A DNA stretch of 64,000 bases from the NCBI GenBank assembly GCA_036013505.1, contig CP107851.1, forward strand, positions 4,411,501-4,475,500, in the 5' to 3' direction. Origin of the DNA: Streptomyces sp. NBC_00510. Lineage in GTDB: Bacteria > Actinomycetota > Actinomycetes > Streptomycetales > Streptomycetaceae. The notes beneath the pieces are model-generated. The model ran no database searches and was not told the origin of the DNA. It worked only from the letters and a program-made list of their open reading frames with translations. A program made the translations under genes and the position numbers. Below, one piece after another: positions 1 through 64,000 of this stretch (the stretch's first letter is position 1; each line of letters begins with the position of its first letter).

Positions 1-30
1 CTCTCTGTTTCCGCTAGCTACGGAACCGGC

Positions 31-414
31 TCAGAAACCGAGCCCGGCTTCGCGGGCGGCGTCGGCAAGGGCGGCGATGCGCCCGGCGTACCGGTTGCCA
101 CCACGGTCGAACACGACGGTCTCGACACCGGCCGCCTTGGCGCGCTCGGCGACCAGCTGGCCGACCTTCTTGGCCTGCTCGGTCTTGTCACCCTCGACGC
201 CTCGGATGGAGGTGTCCAGGTGCGACGCCGAGGCCACGGTGTGGCCCTTGAGGTCGTCGATGACCTGCGCCGTGATACCGCGGTTGGAGCGGGTCACGAC
301 CAGGCGCGGGCGCGCCTCGGTGCCCGAGATCCGCTTGCGGACGCGGATGTGGCGGCGCTTCTTGGCGGCGCCCTTGTAAGCATCGCCCTTGGCGATCTTC
401 ACACCGTATGCCAT
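31..414 (-). CDS. rplR: 50S ribosomal protein L18
   Basis: L18 (127 aa) binds 5S rRNA in the central protuberance of the large subunit. The basic N-terminus (residues 18-29, rich in K/R) and the C-terminal [11 protein letters not shown] block are the family hallmarks, and the length is normal. It is the last complete gene of the S10/spc cluster in the window and starts 3 bp downstream of the rplF stop, so it is co-transcribed with rplF. The 30 bases to its left hold no complete gene; rpsE would be expected next, outside the window. Confidence 0.98.
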
Positions 415-417
415 GGC

Positions 418-957
418 TTACTTACCAGCCTTTCCGACCTTGCGGCGGATGACTTCGCCCTCGTACTTGACGCCCTTGGCCTTGTACGGGTCGGGCTTCC
501 GCAGCTTGCGGATGTTCGCGGCGACCTCGCCGACCTTCTGCTTGTCGATGCCCTCGACCGAGAACTTGGTGGGGTTCTCGACCTTGAAGGAGATGCCCTC
601 GGGGGCCTCGACGACGATCGGGTGGCTGTAGCCCAGGGCGAACTCCAGGTTGGAGCCCTTCGCCTGGACGCGGTAGCCGACACCGCTGATCTCGAGCTTC
701 TTCACGTAGCCCACGGTCACGCCGGTGATCATGTTCGCCACCAGCGTGCGCGACAGGCCGTGCAGGGCCTTGTTCAGACGCTCGTCGTTCGGACGCGACA
801 CCTGCAGGGTGCCGTCCTCGCCCTTGACGATCTCGATCGGCGCGGCAACGGTGTGGGTCAGGGAACCCTTGGGGCCCTTCACCGAGACCGTCCGGCCATC
901 GATGGTGACGTCCACGCCGGCGGGAACCGGGATGGGCAGCCGTCCAATACGCGACAT
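418..957 (-). CDS. rplF: 50S ribosomal protein L6
   Basis: L6 (179 aa) binds 23S rRNA near the sarcin-ricin loop and the L7/L12 stalk base. The N-terminal [15 protein letters not shown] and the C-terminal [14 protein letters not shown] block are characteristic of bacterial L6, and the two tandem L6 folds account for the full length. It lies 21 bp downstream of rpsH and 3 bp upstream of rplR in the same transcription unit. Confidence 0.98.
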
Positions 958-978
958 GGCTATACCTCCGTTTCCCGA

Positions 979-1377
979 CTACCAGACGTAGGCGAGGACT
1001 TCCCCACCCACGCCCTTCTTGTTTGCCTGCTTGTCGGTGAGGAGCCCGTGGGAGGTGGAGATGATCGCCACGCCCAGGCCGCCGAGCACCTTCGGCAGGT
1101 TGGTGGACTTTGCGTAGACCCGCAGACCGGGCTTGCTGATGCGCTTGATGCCGGCGATCGAGCGCTCGCGGTTCGGACCGAACTTCAGCTCGAGAACGAG
1201 GTTCTTGCCGACCTCGGCGTCCTCGACCTTCCAGCCGGTGATGTAACCCTCCTGCTGGAGGATCTCCGCGATGTGCGACTTGATCTTGCTGAACGGCATG
1301 GTGACCTCGTCGTGGTACGCGGAGTTCGCGTTCCGCAGACGCGTCAGCATGTCTGCGATCGGGTCAGTCATGGTCAT
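979..1377 (-). CDS. rpsH: 30S ribosomal protein S8
   Basis: S8 (132 aa) is a primary 16S rRNA-binding protein of the 30S platform. [18 protein letters not shown] at the start and the [20 protein letters not shown] block near the end are family signatures. The ATG chosen gives the usual bacterial length. Unlike most junctions in this cluster it is separated from the upstream gene rpsN by 196 bp. Confidence 0.98.
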
Positions 1378-1573
1378 GTGATGGCCTTAGGCCTCTCTCG
1401 CCGGGGTTTCCTATATGCGCCATCCCTCTCCCCCATCAGACTGGGGACGGGTGCGGCGCGGGGACCTACGGCGTAGTAAGACGGTCATGGGCGGCGGGCG
1501 CCCAACCCTTCTACCTTACGGTATGCAGGGCTGGGCTCCCGCCACTCATCTGCTTACCGAGAGCCCCTGGTGG
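1378..1573. other. Long intergenic gap inside the spc cluster
   Basis: This 196-bp interval between rpsN and rpsH is much longer than the other spc junctions (mostly overlaps or under 25 bp). I see no credible ORF with ribosomal-type composition on either strand. It may hold a promoter or an mRNA structure controlling rpsH and the genes after it, but I cannot name a motif. Confidence 0.5.
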
Positions 1574-1759
1574 TTACCAGGAGCTCTTGGTCACGCCCGG
1601 CAGCTCACCGCGGTGCGCCATCTCACGAAGGCACACGCGGCACAGGCCGAACTTGCGGTACACGGAGTGCGGACGGCCACAACGCTGGCAGCGCGTGTAG
1701 GAACGCACGCCGAACTTGGGCTTGCGGGCGGCCTTCGCGATAAGAGCCTTCTTCGCCAC
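1574..1759 (-). CDS. rpsN: 30S ribosomal protein S14, zinc-binding (type Z)
   Basis: This is the short 61-aa S14 that helps assemble the 30S head. Four cysteines form a zinc ribbon: C24-x2-C27 and C40-x2-C43. It is therefore the zinc-containing C+ form, as opposed to the longer zinc-independent form that many streptomycetes also carry under Zur control elsewhere. It starts 3 bp after rplE, as in other actinobacterial spc operons. Confidence 0.98.
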
Positions 1760-1762
1760 GGC

Positions 1763-2320
1763 TCACGCCTCCTTGAACGGGAAGCCGAGGTGACGGAGGA
1801 GCGCGCGGCCCTCAGCGTCGTTGGTCGCCGTGGTCACCACGGTGATGTCCATACCCCGGGTGCGGTCGATCTTGTCCTGGTCGATCTCGTGGAACATGAC
1901 CTGCTCCGTGAGACCGAAGGTGTAGTTGCCTCGGCCGTCGAACTGCTTCGGCGACAGACCGCGGAAGTCGCGGATGCGCGGGAGCGCGAGCGACAGCAGC
2001 CGGTCCAGGAACTCCCACATGCGGTCACCGCGGAGGGTGACGTGGGCGCCGATGGGCTGACCCTCACGCAGCTTGAACTGCGCGATGGACTTCCGGGCCT
2101 TGGTGACGGCCGGCTTCTGGCCGGTGATCGTGGTGAGGTCGCGGATCGCGCCCTCGATCAGCTTGGAGTCGCGGGCGGCGTCGCCCACACCCATGTTGAC
2201 CACGATCTTGGTGAGACCGGGGATCTGCATGACGTTCTCGTACTGGAACTCGTCACGCATCTTGCCCGCGATCTCCTCGCGGTAGCGCGCCTTCAGACGA
2301 GGCGAAGTGGTGGCAGTCAT
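1763..2320 (-). CDS. rplE: 50S ribosomal protein L5
   Basis: L5 (185 aa) contacts 5S rRNA and the P-site tRNA. The motif [11 protein letters not shown] near residue 40 and the [10 protein letters not shown] block near the C-terminus are diagnostic. Its start overlaps the rplX stop by one base (2320), so translation of the two is probably coupled. Confidence 0.98.
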
Positions 2321-2643
2321 CAGATGTCCTCACCCGTCCGCTTGGCAACGCGGATCTTGTTGCCCTCGTCGTCGAAGCGGTAGCCGACGCGGGTCACGAC
2401 CTTCTTGCCGTCCTTCTCCACGACCAGCTGGACGTTGGAGACGTGGACGGGAGCCTCCGTCGTGATGATGCCGCCGGTCTTCGAACCACGGGCGGTCTGG
2501 CCGGCCTTGGTGTGCTTTTTGACCCGGTTGACACCCTCGACCAGGACACGGTCCTCAGCCGGGTAGGCCGCGATGACCTTGCCCTGCTTGCCCTTGTCCT
2601 TACCGGTGATGACCTGGACCAGGTCGCCCTTCTTGATCTTCAT
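2320..2643 (-). CDS. rplX: 50S ribosomal protein L24
   Basis: L24 (107 aa) is an early 50S assembly initiator near the exit tunnel. An N-terminal KOW motif ([20 protein letters not shown]) is plainly visible. It lies 3 bp downstream of rplN and overlaps rplE by one base. Confidence 0.98.
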
Positions 2644-2646
2644 CGG

Positions 2647-3015
2647 TTACAGCACCTCCGGCGCGAGCGAGATGATCTTCATGAACTTCTTCTCGCGCAG
2701 CTCCCGGCCCACGGGGCCGAAGATACGGGTGCCGCGGGGGTCACCGTCGTTCTTGAGGATGACGGCCGCGTTCTCGTCGAAGCGGATGTACGAACCGTCG
2801 GGACGGCGGCGCTCCTTGACGGTGCGCACGACGACCGCCTTGACGACGTCGCCCTTCTTCACGTTGCCACCGGGGATCGCGTCCTTGACGGTGGCGACGA
2901 TGACGTCACCGATTCCTGCGTAGCGGCGACCGGAGCCACCGAGGACACGGATGCAAAGGATCTCCTTCGCGCCCGTGTTGTCGGCGACACGCAGTCGCGA
3001 CTCCTGCTGGATCAC
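2647..3015 (-). CDS. rplN: 50S ribosomal protein L14
   Basis: L14 (122 aa) sits at the subunit interface. [18 protein letters not shown] and the [12 protein letters not shown] block are standard. The start codon is GTG at 3015. In E. coli this gene begins the separate spc operon. Here too it is set apart from rpsQ by 149 bp containing two strong hairpins, whereas other S10/spc neighbours nearly touch. Confidence 0.98.
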
Positions 3016-3078
3016 GTCTATCTCCTGATCGTCTGCCGGTTCCCTCCGGGGCGGGCCCGGAGAGCCTGGCGGAACCGT

Positions 3079-3155
3079 CCTGCGGGGAACCCCCCGCAGG
3101 AATTACGTGCCGGCCGGGGCCGGACCGCGCGAACGGGTCGCGCGGCCCGGCCGGC
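3079..3155 (-). terminator. Tandem hairpins at the S10/spc junction
   Basis: Two perfect inverted repeats lie between the rpsQ stop and the rplN start. The larger pairs 3109-3118 with 3146-3155 (GCCGGCCGGG) and continues with 3125-3131/3139-3145. The smaller pairs 3079-3087 with 3092-3100 (CCTGCGGGG). No T-run follows, which is common for Streptomyces terminators. They could partly terminate the S10 transcript or stabilise a processed end. Confidence 0.55.
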
Positions 3156-3164
3156 CGAGCAGTC

Positions 3165-3449
3165 TTACTTGGCCTTCTCGAGGATCTCGACGACGCGCCA
3201 GCGCTTGCTCGCGGACAGCGGCCGGGTCTCCATGAGGAGGACACGGTCGCCGACGCCCGCGGCGTTCTGCTCGTCGTGCGCCTTGAGCTTGTTGGTACGG
3301 CGGATGACCTTGCCGTACAGGGCGTGCTTCACACGGTCCTCGACGGCGACCACGACGGTCTTGTCCATCTTGTCGCTGACCACGAGACCCTCACGGGTCT
3401 TGCGGTCACCGCGCTGCTCGCTGCTCTCAGTCACATTCTTCTCGCTCAT
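3165..3449 (-). CDS. rpsQ: 30S ribosomal protein S17
   Basis: S17 (94 aa) is a primary 16S rRNA binder with an OB fold. The [21 protein letters not shown] and [13 protein letters not shown] blocks identify it. Its start overlaps the rpmC stop by one base. It is the last gene before the hairpin pair that separates the S10 and spc halves of the cluster. Confidence 0.98.
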
Positions 3450-3673
3450 CAGGCGTTCTCCACCGTCTCGATGCCGAGCTCACGCTCACGCATGAGGGTG
3501 TAGATCCGGGCGATGTCCTTGCGGACAACCTTCAGCCGGGAGTTGTTCTCGAGCTGTCCGGTGGCCGCCTGGAAGCGGAGGTTGAACAGCTCCTCCTTGG
3601 CCTCACGCAGCTTGCCGACGAGCTCCTCGTCGCCCAGCTGACGCAGCTCGGTCGCCTTGGTACCGGCCGCCAT
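3449..3673 (-). CDS. rpmC: 50S ribosomal protein L29
   Basis: L29 (74 aa) lies near the nascent-chain exit site, next to L23. The [17 protein letters not shown] segment and the C-terminal arginine-rich helix are typical. One-base overlaps with rplP (3673) and rpsQ (3449) indicate coupled translation. Confidence 0.98.
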
Positions 3674-4092
3674 TACAGCTCACCTGCCTCGCGCCGGACG
3701 ATCCGGCACTTCATCGGAAGCTTGTGGGCGGCTCGGGTGAGCGCCTCACGCGCAACCTTCTCGTTCGGGAAGGACAGCTCGAACATCACCCGACCGGGCT
3801 TGACGTTCGCGACCCACCACTCCGGGGAACCCTTACCGGAACCCATGCGGGTTTCGGCCGGCTTCTTCGTGAGCGGACGGTCCGGGTAGATGTTGATCCA
3901 GACCTTGCCACCACGGCGGATGTGACGGGTGATGGCGATACGAGCGGACTCGATCTGCCGGTTCGTCACGTACGCGGGGGTGACGGCCTGGATGCCGTAC
4001 TCACCGAACGCCAGCTCGGTGCCACCCTTGGCCATGCCATCACGCTTCGGGTGGTGCTGCTTACGGTGCTTGACCCGACGGGGGATCAGCAT
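3673..4092 (-). CDS. rplP: 50S ribosomal protein L16
   Basis: L16 (139 aa) organises the A-site region of the peptidyl-transferase centre. [19 protein letters not shown] and the [14 protein letters not shown] motif are clear. It lies 5 bp after rpsC and overlaps rpmC by one base. Confidence 0.98.
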
Positions 4093-4097
4093 GGGGG

Positions 4098-4922
4098 TCA
4101 GGCCTCCGTTCCGGTGGTCTCCGCAGCCGGAGCCTCAGCGGTGGTCGCCTCGGCCTTGGGGGCCTGGGCGTCACCCTGGGGACGACGGCCACGGCCGCCG
4201 CGCTCGCCACCGCGGCGCTGCGGACGGTCGTTGCCACCGCCGCGGGCCGGGCGGTTGCCGGCGCGGGCGGCGGCGTTCTCTGCGCGGACCTCGGCGATGT
4301 TCTTGACGTCGCCCTTGTAGATCCACACCTTCACACCGATGCGGCCGAAGGTCGTACGGGCCTCGAAGAAGCCGTAGTCGACGTTGGCGCGCAGCGTGTG
4401 CAGCGGAACGCGGCCCTCGCGGTAGAACTCCGAGCGGGACATCTCGGCGCCGCCGAGACGGCCACCGCACTGGATCTTGATGCCCTTGGCGCCGGCCTTC
4501 ATCGTGCTCTGCATGCTCTTGCGCATGGCACGACGGAAGGAGACGCGGGAGGACAGCTGCTCGGCGACGGCCTGGGCCACCAGCTGAGCGTCCGTCTCCG
4601 GGTTCTTGACCTCGAGGATGTTCAGCTGGACCTGCTTGCCGGTCAGCTTCTCCAGGTCGCCGCGGATGCGGTCGGCCTCCGCGCCGCGACGGCCGATGAC
4701 GATGCCCGGCCGGGCGGTGTGGATGTCGACGCGGACGCGGTCGCGGGTGCGCTCGATCTCCACCTTGGAGATGCCGGCCCGCTCCATGCCCTGCGTCATC
4801 ATCCGGCGGATGGCGACGTCTTCCTTGACGTAGTCCTTGTACAGCTTGTCGGCGTACCACCGGGACTTGAAGTCCGTGGTGATGCCGAGCCGGAACCCGT
4901 GCGGGTTAACCTTCTGGCCCAT
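4098..4922 (-). CDS. rpsC: 30S ribosomal protein S3
   Basis: S3 (274 aa) lies at the mRNA entry channel. It contains the KH domain ([17 protein letters not shown], about residues 78-95) and the conserved S3 C-domain. From about residue 218 it has a low-complexity tail, first rich in R/G, then in A/E/T. That makes it longer than E. coli S3 (about 233 aa); such tails occur in actinobacterial S3. Its start overlaps the rplV stop by one base. Confidence 0.98.
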
Positions 4923-5269
4923 TACCGGGTTCCTTCCTTGCTGCTGACGACCACGGTGATGTGGCTGGTCCGCTTGCGGATCCGGTAGGCACGACCCTGG
5001 GCACGCGGACGGAACCGCTTCAGGGTCGGGCCCTCGTCGACGTACGCCTCGCTGATGTACAGCGACTCGGCGTCGGTGTGGTCGTAGTTGTGCGCGGCGT
5101 TGGCAATGGCGCTGTCGAGCACCTTGCCCACCGGCACGCTCGCGGCCTGCGGGGCGAAACGCAGGACCGCCTGAGCCTCCGTGGCGCTCATGCCACGGAT
5201 GAGGTCCACCACGCGGCGGGCCTTCATGGGCGTGACGCGGATGTACCGCGCCTGGGCCCTGGCTTCCAT
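4922..5269 (-). CDS. rplV: 50S ribosomal protein L22
   Basis: L22 (115 aa from this start) lines the exit tunnel; its beta-hairpin ([17 protein letters not shown]) is the region altered in macrolide-resistant mutants and looks normal here. The ATG at 5269 ([12 protein letters not shown]) has a GAAGG ribosome-binding site and gives the usual family length. An in-frame ATG 24 bp upstream (5293) is an alternative adding MTDTEGTT. Confidence 0.97.
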
Positions 5270-5312
5270 GGTTGTCCCTTCGGTGTCTGTCATGGTCTTC
5301 GCTCTCCGCAGA

Positions 5313-5594
5313 TCAGCGACGACGCGACTTGCGGTCGTCCTTCTCGTGGCCGCGGAAGGTGCGGGTCGGCGCGAACTCGCCGAGCTTGTGGCCGACCATC
5401 GACTCGGTGACAAACACCGGGACGTGCTTACGGCCGTCGTGCACCGCGATCGTGTGGCCCAGCATCGCCGGGATGATCATCGAGCGGCGGGACCAGGTCT
5501 TGATGACGTTGTGGGTACCGGCCTCGTTCTGAACGTCCACCTTCTTGATCAGGTGGTCGTCGACGAAGGGCCCCTTCTTGAGACTGCGCGGCAT
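5313..5594 (-). CDS. rpsS: 30S ribosomal protein S19
   Basis: S19 (93 aa) forms part of the 30S head and the intersubunit bridge. [15 protein letters not shown] and [16 protein letters not shown] are diagnostic. It follows rplB by 12 bp. Confidence 0.98.
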
Positions 5595-5606
5595 CTAAAC
5601 CCGCTC

Positions 5607-6443
<837 letters not shown>

Positions 6444-6490
6444 TTCTCAGTCCTCGGAAGATTCCGGACTTCTGAACGTTCCGGTCCCCG

Positions 6491-6817
6491 TTAGGAGACC
6501 GGGCCGCCGAAGATGTCGATGCGGTCGCCCTCAGCGAGGGTCACGATGGCGCGCTTGGTGTCCTTGCGCTTGCCGAAACCGGTCTTGGTGCGCTTGCGCT
6601 TGCCCTGACGGTTGATCGTGTTGACCCCGGTGACCTTGACCTGGAAGACCGCCTCGACGGCCTGCTTGATCTGGGTCTTGTTGGCACGCGGGTCGACGAC
6701 GAACGTGTACTTGTTCTCGTCCAGCAGCGCGTAGCTCTTCTCGGAGACCACCGGCTTGACCAGGATGTCACGGTGGTCCGTGAAGGTCCGGCTGGTGATC
6801 GCGGTCTGCTCGGCCAT
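6491..6817 (-). CDS. rplW: 50S ribosomal protein L23
   Basis: L23 (108 aa) sits at the tunnel exit and docks trigger factor and SRP. Recognisable blocks are [21 protein letters not shown] and [16 protein letters not shown]. Its start codon overlaps the rplD stop by one base. Confidence 0.98.
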
Positions 6818-7467
6818 CAGGCGTCGCTCCCTTCGGTCTCGGCGGCGCCGTTACCGATGAAGCGGTCGAAGGCGGCCTTGGTGAAGACCACGTCGTCGGA
6901 GACGAGCACGTCGTACGTGTTCAGCTGGCCGGCCTCCAGGATGTGCACCTGGGGCAGGTTGCGGGCGGACAGCCACGCGGCCTCTTCGGCGCGGTCGGCG
7001 ACGAGCAGCACGTTCTTGCGGTCGCTGATCTTGCCCAGCAGCGTCTTGGCGGCCTTCGTCGACGGGGACTCGCCCTCGATGACGCCGGTCACGACGTGGA
7101 TGCGGTTGTGACGCGCCCGGTCGGTGAGGGCACCGCGCAGGGCGGCGGCCTTCATCTTCTTCGGGGTCCGCTGCGAGTAGTCACGCGGCACGGGACCGTG
7201 CACGACGCCACCACCGGCGAACTGCGGGGCGCGGGTCGAACCCTGACGGGCGCGGCCGGTGCCCTTCTGGCGGTACGGCTTCTTGCCGCCACCGCGGACC
7301 TCGCCACGCGTCTTGACCTTGTGCGTGCCCTGACGGGCGGCGGCCAGCTGCGCCACGACGACCTGGTGGATCAGCGGGATGCTGACCTTCGCGTCGAAGA
7401 TCTCGCCCGGGAGCTCAACGGTCCCGGCCTTGTCGCCCGCGGGCGACAGAATGTCAATGGTGCTCAT
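6817..7467 (-). CDS. rplD: 50S ribosomal protein L4
   Basis: L4 (216 aa) extends a loop into the exit tunnel. The start was set at the ATG at 7467 ([15 protein letters not shown]), which matches the family N-terminus. The open frame continues upstream to 7566, but only inside the rplC coding region. The tunnel loop [19 protein letters not shown] is intact. The rplC stop is 4 bp upstream. Confidence 0.98.
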
Positions 7468-7471
7468 ATCC

Positions 7472-8116
7472 TCAGGCCCCCTTGGCCGCGGTGCGGACCA
7501 GGACGAGGCCGCCGTTCGGGCCGGGAACCGCGCCCTTGATGAGCAGCAGGCCCTTCTCCGCGTCAACGGCGTGGACGGTCAGGTTCTGGGTGGTGACCCG
7601 CTCGTTGCCCATGCGGCCCGCCATGCGCAGACCCTTGAACACACGGCCCGGGGTGGCGCAGCCACCGATGGAGCCGGGAGAGCGGTGCTTGCGCTGGGTG
7701 CCGTGTCCGGCGCCGAGGCCCTTGAAGTTGTGACGCTTCATGACACCGGCGAAGCCCTTGCCCTTGCTCTTGCCGGTGACGTCCACCTTCACGCCCGCCT
7801 CGAAGACCTCCGCGGTGATCTCCTGGCCGAGGGTGTACTCGGCGGCGTCGGAGGTACGGAGCTCCACCAGGTGGCGGCGGGGGGTCACGTCGGCCTTGGC
7901 GAAGTGGCCCTTGAGGGGCTTGTTCACCTTGCGCGGGTCGATCTCGCCGAAGGCGATCTGGACCGACTCGTAACCGTCGACGTCGTTCGTACGGACCTGG
8001 GTCACGACGTTCGGGCCGGCCTTGACCACGGTCACCGGGACGACACGGTTGTTCTCGTCCCAGACCTGGGTCATGCCGAGCTTCTCGCCCAGGATGCCCT
8101 TGATCTGCTTAGCCAT
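7472..8116 (-). CDS. rplC: 50S ribosomal protein L3
   Basis: L3 (214 aa) reaches the peptidyl-transferase centre. [21 protein letters not shown] at the start and [15 protein letters not shown], the loop near the active centre, identify it. It follows rpsJ by 14 bp. Confidence 0.98.
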
Positions 8117-8130
8117 CTGTTCCGCGCCTC

Positions 8131-8439
8131 TCAGAGCTTGATCTCGATGTCGACGCCGGCCGGAAGGTCCAGGCGCATCAACGAGTCAACGGTCTTGGGC
8201 GTCGGGTCGAGGATGTCGATCAGGCGCTTGTGCGTGCGCATCTCGAAGTGCTCGCGCGAGTCCTTGTACTTGTGCGGCGACTTGATGACGCAGTACACGT
8301 TCTTCTCAGTGGGCAGCGGCACCGGGCCCGCGACCTGCGCACCAGTACGCGTCACCGTCTCGACGATCTTCTTCGCCGAGGAGTCGATGACCTCGTGGTC
8401 GTAGGCCTTGAGCCGGATGCGGATCTTCTGTCCCGCCAT
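8131..8439 (-). CDS. rpsJ: 30S ribosomal protein S10
   Basis: S10 (102 aa) is a 30S head protein that also acts in antitermination with Nus[20 protein letters not shown] and the [20 protein letters not shown] segment are characteristic. It is the first gene of the S10 cluster. The leader upstream carries the hairpin element shared with the str operon. Confidence 0.98.
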
Positions 8440-8830
8440 GGCTACTTCGTAGTCCTGTCTGCTAGTCAGCGCTCTGGAACTCGGTGGTTCGACCGCCTTC
8501 TCCGACCCACGCGGTCGGGCGTGTCGCTTCCCTTCCCTTAAATCACCGCATGACGGAGACCCTCAGGGAGGGGATACGTGGGAGAAGACACCCACCGAGC
8601 ACCTGGTGAGCACCCCGCTGAGCTTCCCGGAAGATTCCCGTACGTCCGCCACCCCGCCTGGGGCGGAGAGTGACGACGAGTACTGTGGGACTCGCTTCCG
8701 GTCCTCCCGACGGGAGGCGCGCAGCATCGGCACTCGACCGAGCAACCCGGCTAGTCTGCCATACCGGACGCCTCGGACGCCAATCGGGGCGCAGTACCTT
8801 ACCCCCCGCCGCCGCTCCCCCAAACCCGGG
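8440..8830 (-). promoter_or_regulatory. S10 operon leader and promoter region with shared hairpin
   Basis: This 391-bp gap between rpsJ and the subtilase gene must hold the S10 promoter. At 8502-8527 lies a 26-bp element containing the hairpin CCGACC-CACGC-GGTCGG and the flank GTGTCGC. Its copy in the str leader (16804-16829) differs by one base and sits at the same distance (62-63 bp) from the first start codon. I could not assign convincing -35/-10 boxes, and saw no coding sequence in 8528-8830. Confidence 0.6.
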
Positions 8831-10012
8831 TCACAGTCCGGATGTGTACACCAGCAGCCGCGGGGTGCCGGCCGGGGCGTCGACGGGCACGCCCGGGGTG
8901 GCGCCGGCCAGCAGCCAGGAGGCGAGGAAGGACGTGGAGACGTCCCCGTACGTGTCCTTGTAGAGCGCCGCCACCCCCGTGACGTGCGGGGCGGCCATCG
9001 AGGTGCCGCTCATGCGGACCAGGCCGCCGCCCATGGCCGCGGAGGTGATCCCCGTCCCCGGGGCACTGATGTCCACGCAGCCACCCCAGTTGCTGAAGGA
9101 CGCCTTGCGGTCCGACTCGTCGATCGCGGCGACGGTGAACGCGCCGGGCGCCGCGGCCGGGGAGACCTGGCAGGCGTCCCCGTCGGAGTTGCCGGCGGCG
9201 ACGACCGGGAAGACCCCCGCGGCCGCCAGGCCCTCCACCGCGCGGTCGGCCGTCTCGCTGCGGGCGCCACCGGTCGACAGGTTGGCGACCGCGGGCTTCA
9301 CCGCGTGGGCGGCCACCCAGTTCATCCCGGCGACCACCGTGGCCACCGATCCGCGGCCGTCGCAGCCCAGCACCCGTACCGAGACCAGCTTCGTCGCCCG
9401 GGCGACCCCGGTGGTGGCACCGCCGACCGTCCCGGCGACGTGCGTGCCGTGACCGTTGCAGTCGGTGCCGTCCCGGCCGTCCCCCACCGCGTCGAATCCA
9501 GGCACCGCCCGTCCCCCGAACTCGGCGTGCCCGAAGTCGATGCCGGTGTCGATGACGTACGAGGTGACCTTGGCTCCCGTCGCCCGCACGCTGAAGGCGC
9601 CGCCGTCGTGGGCCCGGTTGCCGATCCGGGCCAGGCCCCAGGACGTCTCGGCGGCGGCCGCGGCCACCTGCGTCGCCGGCTTCGGTGCCGCGACCTCGGC
9701 GTCCTGCTCCACGGCCTCCACCCCGGGCACCGCGCGCAGCCGGGAGACCTGGCCGTCGCTCAGCCGGGCGGCGAAGCCCACCAGCGCGCTGGTGAACGTG
9801 AACATCGGCTGCGCCTCGACGCTGCGCAGCACCGAGCCCGGGTCCGTGCCCGGCCGCAGCATCACCAGGTACTGCCCGGTGATGCCGCCCTGCGCCGCCA
9901 TCCGCAGCGGGGCCCCGGGCGGCTCCGGCGTCGCGGCGGCCCCGCCGAGGGCGGGCAGGACGGCCGCCAGGACGGCGGCGACGACCACTGCCCGGCGCTG
10001 GGACAGGCGCAT
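8831..10012 (-). CDS. Secreted subtilisin-like serine protease (S8 family)
   Basis: A 393-aa exported protease. Residues 1-28 are a Sec signal peptide (basic MRLSQRRA, then a hydrophobic stretch ending AAA). About 46-110 form an I9-type propeptide that would keep the enzyme inactive until export. The catalytic domain has the full triad: D155 (VIDTGID), H191 (GHGTHVAG) and S338 (GTSMAAPH), with oxyanion Asn275 (AAGNSDGD). There is no C-terminal anchor. The ATG at 10012 was chosen because it starts the signal peptide; the open frame upstream is antisense to nothing known and lacks one. It is divergent from the PIG-L gene. Substrate is unknown. Confidence 0.93.
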   Translation of the reverse strand: MRLSQRRAVVVAAVLAAVLPALGGAAATPEPPGAPLRMAAQGGITGQYLVMLRPGTDPGSVLRSVEAQPMFTFTSALVGFAARLSDGQVSRLRAVPGVEAVEQDAEVAAPKPATQVAAAAAETSWGLARIGNRAHDGGAFSVRATGAKVTSYVIDTGIDFGHAEFGGRAVPGFDAVGDGRDGTDCNGHGTHVAGTVGGATTGVARATKLVSVRVLGCDGRGSVATVVAGMNWVAAHAVKPAVANLSTGGARSETADRAVEGLAAAGVFPVVAAGNSDGDACQVSPAAAPGAFTVAAIDESDRKASFSNWGGCVDISAPGTGITSAAMGGGLVRMSGTSMAAPHVTGVAALYKDTYGDVSTSFLASWLLAGATPGVPVDAPAGTPRLLVYTSGL

Positions 10013-10213
10013 GGCGGGCTCCTCGGGGGACTCGTACGGGTGTGCACCGAACGTCACAAGTCGTAACACCGAGTGGTCGTACGCTGCTCGCGCAGTGTGC
10101 CAATCGGGCGAGCGGGTGAGCGGGCGCCCCGATGACGTACACGCGTCGCCCGAGTGGCGCACGCCGCGGCGGGGCCCGGCAACCTCCCGGCTGGAACGGC
10201 CCTCTAACGTGGC

Positions 10214-12253
10214 GTGAAGATCGTCCCCACCCGTCGGCGCTTCCTCGCCGCGTTCGCCGCCGGCTCCGCGGCCGTCGCCCTGGGCGGCTGCTCCCGGTCC
10301 GGGGGCACGGCCACCGGTCCGGCGCCCGCCCCCCTGGCGTTCAGCGCCCCGGCGGGCGGGGCGCGGCTGTTCCAGGTGCTGGCGCACCCCGACGACGAGC
10401 TGTACTTCATGAACCCCGACACCGTGCAGGCCGTGGAAGCGGGCGTCCCCGTGGTGTCGGTGTACGTCACCGCGGGCGAGGCGCACGGGGTCAACCGCCC
10501 ACCGGGACAGCCGCGTCCGGCCCCCGACAAGGCCGCCTACTCCGCCGCCCGTCACCAGGGCCTGCGGCAGGCGTACGCGGCGATGCTGGGCACCGACATC
10601 TTCACGCCCTGGCGGCGCGGCACCACGCGGCTGGCCCACGGGATGACCGCCGAGGTCGACACCTTGCGCGTGGGCGACCGGGAGGCGGTGCTGGTCTTCC
10701 TCAACCTCGCCATGCACGGCACGACCGACAGGGTCGGGCTGCCGCAACTGTGGCAGCTGCCAGGCATGACGCTGCCGACCTTCGCCTCGGCGGGCTCACC
10801 GAACGCCGCCAGGGACACCTACACCCACGAGGTACTGGTGGACGTGCTCGCCGGACTGCTGCGGCACCACCGGCCGACCCTCGTCCACACCCTCGACCCC
10901 GACCCGGACATGGAGGCCAACGCGGCCACCCGGCGACGGGACGTCGAGCAACCCGGCTACAGCGACCACTGGGACCACACCGCGACCGCGCTGTTCACCT
11001 GGAAGGCGATCGCCCGCTACGCCGAGGGCGTCGCCCGCGGCGAGGGCATCGCGCCCGCCTTCCTGACGACGGCCTACCGCGGCTACTACAACCACCACTG
11101 GCCCTACAACCTCCCGCCCGCGCTGCTGCGCCGGAAGGCCGGCTACCTCGCCCCGTACGGAGGCGCCCCCGACTGGCCGTGCGGCGACCCCTCCGGCTGC
11201 GGCGACTACCAGGTCGGCATGGGCAGGCCGCTCGCCAACCGCAAGGGCTGGGTGCGCAGCACCCACTACCGCCACCCCGGCGCCCGCCTGGTACCGGGGA
11301 CCGACGCGCAGGGGCGGCTGGTCGCCCACGGGGTGCTCGGCACGCGCGCGGTGCGCTGGCGGGAGACCGCACCCGGCAGCGGGCGCTGGGGCACGCCGCG
11401 GGACCTGGGCGGCGGACCGCTCGCCCCCGCGCTGAGCGTCGTCACCGACCCGGCCGGCGGCGGACCGCTGCTGTTCGCGCTGCGGTTCGCCGCCCTGGAG
11501 AGCGACCGGGCGGCCAACACCCGTGACGTCGTGGTGCTGGCGGAGGGCCGCGACTGGGAGGGGCTGGGCTCGCCCGAGGACGACCCGGACCGGGGGCGCA
11601 GGATCGGCGTACCCGTCGCGGTGGCCGCGCCGGACCGCCGGGTGCACCTGTTCGTGCGCAACGCGGCCAAGGGCCTGAGCACCCGCGTACGGGAGCCTGA
11701 CGGCACGTGGACCGGCTGGCAGGACCTGGGCGGCGGCGAGGTGCAGGACGGGCTGAGCGCGGTCGTGGACCGCGACGGGAGGGTGCATGTGTTCGCCGCC
11801 GGGCGGACCGCCGTGCACCACTGGTCCCAGGACGCGCCGGGCCGGCCGCTCCTCTGCCGGGCGCTGACCGCGCTGCCGGTCCCCGCCGATCCCCCGGCGG
11901 CCGCGGCGGAGCCCGACGGCTCCCTGTCCCTGGTCTACCGCCTGCCCGCGAGCGACGGACTCCTCGTCCACCGGCTCGGCGTGGTCCCGGCGGCGCTCGG
12001 GCCGGACCGGCCGCGGCTCTTCGACGGTTACGGCCCCCTCGCCCAGGCCCACGGGCTGCTCGCCGGACGCGCCGCCGACGGTGCCGTCCACGTCGCCGGC
12101 CTCACGCACCCGGCCGGCGCGCTGCGCCGGGGCGCCCCCGGGTACGGCTTCCCGGCCCTGCACACCCGCCCCGGGGCCCGGCCGGCCGTCGTGGGGTTCG
12201 GGACGGACGCCACGCCCTGGATCTGGCGGCCGGAGCTGCGCACCCCGGTCTAG
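10214..12253 (+). CDS. PIG-L family deacetylase, predicted Tat lipoprotein with C-terminal propeller-like region
   Basis: A 679-aa exported enzyme. The N-terminus carries a twin-arginine motif (RRRFLAAF) and a lipobox ending at C26 (ALGGC), so it is probably exported folded and lipid-anchored. The zinc-binding motif HPDDE (58-62) and the later SDHWDHTA histidines define the LmbE/PIG-L N-acetyl-sugar deacetylase fold. From about residue 365 to the end is a repetitive region (recurring W-x-D-L-G-G and RVHLF/VHVFA segments) resembling a beta-propeller lectin-like domain, which could bind glycans. The start is GTG. It is convergent with tuf across a shared terminator. The natural substrate cannot be told from sequence. 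Confidence 0.88.
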
Positions 12254-12289
12254 CCCCCCGGCCCCCCGGCCCCGGGCCCGGAAAACGCC

Positions 12290-12331
12290 GAGGGCCCCGG
12301 CCCACCGCGTGAACGGTGGGCCGGGGCCCTC
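12290..12331. terminator. Bidirectional terminator between PIG-L gene and tuf
   Basis: A perfect 18-bp inverted repeat (arms 12290-12307 and 12314-12331, left arm GAGGGCCCCGGCCCACCG) with a 6-nt loop lies between the convergent stops at 12253 and 12372. It can serve both strands. Confidence 0.9.
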
Positions 12332-12371
12332 GTACAGCTCGCGTAAGGCAAGCGGCAGATCGCCGGGATCC

Positions 12372-13565
<1,194 letters not shown>

Positions 13566-13725
13566 TGGGGTCCTCCTGTGGAGTTGCTGTACGCCTTACT
13601 TCATCGGCGCCAGGGTGATCTTTGCTGGGTTACGGGCGGCCGGGGCATCCGACGCTCCCCTCGCGGTTCGCGGCGGAATGCCCCCAAGCCTCCCGGTCAA
13701 GCCTAGTGCGGGAACAACTGCTGGG

Positions 13726-15855
<2,130 letters not shown>

Positions 15856-15897
15856 AAGGCTTCAGTCTTCTCTCGGTTCTCTCGATGGGGGCGCGGA

Positions 15898-16368
15898 CTA
15901 CCAGCGGTAGTGCGCGAAGGCCTTGTTGGACTCGGCCATCTTGTGGGTGTCCTCGCGACGCTTCACCGCGGCGCCCAGACCGTTGCTGGCGTCCATCAGC
16001 TCGTTCATCAGACGCTCGGTCATGGTCTTCTCGCGGCGGGCGCGGGAGTAACCCACCAGCCAGCGCAGCGCCAGGGTGTTGGCACGGCCGGGGCGGACCT
16101 CGATCGGCACCTGGTAGGTCGCGCCACCGACACGGCGGGACTTGACCTCCAGGGAGGGCTTGACGTTCTCCAGGGCGCGCTTGAGCGTGATGACCGGGTC
16201 CTGCCCGGTCTTCTCGCGCAGGCCCTCGAGGGCGCCGTACACGATGCGCTCGGCGGTGGAGCGCTTGCCGTGCAGCAGGATCTTGTTGACGAGCGACGTC
16301 ACCAGAGGAGAACCGTAGACCGGGTCGATGATGACCGGGCGCTTCGGGGCGGGGCCCTTACGAGGCAT
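15898..16368 (-). CDS. rpsG: 30S ribosomal protein S7
   Basis: S7 (156 aa) is the primary binder of the 16S 3' domain. [20 protein letters not shown] at the start and the C-terminal AHYRW are typical of bacterial S7. It starts 2 bp after the rpsL stop. Confidence 0.98.
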
Positions 16369-16370
16369 TC

Positions 16371-16742
16371 TTACTTCTCCTTCTTGGCGCCGTAGCGGCT
16401 GCGGGCCTGCTTGCGGTTCTTGACACCCTGGGTGTCGAGCGAACCGCGGATGATCTTGTAGCGAACACCCGGCAGGTCCTTCACACGACCACCACGCACG
16501 AGCACGATGGAGTGCTCCTGCAGGTTGTGACCCTCACCCGGGATGTAAGCGGTGACCTCGATGCCGCTGGTCAGTCGCACACGCGCGACCTTACGCAGGG
16601 CAGAGTTCGGCTTCTTCGGGGTGGTCGTGTAGACGCGCGTGCAGACGCCGCGGCGCTGAGGGGAACCCTTCAGTGCGGGCGTCTTGTTCTTCTCGACCTT
16701 GTCCTGCCGGCCCTTTCGGACCAGCTGCTGGATCGTAGGCAC
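16371..16742 (-). CDS. rpsL: 30S ribosomal protein S12
   Basis: S12 (123 aa) controls decoding accuracy. Lysines at 43 (TTPKKPNS) and 88 (GGRVKDLPG), the usual positions of streptomycin-resistance mutations, are both wild type. It heads the str operon, 300 bp from the next gene upstream, with the shared hairpin element in its leader. Confidence 0.98.
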
Positions 16743-17042
16743 CGTTTCTCCGGTTTCTGTGTGCCGACTCGATACTTCTAACCTGGGGTTTCAGCGGCTC
16801 ACGCCGACCCACGCGGTCGGGTGTGTCGCGCACCTCATACGATTTCCGTCGAAACGAAACTGCGTATTTGTCGGTGTATCGGCCTCGGTGTCCCGTACGG
16901 ACAAGTGCACGCACGAGAACCCGGGCACACCCCAGGCACAAGGTCAGAGCGTACCCAGCGCCCAGCCTTCGGTCAAAACATATGGTCTCGGCCGATGCCG
17001 CACCCTCCCGCCGGGCCCCGCGGGGAGCTCGCGAGAACGCAC
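16743..17042 (-). promoter_or_regulatory. str operon leader and promoter region with shared hairpin
   Basis: A 300-bp gap upstream of rpsL. At 16804-16829 lies the 26-bp element (hairpin CCGACC-CACGC-GGTCGG plus GTGTCGC flank) found also ahead of rpsJ, one base different. Further upstream the sequence becomes locally AT-richer (around 16835-16885), the likely promoter region, but several -10 candidates compete and I do not choose one. Confidence 0.6.
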
Positions 17043-17474
17043 TCAGCCGTGACTGACCGCCACTACCACCATAACGACGATCGCCGTGATCGCGACCGTG
17101 AACGCGGTCAGAAGGTATCCCATCACCAGTCCGCACACCGCGAGCGCGTCGCCCCGCTCGCCCGTGCGCCGGATCTCCCGGCGCGCCATGTGCCCCAGCA
17201 CCACGGCCGGTATCCCGGGGATCACCAGTCCGAACATGCCCACCGCGCCGCAGACCAGTGAGGCGACCGCCTTGGCGTTGACCGGCGGCGGGGGCGCGGG
17301 GAGCCGGCGTGGGCGCGGGATGTCCGCGGTGAGTCCGTACAGCTCCTGGTACGTCACCGCCTGGTAGGCCAGCCCCACCCGGTCCTCGAACTCCGGCTGG
17401 GTCAACCGCCCTTCGGTGAACGCAGCCTTGAGCACGTCCACCGTACGCTCGCGATCATCGTTCGCAGCCCGCAT
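17043..17474 (-). CDS. DUF1707/DUF4190 small membrane protein
   Basis: A 143-aa protein. Residues 1-50 match the DUF1707 module (NDDRERTVDVLKAAFTEGRL, then EFEDRVGLAYQAVTYQEL), a short helical domain common in actinobacteria. After a proline-rich linker come two hydrophobic segments (about 70-95 and 113-140) typical of DUF4190. The terminal segment suggests a membrane protein with a cytoplasmic N-terminus. It lies between rpsL and rpoC on the same strand. No enzymatic role can be inferred. Confidence 0.85.
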   Translation of the reverse strand: MRAANDDRERTVDVLKAAFTEGRLTQPEFEDRVGLAYQAVTYQELYGLTADIPRPRRLPAPPPPVNAKAVASLVCGAVGMFGLVIPGIPAVVLGHMARREIRRTGERGDALAVCGLVMGYLLTAFTVAITAIVVMVVVAVSHG

Positions 17475-17599
17475 CGCTCCATTATGCCCGGAAAACCACG
17501 TTCCCAGGGCGCCCCGTCACACGGTCGGCCGGTCCGTGCCGCCCCTCCCCCGGCCGTACCGCCCCGGAAAGGCCCCACAGGCCCGTCCAGGGCGGCACA

Positions 17600-17643
17600 A
17601 AGCCGCTGGGCGGCCACCCCGAGGGATGGCCGCCCAGCGGCTT
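17600..17643 (-). terminator. rpoC terminator
   Basis: A perfect 17-bp inverted repeat (17600-17616 with 17627-17643, arm AAGCCGCTGGGCGGCCA) begins 13 bp past the rpoC stop. It ends the rpoBC transcript before the DUF1707 gene. Confidence 0.9.
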
Positions 17644-17655
17644 CGAGCGGACGAC

Positions 17656-21555
<3,900 letters not shown>

Positions 21556-21652
21556 TTTGTCGTCAATCCCTCTTTCGGGGTCGAAAGTCAAACATGTCTG
21601 AACGGTCCGGGGGAGGCGGGGAGCTGCTCACGGCAGCTCCCCGGCCGGCCCG

Positions 21653-25141
<3,489 letters not shown>

Positions 25142-25646
25142 GAGGGGGTCCTTCCGAGGGCTCGGACTCACTACGCGCGTACCGGCTTCCGCCCCCGGGC
25201 GCAGACAAGGAGGCCCTGGTCAGGACGGTTCCTCATGTGTGCTCAGGCTTGGGCTTGCCCCTGGTGACGGGCCAGGCGGCAGCTAACAGGCAGCGCAAAG
25301 GGTCAGTGTAGCCACTTGGCACACTGATGTCCAGTGCAGAGTTTCGGAGACCGGTACTGCACCAATCTCGTCCTCCGGAGGGGTCGGTAGGAGCCCCTTG
25401 TTGTGAGCCGTCATGCCCTCTTTCACGCTTGCCACGCTAGGCATTCCCGCATCGCCTTCGTTCCATGCCTCGGTCCATGGCCGATGTGACGACGCGTCCT
25501 GAGAATCGCGCGCTGCGTGCGGTTCGTCAAGGCCTCCGCCCCGCGGAGATCGTCACAGCTCGAGGAAGCCGACGGTCCCGGAACAGTGATGATCACCCTA
25601 CCCGGGTCGGTCGCCGGACCGGGTGACGCACCACGCAAACGACCGA
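25142..25646 (-). promoter_or_regulatory. rpoB upstream region
   Basis: A gap of about 500 bp between rplL and rpoB. No credible gene is visible on either strand. Because a terminator hairpin follows rplL, a promoter for rpoBC should lie here; I cannot pick it with confidence. Confidence 0.45.
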
Positions 25647-25674
25647 GGGCGGCCACCCGAAAGGGTGGCCGCCC
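25647..25674 (-). terminator. rplJL terminator
   Basis: A perfect 12-bp stem (GGGCGGCCACCC, 25647-25658, with 25663-25674) closed by a GAAA tetraloop on the plus strand, 34 bp past the rplL stop. It likely ends or attenuates rplJL transcription before rpoB. Confidence 0.85.
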
Positions 25675-25707
25675 CGCGGCTGATCAGCCCCCCGGAAGGG
25701 GCAGGGA

Positions 25708-26091
25708 TCACTTGACCTCGACGGACGCGCCCGCGGCCTTGAGGGACTCGGCGGCCTTCTCGGCGGCCTCCTTGTTGACCTTCTCGAGGACCGGCTTCGG
25801 GGTGCCGTCGACGAGGTCCTTGGCCTCCTTCAGACCCAGGGAGGTCAGCTCGCGCACGACCTTGATGACCTGGATCTTCTTCTCACCGGCGCCGGTGAGG
25901 ATGACGTCGAACTCGTCCTTCTCCTCGACGGCCTCGGCGACCGGGGCACCCGGGCCCGCAACGCCGACGGCGACCGGGGCGGCGGCGGTGACGTCGAACT
26001 TGTCCTCGAAGGCCTTCACGAACTCGGAGAGCTCGATGAGGGTCATCTCCTCGAACTGCGCGAGCAGGTCGTCCTGGCTGAGCTTCGCCAT
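25708..26091 (-). CDS. rplL: 50S ribosomal protein L7/L12
   Basis: L7/L12 (127 aa) is the multicopy stalk protein that recruits translation GTPases. The N-terminal dimerisation helix, the alanine/glycine/valine hinge (about residues 37-55) and the C-terminal domain ([26 protein letters not shown]) are present. It is 81 bp after rplJ. Confidence 0.98.
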
Positions 26092-26172
26092 GATGGCGGT
26101 CCTTCCACTAATTCGGCAGGTGCCGGATGTACATGTCGGCGGGCGTACGGGCCCGCTAGAGCACGGGAGTGA

Positions 26173-26727
26173 CTACTCCGCGTCCTCGGCGGGAGCCGGC
26201 GTACCGGCACCGCCCTGCTCGACCTTCTCGCGCAGCGCTTCCACGGTGCGGACGAGCTTCGAAGGCAGGGCCTGGAAGACAGCAGCGGCCTGGCCCTGCT
26301 TTGCCTTCATGGCACCCGCCAGCTTGGCGAGCAGCACCTCGCGGGACTCGAGGTCCGCGAGCTTCTTGATCTCATCGGCGGACAGCGGCTTGCCGTCAAG
26401 CACACCGCCCTTGATGATGAGGTTCGGGTTCTCCTTGGCGAAGTCACGGAGACCCTTCGCCGACTCCACCGGGTCACCGGTGACGAAGGCGACCGCCGTC
26501 GGACCCGCGAACAGGTCGTCCAGAGCGGTGATCCCGGCCTCGTTGGCCGCGATCTTGGTCAGCGTGTTCTTCACCACGGCGTACTGGGCGTTCTCACCGA
26601 GCGAACGGCGCAGCGTCTTGAGCTGCGCCACGGTGAGACCGCGGTACTCGGTCAGCACGGCGGCGTTGGAGCTGCGGAACTTGTCCGTCAGCTCGGCAAC
26701 CGAACCGGCCTTGTCGGGCCTCGCCAT
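26173..26727 (-). CDS. rplJ: 50S ribosomal protein L10
   Basis: L10 (184 aa) anchors the L7/L12 stalk and, in many bacteria, represses its own mRNA by binding the leader. The start is the ATG at 26727 ([17 protein letters not shown]), with ribosome-binding site GGAAGGAGG. The upstream extension of the frame runs through the leader hairpin and is not coding. The C-terminal alanine-rich helix that binds L12 is visible. Confidence 0.97.
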
Positions 26728-26998
26728 AGAGCCTCGGCCTCCTTCCGGGTGATTCGGACCGCACGGGAAGGGGCCGGGCAAAACAAACGCCCCGGCGCAG
26801 GCGCACGGGGCGTGACTCGACCGGGATCGCGAGGAGCGTTTCCGGGAGTGCATCCACTGTCACCTGCGCGGGCCGTCCGCATCAGCGGATCCTTCGGCTG
26901 CCGCGCCCTCACGGGCGCGCCAACAACCAGCGGTCTTTGGCTTCCATTGAAGAGTACGCGAACGGATCCGCGCCAGGCAAATCCGGTGTCGGGGCAGG
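26728..26998 (-). promoter_or_regulatory. rplJ leader with attenuator-like hairpin
   Basis: A 271-bp leader. In the transcribed (minus) sense the hairpin at 26787-26813 (arms ACGCCCCG/CGGGGCGT) is followed by the T-rich TTGTTTTG, the form of an intrinsic terminator, 60 bp upstream of the rplJ start. L10-type autoregulation of this operon is known in other bacteria; here premature termination is the inference. Confidence 0.55.
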
Positions 26999-27952
26999 TC
27001 AGCCCGTGAGGCCGGAGCCCCCGGTCAAGCCTGACGCCTTCATGTCCCCGAGCATCCCGAAGAGGTCGACGGTGTCCTTCGCCGGCGGCGCCTGGACGCT
27101 CACCGCGGTGCCGTAGTCGGAGTAGGAGGCGTTCATGCGGAGCGTGCCCTCGGGCGTCTTCACGCCCACGACCATCTTCACCGGGTAGTGGTCCTGGTTG
27201 ACCCAGATCTCGGTGTCGTAGCCCTTGATGCCCGCCTTCTCGGCGTTGGCGACCAGGGCCTTGCGCTCCTTCTCGGACAGGACGCCGGTGGCCTTGTTGG
27301 CGTCCACCATCTCCGCGAAGGTCAGCGTGCCCTTGTAGTGGTCCGCCTGGACACCTCCGACCTTCTCCGCGCCGACGTGCTTCAGGCTGGGCGACTGGAG
27401 CAGCAGGGCGAGCTGCTCGGCCGGGTCCTGGTTCATGTTGTTCAGGCCGCCGGTCATCTGCTTCTGCAGCTCTTCGCTGCCGCTCACCTCGGCCGCGGCC
27501 TTCAGGTCCAGCTTCATCCAGCGCTTGCCGTCCATCTCGGCGGCCTGCTTCGCCCCCATGTCCATGTACATGGCCTGGTCCAGCATGATCATGCGGATCC
27601 GGGAGGGGGCGTCCGGGTCGGCGGCGGTGAAGGCAGAGCCCGCCATGGTGACGTCCATGACCGCTGGGTCCCACCCCTGCACGCCGGCGATCCGCAGGGT
27701 GCCGCCGCCCTGTGCGCCGGCCGGCAGGGTGAGCGTCATGCGCACCTTGGCGGACTTCGCCTCCGAGGTCTTCTCGAAGGCGGCCTGGATGGCCTTGGCG
27801 ACCTCGCCCTGCGCCTGGACCGCCCCGTGGGGCGCATCGGCCTTCTTGCGCTTCTTGCCGCCCCCGTCGCCGTCGTCGCAGCCCGCGAGCCCGACCACGA
27901 CGGCCACGGCCGCCAGACCGACGCCCAGACGCTTCGCTGCCGACAAGCTCAT
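26999..27952 (-). CDS. Predicted lipoprotein of LolA/LppX-like type
   Basis: A 317-aa lipoprotein. The signal peptide ends in a lipobox with C25 (VGLAGC); then come a D/G-rich stretch and a basic KKRKK patch before the folded part. The body (about 45-310) has alternating polar/hydrophobic strands ending in KDTVDLFGMLGDM, resembling the LolA/LppX fold of actinobacterial lipoproteins, a tentative match. The start is the ATG at 27952, which begins the signal peptide. It sits between rplA and rplJ, as lipoprotein genes do in S. coelicolor. Function unknown. Confidence 0.8.
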   Translation of the reverse strand: MSLSAAKRLGVGLAAVAVVVGLAGCDDGDGGGKKRKKADAPHGAVQAQGEVAKAIQAAFEKTSEAKSAKVRMTLTLPAGAQGGGTLRIAGVQGWDPAVMDVTMAGSAFTAADPDAPSRIRMIMLDQAMYMDMGAKQAAEMDGKRWMKLDLKAAAEVSGSEELQKQMTGGLNNMNQDPAEQLALLLQSPSLKHVGAEKVGGVQADHYKGTLTFAEMVDANKATGVLSEKERKALVANAEKAGIKGYDTEIWVNQDHYPVKMVVGVKTPEGTLRMNASYSDYGTAVSVQAPPAKDTVDLFGMLGDMKASGLTGGSGLTG

Positions 27953-28043
27953 GAAATCCCCACCCCATGCCGTCCGTCGTCCCCGGGTCCCCGTGGAACC
28001 GCTTGCCACGGTAACGCACCGCGCCGACACGGTCGTGCGAAAA

Positions 28044-28081
28044 AACCGGCCCCGCACCTCCGGAGAGGCGCGGGGCCGGTT
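28044..28081 (-). terminator. rplKA terminator
   Basis: A 12-bp stem (AACCGGCCCCGC, 28044-28055, with 28070-28081) extended by an inner 4-bp stem. Read on the minus strand it is followed by TTTTTT, so it is a classical intrinsic terminator, 33 bp past the rplA stop. Confidence 0.92.
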
Positions 28082-28113
28082 CACAACTGCACGGGCCCAG
28101 GGGCCCGACCCGG

Positions 28114-28839
28114 TCAGACGGAGGCCGGGTCCTCCTCGACGAGGAGGTTACGGGTGCGGTTCGGGTCGACCGGGATGCCGGGGCCCACCGTGGTGCTGAT
28201 GGCGGCCTTCTTGATGTAGCGACCCTTGGCGGCGGACGGCTTCAGACGGAGGATCTCGTCCAGGGCCGCGCCGTAGTTCTCGACCAGCTGCTGCTCACCG
28301 AACGAGGTCTTGCCGATGATGAAGTGCAGGTTCGAGTGCTTGTCGACACGGAACTCGATCTTGCCGCCCTTGATCTCGGTGACGGCCTTGGCCACGTCGG
28401 GGGTGACGGTGCCGGTCTTCGGGTTCGGCATCAGACCACGGGGGCCGAGGACGCGGCCGAGGCGGCCGACCTTGCCCATGAGGTCCGGGGTGGCGACGAC
28501 GGCGTCGAAGTCCAGACGGCCCTTGGCGACCTCGTCGATGAGCTCGTCGGCGCCGACGATGTCGGCGCCCGCGGCACGCGCGGCCTCGGCACGGTCACCG
28601 GTCGCGAAGACCAGGACCCGGGCGGTCTTACCGGTGCCGTGCGGAAGGTTCACGGTGCCACGGACCATCTGGTCGGCCTTGCGCGGGTCGACGCCCAGGC
28701 GGAAGGCCACCTCGACGGTGCCGTCGTACTTGCTGGTGGAGGTGTCCTTGGCGAGACGGACGGCCTCGAGGGGCGCGTACAGACGCTCCCGGTCGATCTT
28801 GGCGTCCGCAGCGCGGAGAGACTTGCTGCGCTTGCTCAC
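28114..28839 (-). CDS. rplA: 50S ribosomal protein L1
   Basis: L1 (241 aa) forms the mobile stalk near the E site and can repress its own operon. [20 protein letters not shown] is the diagnostic motif. It lies 74 bp after rplK and is followed by a T-run terminator. Confidence 0.98.
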
Positions 28840-28913
28840 TACTGCTCCTGTGTGTCCTGAGGAGTCGTGGTGCGGGCCGAGCAGGCCCTGCCACGGAACT
28901 GCTGGTGGTGTGG

Positions 28914-29348
28914 TCAGCCCTCGACCGTGATGCCCATGGAACGCGCGGTGCCGGCGATGATCTTCTCGGCGGCGTCCAGGTCGTTCGCGTTGAGGTCGGG
29001 CAGCTTGGTCGTGGCGATCTCGCGGACCTGGTCGCGCGTAAGCTTCGCGACCTTGGTCTTGTGCGGCTCGCCGGAGCCCTTCTCCACACCCGCGGCCTTG
29101 AGGATCATGCGGGAAGCCGGCGGGGTCTTGGTGATGAAGGTGAAGGAACGGTCCTCGTAGACCGTGATCTCCACCGGGATCACCCAGCCACGCTGCGACT
29201 CGGTGGCCGCGTTGTAGGCCTTGCAGAACTCCATGATGTTGACGCCGTGCTGACCCAGCGCCGGGCCCACCGGCGGGGCCGGGTTGGCCGCACCAGCGTT
29301 GATCTGGAGCTTGATAAGCCCCGTGACCTTCTTCTTCTTGGGAGGCAT
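28914..29348 (-). CDS. rplK: 50S ribosomal protein L11
   Basis: L11 (144 aa) forms the GTPase-associated centre, the thiostrepton target. The proline-rich N-terminal domain ([20 protein letters not shown]) and C-terminal RNA-binding domain are intact. The start is the ATG at 29348 ([14 protein letters not shown]); a 16-codon upstream extension of the frame lacks family similarity. Confidence 0.98.
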
Positions 29349-29580
29349 GTGCTCTCTCCGGGTCCTAGTGAGAGTTTCCTGCCTGCGAGCAGGCATACCG
29401 CACCACGATAGCGGGTATCGTGCCGAGCTCTGAAACCGAGCAGGTCAGAGACGACCCGGCGGGACACCCGAGGACCCCCGGAAACCGCCTGGAGCGGCCG
29501 TCCGCGCCGCCTGCCGAGGGAGTCTTCGCGGCCGGGCCGGACGCTCGCCCACCCCCGCGGTGACCGTCCCCGCCGTACGC

Positions 29581-29625
29581 GGAAGAGCCCCCGCCCGGCG
29601 GGTGACCGCGGGCGGGGGCTCTTCC
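29581..29625 (-). terminator. nusG terminator
   Basis: A perfect 17-bp inverted repeat (29581-29597 with 29609-29625, arm GGAAGAGCCCCCGCCCG) 14 bp past the nusG stop. It separates secE-nusG from rplKA. Confidence 0.9.
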
Positions 29626-29639
29626 GGTGTTCCGGGCTG

Positions 29640-30458
29640 CTAGTTCTTCTGGATCTGGTCGAAGCTGAGCTCGACCGGGGTCTCGCGGCCGAAGATCTCG
29701 ACGAGGCCCTTGACCTTCTTCGAGTCCGGGTTGATCTCGTTGATCGTGGCCTGCAGCGTCGCGAACGGGCCGTCGGTGACCGTGACCGAGTCGCCGACCT
29801 CGAAGTCCAGCACCTGGACCTCGACCTTGCGCTTCGGGACGGCACCGCCCTCGCCGCCCTCGGCGGCGGCGGCCTGCTCCTCGACCTCCGGGGCCAGCAT
29901 CTTGGTGACCTCGTCCAGCGTCAGCGGGTACGGGTCGTAGGCGTTGCCGACGAAGCCGGTGACGCCGGGGGTGTTGCGGACGACGCCCCAGGACTCGTTC
30001 GTCAGGTCCATGCGCACCAGCACGTAGCCGGGCAGCTTGTTCTGGCGGACGGTGCGGCGGTCGCCGTTCTTGATCTGGACGACCTCTTCCTGGGGCACCT
30101 CGGCCTGGTAGATGTAGTCCTCGACGTTCAGCGAGACGGCGCGCTGCTCCAGGTTGGACTTCACGCGGTTCTCGTAGCCGGCGTAGGTGTGGATGACGTA
30201 CCACTCGCCGGGGAGGGCGCGCAGCTCCTCGCGGAACGAGGCGACCGGGTCCACCGGGGCCTGCTCCTCCGCGGCTTCCTCTTCCGTGGCCTCGTCCTCG
30301 TCGACGACCTGGACGGCAGCCTGCTCGGCCGGCTCGCCGGCGGCCTCGTCTGCAGCCTCCGCCTGGTCGATGTCGCCGTCGGCTGCCTCGACGATGTCAA
30401 GCGCGGTGTCGTCGCCCTCGACGGTCTCGTCGGCGTCGTACAGGTTCGGGTCAGACAC
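29640..30458 (-). CDS. nusG: Transcription termination/antitermination factor NusG
   Basis: NusG (272 aa). An acidic N-terminal extension of about 85 residues (rich in D/E/A), usual in streptomycetes, precedes the NGN domain ([23 protein letters not shown]) and a C-terminal KOW domain ([17 protein letters not shown]). The GTG at 30458 is preferred; an upstream in-frame GTG at 30479 adds seven residues. It follows secE by 69 bp. Confidence 0.96.
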
Positions 30459-30527
30459 GGTCGCTGCTTCTTCCTTCACGATGTGGAACAGGCGGTCGGG
30501 CGCCGCGGGCGCCCTCCGCGGGAGGAA

Positions 30528-30827
30528 TCACCCGAAGACGTACGAGACGCCCTTGTTGAATCCCCAGTCAATCACGGTAACGAGCGCGATGATGACCACA
30601 ACGAAGACAATCACCACGCTGGTGTAGGTGATGAGCTCGCTGCGCGTGGGCCAGACGACCTTGCGGAGCTCCGCGACGATCTGGCGGTAGAAGAGCGCGA
30701 GGCGCGCGAGGGGCCCCTTCTTGCCGCGCTTGCCGCCGCGGCGGGGCTTCTTGGAGCCGGCGTCCGTGGATTCACCGTCGGGACGACCACTTTCAGGCGT
30801 CGCGGTGGAGCCCAGGGCTTCCGTCAC
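30528..30827 (-). CDS. secE: Preprotein translocase subunit SecE
   Basis: SecE (99 aa) is an essential part of the SecYEG channel. A charged N-terminus precedes the conserved YRQIVAELRKVVWPTRSEL amphipathic helix and a single membrane segment (about 70-90). It is the first protein gene after tRNA-Trp, the usual bacterial arrangement ahead of nusG. Confidence 0.97.
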   Translation of the reverse strand: MTEALGSTATPESGRPDGESTDAGSKKPRRGGKRGKKGPLARLALFYRQIVAELRKVVWPTRSELITYTSVVIVFVVVIIALVTVIDWGFNKGVSYVFG

Positions 30828-30890
30828 TCGTCCTCACCTGAATCCGGGTCGTTTGCCGAAACAATCCTCAAAGCGTCTGCCTGCTTGTAG

Positions 30891-30963
30891 CAGGGCCGGA
30901 GGGACTCGAACCCCCAACCGCTGGTTTTGGAGACCAGTGCTCTACCAATTGAGCTACGACCCT
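30891..30963 (-). tRNA. tRNA-Trp (CCA)
   Basis: A 73-nt cloverleaf: acceptor stem AGGGTCG/CGGCCCT, anticodon loop CTCCAAA giving anticodon CCA, T-loop TTCGAGT, discriminator G. CCA is not encoded. It lies just upstream of secE, as in mycobacteria and streptomycetes. Confidence 0.98.
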
Positions 30964-31177
30964 TTGAGTGCCCCCCAACGTACCGCATCCGAGCGGCTGC
31001 ACGATGTGTGCAGCCAAGATCAGCTCGCGGGGGCCATCGACGGATGAGTGTACGTGTTCGCGGGCCGGGCGTCGAATGCGTCGCGTGTCCGGGCGCGGTT
31101 CGGCGCGGTTGCGCGCGGTTCCGACCGGAACGTGAACTCGTGTGCTCCGGTACCGCCGGGTCTGCGACGATGCAGGC

Positions 31178-32395
31178 ATGACCGCTGCAACTGAACGACG
31201 CGTGTCGGCCCGCATCGGGTCGATCTCCGAGTCCGCGACGCTCGCCGTGGACGCGAAGGCCAAGGCCCTCAAGGCCGCCGGGCGACCGGTCATCGGCTTC
31301 GGAGCCGGCGAGCCCGACTTCCCGACGCCCGACTACATCGTCGAGGCGGCCGTGGAGGCGTGCCGCAATCCGAAGTACCACCGCTACACCCCGGCCGGCG
31401 GCCTGCCGGAGCTGAAGGCCGCGATCGCCGCCAAGACGCTGCGCGACTCCGGCTACGAGGTCGACGCCTCCCAGATCCTGGTCACCAACGGCGGCAAGCA
31501 GGCCATCTACGAGGCCTTCGCCGCGATCCTCGACCCGGGTGACGAGGTCATCGTCCCGGCGCCGTACTGGACGACCTACCCGGAGTCGATCCGGCTGGCC
31601 GGCGGTGTCCCGGTGGATGTGGTCGCCGACGAGACGACCGGTTACCGGGTCTCCGTCGAGCAGCTGGAGGCCGCCCGCACGGAGAAGACCAAGGTCGTGC
31701 TCTTCGTGTCGCCGTCCAACCCGACCGGCGCCGTCTACACCGAGGCCGAGACCGAGGCGATCGGCCGCTGGGCCGTCGAGCACGGCCTGTGGGTGCTGAC
31801 CGACGAGATCTACGAGCACCTGGTCTACGGGGGCGCCGCCGCGGTCTCGCTGCCGGCGCTCTTCCCCGAGCTGCGCGACAAGTGCGTGGTCGTCAACGGC
31901 GTGGCCAAGACCTACGCCATGACCGGCTGGCGCGTGGGGTGGATCATCGGCCCCAAGGACGTCGTCAAGGCCGCCACCAACCTGCAGTCGCACGCCACCT
32001 CGAACGTGAGCAACGTCGCGCAGGTCGCCGCCCTGGCCGCCGTCTCCGGTGACCTGGTGGCCGTGGCCGAGATGCGGAAGGCCTTCGACCGCCGCCGCCA
32101 GACCATCGTGCGGATGCTCAACGAGATCCCCGGTGTCGTCTGCCCCGAGCCGGAGGGCGCGTTCTACGCGTACCCGTCGGTCAAGGCGCTGCTCGGCAAG
32201 GAGATCCGCGGCAAGCGGCCGCAGAGCTCGGTGGAGCTGGCCGGGCTGATCCTGGAGGAGGCCGAGGTCGCCGTGGTCCCGGGCGAGGCCTTCGGCACCC
32301 CCGGCTACCTGCGCCTGTCGTACGCGCTCGGTGACGAGGACCTCGTCGAGGGCGTCTCCCGGCTGCAGAAGCTGCTGGGCGAGGCCAAGGCCTGA
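31178..32395 (+). CDS. aspC: Aspartate aminotransferase, PLP-dependent
   Basis: A class I/II aminotransferase (405 aa), probably interconverting aspartate/2-oxoglutarate and oxaloacetate/glutamate. Visible are the N-terminal [13 protein letters not shown] loop, SPSNPTG (179-184), DEIY near 209-212 and the PLP-binding K244 in [13 protein letters not shown]. The ATG at 31178 was chosen because the preceding in-frame start adds a non-homologous 12 residues. It is divergent from tRNA-Trp and followed by a very strong terminator. Confidence 0.93.
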
Positions 32396-32406
32396 GCCGA
32401 CCGCCC

Positions 32407-32442
32407 CGCGGGCCCCCGGACCGGCCGGTCCGGGGGCCCGCG
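32407..32442 (+). terminator. Perfect 36-bp palindrome after aspC
   Basis: CGCGGGCCCCCGGACCGG (32407-32424) is followed directly by its exact reverse complement (32425-32442), 12 bp past the aspC stop. It is a likely terminator, ending just inside the upstream region of the next gene. Confidence 0.85.
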
Positions 32443-32524
32443 TGTGTGTGCGGGCAAGCGCTCGTTCGGGGAAAGCGACCGAAAGAGGTACCGGCACCCC
32501 CCGCCGGTGCGGCAGGATCTGTGG

Positions 32525-33538
32525 ATGGCACGCGATGTATCCCTCCTCCCCAAGGCGCACCTCCACCTGCACTTCACCGGCTCGATGCGGCCCGCGACGC
32601 TGCTGGAGCTCGCCGACAAGTACGGGGTGCACCTCCCCGAGGCACTGACCTCGGGCGAGCCGCCCAGTCTGCGCGCGACCGACGAGCGCGGGTGGTTCCG
32701 CTTCCAGCGCCTGTACGACATCGCGCGTTCCGTGCTCCGCTCCCCCGACGACATCCGCCGTCTGGTGCGCGAGGCCGCCGAGGAGGACGCCCGCGACGGA
32801 TCGGGGTGGCTGGAGATACAGGTCGACCCCACCTCGTACGCGCCGCGCCTGGGCGGGCTGATCCCGGCGCTGGAGATCATCCTGGACGCGGTGGAGACCG
32901 CCTCCCGGGACACGGGCGTGGGCATGGCCGTCCTCGTCGCCGCCAACCGCACCAAGCACCCGCTGGACGCCCGTACGCTGGCCCGGCTCGCGGTGCGCTA
33001 CACGGACCGCGGGGTGGTCGGCTTCGGGCTCTCCAACGACGAGCGCCGGGGGCTGGCCAGGGACTTCGACCGCGCCTTCGCCATCGCCCGGGAGGGCGGC
33101 CTGCTGGCGGCCCCGCACGGCGGCGAGCTGGCGGGCGCGGGCAGCGTCCGCGACTGCCTGGACGACCTGCACGCCAGCCGCATCGGGCACGGCGTGCGGG
33201 CGGCGGAGGACCCGCGGCTGATGGCGAAGCTCGCCGAGCGCGGCGTGACCTGCGAGGTCTGCCCCGCGTCCAACGTCGCCCTGGGCGTCTACGAGCAGCC
33301 CGAGCAGGTGCCGCTGCGCACCCTCTTCGACGCCGGGGTGCCGATGGCGCTCGGCGCCGACGACCCGCTGCTGTTCGGCTCCCGGCTCGCCGCGCAGTAC
33401 GAACTGGCCCGGGACGCGCACGGCTTCACCGACGAGGAGCTGGCCGAACTGGCCCGCCAGTCGGTGCGCGGTTCCGCGGCGCCGGAGGGCGTGCGGACCA
33501 AGCTCCTGGCGGGGATCGACGACTGGCTCAGCGACTGA
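32525..33538 (+). CDS. add: Adenosine deaminase homologue
   Basis: A 337-aa metal-dependent deaminase of the adenosine/adenine deaminase family. Metal histidines H14 and H16 lie in KAHLHLHFTGS; the catalytic HGGE motif, RIGHGV and GADDPLLFG (paired aspartates) are all present. The usual HLDGS after the first histidines is HFTGS here, so an aspartate otherwise common in the substrate pocket is replaced. Substrate preference should be treated as unproven. The ATG at 32525 fits the family start. The 3' end overlaps the convergent tetR gene by 11 bp. Confidence 0.87.
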   Translation: MARDVSLLPKAHLHLHFTGSMRPATLLELADKYGVHLPEALTSGEPPSLRATDERGWFRFQRLYDIARSVLRSPDDIRRLVREAAEEDARDGSGWLEIQVDPTSYAPRLGGLIPALEIILDAVETASRDTGVGMAVLVAANRTKHPLDARTLARLAVRYTDRGVVGFGLSNDERRGLARDFDRAFAIAREGGLLAAPHGGELAGAGSVRDCLDDLHASRIGHGVRAAEDPRLMAKLAERGVTCEVCPASNVALGVYEQPEQVPLRTLFDAGVPMALGADDPLLFGSRLAAQYELARDAHGFTDEELAELARQSVRGSAAPEGVRTKLLAGIDDWLSD

Positions 33539-34136
33539 TCCCGGCCAGGACCGTGCGGGCGACGGCGAGCGCGAAGTCGTCCAGCGGCTGGTCGTCGACG
33601 GGTTCGCCCAGGTAGCAGTTGAGGAAGCCGCGCTGGAAGCACGCGCCGAGCAGCAGCGCGGCGGCCGCCTCGGGGTCGGCGTCGGCCCGGATGCGCCCGC
33701 TGTCGCGCTCCGCGCGCAGGTAGCGGGCGAGCTCCCGCAGCGGCACGTGCGGCCCGGAGCCCATGGGGCGCAGTGCGTCACGGTGCCGTGCCAGCAGCGC
33801 GGGCTCCGCGAAGAGCGAGGCGGCGATCGGCACGCTGGACTCGTAGAAGAGGACCGCGGTGCGCGCGATGTCGGTGAGGCAGCTCTCGACGCTGCGGTCG
33901 CCCGGGTCGGCGGTGAGCTCGGCCATGAGCGGCCCGAGCCGCGGCGCCCGCTCCTTGAGCACCTGGACGAACAACTCCTCCTTGCTGCTGAAGTGCTTGT
34001 AGAGCGCGGCCTCCGAGCAGCCGGCCGCCTTCGCGATCTCCTTGGTGGTGGTGCGGGCGAGGCCGATGGTGCGCATCAGGCGCTCGGCGGCGTCCAGGAT
34101 CCGCGTCCGGGTGGGTGTTGACTCGGGGGTGAGCAT
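33528..34136 (-). CDS. TetR/AcrR family repressor
   Basis: A 202-aa regulator. The N-terminal helix-turn-helix is TRTRILDAAERLMRTIG, then TTTKEIAKAAGCSEAALYKHF (about residues 9-53); the rest is the ligand-binding helical domain. It is divergent from a NAD(P)-binding protein gene across a 48-bp gap packed with ACTCACCC/GGGTGAGT half-sites, so it probably represses itself and that neighbour. Confidence 0.9.
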   Translation of the reverse strand: MLTPESTPTRTRILDAAERLMRTIGLARTTTKEIAKAAGCSEAALYKHFSSKEELFVQVLKERAPRLGPLMAELTADPGDRSVESCLTDIARTAVLFYESSVPIAASLFAEPALLARHRDALRPMGSGPHVPLRELARYLRAERDSGRIRADADPEAAAALLLGACFQRGFLNCYLGEPVDDQPLDDFALAVARTVLAGISR

Positions 34137-34137
34137 G

Positions 34138-34169
34138 CACTCACCCTAAGGGTGAGTGAGTACTCACCC
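34138..34169. promoter_or_regulatory. TetR operator with three half-sites
   Basis: ACTCACCC at 34139-34146, GGGTGAGT at 34150-34157 and ACTCACCC at 34162-34169. The first two form a perfect palindrome with a TAA spacer (34138-34158); the last two form a second one with a 4-bp spacer. It lies between the divergent tetR and NAD(P)-binding protein genes. Confidence 0.75.
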
Positions 34170-34184
34170 ACCAGGGAGGGAACG

Positions 34185-34817
34185 ATGGACATCACGGTGT
34201 TCGGCGCGACCGGGGGCATAGGCCGGCAGATCGTGCGCCAGGCGCTGACCGCGGGGCACCGCGTCACCGCGGTGGTGCGCGACCCGGCACGGCTGCCCGT
34301 GACGGGATCCGGCCTGGAGGTCGTCACGGCGTCGCTGACCGACCCGGAGCCGCTGCGCGCGGCGGTCGCCGGGCGGGACGCGGTGCTCTCCGGTCTCGGG
34401 CCGCGCCGCCGCAGGGACGCGGGGATCGCCACCGCGGTCACCCGTCCGGTCCTGCGGGCCATGGAGGCGGAGGGCGTGCGCCGCTTCGTGGCGGTCAGCG
34501 CGGCCCCGCTGGGCCCGGTCCCGGAGGACGAGACGCTGCTCGGCCGGATCACCGCACCCGTCGTCTCTGGGCTGCTGCGGCCCGTCTACGACGACCTGCG
34601 GGCGATGGAGGACGAGATGCGCCGCAGCGCCACCGACTGGACCGCCGTACGGCCTCCGAAGCTCAGCGACAGGCCGCTGACCGGGGTCTACCGGACCGCG
34701 CTCAACGCCAATCTGCGCGGCGGCTTCACCATCGGCCGCGCCGACGTGGCGCACGCGATGCTCGCGGTGGTCGACGACGCGGCGACGCTGAAGCAGGCGG
34801 TCGGGGTGGCGTACTAG
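34185..34817 (+). CDS. NAD(P)-binding NmrA-like oxidoreductase
   Basis: A 210-aa Rossmann protein. The nucleotide loop GATGGIGRQ follows strand 1 (MDITVF). VSAAPLGPVP lies where short-chain reductases have their active serine, but no clear YxxxK pair follows, so it resembles atypical SDR/NmrA sensors or quinone reductases. The ATG at 34185 follows GGGAGGG. It is divergent from a TetR gene and probably controlled by it. Substrate unknown. Confidence 0.85.
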   Translation: MDITVFGATGGIGRQIVRQALTAGHRVTAVVRDPARLPVTGSGLEVVTASLTDPEPLRAAVAGRDAVLSGLGPRRRRDAGIATAVTRPVLRAMEAEGVRRFVAVSAAPLGPVPEDETLLGRITAPVVSGLLRPVYDDLRAMEDEMRRSATDWTAVRPPKLSDRPLTGVYRTALNANLRGGFTIGRADVAHAMLAVVDDAATLKQAVGVAY

Positions 34818-34868
34818 TACGAGGGGTGGACCGGGAGCGGTGCGACGAGAACGGCGCCCCGCGGCGGC

Positions 34869-35924
34869 CTAGAGGCTGACGCCGACCGTCACCGGCTCGT
34901 TGACCAGGGTGATCCCGAAGGCCGCGTGGACGCCCTCGACGACCTCGCGGGCCAGTGCGAGCAGGTCGGCGGTCGTGGCCCCGCCCCGGTTGGTGAGGGC
35001 GAGGGTGTGCTTGCTGGAGATCCGCGCGGGGCCGGTGCCGTAGCCCTTGGCGAAGCCCGCCTTGTCGATCAGCCAGGCGGCGGAGGTCTTGATGCGGCCG
35101 TCGCCCGCGGGGTAGGCGGGGGGCGTGACGTCCGGGCCGAGGCGGTCGTGGACACGGGCCAGGAAGTCCGCGTGACCGGCCTCGGTGAGGACCGGGTTGG
35201 TGAAGAAGGAGCCCGCCGACCAGGTGTCGTGGTCCTCCGGGTCCAGCACCATGCCCTTGCCCGAGCGCAGCTTCAGCACCGTCTCGCGGGCGGTGGCCAG
35301 GGGTACCCGGTCGCCCGTCCCGACGCCGAGGGCGCGGGCCGTCTCCGCGTACTTCAGCGGGCCGGACATGCCGCCGGCGTCCTCCAGGGCGAAGCGCACG
35401 CGCAGCACGACGTGGCGCGCGGGGTCCGCCTTGAAGCGGCTGTGCCGGTAGGAGAAGGCGCACGCGGCGTTGTCCAGGACGACCGTCTTGCCGGTGGTGC
35501 GGTCGTACGCGACCACCTCGGTGATCGTGCTGGCGACCTCCTGGCCGTACGCGCCCACGTTCTGGATGGGCGTGGCCCCGGAGGAGCCCGGGATGCCGGC
35601 CAGGCACTCGACGCCCGCCAGGCCCGCCTCCACGGTGCGGGCGACGGCGTCCGTCCAGACCTCGCCCGCCGCGAGCTCCAGCTCGGTGCCGCTGAGCTGG
35701 AAGCCGCTGGTGGCGATGCGCAGCGCGGTGCCCGCGAAGCCCTCGTCGCCGATCACCAGGTTGCTGCCGCCGCCGATGACCAGCAGCGGCGTCCCGGCCG
35801 CGTCCGCCTCCCGGACGGCCTCGACGACCTCGGCGTCCGTGGTCGCCGTCACCAGGCGGGTGGCGGGGCCACCGAGGCGGAAGGTGGTCAGGGGTGCGAG
35901 CGGGGCGTCGTTGAGTACGTGCAC
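34869..35924 (-). CDS. murB: UDP-N-acetylmuramate dehydrogenase
   Basis: MurB (351 aa) reduces UDP-GlcNAc-enolpyruvate to UDP-MurNAc in peptidoglycan synthesis, using FAD and NADPH. FAD-binding IGGGSNLVIGDEGF (about 48-61), GIPGSSGATPIQNVGAYGQE, the catalytic-serine segment GSFFTNPVL and the C-terminal glutamate in VNEPVTVG are present. Length is near the usual 340-350 aa. Confidence 0.95.
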   Translation of the reverse strand: MHVLNDAPLAPLTTFRLGGPATRLVTATTDAEVVEAVREADAAGTPLLVIGGGSNLVIGDEGFAGTALRIATSGFQLSGTELELAAGEVWTDAVARTVEAGLAGVECLAGIPGSSGATPIQNVGAYGQEVASTITEVVAYDRTTGKTVVLDNAACAFSYRHSRFKADPARHVVLRVRFALEDAGGMSGPLKYAETARALGVGTGDRVPLATARETVLKLRSGKGMVLDPEDHDTWSAGSFFTNPVLTEAGHADFLARVHDRLGPDVTPPAYPAGDGRIKTSAAWLIDKAGFAKGYGTGPARISSKHTLALTNRGGATTADLLALAREVVEGVHAAFGITLVNEPVTVGVSL

Positions 35925-35936
35925 GGCATTCAGGTT

Positions 35937-35976
35937 ACGGGGCGGGCGGCCCCGCCAGGGATGCCGCCCGCCCCGT
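35937..35976 (-). terminator. Thiolase gene terminator
   Basis: A perfect 14-bp inverted repeat (35937-35950, ACGGGGCGGGCGGC, with 35963-35976) between the thiolase stop and the murB start. Confidence 0.85.
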
Positions 35977-35981
35977 ACGGA

Positions 35982-37151
35982 TCAGAGCGCCTCGAGGACC
36001 GTCGCGTTGGCGAGGCCGCCCGCCTCGCACATGGTCTGCAGCGCGTAGCGGGCGCCACGGGCCCGCATGGCGTGGACGAGGGTGGTCATCAGCCGGGTGC
36101 CGCTGGCGCCGAGCGGGTGGCCCAGCGCGATGGCGCCACCGTTGACGTTGACCTTGGCCGGGTCGGCGCCGGTCTCCTGCAGCCAGGCGAGGACGACGCT
36201 GGCGAAGGCCTCGTTGACCTCGAACAGGTCGACGTCCGCCAGGTCCAGCCCGGCGCGGCGCAGCACCCGCTCGGTGGCCGGAATGACCCCGGTCAGCATC
36301 AGCAGGGGGTCGGAGCCGGTGACCGCGAAGCTGTGCAGCCGGGCGAGCGGACGCAGGCCCAGGCGCTCCGCGGTCTCGCTGCTGGTGATCAGCACGGCGG
36401 AGGCCCCGTCGTTGACCGGGCTGCTGTTGCCGGCCGTGACCGACCAGTCGATCTGCGGGAAGCGCTCGGCGTAGCCGGGGTCGGCGAAGGCGGGGCGCAG
36501 CCCGGCGAGGATCTCCGGGGTGGTCGCGGGACGGACGGACTCGTCCGTGGTGAGCCCGGCCAGCGGCGCGACCTCGGCGTCGAAGGCGCCGGCCGACCAG
36601 GCGGCGGCGGCTTTGCGGTGCGACTCGGCGGCGAAGGCGTCCATCGCCTCCCGGCCCAGCGACCACTTGGCGGCGATCAGCTCCGCGCTGACGCCCTGCG
36701 GCAGCAGTCCGCCCGGGAAGCGCGCGGCGACGCCGGGGCCGAACGGGTCCGCGCCGGGCGGCACGTTGGACCACATGGGCACCCGGCTCATCGACTCCAC
36801 ACCGCAGGCCACGACGACGTCGTAGGCGCCGGCGATGACACCCTGCGCGGCGAAGTGCACGGCCTGCTGGGAGGAGCCGCACTGCCGGTCGACCGTGGTG
36901 GCCGGGACGGAGTCGGGGAAGCCCGCCGACAGCCAGGCCCAGCGGGTGGTGTTCATGGCCTGCTCGCCGACCTGGTCGACGGTGCCGCCGATGACGTCGT
37001 CGACCAGCGCCGGGTCGATGCCGCTGCGGCCGACGAGCTCCTTGAGGGTGTGGGCGAGCAGTTCCACCGGGTGCGTCCCGGCGAGCGCCCCGCCCGGCTT
37101 GCCCTTGCCGATGGGGGTGCGGACGGCTTCGACGATGACGGCGTCGCGCAT
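35982..37151 (-). CDS. Acetyl-CoA C-acyltransferase (thiolase)
   Basis: A 389-aa thiolase, probably cleaving 3-ketoacyl-CoA in beta-oxidation or a related catabolic route. Nucleophile C91 (VDRQCGSS), H345 (LGHPLGASGTR) and acid/base C375 (MCEAGGLAN) are all present. The last motif differs from the common CIGGG form, as in steroid/branched-chain-type thiolases. It is divergent from an HxlR regulator with 118 bp between, suggesting control by that regulator. Confidence 0.92.
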   Translation of the reverse strand: MRDAVIVEAVRTPIGKGKPGGALAGTHPVELLAHTLKELVGRSGIDPALVDDVIGGTVDQVGEQAMNTTRWAWLSAGFPDSVPATTVDRQCGSSQQAVHFAAQGVIAGAYDVVVACGVESMSRVPMWSNVPPGADPFGPGVAARFPGGLLPQGVSAELIAAKWSLGREAMDAFAAESHRKAAAAWSAGAFDAEVAPLAGLTTDESVRPATTPEILAGLRPAFADPGYAERFPQIDWSVTAGNSSPVNDGASAVLITSSETAERLGLRPLARLHSFAVTGSDPLLMLTGVIPATERVLRRAGLDLADVDLFEVNEAFASVVLAWLQETGADPAKVNVNGGAIALGHPLGASGTRLMTTLVHAMRARGARYALQTMCEAGGLANATVLEAL

Positions 37152-37269
37152 GACGTTCTCGCCTCCTGAGGGTGCGGTGCGTAGTTAGTTTGATTTTCCA
37201 ACGATCGCGTGAGGACGAGGGTAGGACGAGAGGGTTTGACATCACAACCTTCCGTGTGAGACTGACCCG

Positions 37270-37752
37270 GTGAGCCCGACCACACCTGTGCCCCCGCTGC
37301 CGGGGCGCCCCTGCTCGGCGGCCGCGGCGTTGTACGTCGTCGGCGAGAAGTGGGCGCTGCTCGCGGTCCGCGAGATCCTCTACGGCAACCGGCGCTTCGA
37401 CGCCATCGCCCGCAACACGGGCGCACCGCGCGACCGCCTCACCGCGCGGCTGCGCGCCCTGGAGGAGGCCGGCATCGTGGAGCGGCGCGCCTACAGCGAG
37501 CGGCCGCCGCGGTACGAGTACCACCTGACGGAGGCGGGGCGTGACCTCGCGCCGGTCATCCGGGCCCTGGTGGTGTGGGGCGACAAGTGGGCGGTGGACG
37601 AGCCGCCGGTCGTGCTCCGGCACCGGGACGACCATCCGGTGGACGCGGTCGAGTACTGCCGCGCGTGCGGCGAGGAGGTCCACGACCGCGACCTGGCGCT
37701 CGACATCCGCAGCGAGGGGTGGACGCCCGCGGGGCGGACGGGGTCCGGGTAG
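37270..37752 (+). CDS. HxlR family transcriptional regulator
   Basis: A 160-aa winged-helix regulator. CSAAAALYVVGEKWALLAVRE and RLTARLRALEEAGIVERRAY match the HxlR DNA-binding fold; the N-terminal cysteine (C17) is in the position used for redox sensing in some members. A C-terminal CRACGEEV segment adds two more cysteines. The start is GTG. It is divergent from the thiolase gene. Confidence 0.9.
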   Translation: MSPTTPVPPLPGRPCSAAAALYVVGEKWALLAVREILYGNRRFDAIARNTGAPRDRLTARLRALEEAGIVERRAYSERPPRYEYHLTEAGRDLAPVIRALVVWGDKWAVDEPPVVLRHRDDHPVDAVEYCRACGEEVHDRDLALDIRSEGWTPAGRTGSG

Positions 37753-37758
37753 ACCGGA

Positions 37759-37797
37759 GCGCGCGTCACCACCGGACCGGCCGGTGGTGACGCGCGC
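37759..37797. terminator. Bidirectional terminator between hxlR and MFS genes
   Basis: A perfect 17-bp inverted repeat (37759-37775, GCGCGCGTCACCACCGG, with 37781-37797) between convergent stop codons at 37752 and 37809. Confidence 0.9.
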
Positions 37798-37808
37798 CGG
37801 ACGGGGCG

Positions 37809-39251
37809 TCAGGAAGTCGCGTCGACCAGGGACTTGGGCGGGGCGGAGGCCGACTCGGGGGCCTTCGCGGCGCGTCGGCCCGGGATGAGCAGGGCCGCGA
37901 GCGCTCCGACCGCGACGGCGGACGCGCCCACCCAGAGGGCGGGGGTGAGGCCGTCGACGAACCGCGTCGCCGACTCGTAGCCGCCCTGGGCGGAGAAGAC
38001 CGCCGCGAGGGTCGCGACGCCGAGGGCCCCGCCGACCTCGCGGAGGGCGTTGTTGGCGCCCGAGGCGATGCCCTGCTCCTCCGGCAGGACGCTGCCCATG
38101 ACGATGTTGGCGCTCGGGGCGAAGTACATCGCCATCCCGATGCCGCTCACGATCAGCGCCGGCACCTGTGCCGCGTACGACACGCCCGGCTCGATCACCA
38201 CGGCGAACCAGCCGAGGCCCACCGCCTGCAGGGCGAGTCCGGCGGCGACGACCGGGCGGCCGCCGACGCGGTCGGAGAGGAAGCCCGCGATGGGCGCGAC
38301 GATCATCGGCATGCCCGTCCAGGGCAGCATGCGCAGCCCCGCCTCGGTCGGGGAGTAGCCCGCGACGCCCTGGAGGAACTGGCTGAGCAGGAAGATCGAG
38401 CCGAACATGCCGAGGAACATCAGCAGGCTGGCCGTGTTGACGGCGGCGAAGGCACGGCTGCGGAAGAGCCGCATCGGCAGGATCGGGTTGCGGGCGCGGA
38501 TGCCGTGCCGGACGAAGAGGGCCATCAGCACACCGCCGCCGACGAGTCCGCCGAGGACCGGACCGCTGGTCCAGCCGTCGGCGTTGCCGCGGACGAGGGC
38601 GTAGACGATGCCGAACAGACCCGCGCTGGCGAGCACCGTGCCGGTCACGTCGAGCCGGGGGTCGGGGCCGCGGCTCTCGGCGAGCCGCAGCCGGGCGAGG
38701 GGCAGGAGGAGCACGCCGATCGGGACGTTCAGCCAGAAGATCCACTGCCAGGAGATGTGTTCGGTGAGCGAGCCGCCGATGAGCGGTCCGGCGGCGACCG
38801 CGAGACCGTTCACGGCGCCCCAGATGCCGAACACCATGCCGCGTCGCTCGGGCGGCACGGTGGCCGAGAGCAGGGTGAGGGTCAGCGGCATGAGGATCGC
38901 GGCGCCGACGCCCTGGACGGCGCGGGCGGCGATGAGTTCGCCCATGCCGGGGGCGAGGGCCGCGGCGGCGGAGGCCGCGGAGAAGACGCCGAGGCCCACC
39001 AGGAACATGCGCCGGCGGCCGAAGCGGTCGCCCAGGGCCGCACCGAACATCAGGAGGACGGCGAAGGTGAGCGTGTAGGCGCTCACCGTCCACTCCAGGT
39101 CCTCCAGGGCGCCGCCCAGGTCCGCGCGGATGGAGGGCAGCGCCGTGGTGACGACCAGGTTGTCGAGCGCCGCCATGAACCCGGCGACGCTGGTGATGAC
39201 GAGTGCCCACACGACGCTGCCGCGCCGGCCCTCCGTCGGTTGCTGTGCCAT
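37809..39251 (-). CDS. MFS drug efflux transporter, DHA2 (14-helix) type
   Basis: A 480-aa proton-driven exporter of the EmrB/QacA group. Motif A (GAALGDRFGRRRMF, about 68-81) and motif C-like VLMLPLT/GPLIGG segments are visible, with enough hydrophobic segments for 14 helices. It is the second gene of a TetR-MFS pair; a 16-bp operator like that in front of the tetR gene lies 20 bp upstream of its start. Substrate is unknown but probably a hydrophobic toxic compound. Confidence 0.9.
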   Translation of the reverse strand: MAQQPTEGRRGSVVWALVITSVAGFMAALDNLVVTTALPSIRADLGGALEDLEWTVSAYTLTFAVLLMFGAALGDRFGRRRMFLVGLGVFSAASAAAALAPGMGELIAARAVQGVGAAILMPLTLTLLSATVPPERRGMVFGIWGAVNGLAVAAGPLIGGSLTEHISWQWIFWLNVPIGVLLLPLARLRLAESRGPDPRLDVTGTVLASAGLFGIVYALVRGNADGWTSGPVLGGLVGGGVLMALFVRHGIRARNPILPMRLFRSRAFAAVNTASLLMFLGMFGSIFLLSQFLQGVAGYSPTEAGLRMLPWTGMPMIVAPIAGFLSDRVGGRPVVAAGLALQAVGLGWFAVVIEPGVSYAAQVPALIVSGIGMAMYFAPSANIVMGSVLPEEQGIASGANNALREVGGALGVATLAAVFSAQGGYESATRFVDGLTPALWVGASAVAVGALAALLIPGRRAAKAPESASAPPKSLVDATS

Positions 39252-39270
39252 GAACTCCCCCAGCTGATTA

Positions 39271-39286
39271 GTAATTGATCAATAAC
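39271..39286 (-). promoter_or_regulatory. TetR operator upstream of the MFS gene
   Basis: GTAATTGATCAATAAC, a near-perfect palindrome 20 bp upstream of the transporter start. Its right half TCAATAAC is identical to that of the site at 39904-39919. Confidence 0.65.
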
Positions 39287-39330
39287 TTTCATGGACATGG
39301 GTGGGCCCCGCGGCAGGCCGGCGCGACCCG

Positions 39331-39894
39331 TCAGCCCTTCCCCGGGAAGCGGTCGGCGTAGAGGTCCTCGATCCCCGCCCAGCCGCGCTCGTGCTGTGGG
39401 ACACCGAGCGCCACCAGTACGTTCACGAGCATCCCCGTGCCGAAGAACTCCGCCGCATCGCGGTCACCCACCCCCGTGCGTGCCCTGACGTAGTCCCACA
39501 GGCCCAGCCAGCCGCGCCGGCAGGCCTCGCGGATCTCCTCGTCGTCGACGGCGGCCACGTACATCTGCAACTGCATCCGCAGGACGTCACCGTCCCCGAT
39601 GAGCTCCTGGTACGAGCCGCACATCGCCTCGAACGCCTCCTCCCCCTCCAGCCCCTCGGCCGCCTTCTCGAAGTGCGCCTCGATCGTCTGGACGCACCGC
39701 GCCGCGACGGCCATGAACAGCGCCTTCTTGTTCGGGAAGAGCCGGAAGAGGTACGGCTGCGACACACCCATGCGCTTGGCGATGACGCCGGTGGAGGTGC
39801 CGTTGTAGCCACCCGTGCCGAACTCCGTCATCGCCGCGCGGATCGCCGCCTCGCGACGCTCCTCCGCGCTCATCCGCATGCCGTCACCTGCCAT
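39331..39894 (-). CDS. TetR family repressor of the adjacent MFS pump
   Basis: A 187-aa TetR protein. The HTH (SAEERREAAIRAAMTEFGTG, then STGVIAKRMGVSQPYLFRLF) spans about residues 9-53. The ATG at 39894 is chosen; the upstream frame runs through its own operator. It sits 79 bp before the MFS gene on the same strand. Matching 16-bp operators precede both genes, so it likely represses itself and the pump until a ligand binds. Confidence 0.9.
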   Translation of the reverse strand: MAGDGMRMSAEERREAAIRAAMTEFGTGGYNGTSTGVIAKRMGVSQPYLFRLFPNKKALFMAVAARCVQTIEAHFEKAAEGLEGEEAFEAMCGSYQELIGDGDVLRMQLQMYVAAVDDEEIREACRRGWLGLWDYVRARTGVGDRDAAEFFGTGMLVNVLVALGVPQHERGWAGIEDLYADRFPGKG

Positions 39895-39903
39895 GCCAAG
39901 TAA

Positions 39904-39919
39904 GTTATCAGTCAATAAC
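39904..39919 (-). promoter_or_regulatory. TetR operator upstream of its own gene
   Basis: GTTATCAGTCAATAAC, 10 bp upstream of the tetR start, with arms GTTAT/ATAAC. It shares GT-AT and TCAATAAC with the site at 39271-39286. Confidence 0.65.
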
Positions 39920-39937
39920 AATCCTGGGCAAGAGGAA

Positions 39938-39959
39938 GGCGGCGGGACGCCCCGCCGCC
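39938..39959 (-). terminator. MaoC dehydratase operon terminator
   Basis: A 9-bp stem GGCGGCGGG/CCCGCCGCC (39938-39946, 39951-39959) with a 4-nt loop, 13 bp past the stop of the downstream MaoC gene. Confidence 0.65.
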
Positions 39960-39971
39960 CTCTCCTCACGA

Positions 39972-40406
39972 CTACGCCAGCCGGACCACCGCGCGCGACA
40001 TGCCCAGCACCTTCTGTCCGGCGCTGACGGCCGTCACGTCCACCCGGACCGTGCGCTCGTCGTCGTCCAGCTTGGCCGCGACCTTGGCGCTGACCTCGAT
40101 CAGCGCGCCCGTGTCGTCGTTCGGCACCACGACCGGCTTGGTGAAGCGGACCCCGTACTCCACGACCGCGCCCGGGTCGCCCGCCCAGTCCGTCACCACG
40201 CGGATCGCCGAGGCCATGGTGAACATGCCGTGCGCGATGACGTCCGGCAGGCCGACCTCCGTGGCGAACCTCTCGTTCCAGTGGATCGGGTTGAAGTCAC
40301 CGGAGGCGCCCGCGTACTGCACGAGTGTGGCGCGGTTCACGGGGAAGGACCGCGCCGGCAGCTCGGTGCCGACCTCGACCTCGTCGTAGGAGATCTTCGC
40401 CGTCAT
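39972..40406 (-). CDS. MaoC-type (R)-hydratase, catalytic subunit (HadB-like)
   Basis: A 144-aa hot-dog dehydratase. The catalytic motif YAGASGDFNPIH (Asp and His present) and GLPDVIAHGMFTM match the active HadB-type subunit of (R)-3-hydroxyacyl dehydratases. The ATG at 40406 overlaps nothing but lies 5 bp past the end of the partner gene; a GTG at 40418 is an alternative, but its ribosome-binding site would be too close. Streptomycetes lack mycolic acids, so the acyl substrate differs from the mycobacterial one and is unknown. Confidence 0.88.
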   Translation of the reverse strand: MTAKISYDEVEVGTELPARSFPVNRATLVQYAGASGDFNPIHWNERFATEVGLPDVIAHGMFTMASAIRVVTDWAGDPGAVVEYGVRFTKPVVVPNDDTGALIEVSAKVAAKLDDDERTVRVDVTAVSAGQKVLGMSRAVVRLA

Positions 40407-40410
40407 CGGT

Positions 40411-40863
40411 TCACTCACCCTCCGGCGCGCGCGCCACCAGTTTCATCAGCGCCGTCACCACGTGCTCGCCGCTCTCGTCGTGGACCTCGCCGCGGACGTC
40501 GATGACGTCGTTGCCCGCGAGCGACTTGATGGCCTCGATGGTGACCGTCACCGACAGGCGGTCACCGGCCCGCACGGGGCGGGTGTAGCTGAACCTCTGG
40601 TCGCCGTGCACCACCCGGCCGTAGTCCAGTCCCAGCTCCGGGTCGAGGACGACCTGCCCCGAGGCCTTGTACGTGATCACGAACGGGAAGGTCGGCGGCG
40701 CGATCACGTCCGGGTGGCCCAGGGCCTTGGCCGCGTCGGGGTCGGTGTAGACCGGGTTCGGGTCGCCGACGGCCTCGGCGAACTCGCGGATCTTCTCCCG
40801 GCCCACCTCATAGGGAGCGGTGGGCGGATACGTCCGCCCCACGAAGGACTGGTCCAGCGCCAT
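40411..40863 (-). CDS. MaoC/FAS1-type dehydratase, HadA-like partner subunit
   Basis: A 150-aa hot-dog protein. The motif region FAEAVGDPNPVYTDPDAAK has Tyr where the catalytic His would be, as in the non-catalytic HadA-type subunit that pairs with HadB. The ATG at 40863 (MALDQSFVGRTYPP) was chosen over an upstream start at 40914 that lies in the rpmG terminator. It follows rpmG, as hadA does in Mycobacterium. Confidence 0.88.
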   Translation of the reverse strand: MALDQSFVGRTYPPTAPYEVGREKIREFAEAVGDPNPVYTDPDAAKALGHPDVIAPPTFPFVITYKASGQVVLDPELGLDYGRVVHGDQRFSYTRPVRAGDRLSVTVTIEAIKSLAGNDVIDVRGEVHDESGEHVVTALMKLVARAPEGE

Positions 40864-40912
40864 CGGCACCTCCTGGAGCTGTGGTTTGCGCGTCGGCGGG
40901 TCCGCCAACGCC

Positions 40913-40945
40913 AAGAGGCCGCCCCCGGTACAGGGGCGGCCTCTT
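40913..40945 (-). terminator. rpmG terminator
   Basis: A perfect 13-bp inverted repeat (AAGAGGCCGCCCC, 40913-40925, with 40933-40945), 18 bp past the rpmG stop. It separates rpmG from the MaoC pair, at least partly. Confidence 0.85.
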
Positions 40946-40962
40946 TGGTCTTACGGCCTGGA

Positions 40963-41127
40963 TCAGCGCGTCTCGCGGTGCGCGGTGTGCGCGTTGCAGC
41001 GCGGGCAGTGCTTCTTCATCTCAAGACGGTCCGGGTCGTTGCGCCGGTTCTTCTTGGTGATGTAGTTCCGCTCCTTGCACTCCACGCAGGCCAGCGTGAT
41101 CTTCGGGCGGACGTCGGTGGCGGCCAC
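40963..41127 (-). CDS. rpmG: 50S ribosomal protein L33, zinc-binding
   Basis: L33 (54 aa) with two CxxC pairs: C14/C17 (ACVECKER) and C41/C44 (HCPRCNAH), so the zinc-containing C+ form. The GTG at 41127 follows AAGGAG with good spacing and gives the family length. It is transcribed with tRNA-Thr and tRNA-Met upstream. Confidence 0.97.
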
Positions 41128-41215
41128 GTGAGTGCTCCTTGACGAACGGCAATAAGGTTTGAACACGGAAAGAGTAGCCGATTGAAGGACCGATCCCACA
41201 ATCGGCTACGCGGGG

Positions 41216-41288
41216 TAGCGGCGACCGGACTTGAACCGGTGACACAGCGATTATGAGCCGCTTGCTCTACCGACTGAGCTACGCCGCT
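41216..41288 (-). tRNA. tRNA-Met, elongator (CAT)
   Basis: A 73-nt cloverleaf: acceptor AGCGGCG/CGCCGCT with a paired 1-72 position, which excludes the initiator tRNA; anticodon loop CTCATAA; T-loop TTCAAGT; discriminator A. It lies between tRNA-Thr and rpmG. Confidence 0.97.
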
Positions 41289-41334
41289 TCGATGAAAAGA
41301 TCACCCGCCGGGTGGCGGGTCATCCGATCACCAG

Positions 41335-41407
41335 AGCCCCAATACGGAATCGAACCGTAGACCTTCTCCTTACCATGGAGACGCTCTGCCGACTGAGCTA
41401 TTGGGGC
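41335..41407 (-). tRNA. tRNA-Thr (GGT)
   Basis: A 73-nt cloverleaf: acceptor GCCCCAA/TTGGGGC, anticodon stem TCTCC/GGAGA with loop ATGGTAA (anticodon GGT), T-loop TTCGATT, discriminator T. It is first in the tRNA-Thr, tRNA-Met, rpmG unit. Confidence 0.97.
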
Positions 41408-41418
41408 GAGCGAGGAAG

Positions 41419-41447
41419 ACATTACACGGTCCGCCGCCGAAGGTGAA
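41419..41447 (-). promoter_or_regulatory. Candidate promoter of the tRNA-Thr/tRNA-Met/rpmG unit
   Basis: On the minus strand TTCACC (41442-41447) and TAATGT (41419-41424) are separated by 17 bp, ending 11 bp before the tRNA-Thr gene. The pair fits the vegetative sigma consensus. Confidence 0.5.
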
Positions 41448-41620
41448 ATCCGTATCTTGCGGGCAGTCGCCGGACCACCTCCCACCTCCGCCGCCCCAGC
41501 CGCTCGGCCCCATACGTCACTTGACGTCACCAGTACGACTATTCGCTCTTCCCAGACGGACCGGGCGCAGCGCCCTAGGCTCGGAACCGCGTGATCTTGC
41601 CTCCGGCCCCGAGGAGCGCG

Positions 41621-42865
41621 ATGACCGACAGCCAGCCGCAGCAGCCCACCGACCCGCCGCTGGGCGAAACCGCCCCAGCCCCCGCCCTCCTGCTCTGCGG
41701 TGCCCGCCTCGCCGACGGCCGCACCGTCGACGTGCGCCTGGCCGGAGCGCGCATCGAGGCCGTCGGCACCGCCGGCAGCCTCCACGAGGGCACCCGTGTC
41801 GACCTCGGCGGCTACCTCCTGCTGCCCGCCCCCGCCGAACCGCACGCCCACCTCGACACCGCCCTGACCGCCGGCTCCGCCGGACCGCCCTCGTACGACG
41901 CCGAGGACGTGCAGCGGCGGGTCACCGAGGGCGCCCTCCACCAGCTCGGCCACGGCGCGACCGCGGTCCGCACGCACATCCGCATCGGCGACGTACAGGG
42001 GCTGCGCGCCCTGGAGGCGGCGCTGCAGGCCCGGCGCGCCCTGCGCGGCCTGGTCGACGTGCAGACCGTGGCCGTGCCCCGGGTGCTCACCGGGCCCGCC
42101 GGCGCGGACGGCCTCGCCGTGCTCCGCGACGCCCTCAAGATGGGCGCCGACGTGGTGGGCGGCTGCCCCGACCTCGACCCCGACCCGGGCGGGTACGCCG
42201 AGGCCGTGCTCGCCGTCGCCGCCGAGTTCGGCCTCCCCGTCGACCTGCACACCGACGCCGCCGACCCGGCCCGGCTCTCCCGGCTCGCCGCGATGGCGGG
42301 AGGACTGCGCCCCGGCGTCGCCCTCGGCCCCTGCGGCGGCCTGACCCGGCTCCCGTACGACACGACCGTCCGCCTGGCGGGGCAGCTCGCCGCCGCCGGG
42401 GTCTCGCTGACCGCCCTCCCGCAGGGCGGCTGCGGCGCCCTGGAGTCGCTGCGCCGCGGCGGCACCGCGCCGGTGCGCATCCTGCGGGCGGCCGGCGTCC
42501 GGATCGCCGCGGGCAGCGGCGCGCTGCGCGACCTGACCAACCCCGTCGGCCGCGGCGACCCCTTGGAGGCCGCCTTCCTGCTCGCCTCCCACGGCGAGTG
42601 CGCCCCCGGGGAGGCGTACGAGACGGTGAGCCGGGACGCCCGCGCCGTCATGGGGCTGCCCGAGGTGCGGGTGGAGGCGGGCTTCCCCGCCGAGCTGCTC
42701 GCGGTACGGGCCGACCGGCTGGAGAGCGCGCTCTCGCTCGCGTACAGCCGGATCGTCATCCACCGGGGGCGGGTCGTCTCCCGGACCAGCGCGGTACGCG
42801 AGTACACCGACACCCTGGCGCTCGACCTGCCGCGTCAGTCGAGGAGCCGCCGTGACCCGGCATGA
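41621..42865 (+). CDS. Amidohydrolase-fold protein related to cytosine deaminase, key residues missing
   Basis: A 414-aa homologue of the cytosine deaminase/N-isopropylammelide branch of amidohydrolases. The first metal motif (EPHAHLD) is kept. The segment equivalent to HCDE reads HTDA, the later zinc-binding histidine region reads LGPCGGL, and the catalytic aspartate segment reads GSGALRD, so the Glu, a His and an Asp expected from CodA appear lost. It may be a pseudo-enzyme or bind a different ligand. The ATG at 41621 follows GAGGAG. A Rossmann-type gene lies 28 bp downstream on the same strand. Confidence 0.75.
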   Translation: MTDSQPQQPTDPPLGETAPAPALLLCGARLADGRTVDVRLAGARIEAVGTAGSLHEGTRVDLGGYLLLPAPAEPHAHLDTALTAGSAGPPSYDAEDVQRRVTEGALHQLGHGATAVRTHIRIGDVQGLRALEAALQARRALRGLVDVQTVAVPRVLTGPAGADGLAVLRDALKMGADVVGGCPDLDPDPGGYAEAVLAVAAEFGLPVDLHTDAADPARLSRLAAMAGGLRPGVALGPCGGLTRLPYDTTVRLAGQLAAAGVSLTALPQGGCGALESLRRGGTAPVRILRAAGVRIAAGSGALRDLTNPVGRGDPLEAAFLLASHGECAPGEAYETVSRDARAVMGLPEVRVEAGFPAELLAVRADRLESALSLAYSRIVIHRGRVVSRTSAVREYTDTLALDLPRQSRSRRDPA

Positions 42866-42893
42866 ACGGCGCGCCGGGCGTAGCGTCGGTGGC

Positions 42894-43556
42894 ATGCGCA
42901 CTGTGATCGCTGGTGGACATGGACAGATCGCGCTGCGGCTGGAGCGGCTGCTCGCCGCGCGCGAGGACGAGGTGGCGGGCATCATCCGCACGCCGGAACA
43001 GGCCGAGGACCTGCGCGAGGCCGGCGCCGAGCCGATCGTGCTCGACCTGGAGTCGGCATCGGTGGACGAGGTGGCCCAGGCGCTGGCCGGCGCCGGCGCG
43101 GTCGTCTTCGCGGCGGGAGCGGGGCCGGGCAGCGGCGCCGCCCGCAAGGAGACCGTCGACCGGGACGCCGCCGTGCTGCTGGCCGACGCGGCGGAACGCG
43201 CGGGCGTACGCCGTTACCTGATGGTCTCCGCCATGGGGGCCGACGCCGGGTCCCGCCCCGGCACCGACGAGGTCTTCACCGCCTACCTGCGCGCCAAGGG
43301 CGCCGCCGACGCCGAGGTGCGCCGTCGCGCCGCCCTGGAATGGACGATCGTCCGCCCCGGCCGGCTGACCGACGACCCGGGCACGGGGCGGGTCCGGCTC
43401 GCCGCTTCCACCGGGCGCGGTTCCGTGACCCGTGACGACGTCGCGGCGGTCCTGGCGGAGTTGCTCGACACGCCCTCGACGGCGGGGCTCACCCTGGAAC
43501 TGATCGAGGGTCACACCCCGGTGTCGGTCGCGGTGAAGGACGTCGCCGGCAACTGA
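42894..43556 (+). CDS. NAD(P)-binding Rossmann protein, atypical SDR
   Basis: A 220-aa protein of the NAD(P)H-binding/YwnB type. GGHGQIALRLERLL (about 7-20) is the dinucleotide loop; VSAMGAD and EWTIVRPGRLTDDPG match the SDR_a5 group. It follows the amidohydrolase-like gene by 28 bp, likely in one operon. Substrate unknown. Confidence 0.87.
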   Translation: MRTVIAGGHGQIALRLERLLAAREDEVAGIIRTPEQAEDLREAGAEPIVLDLESASVDEVAQALAGAGAVVFAAGAGPGSGAARKETVDRDAAVLLADAAERAGVRRYLMVSAMGADAGSRPGTDEVFTAYLRAKGAADAEVRRRAALEWTIVRPGRLTDDPGTGRVRLAASTGRGSVTRDDVAAVLAELLDTPSTAGLTLELIEGHTPVSVAVKDVAGN

Positions 43557-43792
43557 ACCGCACCCCCGGGCAGGGCGGAGACCGGTGGAGGACGTCAGGG
43601 AGCACGTGGCCTGGTGGGCCCTGGCGCCGAGTTCGCCTCCGGGTTGAGACGGGCGGATTCCGCGGGGCGCGGGATGCGGGCGCGGGCGGACGGGTAGAGG
43701 GGGAACGGCCGAGATGCGATCAGTCCTCCTCTGGGCTGCACTTGATCGTATGGGGACGGCCAGCGCCATCCCCCTGACGTCACGGAGAGACC

Positions 43793-44260
43793 ATGCCGAT
43801 GAAGCCCCCGGCACCCCCGTTCACCCGCGAGACCGCGATCGAGAAGGTCCGCCTCGCGGAGGACGCCTGGAACAGCCGCGACCCCGAGAAGGTGTCCCTC
43901 GCCTACACACCCGACAGCCGGTGGCGCAACCGCGGTGAGTTCGTCCACGGGCGGGAGGAGATCGTCGCGTTCCTCACCCGCAAGTGGACCAGGGAGCAGG
44001 AGTACCGGCTCATCAAGGAGCTCTGGGCCTTCGACGGCAACCGCATCGCGGTCCGCTTCGCCTACGAGTGCCACGACGACTCCGGCAACTGGTACCGCTC
44101 GTACGGCAACGAGAACTGGGAGTTCGACGACGAGGGCCTGATGCGCGTACGGCTGGCCAGCATCAACGACACCCCGATCGCCGAGTCGGAGCGCGCGTAC
44201 CACTGGCCGCTCGGACGGCGCCCCGACGATCATCCCGGTCTGTCCGACCTCGGGTTCTGA
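43793..44260 (+). CDS. DUF1348 (NTF2-like) protein
   Basis: A 155-aa protein with the nuclear transport factor 2-like fold of DUF1348: [62 protein letters not shown]. The family is widespread and uncharacterised. Its 3' end overlaps the small convergent gene at 44230 by 31 bp. The 236-bp gap before it (43557-43792) shows no gene. Confidence 0.88.
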
Positions 44261-44475
44261 GCGGCCCGCGCCTGCCGCCGCAGCTCCACGCGGGCCGCGG
44301 GCGACCGGCCGGGGCCGGTACGCCAGTACGGGTGCCAGAACAGCCGGCAGGAGAGCCAGAGCAGGCGTCGTCGCAGGATCGCCGCGTGGGCGGGCTCCGC
44401 GGCGAGTTGCGCGTAGGTGCGGTGCCATTCGCGCTGCGCCTGCACCAGGTCGGGCGGGAACACGGTGTCGGCCAT
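44230..44475 (-). CDS. Small conserved hypothetical protein
   Basis: An 81-aa basic protein ([21 protein letters not shown]), helical, with a tryptophan-rich middle ([14 protein letters not shown]). The G/C third-position pattern supports coding. The stop lies inside the end of the convergent DUF1348 gene. I do not recognise a function. Confidence 0.65.
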
Positions 44476-44565
44476 GCACAGGATTCAATCATGTGTTCGA
44501 TTTACTGCGCACGCCTCACACGTCACTCGTAGGGGTGAGCTTGCCGCGGCGCCCGCGTCGGACGT

Positions 44566-44605
44566 CCGGTGACCCCGGGGCTCCCTTGCGCCCCGGGGTC
44601 ACCGG
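44566..44605 (-). terminator. doxX terminator
   Basis: A perfect 15-bp inverted repeat (CCGGTGACCCCGGGG, 44566-44580, with 44591-44605), 31 bp past the DoxX stop. Confidence 0.88.
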
Positions 44606-44635
44606 GCAGGTGCACCCCCGGTACGGGGGCCCGGC

Positions 44636-45187
44636 CTACAGGTTCAGGACGACCAGCGCCCCCACGCCGCCCAGGGCCAGCGCGACGGCGGCATCGGCCC
44701 AGCCGCCCCTCCCCCAGCGGAAGTACCGGTCCAGCGCGAGCCTCCCTGGGCCGATGGCGGCGATGCCGAGGGCGACGACGGTGATGGCCAGGTTGTACTC
44801 GATGCCGCCCTGCTCGTCCCACAGCCCGCGGGCGCCGGTCACCGTGACCATGGCGTTGATCATCACGCCGATCAGCGCCGCCGCGGCGAGCGGGGTGAAC
44901 AGCCCCAGCGCCAGGCCCACGCCGCCCAGGAACTCCGAGGCCCCGCCGATGGCGGCGAAGACCTTCCCCGGCGAGTAGCCCATCATCTCGAAGCTCTTGC
45001 CGGTGCTGGTGAGCCCCTGGCCGCCGAACCATCCGAAGAGCTTCTGGAGCCCGTGCCCCGCCATCAGGACACCGAAGGTGAGCCGGATCAGCAGCAGGCC
45101 GCAGTCACCGGCGGTCACCCGCGGCGGCGCCTGTACGGCGTCCTCGGCCTGCGGCTGGACGCGCAATCGTTCGGCTATGTGATGCAT
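44636..45187 (-). CDS. DoxX family membrane protein
   Basis: A 183-aa membrane protein with four hydrophobic helices. RLTFGVLMAGHGLQKLFGWFGG is the DoxX signature after a cytoplasmic N-terminus of about 30 residues. The ATG at 45187 follows GAGGGG with proper spacing; the ORF extends nine codons upstream. DoxX proteins are linked to thiol/redox homeostasis in mycobacteria, but its role here is unknown. Confidence 0.9.
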   Translation of the reverse strand: MHHIAERLRVQPQAEDAVQAPPRVTAGDCGLLLIRLTFGVLMAGHGLQKLFGWFGGQGLTSTGKSFEMMGYSPGKVFAAIGGASEFLGGVGLALGLFTPLAAAALIGVMINAMVTVTGARGLWDEQGGIEYNLAITVVALGIAAIGPGRLALDRYFRWGRGGWADAAVALALGGVGALVVLNL

Positions 45188-45374
45188 GGGGAAACCCCTC
45201 GTCAGTGCAGTCACCGCGGATCACACAGGCATCCCTCCTCCCTCAGCAGGAGGTACGCGACAGCTGTGTGCCACGTTCAACCACTTCCCCCTCTTTCGCA
45301 CATCTCATCCCGAAATGCCGGAAGTGCCGGGTGGTACCGATGCCCACCGGTGGCCGGCGGTGGCCTCGCGTCGC

Positions 45375-45923
45375 TCAGAGCCGCAGGCGCGGCGCCTCGT
45401 CGTCCGGGGTGTCCGGACTCGCGAAGTGGAAGGGGACCGAGAGGACGGAGGCCAGTGCCCGGCCTGCCCGGTCGGCAGCGACCGCCGAGGGGTGGCGCCG
45501 ACCCGGGTCCCGCTCCTCGCCCAGGTACCGCACCGCGGTGCCCCAGTAGATCGTGGCCAGGTGATGCTCGCCGGCGGGATCCGCGGTGATCGCCAGCAGC
45601 TCCACGAACCAGTCGTGCACGGTGTCGCCGTCCCACACCGCCTCGATCGCGACGACGCGGCCGGGGAGACCGGCGGCGCGGGCGTGCAGGGATTCCGTGT
45701 CGAGGGGGCTGTCGGGGGTGCGGGCGATCCGGTCGCCGTGGTGGTCGTAGCGTTCGCCCACCACGATCTGGGCCTCGTGGAGCCCGAGGCCACGGGCCCG
45801 GCCGGCCTCGAAGACGACCCGCACCGCGCGGAGCAGGCTGTCCTGCAGGACGTACCCGTCGACCTGTTCCCGGACCCCGGCCGGCAGCATCTCCCACCAT
45901 TCGGACGCGGTCGTGCCTGCCAT
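45375..45923 (-). CDS. Conserved hypothetical protein
   Basis: A 182-aa soluble protein (MAGTTASEWWEMLPAGVREQ) with regular actinobacterial codon use. Visible segments include GERYDHHGDRIARTPDSPLD and WGTAVRYLGEERDPGRR. No known domain recognised. The frame runs upstream to 46415, but only as antisense of the secreted-protein gene, so the ATG at 45923 is used. Confidence 0.7.
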   Translation of the reverse strand: MAGTTASEWWEMLPAGVREQVDGYVLQDSLLRAVRVVFEAGRARGLGLHEAQIVVGERYDHHGDRIARTPDSPLDTESLHARAAGLPGRVVAIEAVWDGDTVHDWFVELLAITADPAGEHHLATIYWGTAVRYLGEERDPGRRHPSAVAADRAGRALASVLSVPFHFASPDTPDDEAPRLRL

Positions 45924-46025
45924 TCCCGGCCCCCTCTCACCTGCGGCCCACGTGACGGGGCCTGCCGGACGCCACCGTACGGTGCGACCGCAACCGGCCG
46001 CTTCCCGAGGGAAGTTGCGCGGCCG

Positions 46026-46055
46026 TGCAACCCTCCGCGCGCATTCGGGAGTACC
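46026..46055 (+). promoter_or_regulatory. Candidate ECF-type promoter of the secreted twin-domain gene
   Basis: TGCAACC at 46026-46032, then a 17-bp spacer and AGTACCTAC. The -35-like block resembles those used by ECF sigma factors, so the SigE-family sigma encoded just downstream is a natural candidate. The palindrome GGCCACCG-CATC-CGGTGGCC (46078-46097) follows in the untranslated leader. Confidence 0.35.
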
Positions 46056-46185
46056 TACGAATGGACGTCCAAGCGGCGGCCACCGCATCCGGTGGCCACC
46101 GCAGGCTGGCGCGCGGGCCCACGCGCCGGCCGTCAAGGACCGCCCGGCGCGGTGCCGGGTGGCGGCTTCGAAGGAGAAATGCTCC

Positions 46186-46872
46186 GTGGCTCTCAGTTTT
46201 GCCAGGAAGGCAGGCGTGGCGGCCGCCGCGGCGGTCGCGATCGGCGCGATGTCGCTCGGCGCCTCCGCCATGGCGGCGCCGTCGGCCCCGTCCGCCCCGG
46301 CCACGCACCGCGCCGGCGCACCCGCCGCCGTGGCCGCGAAGGCGGTCGCCGCGCCCGGGAAGCAGGCGCCCCAGGTCGTCACGCAGCTGATCGGCAAGGG
46401 CCGGGTGGACGGCAAGCGCTGGTCGGTGGCGCTGGAGTTCCACCGGACGCTGCCGGAGGGCTACGACCTTCCCACGTCCCCCGACGGCACCACCGCGCCC
46501 GGCACGGCGCTGCTGTGCCAGCGCATGTACATCGACGGGGTCCGCATCGACCACCAGGGCGGTCCCTGGTCCGACTGCCAGCCCGTCACCGGCGCCCACG
46601 ACCCCGCCGGCAGCGGCGGCATGGGCCTGTGGGGCTTCCAGGACAAGGGCACCACCGGCTCCCGCCTCATGGTCTCCAACCCCGAGGCCGCCATCGCGTA
46701 CGGCGTCGTCGAGCTCACCGACGGCACCCGTCTGAAGGCCGCCACGGTCACCGTCCCCGGCACCGACTACCGTGCCTGGGCCGTCGCCATACCCGACGGC
46801 AGGACCATCGCCGCCGTCGACCAGTACGACAGCCACCACCACCGCCTCAGCCACGACACCTACTGGCGCTGA
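46186..46872 (+). CDS. Secreted protein with the twin C-terminal domain (copy 1)
   Basis: A 228-aa exported protein. Residues 1-30 form a signal peptide (SFARKAGVAAAAAVAIGAMS, cleavage after about ASAMA). After an A/P-rich linker, residues 79-228 form a folded domain with two cysteines (LLCQRM, SDCQPV) that could form a disulfide, ending HHHRLSHDTYWR. The domain is 131/150 identical to the C-terminus of the membrane protein at 47457. The GTG at 46186 follows AAGGAG; 30 bp downstream comes a SigE-family sigma gene. I recognise no known family, so it is described rather than named. Confidence 0.85.
   Translation: MALSFARKAGVAAAAAVAIGAMSLGASAMAAPSAPSAPATHRAGAPAAVAAKAVAAPGKQAPQVVTQLIGKGRVDGKRWSVALEFHRTLPEGYDLPTSPDGTTAPGTALLCQRMYIDGVRIDHQGGPWSDCQPVTGAHDPAGSGGMGLWGFQDKGTTGSRLMVSNPEAAIAYGVVELTDGTRLKAATVTVPGTDYRAWAVAIPDGRTIAAVDQYDSHHHRLSHDTYWR
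46420..46872 (+). repeat. Direct repeat, copy 1 of the 150-codon twin domain
   Basis: This 453-bp block, including the stop codon, recurs at 47793-48245, 1373 bp away in the same orientation. The encoded domains differ at 19 of 150 positions; long DNA stretches such as the segment encoding GTALLCQRMYI are almost identical, so the copies share a recent ancestor or are kept alike by gene conversion. Confidence 0.9.
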
Positions 46873-46902
46873 TCCCGGGAAGAAGGACGGGCACCTCCTG
46901 CC

Positions 46903-47460
46903 GTGCAGCCACGTGACCACCTAGCCGAGGGCAGCGAACCGGACGCGGAGTTCACCCGGTTCGTCGCCGCCCGCTGGCGCGCCCTGACGCACACCGCGTA
47001 CCTGCTCACCGGGGACTTCCACGAAGCGGAAGACCTGGTGCAGTCGACGCTGGCCAAGGTGTACCCGCACTGGGGGCGGTTGCGGCCCGAGCACGCGGAG
47101 CACTACGTGCGGCGGGCGCTGGTCAACACCAACCGCAGCCGGCACCGCCGCCGCAGGATCGCCCACCTCCTCCTCCCGTCACTGCCCGACACCCGCCCCG
47201 CCCCCGAGGACGGGGCGGGTGTCGGGGGCGTGGACGGGTACGACGCCCTGGCCCGCCTGCTCGCCGGACTGCCCGAGCGGCAGCGGGCGGTCGTCGTGCT
47301 GCGCTACTGCGAGGACCTGTCCGCGGAGGAAGTGGCGGACGTCCTCGGGTGCTCGGTCGGCACCGTGAAGAGCCAGGCCTCCCGGGCCCTGGACAAACTG
47401 CGCAACCGGGCGACCCTCGCCCGTCTTCACCCGTCAAGCCGCCCCGCAGAGGCACGATGA
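46903..47460 (+). CDS. SigE-family ECF RNA polymerase sigma factor
   Basis: A 185-aa sigma factor. Region 2 (FVAARWRALTHTAYLLTGDFHEAEDLVQ) and region 4 (LPERQRAVVVLRYCEDLSAEEVADVLGCSVGTVKSQASRAL) are complete, with the LTGDFHEAEDLVQSTLAKVY form typical of the actinobacterial SigE family. The linker codons contain a 14-bp perfect inverted repeat (47187-47224). Its stop overlaps the ATG of the next gene (ATGA), so the two are translationally coupled. A zinc anti-sigma is absent; the neighbouring membrane protein may take that role. Confidence 0.92.
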   Translation: MQPRDHLAEGSEPDAEFTRFVAARWRALTHTAYLLTGDFHEAEDLVQSTLAKVYPHWGRLRPEHAEHYVRRALVNTNRSRHRRRRIAHLLLPSLPDTRPAPEDGAGVGGVDGYDALARLLAGLPERQRAVVVLRYCEDLSAEEVADVLGCSVGTVKSQASRALDKLRNRATLARLHPSSRPAEAR

Positions 47461-48245
47461 CTCCCGACCACGACCGCCGTCCCGCCCAAGAGGACTGGCT
47501 GCGCGACGCCTTCGCCCGGTCGCGCGACGCCTACCCCGCCTCCCAGGCCCCCGTCGACCGGATCCTCGCCACCGCGCGGGCGCGCAGGAAGCGCCACCGC
47601 GCGGCGGTCGCCGTCGGCGCCGTGGCCGGTGCCGCCTGCGTCCTCGCCGTCGTCGTGGCGGTGTCGATCCAGGGGGCCCGCCCCTCCGCCGGCCCCGCGG
47701 ACCGTTCCTCCCCGGCGGCGAGCCCGACCGCCACCGCGACGCCCGGCCCCCTCACCGTCCGGGTGGCCGGCGGCACGACCGGCGGCGCCCCCTGGTCGGT
47801 GGCGCTGGAGTTCCACCGGACGCTGCCGCGGGGCTACCGCCTCCCCACCCTCCCCGACGGCACCACCGCCCCCGGCACGGCGCTGCTGTGCCAGCGCATG
47901 TACATCGGCGGCATCCGCATCGACCACCAGGGCGGCCCCTGGTCCGACTGCCAGCCCGTCACCGGCGCCCACGACCCCGCCGGCAGCGGCGGCATGGGCC
48001 TGTGGGGCCTGCACGACAAGGGCACCACCGGCTCCCGCCTCATGGTCTCCAACCCCGAGGCCGACGTCGCCCACGGCATCGTCAACCTCACCGACGGCAC
48101 CCACCTCAAGGCCACCACCGTCACCGTCCCCGGCACCGACTACCGCGCCTGGGCCGTCGCCATACCCGACGGCAGGACCATCGCCACCGTCGACCAGTAC
48201 GACACCCACCACCACCGCCTCACCCGCGACACCGACTGGCGCTGA
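47457..48245 (+). CDS. Membrane protein with cytoplasmic N-domain and twin extracellular domain (copy 2), candidate anti-sigma/sensor
   Basis: A 262-aa bitopic protein. Residues 1-48 are charged and cytoplasmic (EDWLRDAFARSRDAYPASQAP, RARRKRHR); 49-71 form one membrane helix; 72-112 are an S/P/T-rich linker; 113-262 are the domain shared with the secreted protein at 46186. The ATG overlaps the sigma stop, the standard arrangement for an anti-sigma or co-sensor. No zinc-binding HxxxCxxC motif is present. It is inferred, not shown, that the N-terminus binds the sigma factor. Confidence 0.82.
   Translation: MTPDHDRRPAQEDWLRDAFARSRDAYPASQAPVDRILATARARRKRHRAAVAVGAVAGAACVLAVVVAVSIQGARPSAGPADRSSPAASPTATATPGPLTVRVAGGTTGGAPWSVALEFHRTLPRGYRLPTLPDGTTAPGTALLCQRMYIGGIRIDHQGGPWSDCQPVTGAHDPAGSGGMGLWGLHDKGTTGSRLMVSNPEADVAHGIVNLTDGTHLKATTVTVPGTDYRAWAVAIPDGRTIATVDQYDTHHHRLTRDTDWR
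47793..48245 (+). repeat. Direct repeat, copy 2 of the 150-codon twin domain
   Basis: Partner of 46420-46872. Differences cluster in residues 13-20, 91-98 and at the extreme C-terminus of the domain, with runs of more than 15 identical residues elsewhere. Confidence 0.9.
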
Positions 48246-48351
48246 CCCGGGAGGAGGGGACCCGTCGCACGGCCGGTGTCACATACCGCCCCGCCGCCCT
48301 GTCGTCATGGACGAAGAGCACACCGACCACGGAAGGTGGGGGTTCCTCATC

Positions 48352-48648
48352 ATGGGCGTCGAGCGGTCGCAGCAGGCCGAAGGGCACGTCCGTACCGACC
48401 ACCCGGCCCGGTACCTGGCACGTCGGCGTACGAAGCTCGGCGTCGCAGCCGTCGTCGTGCTGGTCGTCGTCGCCCACCTGGGCCTGGGCGGGCTGCTGCT
48501 GGCGTCCGGGCCCTGGAAGCACTGGGCCGTCGGCGCCCTCGTGGCCGTCGTCCTGGCCAAGGCCGTCTTCCTGCTCCTACGCCGCGGCAGAAACCGTGGA
48601 AACCGAGGTTCGGGGCGTACAACCAAGCGCGCTCCTCACCAGTCCTGA
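48352..48648 (+). CDS. Small two-helix membrane protein
   Basis: A 98-aa protein from the ATG at 48352, preceded by a GGAAGGTGGGGG ribosome-binding region. An in-frame ATG at 48307 would give 113 aa but has a poor site. Two hydrophobic segments (about residues 29-52 and 56-76 of the shorter form) are followed by a basic RRGRNRGNRG tail. It lies 106 bp after the sigma/sensor pair on the same strand. Function not recognised. Confidence 0.65.
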   Translation: MGVERSQQAEGHVRTDHPARYLARRRTKLGVAAVVVLVVVAHLGLGGLLLASGPWKHWAVGALVAVVLAKAVFLLLRRGRNRGNRGSGRTTKRAPHQS

Positions 48649-48696
48649 TCGTCGGCGGTGCCGTCATGCCGCCGAGGACCAGGAGCGAAGGAACGC

Positions 48697-50745
48697 ATGA
48701 ACCGACCCAGAGGCGCGACGGTCGCCACGGCCGCCACCGTCGTGCTCGCCACCGCGGGCGGCCTGCTCACCGCGGCCACGCCCGCTTCCGCCGCCGTGAC
48801 CTGCACGTCGCCGGTCTTCAAGCGGACGTTCTACGCGAACACCACATTTTCCGGGACACCCAGGCACACGGACTGCGACTCCGCGATCGACCAGAACTGG
48901 GGCACCGGCGCGCCCTACAAGGGCCTGCCGGTCAACAACTTCGGCGTCCGCTGGTCCACCACACGCGACTTCGGTTCCGGCGGGCCCTTCACGTTCACCG
49001 CTTCCTCCCGCGACGGCATCCGCGTCTACCTCGACGGCGTCCGCAAGGTCGACCTGTGGAAGAACGTGTCGTCCACCGTGCGCAGGACCGCCAACGTCAC
49101 CGTCCCTTCCGGCAAGCACACCCTGCGCGTCGACTTCGTCAACTGGACGGGCGCGGCCAACGTCACGTTCGGCTACGCCCCCCGCACGTCGGCGACGGTC
49201 GACAAGGTCAAGCCCCTCGTCCCGGCCGGCACCACCGTCGCCTACAGCGCTAACACCGCGTCCACGAAGGTCGGCTGGGCGAAGAACAAGGAGATGGACC
49301 TCGTCGGCTACCGCGTGTACCGGCGGCTGAAGGGCGCCTCCTTCCCCTCGAAGCCGATCGCCACCACGACGTCCACCTCGTACACGGACACGACCGTCCC
49401 GAAGGACGGCAACGTCTACTACTACGAGGTCCGCGCCTACGACAAGGCCGGCAACACCTCGTCGGGCACCGCCGACCTCGGCATCACCACCGTCGACCGC
49501 ACCGCCCCCGCCGCCCCGAAGGGCGTCGAGGAGAACTGGGCCATGGGCTACCCCGGCACCATCACCCTGTACTGGGACAGCAACTCCGAGCCCGACCTGG
49601 CCGGCTACCGCGTCTACCGCTCGACGTCCCTGCCGGTCGCCCTCACCCCGGAGAACCGGGTGACCGGCGACGCCTTGTCGCACGGCGGCTACACGGGGCC
49701 GCTGCCGCCGACCGGCGACATCCACTACTACGTGGTCACCGCCGTCGACACGCACGGCAACGAGTCGGCGGCCTCCAAGGCGGCGATGTACTACACCCGC
49801 GACCTGACGGGTCCGGTCGACACCGCACTCAACGCGCGCGGCCGGGAGGACGAGGCAGGCGTCACGCTGACCTGGGATCCCTCCGAGCGGACCAGCGACG
49901 ACTTCGCGGGCTACACCGTCATCCGGTACGCCAATCCGCGCGGTACCGGGGGCCCGCGGGAGGTGGTCGGCACGGGGGTCGAGGGCACCACGTTCACGGA
50001 CCCCGCGCCGCCGCCCGGCGCCACCTACTACTACGGGGTGGTCGCGGTCGACCACGCGGGCAACGGGGGCACCCCGTCCCAGGAGGTCGTCGTCACCGTC
50101 TCCGGGAACACGACGGCTCCCGCCCCGGTCACCGGCCTGACCGCCGACCCCAAGGAGAACGGCGTCACCCTCACCTGGGACGCCGACACCGCACCGGGCC
50201 TCGACCACTACCGCGTGCTGCGCGGCACGTTCGCCGACGGGCGGTGGACGTACGCCCCGCTGATCGACCCCTGGACCCTGCGGCCGCGGGAGATCAAGGC
50301 GACGACCTTCCACGACCGGACGGCGGCCGACGGCCAACGGATCCGCTACGCGGTCGTCTCCGTCGACCAGTACGGCAACCAGCTCACCCCCGACACCGGC
50401 GCCACCGTCACCGAGGTCACCGAACTCGACCTCCGCCCCACCGCCCCACCGGCGACCGGCGCCCCGATCCACCTGAACAGCAACGAGACCGGCTCCCTCC
50501 ACTGGTTCCTCACCGACGACAGGAACGCCAACGGCAGCCCGGTGACCGCCTTCACCGTGAGCCGATGGAACCGCGAGAGCGGGAGCTTCGACGTGCTCGC
50601 CACGGAGCCCAAGGGCAACTCGACCGACTGGTACTGGTCCGACCGCACCCAGCCGGCCGCCACCACGGTCTACTACCGCGTCACGGTCCTCTACGCGGAC
50701 GGCACGGAATCGGGCGCGTCCGAGGTCGCCGCCCTGAGCTACTGA
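48697..50745 (+). CDS. Secreted PA14/fibronectin type III repeat protein
   Basis: A 682-aa exported protein. A signal peptide (about 1-33, ending AASAAV) is followed by a PA14-like domain (about 40-165: WGTGAPYKGLPVNNFGVRW, SRDGIRVYLDGVRKVDLW, SGKHTLRVDFVNWTG) and about five fibronectin type III repeats with recurring GYRVYR and YYYEVRAYDKAGN motifs. No catalytic domain is visible, so a role in carbohydrate or cell-surface binding is the best guess. The ATG at 48697 has an AGGAG upstream. It is followed by a strong terminator. Confidence 0.87.
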   Translation: MNRPRGATVATAATVVLATAGGLLTAATPASAAVTCTSPVFKRTFYANTTFSGTPRHTDCDSAIDQNWGTGAPYKGLPVNNFGVRWSTTRDFGSGGPFTFTASSRDGIRVYLDGVRKVDLWKNVSSTVRRTANVTVPSGKHTLRVDFVNWTGAANVTFGYAPRTSATVDKVKPLVPAGTTVAYSANTASTKVGWAKNKEMDLVGYRVYRRLKGASFPSKPIATTTSTSYTDTTVPKDGNVYYYEVRAYDKAGNTSSGTADLGITTVDRTAPAAPKGVEENWAMGYPGTITLYWDSNSEPDLAGYRVYRSTSLPVALTPENRVTGDALSHGGYTGPLPPTGDIHYYVVTAVDTHGNESAASKAAMYYTRDLTGPVDTALNARGREDEAGVTLTWDPSERTSDDFAGYTVIRYANPRGTGGPREVVGTGVEGTTFTDPAPPPGATYYYGVVAVDHAGNGGTPSQEVVVTVSGNTTAPAPVTGLTADPKENGVTLTWDADTAPGLDHYRVLRGTFADGRWTYAPLIDPWTLRPREIKATTFHDRTAADGQRIRYAVVSVDQYGNQLTPDTGATVTEVTELDLRPTAPPATGAPIHLNSNETGSLHWFLTDDRNANGSPVTAFTVSRWNRESGSFDVLATEPKGNSTDWYWSDRTQPAATTVYYRVTVLYADGTESGASEVAALSY

Positions 50746-50772
50746 CCCCGCCCGCGCCGGCGGCGACAGCCG

Positions 50773-50808
50773 GGAAGGGGACCGGAAGTGAGTTTCCGGT
50801 CCCCTTCC
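50773..50808 (+). terminator. Terminator after the fibronectin-repeat gene
   Basis: A perfect 15-bp inverted repeat (GGAAGGGGACCGGAA, 50773-50787, with 50794-50808), 28 bp past the stop. Confidence 0.9.
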
Positions 50809-50890
50809 ACCGAGTCGTCGTCCGCCGGTGCGGGAGCCCGCGCTGCGAAAATCCAGCGTCGGCGAGCTCACCTCGTGCCACGATCGGCGC

Positions 50891-51472
50891 ATGTGGAACG
50901 TCACGGAGGTGCACGAGCGGCTCCAGGCGCTGACCGAAGCCGACCCCGGCCATCGGCGATTCGGTGCGGCACGTCACCGCTACCTGCTCGACCCGCCGGT
51001 CACGGAATCCCGAATAGCCCGCTTCGAGCAGGAGCACGGGATAAGCCTTCCTCCTTCTTACCGCGCCTTCATCACGGCAGTGGGAAGCGGGGGCGGGGGG
51101 CCTTGCCACGGGCTGTTCCGGTTCGGCAGTGAAGTGTGGGCACGCCAGCAGACCGATCTCGGCGAACGGTGGGCAGACCTGCCGGCCACACCGTTCCCCC
51201 ACACCGATCGCTTCCAGCCCTGGCCCGAGGAGACGGCCCGTCCACGGCACGCTCCCGAAGACGAGTACTACGACCCGTGCTGGTTTACCGGCTCACTCGT
51301 CATCGCCGAGATCGGCTGCGCCTCCTACTTCCGCCTCGTGGTCACCGGCGAGGCCCGCGGCCAGGTCAGGTCGGACCACCTCCTCTCCGACCAGGGGCTC
51401 AACCCCGGCCCGGACTTCCACGACTGGTACATGCAGTGGCTGATGAACCCCGGTGGCACAGTGGGCTCTTGA
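50891..51472 (+). CDS. SMI1/KNR4 family protein
   Basis: A 193-aa protein. The core VTESRIARFEQEHGISLPPSYRAFI (about 40-65) and the downstream GNGGGGPCHGLF-like glycine loop match the SMI1/KNR4 fold, often an immunity protein against polymorphic toxins, though stand-alone members also exist. The ATG at 50891 fits the family. It is convergent with a DUF4259 gene 8 bp away. No toxin gene is adjacent. Confidence 0.88.
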   Translation: MWNVTEVHERLQALTEADPGHRRFGAARHRYLLDPPVTESRIARFEQEHGISLPPSYRAFITAVGSGGGGPCHGLFRFGSEVWARQQTDLGERWADLPATPFPHTDRFQPWPEETARPRHAPEDEYYDPCWFTGSLVIAEIGCASYFRLVVTGEARGQVRSDHLLSDQGLNPGPDFHDWYMQWLMNPGGTVGS

Positions 51473-51480
51473 GCCCTGCG

Positions 51481-51912
51481 CTATGGCTTGACGTCAAAGA
51501 GCGGGATGGTCGGTGGCGGCGGGGCGAGTACGGCACGAAGGCTGTTGAGCGTCGCCCGCCATTGCCTGCCGTCCCGTGGATTGACCCAGTTCGACGCCAC
51601 TCCGGATTCGTCGCTGACGATGCGGGCGAGGGCTTCGTCCGCCAGGTTCCGGAGGTCGGAGCGGAAGGTCGGCATGGGTGTTTCAGGGCCGTAGGACGTG
51701 TCGACTGGTTCACCGCCTGGACACTGCGCCGCGATCAGTGCCGCAGCGGCCACAGCTTCCTCCGCTTCCGTGAGGTAGCCGCCGGCGTCCACGGTGCGGG
51801 TGAGGACGCCGCGGATCAGGGCTTCACGTTCCTCGGGCTTGGCGTCGTCGAGAGCGCAGGCGAAGTCCGCGGCAGTGTCGTTGTCGAAGGGGCCGGTAGC
51901 CCAGGTACCCAT
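51481..51912 (-). CDS. DUF4259 protein
   Basis: A 143-aa protein beginning MGTWATGPFDNDTAADFA, the DUF4259 signature, then alternating helices (EAEEAVAAAALIAAQC). The family is uncharacterised and common in actinobacteria. The ATG at 51912 was used; the frame runs further upstream without similarity. It is the last chromosomal gene before the integrated element. Confidence 0.9.
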   Translation of the reverse strand: MGTWATGPFDNDTAADFACALDDAKPEEREALIRGVLTRTVDAGGYLTEAEEAVAAAALIAAQCPGGEPVDTSYGPETPMPTFRSDLRNLADEALARIVSDESGVASNWVNPRDGRQWRATLNSLRAVLAPPPPTIPLFDVKP

Positions 51913-52120
51913 GATGATCTCCTCGCACAGCCACGCCGGGAGCCTCGCACCGGCCACTGACAACGCGGTCGACGCCGACCAGGGTCCGCCGTCCCACGGA
52001 TGCCCCACAGCCGCAGGTCGGGCCCCAGATTCCCGTCCACGCCCCGTCCACAACCGCTGGTAGAGACCGTGCGAGAACGGGACGGAGCGAGACAGTGACC
52101 CGCATCCGCTGGCGCAAACA

Positions 52121-52160
52121 AAACAGCCCCTGTGCCGCGTTTCCGCAGCTCAGGGGCTGT
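52121..52160 (-). terminator. Terminator of the original tRNA-Tyr gene
   Basis: Stem ACAGCCCCTG/CAGGGGCTGT (52123-52132, 52151-52160). Read on the minus strand it is followed by TTTTGTTTG. It lies 10 bp past the 3' end of the tRNA-Tyr fragment. Confidence 0.8.
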
Positions 52161-52170
52161 GTTTCCACTG

Positions 52171-52220
52171 TGGCGGCGCCAGGATTCGAACCTGGGTAGG
52201 CTAAGCCGACGGATTTACAG
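52171..52220 (-). other. attL: displaced 3' fragment of tRNA-Tyr
   Basis: Minus strand from the anticodon loop CTGTAAA (GTA, Tyr) through the long variable arm and T-loop TTCGAAT to acceptor CGCCGCC plus discriminator A. Upstream of the anticodon loop the sequence no longer pairs with the anticodon 3' strand (TCCGT) and has no GGCGGCG acceptor strand. It is therefore not a working tRNA but the chromosomal remnant left when an element integrated; the restored gene should lie at the far end. Confidence 0.85.
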
Positions 52221-52598
52221 CGGGCCACTCTTAGTAGGCCTGACCTGGCAAATTCCTGTGCATGAGCCCGCGCGGGGGACACATGGGGGACAGCGCAAGC
52301 GAAGACGCTCGCTGCCGTTAACACCAGATCGCCAACTGGCGCCGCGGCGCTCGGCAGGCGACCGCCGAGCTGCGACCGCGAAGCGTGCCAGCAAAAACCG
52401 TACCCCGTTCTGGCAGCGGCATCTGACCGACCTGCGCTCTCGTCACTGGCCCAGGCATCGAGGTAGCAGCACGGACCGCTCGGGCCCTGCTCCGTATGAA
52501 CCAACCCTGTGGGTCCCCGATACCGGGATCCACTACCTCTGGGTCTGTTGGCTGCCTATGCTGTAGCTCTGTCAGGTTGGGCAGTGTGGGGGTGGGAT
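52221..52598. other. Non-coding region at the left end of the element
   Basis: About 380 bp between attL and the EACC1 gene. No persuasive gene on either strand; no matching repeats found. It may include part of the att recognition region and the promoter of the EACC1-caspase pair. Confidence 0.5.
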
Positions 52599-52952
52599 GT
52601 GCGGCTGACGCTGCGGATTGAAGGGGACTCGACCGAGGACGACGTCCGCTCCCTGTACGACTGGCTGCTCCTGGATCGTAATCTCAGGCGCGAGGCCCAG
52701 GTGGAGATGGCGTCATCATCTGTGCCGGTCCCTGGGCAGCAGGGGGATCTACTGGACTTGGTGTCGCTGGCGGTCGGTAGTGGATTCAACGCGGCCTCGC
52801 TTGGTGTGGCCCTCGCTGCATGGCGGTCTACACGCCCCAAGGAACCAACCGTCACTGTCGAGCGCGCCGACGGCAGCAAGGTGACGGTCACAGGCGCTTC
52901 CCGAGATGAGGCGCAGCGCTTGATCGAGCAACTGCTCAATGATCAACAGTAG
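52599..52952 (+). CDS. EACC1 protein (effector-associated constant component 1)
   Basis: A 117-aa protein. The N-terminal strand-helix RLTLRIEGD...VRSLYDWLLLDRNLR, the glycine-rich hydrophobic middle (VSLAVGSGFNAASLGVALAAW, probably one membrane-associated helix) and the C-terminal PTVTVERADGSKVTVTG strands match EACC1, the small constant component found beside effectors in actinobacterial conflict systems. The GTG at 52599 is preferred because GGGGGTGGGAT precedes it; the longer frame from 52509 has a weak start. It ends 9 bp before the caspase gene. Confidence 0.82.
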   Translation: MRLTLRIEGDSTEDDVRSLYDWLLLDRNLRREAQVEMASSSVPVPGQQGDLLDLVSLAVGSGFNAASLGVALAAWRSTRPKEPTVTVERADGSKVTVTGASRDEAQRLIEQLLNDQQ

Positions 52953-52961
52953 GCGTCGCGA

Positions 52962-55175
52962 GTGAGTAAGCTCCCCGATCCAAATAAGTCGCAGGCACTG
53001 TTCATCGGGGTAGACACGTTTGACAGCCTCGATCCGTTGCCAGCAGTCCGTCGGAATCTTTCGACCCTCGTCGACTTGTTTGTTGGTGACGTGTGGGGGT
53101 TGGATTATTCGCACTGCACGCAGTTACTCAATCCCGCTTCGACTCGGGAAGTGGACGAAGCGATCTCGCGTGCCGCGAAAGCGGCAACGGATACCTTGCT
53201 CCTGTACTACGCCGGGCATGGGCTGCTCGATCGGCAGGGACGTCTGCATCTTGCTATGTCCGACAGTGACAAGGATTCAGTCCACTCCACCTCATTTCCC
53301 TACGACTGGATACGCATGCGCCTGGCCGAGAGTGGCGCTTCGCGGTGCATCGTAATTCTCGACTGCTGTTTTAGTGCACGTGCGATGGGGGTGCAGTCTC
53401 CCGCATCAAGCATCGCGGAGCTCGCCGAGGCGGAGGGCACGTATGTGCTCGCAGCGGCCGACGAACGCGCTATCGCTTTGGCACCGCCCGGCGAAGCGTT
53501 CACGGCTTTTACTGGAGCGTTGGTCCGCGTCTTGACCGATGGCATGGCCGACGCCCCCGAGTTGCTCGACCTTGACACGGTTTTCCAAGGGGTTCAGTCC
53601 ATCCTGAGGCGTCAGGCGCGACCCGATCCTCAATGTTTGGGCCGCAATCAGGTTGGGCGAACGTCGTTTGCCAGGAACTCCGCCTACGTGCCGGAACAGG
53701 CACATGACTTGCGGTATGACCTACAGGCCGCCATCCAAGACCTCCATCTAGGCCGCAGCCTCGCCGAGACACTAAAGGCTGTCTCGGACGGCGTTGTAAG
53801 CGCTCTGGGATTTGAGCTGGCGTGGGTACACCTTGTGAGTTCGGATGGCGACCTTGTCGTCGCGTCGTTCTCCGGCGACGACGAGGCCGCGCCCGACCTC
53901 ACCGGACGCAGCGGCTCCCGCGCCTCCTGGGAGCGCCGCCTATGCCTGGCAGAGGCCTGGGGCGGGGTCCGCTTCATTCCCCATACCGAGGGCTGGGTCC
54001 TCGACGGAGACGATGTTCCGGAGTGGTTCGCAGGTGGGCCCGCACCGTCCTCCGAGTATGAGTGGCACCCAGCGGACCGGCTATACGTGCCGATGTTCGC
54101 CGACGGCGAGTTGATAGGGATCATCTCCGTAGGCAAACCACGTTCCAGCCGCCGACCTGGACTAGCGCAGTGTGAGGCCTTGCAGGCGTACGCGTTCCAA
54201 GCCGCGATCGCCATCAGAGCCGCTCGGCTTCGGGCTAGCATGCAGCGTGCGCTTGTCCGCCTGGAGCAGGAGCGAGAGAGCTTGCGGGCAAGCGAGGAAA
54301 GCTTCCGGCAGGCCTTCGAGTACGCACCCAGCGGTCTGGCCATAACCGAGATGGGCGGCGACCAGCACGGCCGATTCGCCCGCATAAACGACGCGCTATG
54401 CCGCCTACTGGGCCGCTCTGCCACCGCGATTGGCCGCTACTCCTTCATCGACTTTGTCCACCCCGATGATGTTGGCACCCTGCTCCTTACGTCTGCAGAG
54501 GGAGGGCGCGCCGAGCTGCGCCTCAGTCGTCGCGACGGCATGTACGTATGGGTATCCCTCCGTAACTCTGTCGTTGCTGACACCGAAGACGGGCCGCGTT
54601 ACCTGCTCACCCATGTTGAGGACATCCAGGAACGTAAGCTCCGCGAGCTTGAGCTCGCCCATCGGGCCTCACATGACCAGCTCACTGGCCTGCCAAACGC
54701 CTCCGAGCTCCACACTCGCCTCAGTGACCGCCTGTGCCAAGCCACCGACGAACCCACCGACAAACCCACTGGCTTCCAGGAATACCACCGGCATGTGGTG
54801 GCCCCCGATGACGACTCAAGCACCCAAGGCCTGGCTGTCATCTTCTGCGCGCTCCGCGGCTTCAAGTCGTTCAATGCCCGATTTGGCCGCAACAGTGGCG
54901 ACGCAGTCCTTATCGAAGTCGGCCGGCGCCTGGCTCTCCCGCTTCGGGCCGGAGATACCGTGGCCCGACTCGGCGGAGACGAGTTCGTCGTACTCATCCA
55001 TGGAGTTGACCACTCGGGTGCGCAAGAAATAATGCTGCGGCTACAGAATGAGATTCGCGCGCCCTATCAAATTGACGGTCAGAACGTTAGAGCGGGCGCG
55101 AGCTTCGGAATGACATGGGCGCAGTGCGGCATGGCGGCAACCGATGTCATATCGGCCGCCCGCGATGCAGCCTAA
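52962..55175 (+). CDS. EACC1-associated caspase fused to GAF, PAS and degenerate GGDEF domains
   Basis: A 737-aa effector. Residues 8-235 form a caspase-like protease with H86 (YYAGHG) and C136 (LDCCFSAR). A GAF domain (about 262-422), a short coiled coil, a PAS domain (445-555: FRQAFEYAPSGLAITE, FIDFVHPDD) and a GGDEF domain (565-737) follow. GGDEF is intact at 671-675, but the metal/substrate segment usually LDIDxFK is CALRGFK (629-635), so both aspartates are lost. R662-x-x-D665, five residues before GGDEF, is an inhibitory-site motif. The C-terminus stops about 10-20 residues short of a typical GGDEF end. It probably forms one operon with EACC1. Confidence 0.88.
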   Translation: MSKLPDPNKSQALFIGVDTFDSLDPLPAVRRNLSTLVDLFVGDVWGLDYSHCTQLLNPASTREVDEAISRAAKAATDTLLLYYAGHGLLDRQGRLHLAMSDSDKDSVHSTSFPYDWIRMRLAESGASRCIVILDCCFSARAMGVQSPASSIAELAEAEGTYVLAAADERAIALAPPGEAFTAFTGALVRVLTDGMADAPELLDLDTVFQGVQSILRRQARPDPQCLGRNQVGRTSFARNSAYVPEQAHDLRYDLQAAIQDLHLGRSLAETLKAVSDGVVSALGFELAWVHLVSSDGDLVVASFSGDDEAAPDLTGRSGSRASWERRLCLAEAWGGVRFIPHTEGWVLDGDDVPEWFAGGPAPSSEYEWHPADRLYVPMFADGELIGIISVGKPRSSRRPGLAQCEALQAYAFQAAIAIRAARLRASMQRALVRLEQERESLRASEESFRQAFEYAPSGLAITEMGGDQHGRFARINDALCRLLGRSATAIGRYSFIDFVHPDDVGTLLLTSAEGGRAELRLSRRDGMYVWVSLRNSVVADTEDGPRYLLTHVEDIQERKLRELELAHRASHDQLTGLPNASELHTRLSDRLCQATDEPTDKPTGFQEYHRHVVAPDDDSSTQGLAVIFCALRGFKSFNARFGRNSGDAVLIEVGRRLALPLRAGDTVARLGGDEFVVLIHGVDHSGAQEIMLRLQNEIRAPYQIDGQNVRAGASFGMTWAQCGMAATDVISAARDAA

Positions 55176-55240
55176 GGCTTGTCCCGTAACTGATCTTCGA
55201 TGAGGCGTGGGCGAGGTCAACAGTCGTTCGACCCGATCGC

Positions 55241-56008
55241 CTATCCGGCGAGGGCGAGGTTGTGCAGGTGGGCGACGCCGCTCATGGCGTGGTGTACGCC
55301 GTCGCCCTTGAGTCGGCAATCGCGCAGGATCTTCCAGGCCTTCATGCGGGCAAACGCGTGCTCGACGCGGGCACGGACCTGTCTGTGGGACTTGTTATGA
55401 GCCTGCTTCCAGTCGGGGAGTTCCTCGTCTTTGCGGCGCCGGTGGGGCATTACGAGGCCGGTGCCCGGATAGCCGCCGTCGGCGATCGTCATGGTGCCGC
55501 CGACGGCGGCCTTGGCGCCAGACTCCTCCCATGCCTTGCAGTCGGCTCGGTTGCCGGGAAGCGGCCGGCCGACCACGACGACCAACCGAGTGTCCGCATC
55601 GATGACGACCTGGTGATTGGTGGAGTACCGATAATTCTTTGACTGTTCGGCCACCGCGTGATCGCGGGTTGGAACAAGAGTTCCATCCACGATGAGCACG
55701 GTGTCTCTGCAGAACCGCTTGCGGGGCGGGAGCGCAAGCAGAGGGCCAAGGTGGCCGACGATGCGGTCGGCTGAAGACTTCGAGACCCCAAACAGCGGGG
55801 CGAGCTGGCGTAGCGTCAAGTTGGTTCGCCAGTACGCCGCAACCAGCAGCACCCGGTCCTCCAGCGGCAGCCCCCACGGCCGTCCCCGACGTGCAGCGTC
55901 TGCACCTTGACGCCGCACAGCAGTCACCAACTTGCCGAACTGGCGCGGGTTCAGCCCGCTGAAGGGCGCTATCCAGGACGGCGCCGACGCCGTGATCACA
56001 CCAGCCAC
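55241..56008 (-). CDS. IS5-family DDE transposase
   Basis: A 255-aa transposase. An N-terminal HTH (LTLRQLAPLFGVSKSSADRIVGHL, about residues 64-87) precedes the catalytic DDE triad D108 (VDGTLVPTRD), D177 (IADGGYPGTG) and E216 (RARVEHAFARMK). No frameshift or stop is seen, so it may still be active. It starts with GTG at 56008. Confidence 0.93.
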   Translation of the reverse strand: MAGVITASAPSWIAPFSGLNPRQFGKLVTAVRRQGADAARRGRPWGLPLEDRVLLVAAYWRTNLTLRQLAPLFGVSKSSADRIVGHLGPLLALPPRKRFCRDTVLIVDGTLVPTRDHAVAEQSKNYRYSTNHQVVIDADTRLVVVVGRPLPGNRADCKAWEESGAKAAVGGTMTIADGGYPGTGLVMPHRRRKDEELPDWKQAHNKSHRQVRARVEHAFARMKAWKILRDCRLKGDGVHHAMSGVAHLHNLALAG

Positions 56009-56049
56009 GCCGTGATCATTTCACTGCTGCTGCTCTGGACCTCGGGTAT

Positions 56050-56400
56050 TCACCCAGCCTCCCTGCCGCCCGCAAGCCGACGACGCCACCAAAGGTCAGA
56101 GCGCCACTGCCGGCAGTGGGCAAACGGGTCGGGAAGGGTGCGCTTGAGATACACAGTGTCCAGAGAGACCACTTTGCGCTTCAGCTCGGCACGAGCCCGG
56201 ACAGGCAGCTGCTCCAGGACCAGCTCGAGCACGTCCCGGGCATGCCTCACATCGTCAAAGGAACAGCCGCGGCACGAGCACTCCGCGTCCTGCGGATAGA
56301 GAGGCCGACGTCCAAGCGGTTCCAGAAACGTTTGGTAACGTCGCAGCGCACGGTCAGTGGCACCGAGATAGACGTAATAGTCGGCTGACAGCCTCTCCAC
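56050..56400 (-). CDS. Passenger hypothetical protein with CxCxxC motif
   Basis: A 116-aa basic protein from the GTG at 56400 (MERLSADYYVYLGATDRALR). A CSCRGCS motif near residue 41 may bind metal; KVVSLDTVYLKRTLPDPF and a WWRRRL C-terminus look conserved. Its stop is 41 bp from the transposase start, so both lie between the IS ends. The frame extends to 56520 without an obvious better start. Function not recognised. Confidence 0.6.
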   Translation of the reverse strand: MERLSADYYVYLGATDRALRRYQTFLEPLGRRPLYPQDAECSCRGCSFDDVRHARDVLELVLEQLPVRARAELKRKVVSLDTVYLKRTLPDPFAHCRQWRSDLWWRRRLAGGREAG

Positions 56401-56869
56401 TCGATGTATCGCGAGGCTAGTGCAGCTAGAGAGCCCATGGATTCGATCCGGCGGCGGGCACTCCCAGGCGCGAGGCCCATGCTGTTCGACGCGCAGGGCG
56501 CCAGGCCGTCTACGCGGCATCTGCCTTTCGGTATGCAGTCATGGACGTCATCATGCCAGCACTCACGTCCCCGCGGTCGGGAGTAACGGGACAAGCCTTA
56601 GTCGCAGGGTCTGATCCAGCTCCCTCAGGTTCGGCATCACAGCATGTGCCAGCTGAGGGCTGTCCTGTAGATGGCGGTCGGGGTAAACCAAGGTCGGGCC
56701 GTCGCGGGGGGACAGCCCCCGAACGGTCCAGACTCTGCTGCGGAGTCCGTGCCGTACTGGTCCGGTGGACCACGCACTGTCCGAGCGCTTACGAAGGTCC
56801 GAGGCGGCACCTGACTGCGTTGCGTCAAAGGGGTCGCGTGGAGCGAGGTCGTTGCACTAACTTTCGACT

Positions 56870-57859
56870 ATGAGCGATTTCCTCTCCCATGAGAGCCTCT
56901 ACCAGGGCGCGCGGAAGTTTGCGCATACGGCAATGGATGCCCACGCCAGAAACGATCGGGACGTGTTTCTATTGCACGCGGGCGTCAGCATTGAAAGGCT
57001 TGCCAAATCTGCCCTGTCGAAGCAATCCCCCTTTCTCCTCATCGAAATGAAGGGAAAGGAAGATACCTTGCTGCATCTAGCTGGCGTGCAGGAGGCACCC
57101 AAGGTTAGGACTGTTGGAGCCGCACAAGCCTTGGCTCGACTTCGAGTGATGAACGTCCTACCGAAACAAGATACGGGGCTCGATGAGCTGATCGAGCTAC
57201 GGAATGGAATCGCACACCTGGACGCCGACGCTGACGAATCATTCGACGGCTTGTCGGTTTTCGTGAGAGCCACCACAGCCCTGCTGCGCTATCTCGGAAA
57301 GGAGCGCGAAGAATACTGGGACGATTGGATTGGAATTATTGAAATCACGGAAAGTGACGCACTCGAATACGTTGCCAAGGAAGTAGCAAGGCGAATTGAG
57401 GGCGCGCGCTACCACCTCTCCGAGCGATTGAAGTACCTACCACAAAAGGCCGTCTCTGTTATCTACGAGCATGCAGAGGCGGGAGATCCGGACGTCGCGC
57501 GTCACGGGCTTATTGCCCGGTGCGGCCTCTACAGCCTCCGCTCACCGAAGGGTTGTCCGGCATGCCATTGCACTGGTCACCTAGTCTTCAACTTGCCGAA
57601 TATTGGGTCTGGACCTCTGGAAGGCTCCGACTTGCGTTTTTTTTACTGTCCCCTGTGTAGCTTCACGGCGAGCGGTGACGACGAACTTGCAGCGTGCGGA
57701 ATTGGGCCTAATGAAATATTCCTGAACGGCCAAGGCGAGTCGATTCCCCTCAATTCTTCAATGTTCAAGGAATACGTGGATCTAGGCATGGCAGACGTTG
57801 AGGAGGTAGAAGCCGCAGTCGAATTTGCGAATCAGTGGGCACGGCGAACCACAGCTTGA
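56870..57859 (+). CDS. HEPN-like protein with C-terminal zinc ribbon
   Basis: A 329-aa soluble protein. The all-helical N-terminus (about 10-150) contains ELRNGIAHLD with R111-N-x3-H116, fitting the RX4-6H motif of HEPN ribonucleases. The C-terminal part has paired cysteines GCPACHC and FYCPLC (about 230-262), suggesting a zinc ribbon. Lower GC than the chromosome marks it as acquired. Tentatively an RNA-targeting defence or toxin-type protein; other HEPN-fold roles are possible. The 271 bp before it (56599-56869) show no gene. Confidence 0.6.
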   Translation: MSDFLSHESLYQGARKFAHTAMDAHARNDRDVFLLHAGVSIERLAKSALSKQSPFLLIEMKGKEDTLLHLAGVQEAPKVRTVGAAQALARLRVMNVLPKQDTGLDELIELRNGIAHLDADADESFDGLSVFVRATTALLRYLGKEREEYWDDWIGIIEITESDALEYVAKEVARRIEGARYHLSERLKYLPQKAVSVIYEHAEAGDPDVARHGLIARCGLYSLRSPKGCPACHCTGHLVFNLPNIGSGPLEGSDLRFFYCPLCSFTASGDDELAACGIGPNEIFLNGQGESIPLNSSMFKEYVDLGMADVEEVEAAVEFANQWARRTTA

Positions 57860-57919
57860 CTTGCAGTCATGCCGTCGAAGTGACGGGAAAGCGCGACTTC
57901 CACTCCATACAGTCGCCCA

Positions 57920-58642
57920 TTAGCGGGAATTGGCTGGCTCGCCAAGCACCTGCAAGTGCGATGCGAAGTCTTCCACCAGACTTCCTAGGACGGCTTTCCC
58001 TTTCTCCGCCGTGGCGTAGGACGGAAACCCGATGACGCCAGTCTCGGTGTATGCCTTCATGCCTTCGGTAAGGAGGAAGCGGCGTTCGCCGCCGTCGTGG
58101 TCGGCGGTCTCGTAGCCGGGGCGGACGAGGGACGGTTCAGCGTGGAGGAGGATTGAGGTTTCGATCTCTCCCGCGTGCATGTCTTCGTGCGCGTTGGTGG
58201 CCAGGCCGGCGCGCTCGCGTGCGCGGTTCCATTCGCCGCCCTGAGGGAACAGGCTCATTCGCGGCTCAGTGAGGTTGGCTTCCTGGACGATGTTCGACAG
58301 GACGTAGTTCCCACCGTGGGCGTTCACCAGGACGAGCTTGCGGATGCCGGATGCTTCGAGGGACTGAGCGATGTCCGTCACGAGCGCGTGCAGCGTCCGA
58401 GCACTGATGCTGACCGTTCCAGCCCACGTGCCGTGTTCGTGGCTGCACGCGATGGTGATCGGCGGGAGGTGCAGCACGGGGTAAGCCGCGGCAACCTCCC
58501 GGGCAATGACGCTGGCGATGGCTGCGTCTGTGATGAGCGGCAGGTACGCGCCGTGCTGCTCGAATGACCCGATCGGGAGGACGGCGACCCGCGGGGCCTG
58601 GTCCTGGACATCTACGGTGGTGATGGTAGGCAGCAGGTTCAC
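57920..58642 (-). CDS. Creatininase family amidohydrolase
   Basis: A 240-aa metalloenzyme of the creatininase/MftE family, which hydrolyses small amides or cleaves peptides. Metal ligands E28, H30 and D39 (GSFEQHGAYLPLITD) and NAHGGNY near 109 are intact, with a further glutamate in EIETSILLHAEPS. Its start lies 19 bp past the stop of an XRE-TPR regulator on the same strand, so they form one operon. It is cargo of the integrated element. Substrate unknown. Confidence 0.88.
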   Translation of the reverse strand: MNLLPTITTVDVQDQAPRVAVLPIGSFEQHGAYLPLITDAAIASVIAREVAAAYPVLHLPPITIACSHEHGTWAGTVSISARTLHALVTDIAQSLEASGIRKLVLVNAHGGNYVLSNIVQEANLTEPRMSLFPQGGEWNRARERAGLATNAHEDMHAGEIETSILLHAEPSLVRPGYETADHDGGERRFLLTEGMKAYTETGVIGFPSYATAEKGKAVLGSLVEDFASHLQVLGEPANSR

Positions 58643-58661
58643 GGCTATCCTCCGGTTCGGC

Positions 58662-59846
58662 TCAGCTCCCCTTCATAGTGCCCAACGTACGGTTGAGTTC
58701 GGCAATCTCCACGAGCTTGCTCCATGGCGTGAGGTAGCCCTGTAACCGCCCGAGTTCAGCCAGGATGCGCGCGGATCCCGTCGTCTGCGCGATGGACACC
58801 GCCTGCGAGGCCGCGTTGTATGCCGCCTCCACGTCCTCCATCTGTGCGTAAGCCGTGGCGAGGCGTGCGAGACAGAGCCCTCGGTCTCGCTGCTGCTCGG
58901 CTGGCCATCGCGTCAAGCTCTGTTCCAACGTCTGGACCGCGTCTTCGGGGTGTCCGAGCTGGAGGGCACAGTTCGCTGCCTCCATGTCGATGTACGAGAC
59001 GGAACAGTACGGGGCGAGGTCGGACCCTTCGCCGGCTGCGGCATCAGCCAGTGTCCGGGCGTCGTCGAGCGCGCGAGCTGATTCGTCAGCGTGCCCAAGC
59101 TGAGCATGGGCGTATGCACTGGCCCGCAGAGCAACGGCGCGGATCTTCCGCGGCAGCCTTCGGCCCTCTCGTAAGGCTCCGTTGGCCAGCCCCATGGCAT
59201 AGCCAGCTTGACCTGCCTCGCCTGCGATGTTGCTCCGCCGCTGGAACACGTACGAGCTGAGTGCCGGGTCGTCCAGTTCCGCTGCGTAGTCGAGCGCACG
59301 GTTCGTCCAGAGCATCGCAGACCGAGAGTCTCCGGAGTCCTGGTGCAGCCACCCGAGGAATTCGGCGTACCGGGAGCCGAGGCGGACGACTTCTTCGCGG
59401 TGCGGGCCGGAGGCTTCCTTGCAGAGCTCCTCGATCAGCGGGACCTGACTCTGTACGGCGGGGACCAGGAAGCGGGGCCCGACAAGGGGTTCGGCCTGCG
59501 CATGCTGGACGAACACGGACTTGAGGTAGTCCAGCACTGCCGGACTCGCTTCAGGCGCCGGGCCCTGTGGGCTTGGCAGCGTCGGCAGGGTCTCAAGCTG
59601 GGAAGGGGCTGACTCAAGGGCGAGGCCCAAATCTCTGCGGCTGGCTTGGTACACCTCGCAGAACAGCGTTTGGTAGTCGTTCCCCGGCACCCTTCGACCG
59701 TTCTCGAACATCGAGATCTGAGCCTTCAAGCTGGAGAGAGATGGCAACGTGATCCCAAGCCGCTCGGCTGCGTCTTCCACAGCCTGTATGAGCTGAGACT
59801 GAGTCCAGCCCCGTTGCACACGTGCCTCTTGCAGCTTCGTCTTCAT
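58662..59846 (-). CDS. XRE-family regulator with TPR-like sensor domain
   Basis: A 394-aa protein. An N-terminal helix-turn-helix (LQEARVQRGWTQSQLIQAVEDA, then SSLKAQISMFENGRRVPG, about 4-57) is followed by a linker and a long alpha-helical repeat region (about 110-390) of TPR type (ALDYAAELDDPALSSYVFQRR, AQMEDVEAAYNAASQAVSIAQ). The layout resembles peptide- or ligand-sensing regulators. It directly precedes the creatininase gene, which it may control. Confidence 0.88.
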   Translation of the reverse strand: MKTKLQEARVQRGWTQSQLIQAVEDAAERLGITLPSLSSLKAQISMFENGRRVPGNDYQTLFCEVYQASRRDLGLALESAPSQLETLPTLPSPQGPAPEASPAVLDYLKSVFVQHAQAEPLVGPRFLVPAVQSQVPLIEELCKEASGPHREEVVRLGSRYAEFLGWLHQDSGDSRSAMLWTNRALDYAAELDDPALSSYVFQRRSNIAGEAGQAGYAMGLANGALREGRRLPRKIRAVALRASAYAHAQLGHADESARALDDARTLADAAAGEGSDLAPYCSVSYIDMEAANCALQLGHPEDAVQTLEQSLTRWPAEQQRDRGLCLARLATAYAQMEDVEAAYNAASQAVSIAQTTGSARILAELGRLQGYLTPWSKLVEIAELNRTLGTMKGS

Positions 59847-59976
59847 CGCGTTCCCCAGCCGTCAGACGATGCGGGCAGATCCTCATCATGCCAACACACC
59901 GTCTGACGTGGGTGGTTAACAGCTAACGGGTCCGGGCTGTTAACCCTGTTCGCTGCGTATCTCGCAGTGGTGCGGC

Positions 59977-60357
59977 TTACTGGTTCTCGTCAGCGCCGCC
60001 GGAGCGGACAGTCTCCAGATGTTCGACCCGGCGCCGAAGTTCGGAGAGCTGGGAGGTGACATGAGTCAGCTGGTCTTGCAGTTCGCGGAGTCCGGCAGCC
60101 ATTTTGGCGGCTGTGGGCTCGCCCTCGCGTGGGTCGATGACGTACGTGCCGCTTCCTGGCCGACCCTCTACCAGGCCGTCGTCCGCAAGCTGCTTGTACG
60201 CGCTCTGCACCGTCATGAGCGAGACGTCCAACTCCTTGGCCAGACCCTTGGCCCCGGGGAGGCGGCTCCCGGGCGAGTACAGGCCGTCCGCGAGGTTGTC
60301 GCGGAACCGGGCAGCGATCTCCTTGGCGGTCGGGGGTCTCTCCGGCTTCCAGTCCAT
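59977..60357 (-). CDS. GntR family regulator, short form with coiled-coil tail
   Basis: A 126-aa regulator. The winged HTH (AKEIAARFRDNLADGLYSPGSRLPG, then MTVQSAYKQLADDGLVEGRPGSGTYV) covers about 9-75; residues 85-117 form a predicted coiled coil in place of the usual ligand domain. GntR proteins of this size repress transfer genes in AICEs such as pSAM2 (KorSA). Three ACCTAGGT sites just upstream of its start are likely its operators. Confidence 0.88.
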   Translation of the reverse strand: MDWKPERPPTAKEIAARFRDNLADGLYSPGSRLPGAKGLAKELDVSLMTVQSAYKQLADDGLVEGRPGSGTYVIDPREGEPTAAKMAAGLRELQDQLTHVTSQLSELRRRVEHLETVRSGGADENQ

Positions 60358-60370
60358 GCCTAGAGCTTAT

Positions 60371-60464
60371 CCAACCTAGGTAGTTCGCCCTTGCCGTGTT
60401 GGCGGGGTTGACCCAAGCAAGCTACCTAGGTAGCTTCGATCTCAGGAAAGTTACCTAGGTAGCT
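60371..60464. promoter_or_regulatory. Three GntR operator sites (ACCTAGGT)
   Basis: Core ACCTAGGT occurs at 60374-60381, 60424-60431 and 60453-60460. The second is a perfect 16-bp palindrome (AGCTACCTAGGTAGCT, 60420-60435); the third differs from it by one base (60449-60464). They lie between the gntR start and the rightward transfer genes, so they can control both directions. Confidence 0.75.
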
Positions 60465-60797
60465 TTCGCTGCACCGGTGGGCCCCATGTGTCCACGCACG
60501 GGAGCCCTCGCTAGGGGTTACCGCACCTGCCGGAAGCAGCCGCTCCTTGAAAACTGAATGGGGATCATGCCGCCTCTCCTCGGCCAAGTAGGCGGCTACG
60601 TGGGCTGACGCCCGCGTGAGGTGTAGCGCAACCAACCTTTCCGCGGCTCTGCTGCTGCGGCGGTTGCCTCCGCTGTTCGTCTCGTACGAGCAGCGTTGAG
60701 GGGAGCCGGAGGAAGTACTTCCGCTCTACGGCGCACGGCCCCGGGGTGCGACCCGGGGCCGTGCTGTGGGCCGTTCCTGGTGAAGGGAGCACGACCC
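60465..60797 (+). promoter_or_regulatory. Leader of the transfer-gene operon with terminator-like hairpin
   Basis: A 333-bp gap without a credible gene. At 60733-60764 a perfect 13-bp stem (GCACGGCCCCGGG, paired with 60752-60764) stands 34 bp before the start of the first gene, so it might attenuate read-through from the operator-controlled promoter. Confidence 0.5.
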
Positions 60798-61097
60798 GTG
60801 AAAAGTATCGTTGCTGGTCATGTGGCTGTCACTGCCACGGAGTTTGTGGAACTTGCGCTTGGTACCCCGGTGGATCTGTGGCTGGGGGTTGAGGGTGAGA
60901 GCGAGATGGAGCGGGCGGCGCGTTTGGCGGCGGCTCGGGACATCCTCGCGGACGACCCGATGCTGCCGGACCGGCTGAGCCAGGTCGCGGCAGAGGCGGT
61001 TGAGGCGTACGCGCCGGAGCTGTTCGCCGCTGCGGCGGCCCTCCCGCGGGCGACCCCGCGCCGCCGGCCGCGCCGAAACGGGGCGGTGGCGGCATGA
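60798..61097 (+). CDS. Small element protein of unknown function
   Basis: A 99-aa protein from the GTG at 60798 (product MKSIVAGHVAVTATEFVELA), with a GAAGGGA site. The middle is acidic and helical (GVEGESEMERAARLAAARDIL); the tail is basic (RRRPRRNG). Its stop overlaps the next start (ATGA), so it is translationally coupled to the DUF2637 gene. The family is not recognised. Confidence 0.7.
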   Translation: MKSIVAGHVAVTATEFVELALGTPVDLWLGVEGESEMERAARLAAARDILADDPMLPDRLSQVAAEAVEAYAPELFAAAAALPRATPRRRPRRNGAVAA

Positions 61098-62056
61098 GCG
61101 CCCCGCAGAAGGAGCGGCCCGCACTGCCCCCGCTGTCTGGTCCGGAGCGGCTGTTAGTCGCTGTGGCGGGGCTGCTGGGCGTGGGGGTCGGCGGCGTGGG
61201 GCTGGCGATGTCGTTCGACACCGTGTCCGCGGCCGGAGCCCGGTGGGGCTTCGCCACGCCGGAGATGCTGCCGCTGGCCATCGACCTGGCGATTCCGGTG
61301 TTCACCGTGGTCAATCTGCTGCTGACCCGGCTGGACATCGCGCTGAGCTGGGTGCGGTTCGTGCCGTGGGCGCTGACCCTGGTCACCTGCTGGCTCAACA
61401 TCGCGGCCGGTCAATCGGTTTCGGCGAAGATCGCGCACGGCACGATGCCGCTGCTGTGGGTGGTGCTGTCCGAGGTTGTCGCGCACGTCTACGCAGCGCG
61501 GATCGGCGCCGTGACCGGCAGGCGGATGGAGAAGATCCGCCGGTCCCGGTGGCTGCTCGCCCCGGTGAGCACGTTCGTGCTGTGGCGGCGGATGACGCTG
61601 TGGGAGATCACCTCCTACGGCGATGCTCTCGCCCGGGAGCGGGAGCGGCAGTTGGCCCGCGCGGATCTGCGGGAGCGGCACGGCCGGCGGTGGCGGTCCA
61701 AGACGGATCGGCGTACGCGGGTGCTGCTCAAGCTGGGCGAGACGGCACCGGCCGACACCGCCCCGGCACCCGCCCCCGCTGAGACCGTGGCTGTACCTGC
61801 GGTGGCGCCGTCCGGGCCGAAGCCGGCACCGCGCAAGCGCCCGGGGAAGCCGGCGTCCAAGCCGGCCCGCCGGAGCGTCGATGACGTGCTGAGCGAAGCC
61901 CGCGAGGTCACGGCCGGTTGGCCGGTAGAGCACCTGACGGCCGACCGGATCCGGCAGGCCGTGAGCTGCGGCGCCGCCCACGCCCGTACGGCCCGCGAGG
62001 CCCTGCGCGCCGAGCGCGAGGGTGGCGCGGGTGAGCCGGAGGCGGTGGCAGCATGA
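61094..62056 (+). CDS. DUF2637 membrane protein (SpdB-like)
   Basis: A 320-aa protein. Four hydrophobic segments (about 18-42, 57-77, 85-105, 115-137) form the DUF2637 region, followed by a basic cytoplasmic part, an A/P-rich linker, and a C-terminal RSVDDVLSEAREV...ADRIRQAVSCGAAHART segment resembling a helix-turn-helix. DUF2637 proteins are typical of Streptomyces plasmids and AICEs, usually among spread/transfer genes. It overlaps both neighbours by four bases (ATGA). Confidence 0.88.
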   Translation: MSAPQKERPALPPLSGPERLLVAVAGLLGVGVGGVGLAMSFDTVSAAGARWGFATPEMLPLAIDLAIPVFTVVNLLLTRLDIALSWVRFVPWALTLVTCWLNIAAGQSVSAKIAHGTMPLLWVVLSEVVAHVYAARIGAVTGRRMEKIRRSRWLLAPVSTFVLWRRMTLWEITSYGDALARERERQLARADLRERHGRRWRSKTDRRTRVLLKLGETAPADTAPAPAPAETVAVPAVAPSGPKPAPRKRPGKPASKPARRSVDDVLSEAREVTAGWPVEHLTADRIRQAVSCGAAHARTAREALRAEREGGAGEPEAVAA

Positions 62057-62676
62057 GCGCCCTGATTGCCGCCACCATGGCCGCTGGTCCGCTGGTGGCC
62101 GGGTGGTCGGTGCACCTGTGGTGGTTGCGGCGGCGGCTGGAGTCGGCCCGCCGCGACCCGCTGACCGGCCTGTGGACCCGCGAGGGGTTCGCCCGCCGCG
62201 CCGCGGTACTGCTGCGCGACCCGCGGGCGGTAGTGGTGCTGGCGGACGTGGACCACTTCAAGCACGTCAACGACACCCACGGGCACGCTGCCGGGGATGC
62301 GCTGCTGCGGGCGACCGCGGGCCGCCTGGCCCACTACACCGGCCCCACGGGAGTGGCGGGCAGGCTCGGGGGCGATGAGTTCGCTGCGGTGGTGATCGAC
62401 CGGCACGGCATGGCGGACGACATGCTCGCCGTACTCGGCAGCGTCCTGGCACGGCCCGCTGAGGGGCTTGACCCGGCGGTGCACACCACGGTCTCGCTCG
62501 GTTGGGCGAGGGTCACGGACTTCCCCGGCGAGGGCCTGCCGGAGTTGCTGCGCCGGGCCGATGAAGCGATGTACGCCGCCAAGCGCGCCCACGCCGGTGT
62601 GAGGCGGGCGGGGATCGGGCGGCTGTTCGCCACCGTGGCTGGCCGCCGTTCCGGGCGCCGCGGAGCGGTGGCGTGA
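62053..62676 (+). CDS. Stand-alone GGDEF protein, probable diguanylate cyclase
   Basis: A 207-aa protein. One N-terminal membrane-type helix (about 4-26) is followed by a complete GGDEF domain: DPLTGLWTREGF, ADVDHFKHVND with metal-ligand D65 and N73, D82 (GDALL), and GGDEF at 106-110, ending in the normal RADEAMYAAKR. The position for the inhibitory RxxD motif reads GPTG (97-100), so product inhibition at that site is not expected. It is coupled to both neighbours by overlaps. Confidence 0.9.
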   Translation: MSALIAATMAAGPLVAGWSVHLWWLRRRLESARRDPLTGLWTREGFARRAAVLLRDPRAVVVLADVDHFKHVNDTHGHAAGDALLRATAGRLAHYTGPTGVAGRLGGDEFAAVVIDRHGMADDMLAVLGSVLARPAEGLDPAVHTTVSLGWARVTDFPGEGLPELLRRADEAMYAAKRAHAGVRRAGIGRLFATVAGRRSGRRGAVA

Positions 62677-63062
62677 TGTCCCCGGCGTTCGGCAAGTGCT
62701 ACGACCCGACCGGCGCCACGTGGGGCATACCGACCTTCCCATGGCGGCTCGCCCCGGACGGCTACGCCACGCGCCGGCAACTGCGCGCCCGCGGGCTGCG
62801 GCCGGGCGGTCAGCCCGTTGCTGCGCAACTCATGCGACAGGCACGGCGCCGGAAAGCCGGCGTGCTGATCGCCTACCTGTACCGGATCGACCTTGCCTTG
62901 CCGGTGCGGCCGATGACGCCGGGCAAACGGCGGGCGCTCGCTGCGGCGATGACCGCCCGCCGTACCTGCCCGCAGTGCCGTACCGACGCCGGATACGTCA
63001 TCCCCGGCTCACTCGGCACGTGCGTGCCGTGCGCCTACCCCGAGGAACAGCGCGCCGCCTGA
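62673..63062 (+). CDS. RRQRL-type zinc-binding protein
   Basis: A 129-aa basic protein. WRLAPDGYATRRQLRARGLRP carries the RRQ-L motif of this AICE-associated family; C-terminal cysteines (CPQC near residue 99, CVPC near 117) would bind zinc. GTGATG offers two starts three bases apart; the first overlaps the previous stop. Role unknown, but it regularly accompanies transfer and replication genes. Confidence 0.82.
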   Translation: MMSPAFGKCYDPTGATWGIPTFPWRLAPDGYATRRQLRARGLRPGGQPVAAQLMRQARRRKAGVLIAYLYRIDLALPVRPMTPGKRRALAAAMTARRTCPQCRTDAGYVIPGSLGTCVPCAYPEEQRAA

Positions 63063-63152
63063 TCGGGCGGAAAGCTCCCGCGGGTCCGACCGCTCAACCT
63101 CTCACAGCGTCGGCCGGACCCGCTTCCCCTGCCATTTCTGGAAGGAACCTCA

Positions 63153-64000
63153 GTGAAGCACGAGGACGAGAACGACTTCTTCAACCGGTTGGAAGCCGAC
63201 CTGTCGTCCGACTTCGGCGGTGAGGTGGTGGACCTGGACAAGGCCCGCGCCGCCCGCGAGTCGGCCGACCCCCGACCCGACTCCGACACCGACGCGTCGT
63301 CCGACGCGATGGACGACCCGAACGCTTGGCGGTCCGGTGACGCGTCGGACGACGGCGGGCCGACTTTGGTGGACGCCCCGGGGCCGACCGGTCCGGGCGT
63401 GATGGAGCGCGTACGGGGTGCGCGGCGTCGGCCGGTGCTGCCCGGGTGGGCGACCTCGCGGCCGGAGTTCGTGAACGCGGCCGGGTGGCTGGCCGGATAC
63501 GCCGGGCACTCCACGGCGTTCCACGCGGTGCGCCTTCCCTGGTACGCAGCGGTGCTGACCGCCCGCGCGCCGGTGGGGTTCGCCAAGTTCGTCGGCGCCT
63601 CCCTGCGCTGGGTCTCCGACGCCGAGGGGGACCCGCTGCGTCGGGCCGCGGCCCGCCGTGAGGACGCCGGGGAGTACCTGAACCTGTCCCGGCAGCGGGA
63701 CCGGCGGGTGAAGCTGCGCGGCATCCTGTTCACCCTCGCCGCGATCGTCGGCCCGATCCTGGCGCTCGCGCTGTGGGTGCTGGGCCCGACGTGGATCCTC
63801 GCCGTGGCCGTCGCAGCACTCGTGACGGTGTTCGGGTTCGCCGGGGCGCCGGCCGACAAGCCCGTCGTCTCCCACGCCGTGGTCGCCACCGAGGTGGAAC
63901 GCCTCACCTCCACCGTCGTGGAACGCGCCCTCGGGGCGCTGGGCATTGCCGAGGTGAACAAGGCACTCGGCAAGGGCGGCGAGGGCATCCGCTTCCCCGC
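63153..64000 (+). CDS. FtsK/SpoIIIE-like transfer protein, 5' part only
   Basis: A GTG at 63153 after GGAAGG opens a frame with no stop to the window end (282 codons read). An acidic N-terminus (KHEDENDFFNRLEADLSSDFG) is followed by LPGWATSRPEFVNAAGWLAGYAG, an amphipathic region and two membrane helices (about 190-230), the N-terminal layout of the double-strand DNA translocase of AICEs. The Walker A/B ATPase part would lie beyond the edge, so the call rests on this layout and on position. Confidence 0.75.
   Translation, partial: MKHEDENDFFNRLEADLSSDFGGEVVDLDKARAARESADPRPDSDTDASSDAMDDPNAWRSGDASDDGGPTLVDAPGPTGPGVMERVRGARRRPVLPGWATSRPEFVNAAGWLAGYAGHSTAFHAVRLPWYAAVLTARAPVGFAKFVGASLRWVSDAEGDPLRRAAARREDAGEYLNLSRQRDRRVKLRGILFTLAAIVGPILALALWVLGPTWILAVAVAALVTVFGFAGAPADKPVVSHAVVATEVERLTSTVVERALGALGIAEVNKALGKGGEGIRFP

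Follow-up and report, generated by a model that had tools for sequence, protein, structure and literature searches.

Membrane proteins that control a sigma factor and carry an exported domain have been described in some bacteria. The Bacillus subtilis anti-sigma factor RsiV, the partner of SigV, is a membrane protein that uses its exported domain to bind an extracellular protein, lysozyme, directly (PMC4183432); the accessible part of this source describes no secreted copy of that domain. In Clostridium thermocellum, RsgI6 carries a GH10 domain and the entries for SigI6 include xyn10Z, a GH10 enzyme, so that a membrane sigma regulator shares a kind of exported domain with a secreted product of that sigma, as far as the available text goes (PMC4711584). 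In the mammalian CEACAM family, in which secreted members exist, the ligand-binding Ig-like domains of receptors and of their decoy-type relatives are kept alike by gene conversion and recombination, according to the accessible text (PMC2832619). Among ECF sigma factors, 102 of 157 groups stand without any functional insight in the portion of the survey available (PMC8103513). In open papers, we found no description of recurrent gene conversion by which a receptor and its soluble counterpart stay similar in a bacterial sigma/anti-sigma system, nor the combination of features described below in one bacterial operon, nor any mention of the SigE-family model TIGR02983.

The locus considered here belongs to Streptomyces sp. 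NBC_00510 and lies in a window of 64,000 nucleotides (the whole stretch of DNA that was analysed). It is made up of the following elements, numbered by the window:

46027..46053, + strand: promoter-like motif GCAACC-N14-GGGAGTA found by pattern search, the putative promoter of an autoregulated operon
46186..46872, + strand: S, predicted secreted protein, GTG start, 228 residues, with signal peptide, Ala/Pro-rich linker and exported domain
46420..46869, + strand: exported domain of S, its last 150 residues, from the S-M alignment and an AlphaFold2 model
46903..47460, + strand: SigE-family (TIGR02983) sigma factor, GTG start, 185 residues
47457..48245, + strand: M, single-pass membrane protein, candidate anti-sigma factor/sensor, ATG start, 262 residues
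47457..47603, + strand: N-terminal cytoplasmic tail of M, some 49 residues long and a candidate for sigma binding (motif by eye; shape as in other SigE-family partners)
47607..47663, + strand: transmembrane segment of M, residues 51-69, hydropathy peak 2.72
47793..48242, + strand: exported domain of M, its C-terminal 150 residues, which has 131/150 identities with the S domain

The arrangement claimed in a preliminary description, in which a SigE-family sigma gene stands between a secreted protein and a coupled single-pass membrane protein with nearly identical exported domains, is borne out. The start codon of M overlaps the sigma stop codon as ATGA. The signal peptide of S is of the Sec type as judged by eye, and neither a second hydrophobic stretch nor a sorting signal was seen in S by the same means. 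The sigma factor scores 184.5 bits against TIGR02983 (cut-off, 141.55), and its 185 residues match PF04542 (sigma-70 region 2) and PF08281 (region 4) above the Pfam cut-offs; having sigma-70 regions 2 and 4 only, it shows the region make-up of ECF (group IV) sigma factors.

The nearest of the known systems are the SigE-family ECF sigmas of actinomycetes with their single-pass membrane proteins, which the locus resembles in sigma score and in the layout of M, and some of which have a related ectodomain (the distant M-like proteins L107-L111, see below). It is unlike the other SigE loci of its own genome in that the nine tested have no second copy of the partner's exported part nearby (tblastn, E 0.01). 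M is likened to RsiV by the layout of a membrane anti-sigma factor, not by sequence, its ectodomain being a putative sensor, and S has no counterpart in what the accessible text describes of RsiV/SigV (PMC4183432). The domains and the sigma of RsgI/SigI are unrelated to those found here, and its outputs are, in the text available, enzymes of a larger regulon (PMC4711584), whereas here a bare, homogenised sensor-like domain is encoded in the same operon. CEACAM is an animal family and may be compared in logic only; no homology is claimed.

The exported domains of S and M share 131 identities over the last 150 residues and 416 of 450 nucleotides, and both cysteines are at the same two positions. 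Outside the domain, the ungapped match falls to 60 of 120 nucleotides before it and 23 of 60 after the stop codons. The homologous domain comprises about 160 residues, starting about 12 residues upstream of the last-150 boundary. A search of the own genome with M as query detects S at E 5.2e-95 and no copy of the domain beyond these two. The preliminary description did not recognise the domain, and neither S nor M matches any Pfam or NCBIfam family above cut-off; M has no Pfam family even at E 1, and 36 domains searched against Pfam gave two stray weak families, neither above cut-off. In a PDB sequence search with the domain the best match had an E of 0.47, and this and the weaker ones were taken as chance. 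In an alignment of 20 S and M domains from the genus 26 columns show no variation, and in one of 36 wider domains six do so.

The AlphaFold2 model of the domain as a single chain (S residues encoded from 46384; 20 sequences) has a pLDDT of 92.8 and a pTM of 0.86, and is nearly all beta. In this predicted structure, residues 78-162 appear to resemble an Ig/FN3 sandwich (best Z 8.0, rmsd 3.0 and 83 aligned for 6grs_A, with many tied rows; best Foldseek E 0.042), and Foldseek found no match to the whole domain at E 0.001 in the PDB or a viral library. An Ig/FN3-like sandwich, if the model is right, is a common arrangement and is uninformative on function. The two invariant cysteines (45 and 65), which presumably form a disulfide, precede the Ig-like half. 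Residues 1-91 modelled alone reached a pLDDT of 77.1, and no chain matched this model with a Z of 5 or more. PADLOC at E 0.01 assigned no family to S, sigma or M; among viral contigs 53 stretches fit a peptide pattern, and none of them encodes a relative.

M consists of about 49 cytoplasmic residues followed by one hydrophobic segment, a linker and the domain. When M proteins are compared by eye, a stretch of about 45 N-terminal residues of the type LxxALARSxxxxxPSPAPVxxILxxGRARRxRRR is conserved, and the sigma stop and the M start overlap as ATGA or GTGA in 25 of 26 triads. The own genome has 11 other TIGR02983 genes above cut-off, eight of which precede an M-shaped protein. Because of the conserved stretch, the overlap and these partners, M is likely to act as an anti-sigma factor/sensor. 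The preliminary description had called this role unconventional; the role itself is made likely by the layout, and the adjective does not hold, as the same shape recurs at eight of the 11 loci. An anti-sigma-type partner is thus ordinary for SigE-family sigmas, and S is the unusual component. Anti-sigma factors of the zinc type (ZAS) carry HxxxCxxC in their cytoplasmic part. Residues 1-49 of M have no cysteine, hence not this motif, and as regards the RsgI type, M matched no described family among Pfam (E 1) or NCBIfam (cut-off) models.

Upstream of S, the motif TGCAACC-N14-GGGAGTA ends 132 nt before the gene; GCAACC-N14-GGGAGTA has this single match in the window and none in 100 shuffles. ECF promoters have AAC at -35 and CGT at -10 as their hallmark, according to the available part of the survey (PMC8103513). 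Here AAC is present (TGCAACC) and the presumed -10 is GGGAGTA, not CGT, the position of the motif being deduced from sequence. A relaxed pattern, which was written after some of the sequences had been viewed so that the count is not blind, precedes S in 28 of the 29 triads; in the remaining one (L086), the contig ends about 235 nt before the domain. Scanning whole genomes with the strict pattern is a cleaner test, even though this pattern was also read off these operons. The scan covered 20 of the 25 triad genomes, with the own genome taken separately and G041, G050, G084 and G096 left out; the strict motif is at the operon in 16 of the 20, and elsewhere there are five sites in these genomes versus five in 20 triad-free genomes of the genus, the reversed pattern giving five and seven sites in the two sets. 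Since strict sites elsewhere are at background, the simplest reading of these sequences is that the sigma factor would have few strong targets beyond its own operon, and thus that S would be the main product. The own genome has two strict sites, one at the operon; the other (G000:C1:2499400) precedes a lipoprotein ORF, which was dropped as a regulon member, a 66% relative in G008 having no motif in its locus. The true promoter may be broader than the strict pattern, and further targets could be missed by it.

The preliminary description proposed looking for the domain beside further sigma genes. In a genome search, the order S-sigma-M is found in 25 of the 37 genomes with a domain match among 394 Streptomycetaceae genomes. 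The other layouts among the 37 are S without sigma at the locus (three genomes), sigma with a distant M-like protein and no S found (seven), and loci cut by a contig end (two). Within the own genus, the search at E 0.001 hits 13 of 35 genomes; ten have both copies, with sigma between them in each pair, and the remaining three have weak partial matches only. A class-wide sample gave matches in three of 394 genomes, the own genome included, all of them Streptomycetaceae, so that in these samples the module is uncommon and confined to a narrow taxonomic range. The nearest named relative is Actinacidiphila glaucinigra (L066), whose S domain is 91% identical, and triads also occur in Streptomyces echinatus, S. 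musisoli, S. seoulensis, Kribbella rubisoli and Wenjunlia vitaminophila. A search of a plasmid collection yielded one record, and a linear plasmid of Streptomyces sp. NBC_01643 has the triad at mirrored places near both ends (OHB03_RS03620-03630), presumably in terminal repeats. Streptomyces sp. SKN60 has its genes arranged as S-M-sigma, next to a decayed second copy.

In a tree of 66 domains, for which long-branch warnings were given for a few rows and from which the short fragment S_L083 was left out, S and M are intermixed to the degree expected of shuffled labels: the label S needs 25 changes, against a mean of 22.4 for shuffled labels (462 of 500 shuffles are as low), and well-supported branches alone force 17 changes. 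The SKN60 rows are labelled by place, and their signal peptide and membrane segment would give swapped labels; the rows are identical and the tree is unchanged. For 21 hand-picked locus pairs, third positions where S equals M within each genome and differs between genomes were counted against those where S equals S and M equals M between genomes and S differs from M. The within-genome match is favoured for the window against L067 (19:1), L072 (31:1), L076 (33:3), L080 (36:2) and L093 (52:0), and for L067/L072 (29:1), L067/L068 (17:2), L067/L073 (21:1), L072/L073 (28:2), L072/L068 (26:2), L076/L080 (28:4), L098/L092 (32:0) and L092/L097 (11:3). The counts are small for L098/L099 (4:0), L098/L100 (8:0) and L099/L100 (4:0), and the excess is weaker for L030/L031 (13:7) and L030/L033 (12:8). 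Those for L032/L034 (0:23), the window and L027 (4:5; 11:20 at all positions) and L093/L103 (2:2; 4:7 at all positions) go against it, so that the S/M pair of the window was not freshly converted after the split from A. glaucinigra.

Synonymous distances agree with conversion in part of the triads. The counts of dS, third positions, overlap and nearest S cover 26 of 29 non-redundant triads, L089, L091 and L094 being left out. S-M dS is 0.00-0.06 in five of the 26 (L067, L072, L093, L098 and L100) and 0.12 in the window, versus orthologous-domain values of 0.25-0.35 for L067 and L072 (pairs L067/L072 and L067/L068), 0.15-0.34 for L093, 0.08-0.13 for L098 (S-M 0.00) and 0.08-0.20 for L100 (S-M 0.05). 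On the NBC_01643 plasmid, S and M are identical at 488 of 489 nucleotides, the single difference being in the stop codon, and the SKN60 copies are identical in protein. In 15 of 26 triads the closest relative of M is the S of its own genome rather than another M, and the mean own S-M identity is 72%; addition of L089, L091 and L094, where S and M are 27-34% identical, makes this 15 of 29 and about 68%. In random re-pairing of S and M the own-pair mean was never reached in 10000 shuffles, a statistic that ignores relatedness and is not proof. At the same time, where sigmas are 70-80% identical (129 locus pairs), S-S identity is 53% and M-M identity 48%, and the ectodomain thus varies faster than sigma. 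The dN/dS ratio (Nei-Gojobori) looked high for some domain pairs and YN00 gave no number for many, and no diversifying selection is claimed on this basis. By sequence comparison, the domains of S and M have been homogenised in many lineages, not in all.

At three loci, L071 (S. griseofuscus), L087 and L090, the S frame is open and sigma and M are absent. L090 can be aligned with its relative L091 up to and including S, and the alignment resumes about 80 bases on, at a point 21 bases beyond the end of the M match. In L071 the upstream flank is intact, and the match to its relatives is taken up again about 2 kb downstream of their M; L102 keeps both flanks and a remnant of S without signal peptide. 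As both flanks of L071, L090 and L102 match triad loci, it was from this same place that sigma and M disappeared. L087 matches triad loci on its upstream side, while its downstream side gave no match. In the genomes of these four loci, the best sigma relatives are 44-57% identical to the window sigma, which is in the range of paralogues; the cognate sigma has likely been lost from the S. griseofuscus genome, and its loss from the draft genomes is not certain. The promoter motif is kept in L071 and L087, and none was seen in L090 and L102. The preliminary description held that the domain in contexts without sigma factors would speak against its proposal. Such cases are few (three of 37 genomes, one of them a remnant, and S. 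griseofuscus), and L071, L090 and L102 represent loss from the triad place. An open S frame where sigma and M are missing indicates that S can outlive its switch, and it may have some function that does not require M.

The best reading of these features is an autoregulated sigma/anti-sigma-like module, the main output of which would be a soluble copy of its own sensor, serving as a signal sink or as a homotypic partner of M. The short cytoplasmic tail of M would hold sigma at the membrane, while its exported beta domain would read an extracellular signal; binding of the signal would free sigma, which would then transcribe its own operon from the observed GCAACC/GGGAGTA motif. The first product would be S, presumably secreted as a copy of the sensor domain, which would bind the partner of M and soak it up. 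Such a sink would either close a negative feedback loop or neutralise a harmful molecule, the ectodomain doubling as an effector. The two copies would need the same specificity while it changes between lineages, and gene conversion might repeatedly have been kept because of this. That S-sigma-M is a self-contained, autoregulated signalling operon with S binding and soaking up the signal of M is our tentative first choice, with a chance slightly below even. It is ranked first because competition for the signal is the simplest role for a soluble sensor copy made by the sensor's own sigma, and because S has outlasted M at some loci. To be set against it are that close direct repeats can convert passively, that some lineages show no recent conversion, that invariant columns fall to six over 36 domains, and that S persists without M. 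S might instead be the ligand of M, either on the cell that secretes it or on its neighbours, and would then be a measure of density, kinship or wall permeability, with homogenisation preserving self-recognition. The S-M homogenisation data fit this equally, S lies within the sigma operon as would be expected of an autoinducer, and the domain sequence varies greatly from one species to another and less inside one genome; S without M at the locus in L071, L087 and L090 argues against it. Such homotypic signalling ranks close behind the sink or neutraliser, even though it is by itself a rather unlikely possibility. The preliminary description had offered ligand, decoy or dimer partner for S; recurrent S/M homogenisation makes these more plausible.

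The likeness of the copies could also be functionless, if direct repeats about 1.3 kb apart occasionally recombine and S, placed under sigma, is a secreted envelope protein like any other. The repeats are indeed close and in direct orientation, loci that have lost sigma and M exist, and the S/M pairs of L028, L029, L089, L091 and L094 have diverged. Nevertheless, homogenisation recurs across lineages (at least 17 forced changes of S) and extends to the domain stop codon, the repeat endangers the sigma gene and is kept, and 26 columns are invariant over the 20 genus domains, though six over the wider 36, which leaves passive concerted evolution improbable, somewhat more so than signalling between like domains. 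It is very improbable that S was born anew from M in each lineage and that likeness within a genome reflects recent duplication: this would produce an identical domain tree, while the promoter motif, the signal peptides of S, a similar S-sigma spacing and the sigma-M overlap are common to triads and the homogenised part is the domain only. As the signal peptides, the promoter and the overlap stay with their own genes, the sequences point to conversion of the domain rather than to repeated birth of S. Equally doubtful is the proposal that M is not an anti-sigma factor, in which case sigma would be regulated through its own transcription and the operon would supply M and S as cell-surface products. 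M has no Pfam match, hence no described anti-sigma domain, and the part facing the cytoplasm is short, with about 49 residues and no cysteine, yet the translational overlap with sigma, the conserved cytoplasmic motif and the same layout at eight of 11 other SigE loci all oppose this.

With somewhat less confidence than the sink reading itself, the locus may be regarded as a bacterial paired-receptor system, in which a sigma-coupled sensor ectodomain would have a soluble twin encoded in its own operon and a specificity that varies between lineages would be kept matched by recurrent conversion, as in an arms race between receptor and decoy or in self-recognition. With S, the putative sensor domain comes in soluble form as well, a ready-made reagent for fishing the ligand, and a swap of S or M between species would test matched specificity directly.

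The seven genomes that have sigma with a distant M-like protein (L106-L112) were inspected for layout and promoter motif, and six of them for upstream similarity. In L112 the domain match of the genome search was not recovered in the layout analysis. A profile of L107-L111 aligns to the domain over 159 columns (hhalign 98.6%, E 1.2e-15), and the six loci L106-L111 have no similar copy upstream, which together place the domain in a wider set of ectodomains of SigE partners. S therein looks like a derived duplicate, as judged from these alignments. L106, with sigma and M and no S found, has a match to the promoter-like motif about 175 nt before sigma, so that autoregulation may have come before S.

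The leader between the promoter motif and the gene of the secreted protein, S, carries an inverted repeat of the CGCCCGGC..GCCGGGTGG type, which lies 5' of the ribosome-binding site.

Window 46054-46185: leader with the inverted repeat, between the promoter motif and S

As judged by eye, this repeat is likewise present at six triad loci of relatives (L027, L030, L067, L072, L076 and L080) and is absent from L098 and L100, the leaders of which are short. The strict form of the promoter motif occurs once more in the genome that holds the window, 14 nt upstream of where a lipoprotein ORF may start, and no such motif was found around the best relative of this ORF in another genome (G008).

G000:C1:2499400-2499426 (= L113:1501-1527): second strict motif copy

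The operon has the following neighbours in the window.

Within 43793-45214, + strand: DUF1348/SnoaL-like protein, upstream
Within 43793-45214, - strand: DoxX family protein, upstream
48697-50742: PA14-domain protein, downstream
50828-51469: SMI1/KNR4 (SUKH-1) family protein

Triads also occur on a linear plasmid of Streptomyces sp. NBC_01643, at mirrored positions about 15 kb from each end, presumably in terminal inverted repeats.

NZ_CP109267.1 696165-698240 (L178) and 14551-16425: plasmid triad

In the one copy that was read, the S and M (membrane protein) domains are identical at 488 of 489 nt. These two domains are identical in Streptomyces sp. SKN60, where the gene order differs and the genes adjoin a decayed S and a sigma gene with a broken frame.

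L083:281-4363: SKN60 locus, gene order S-M-sigma
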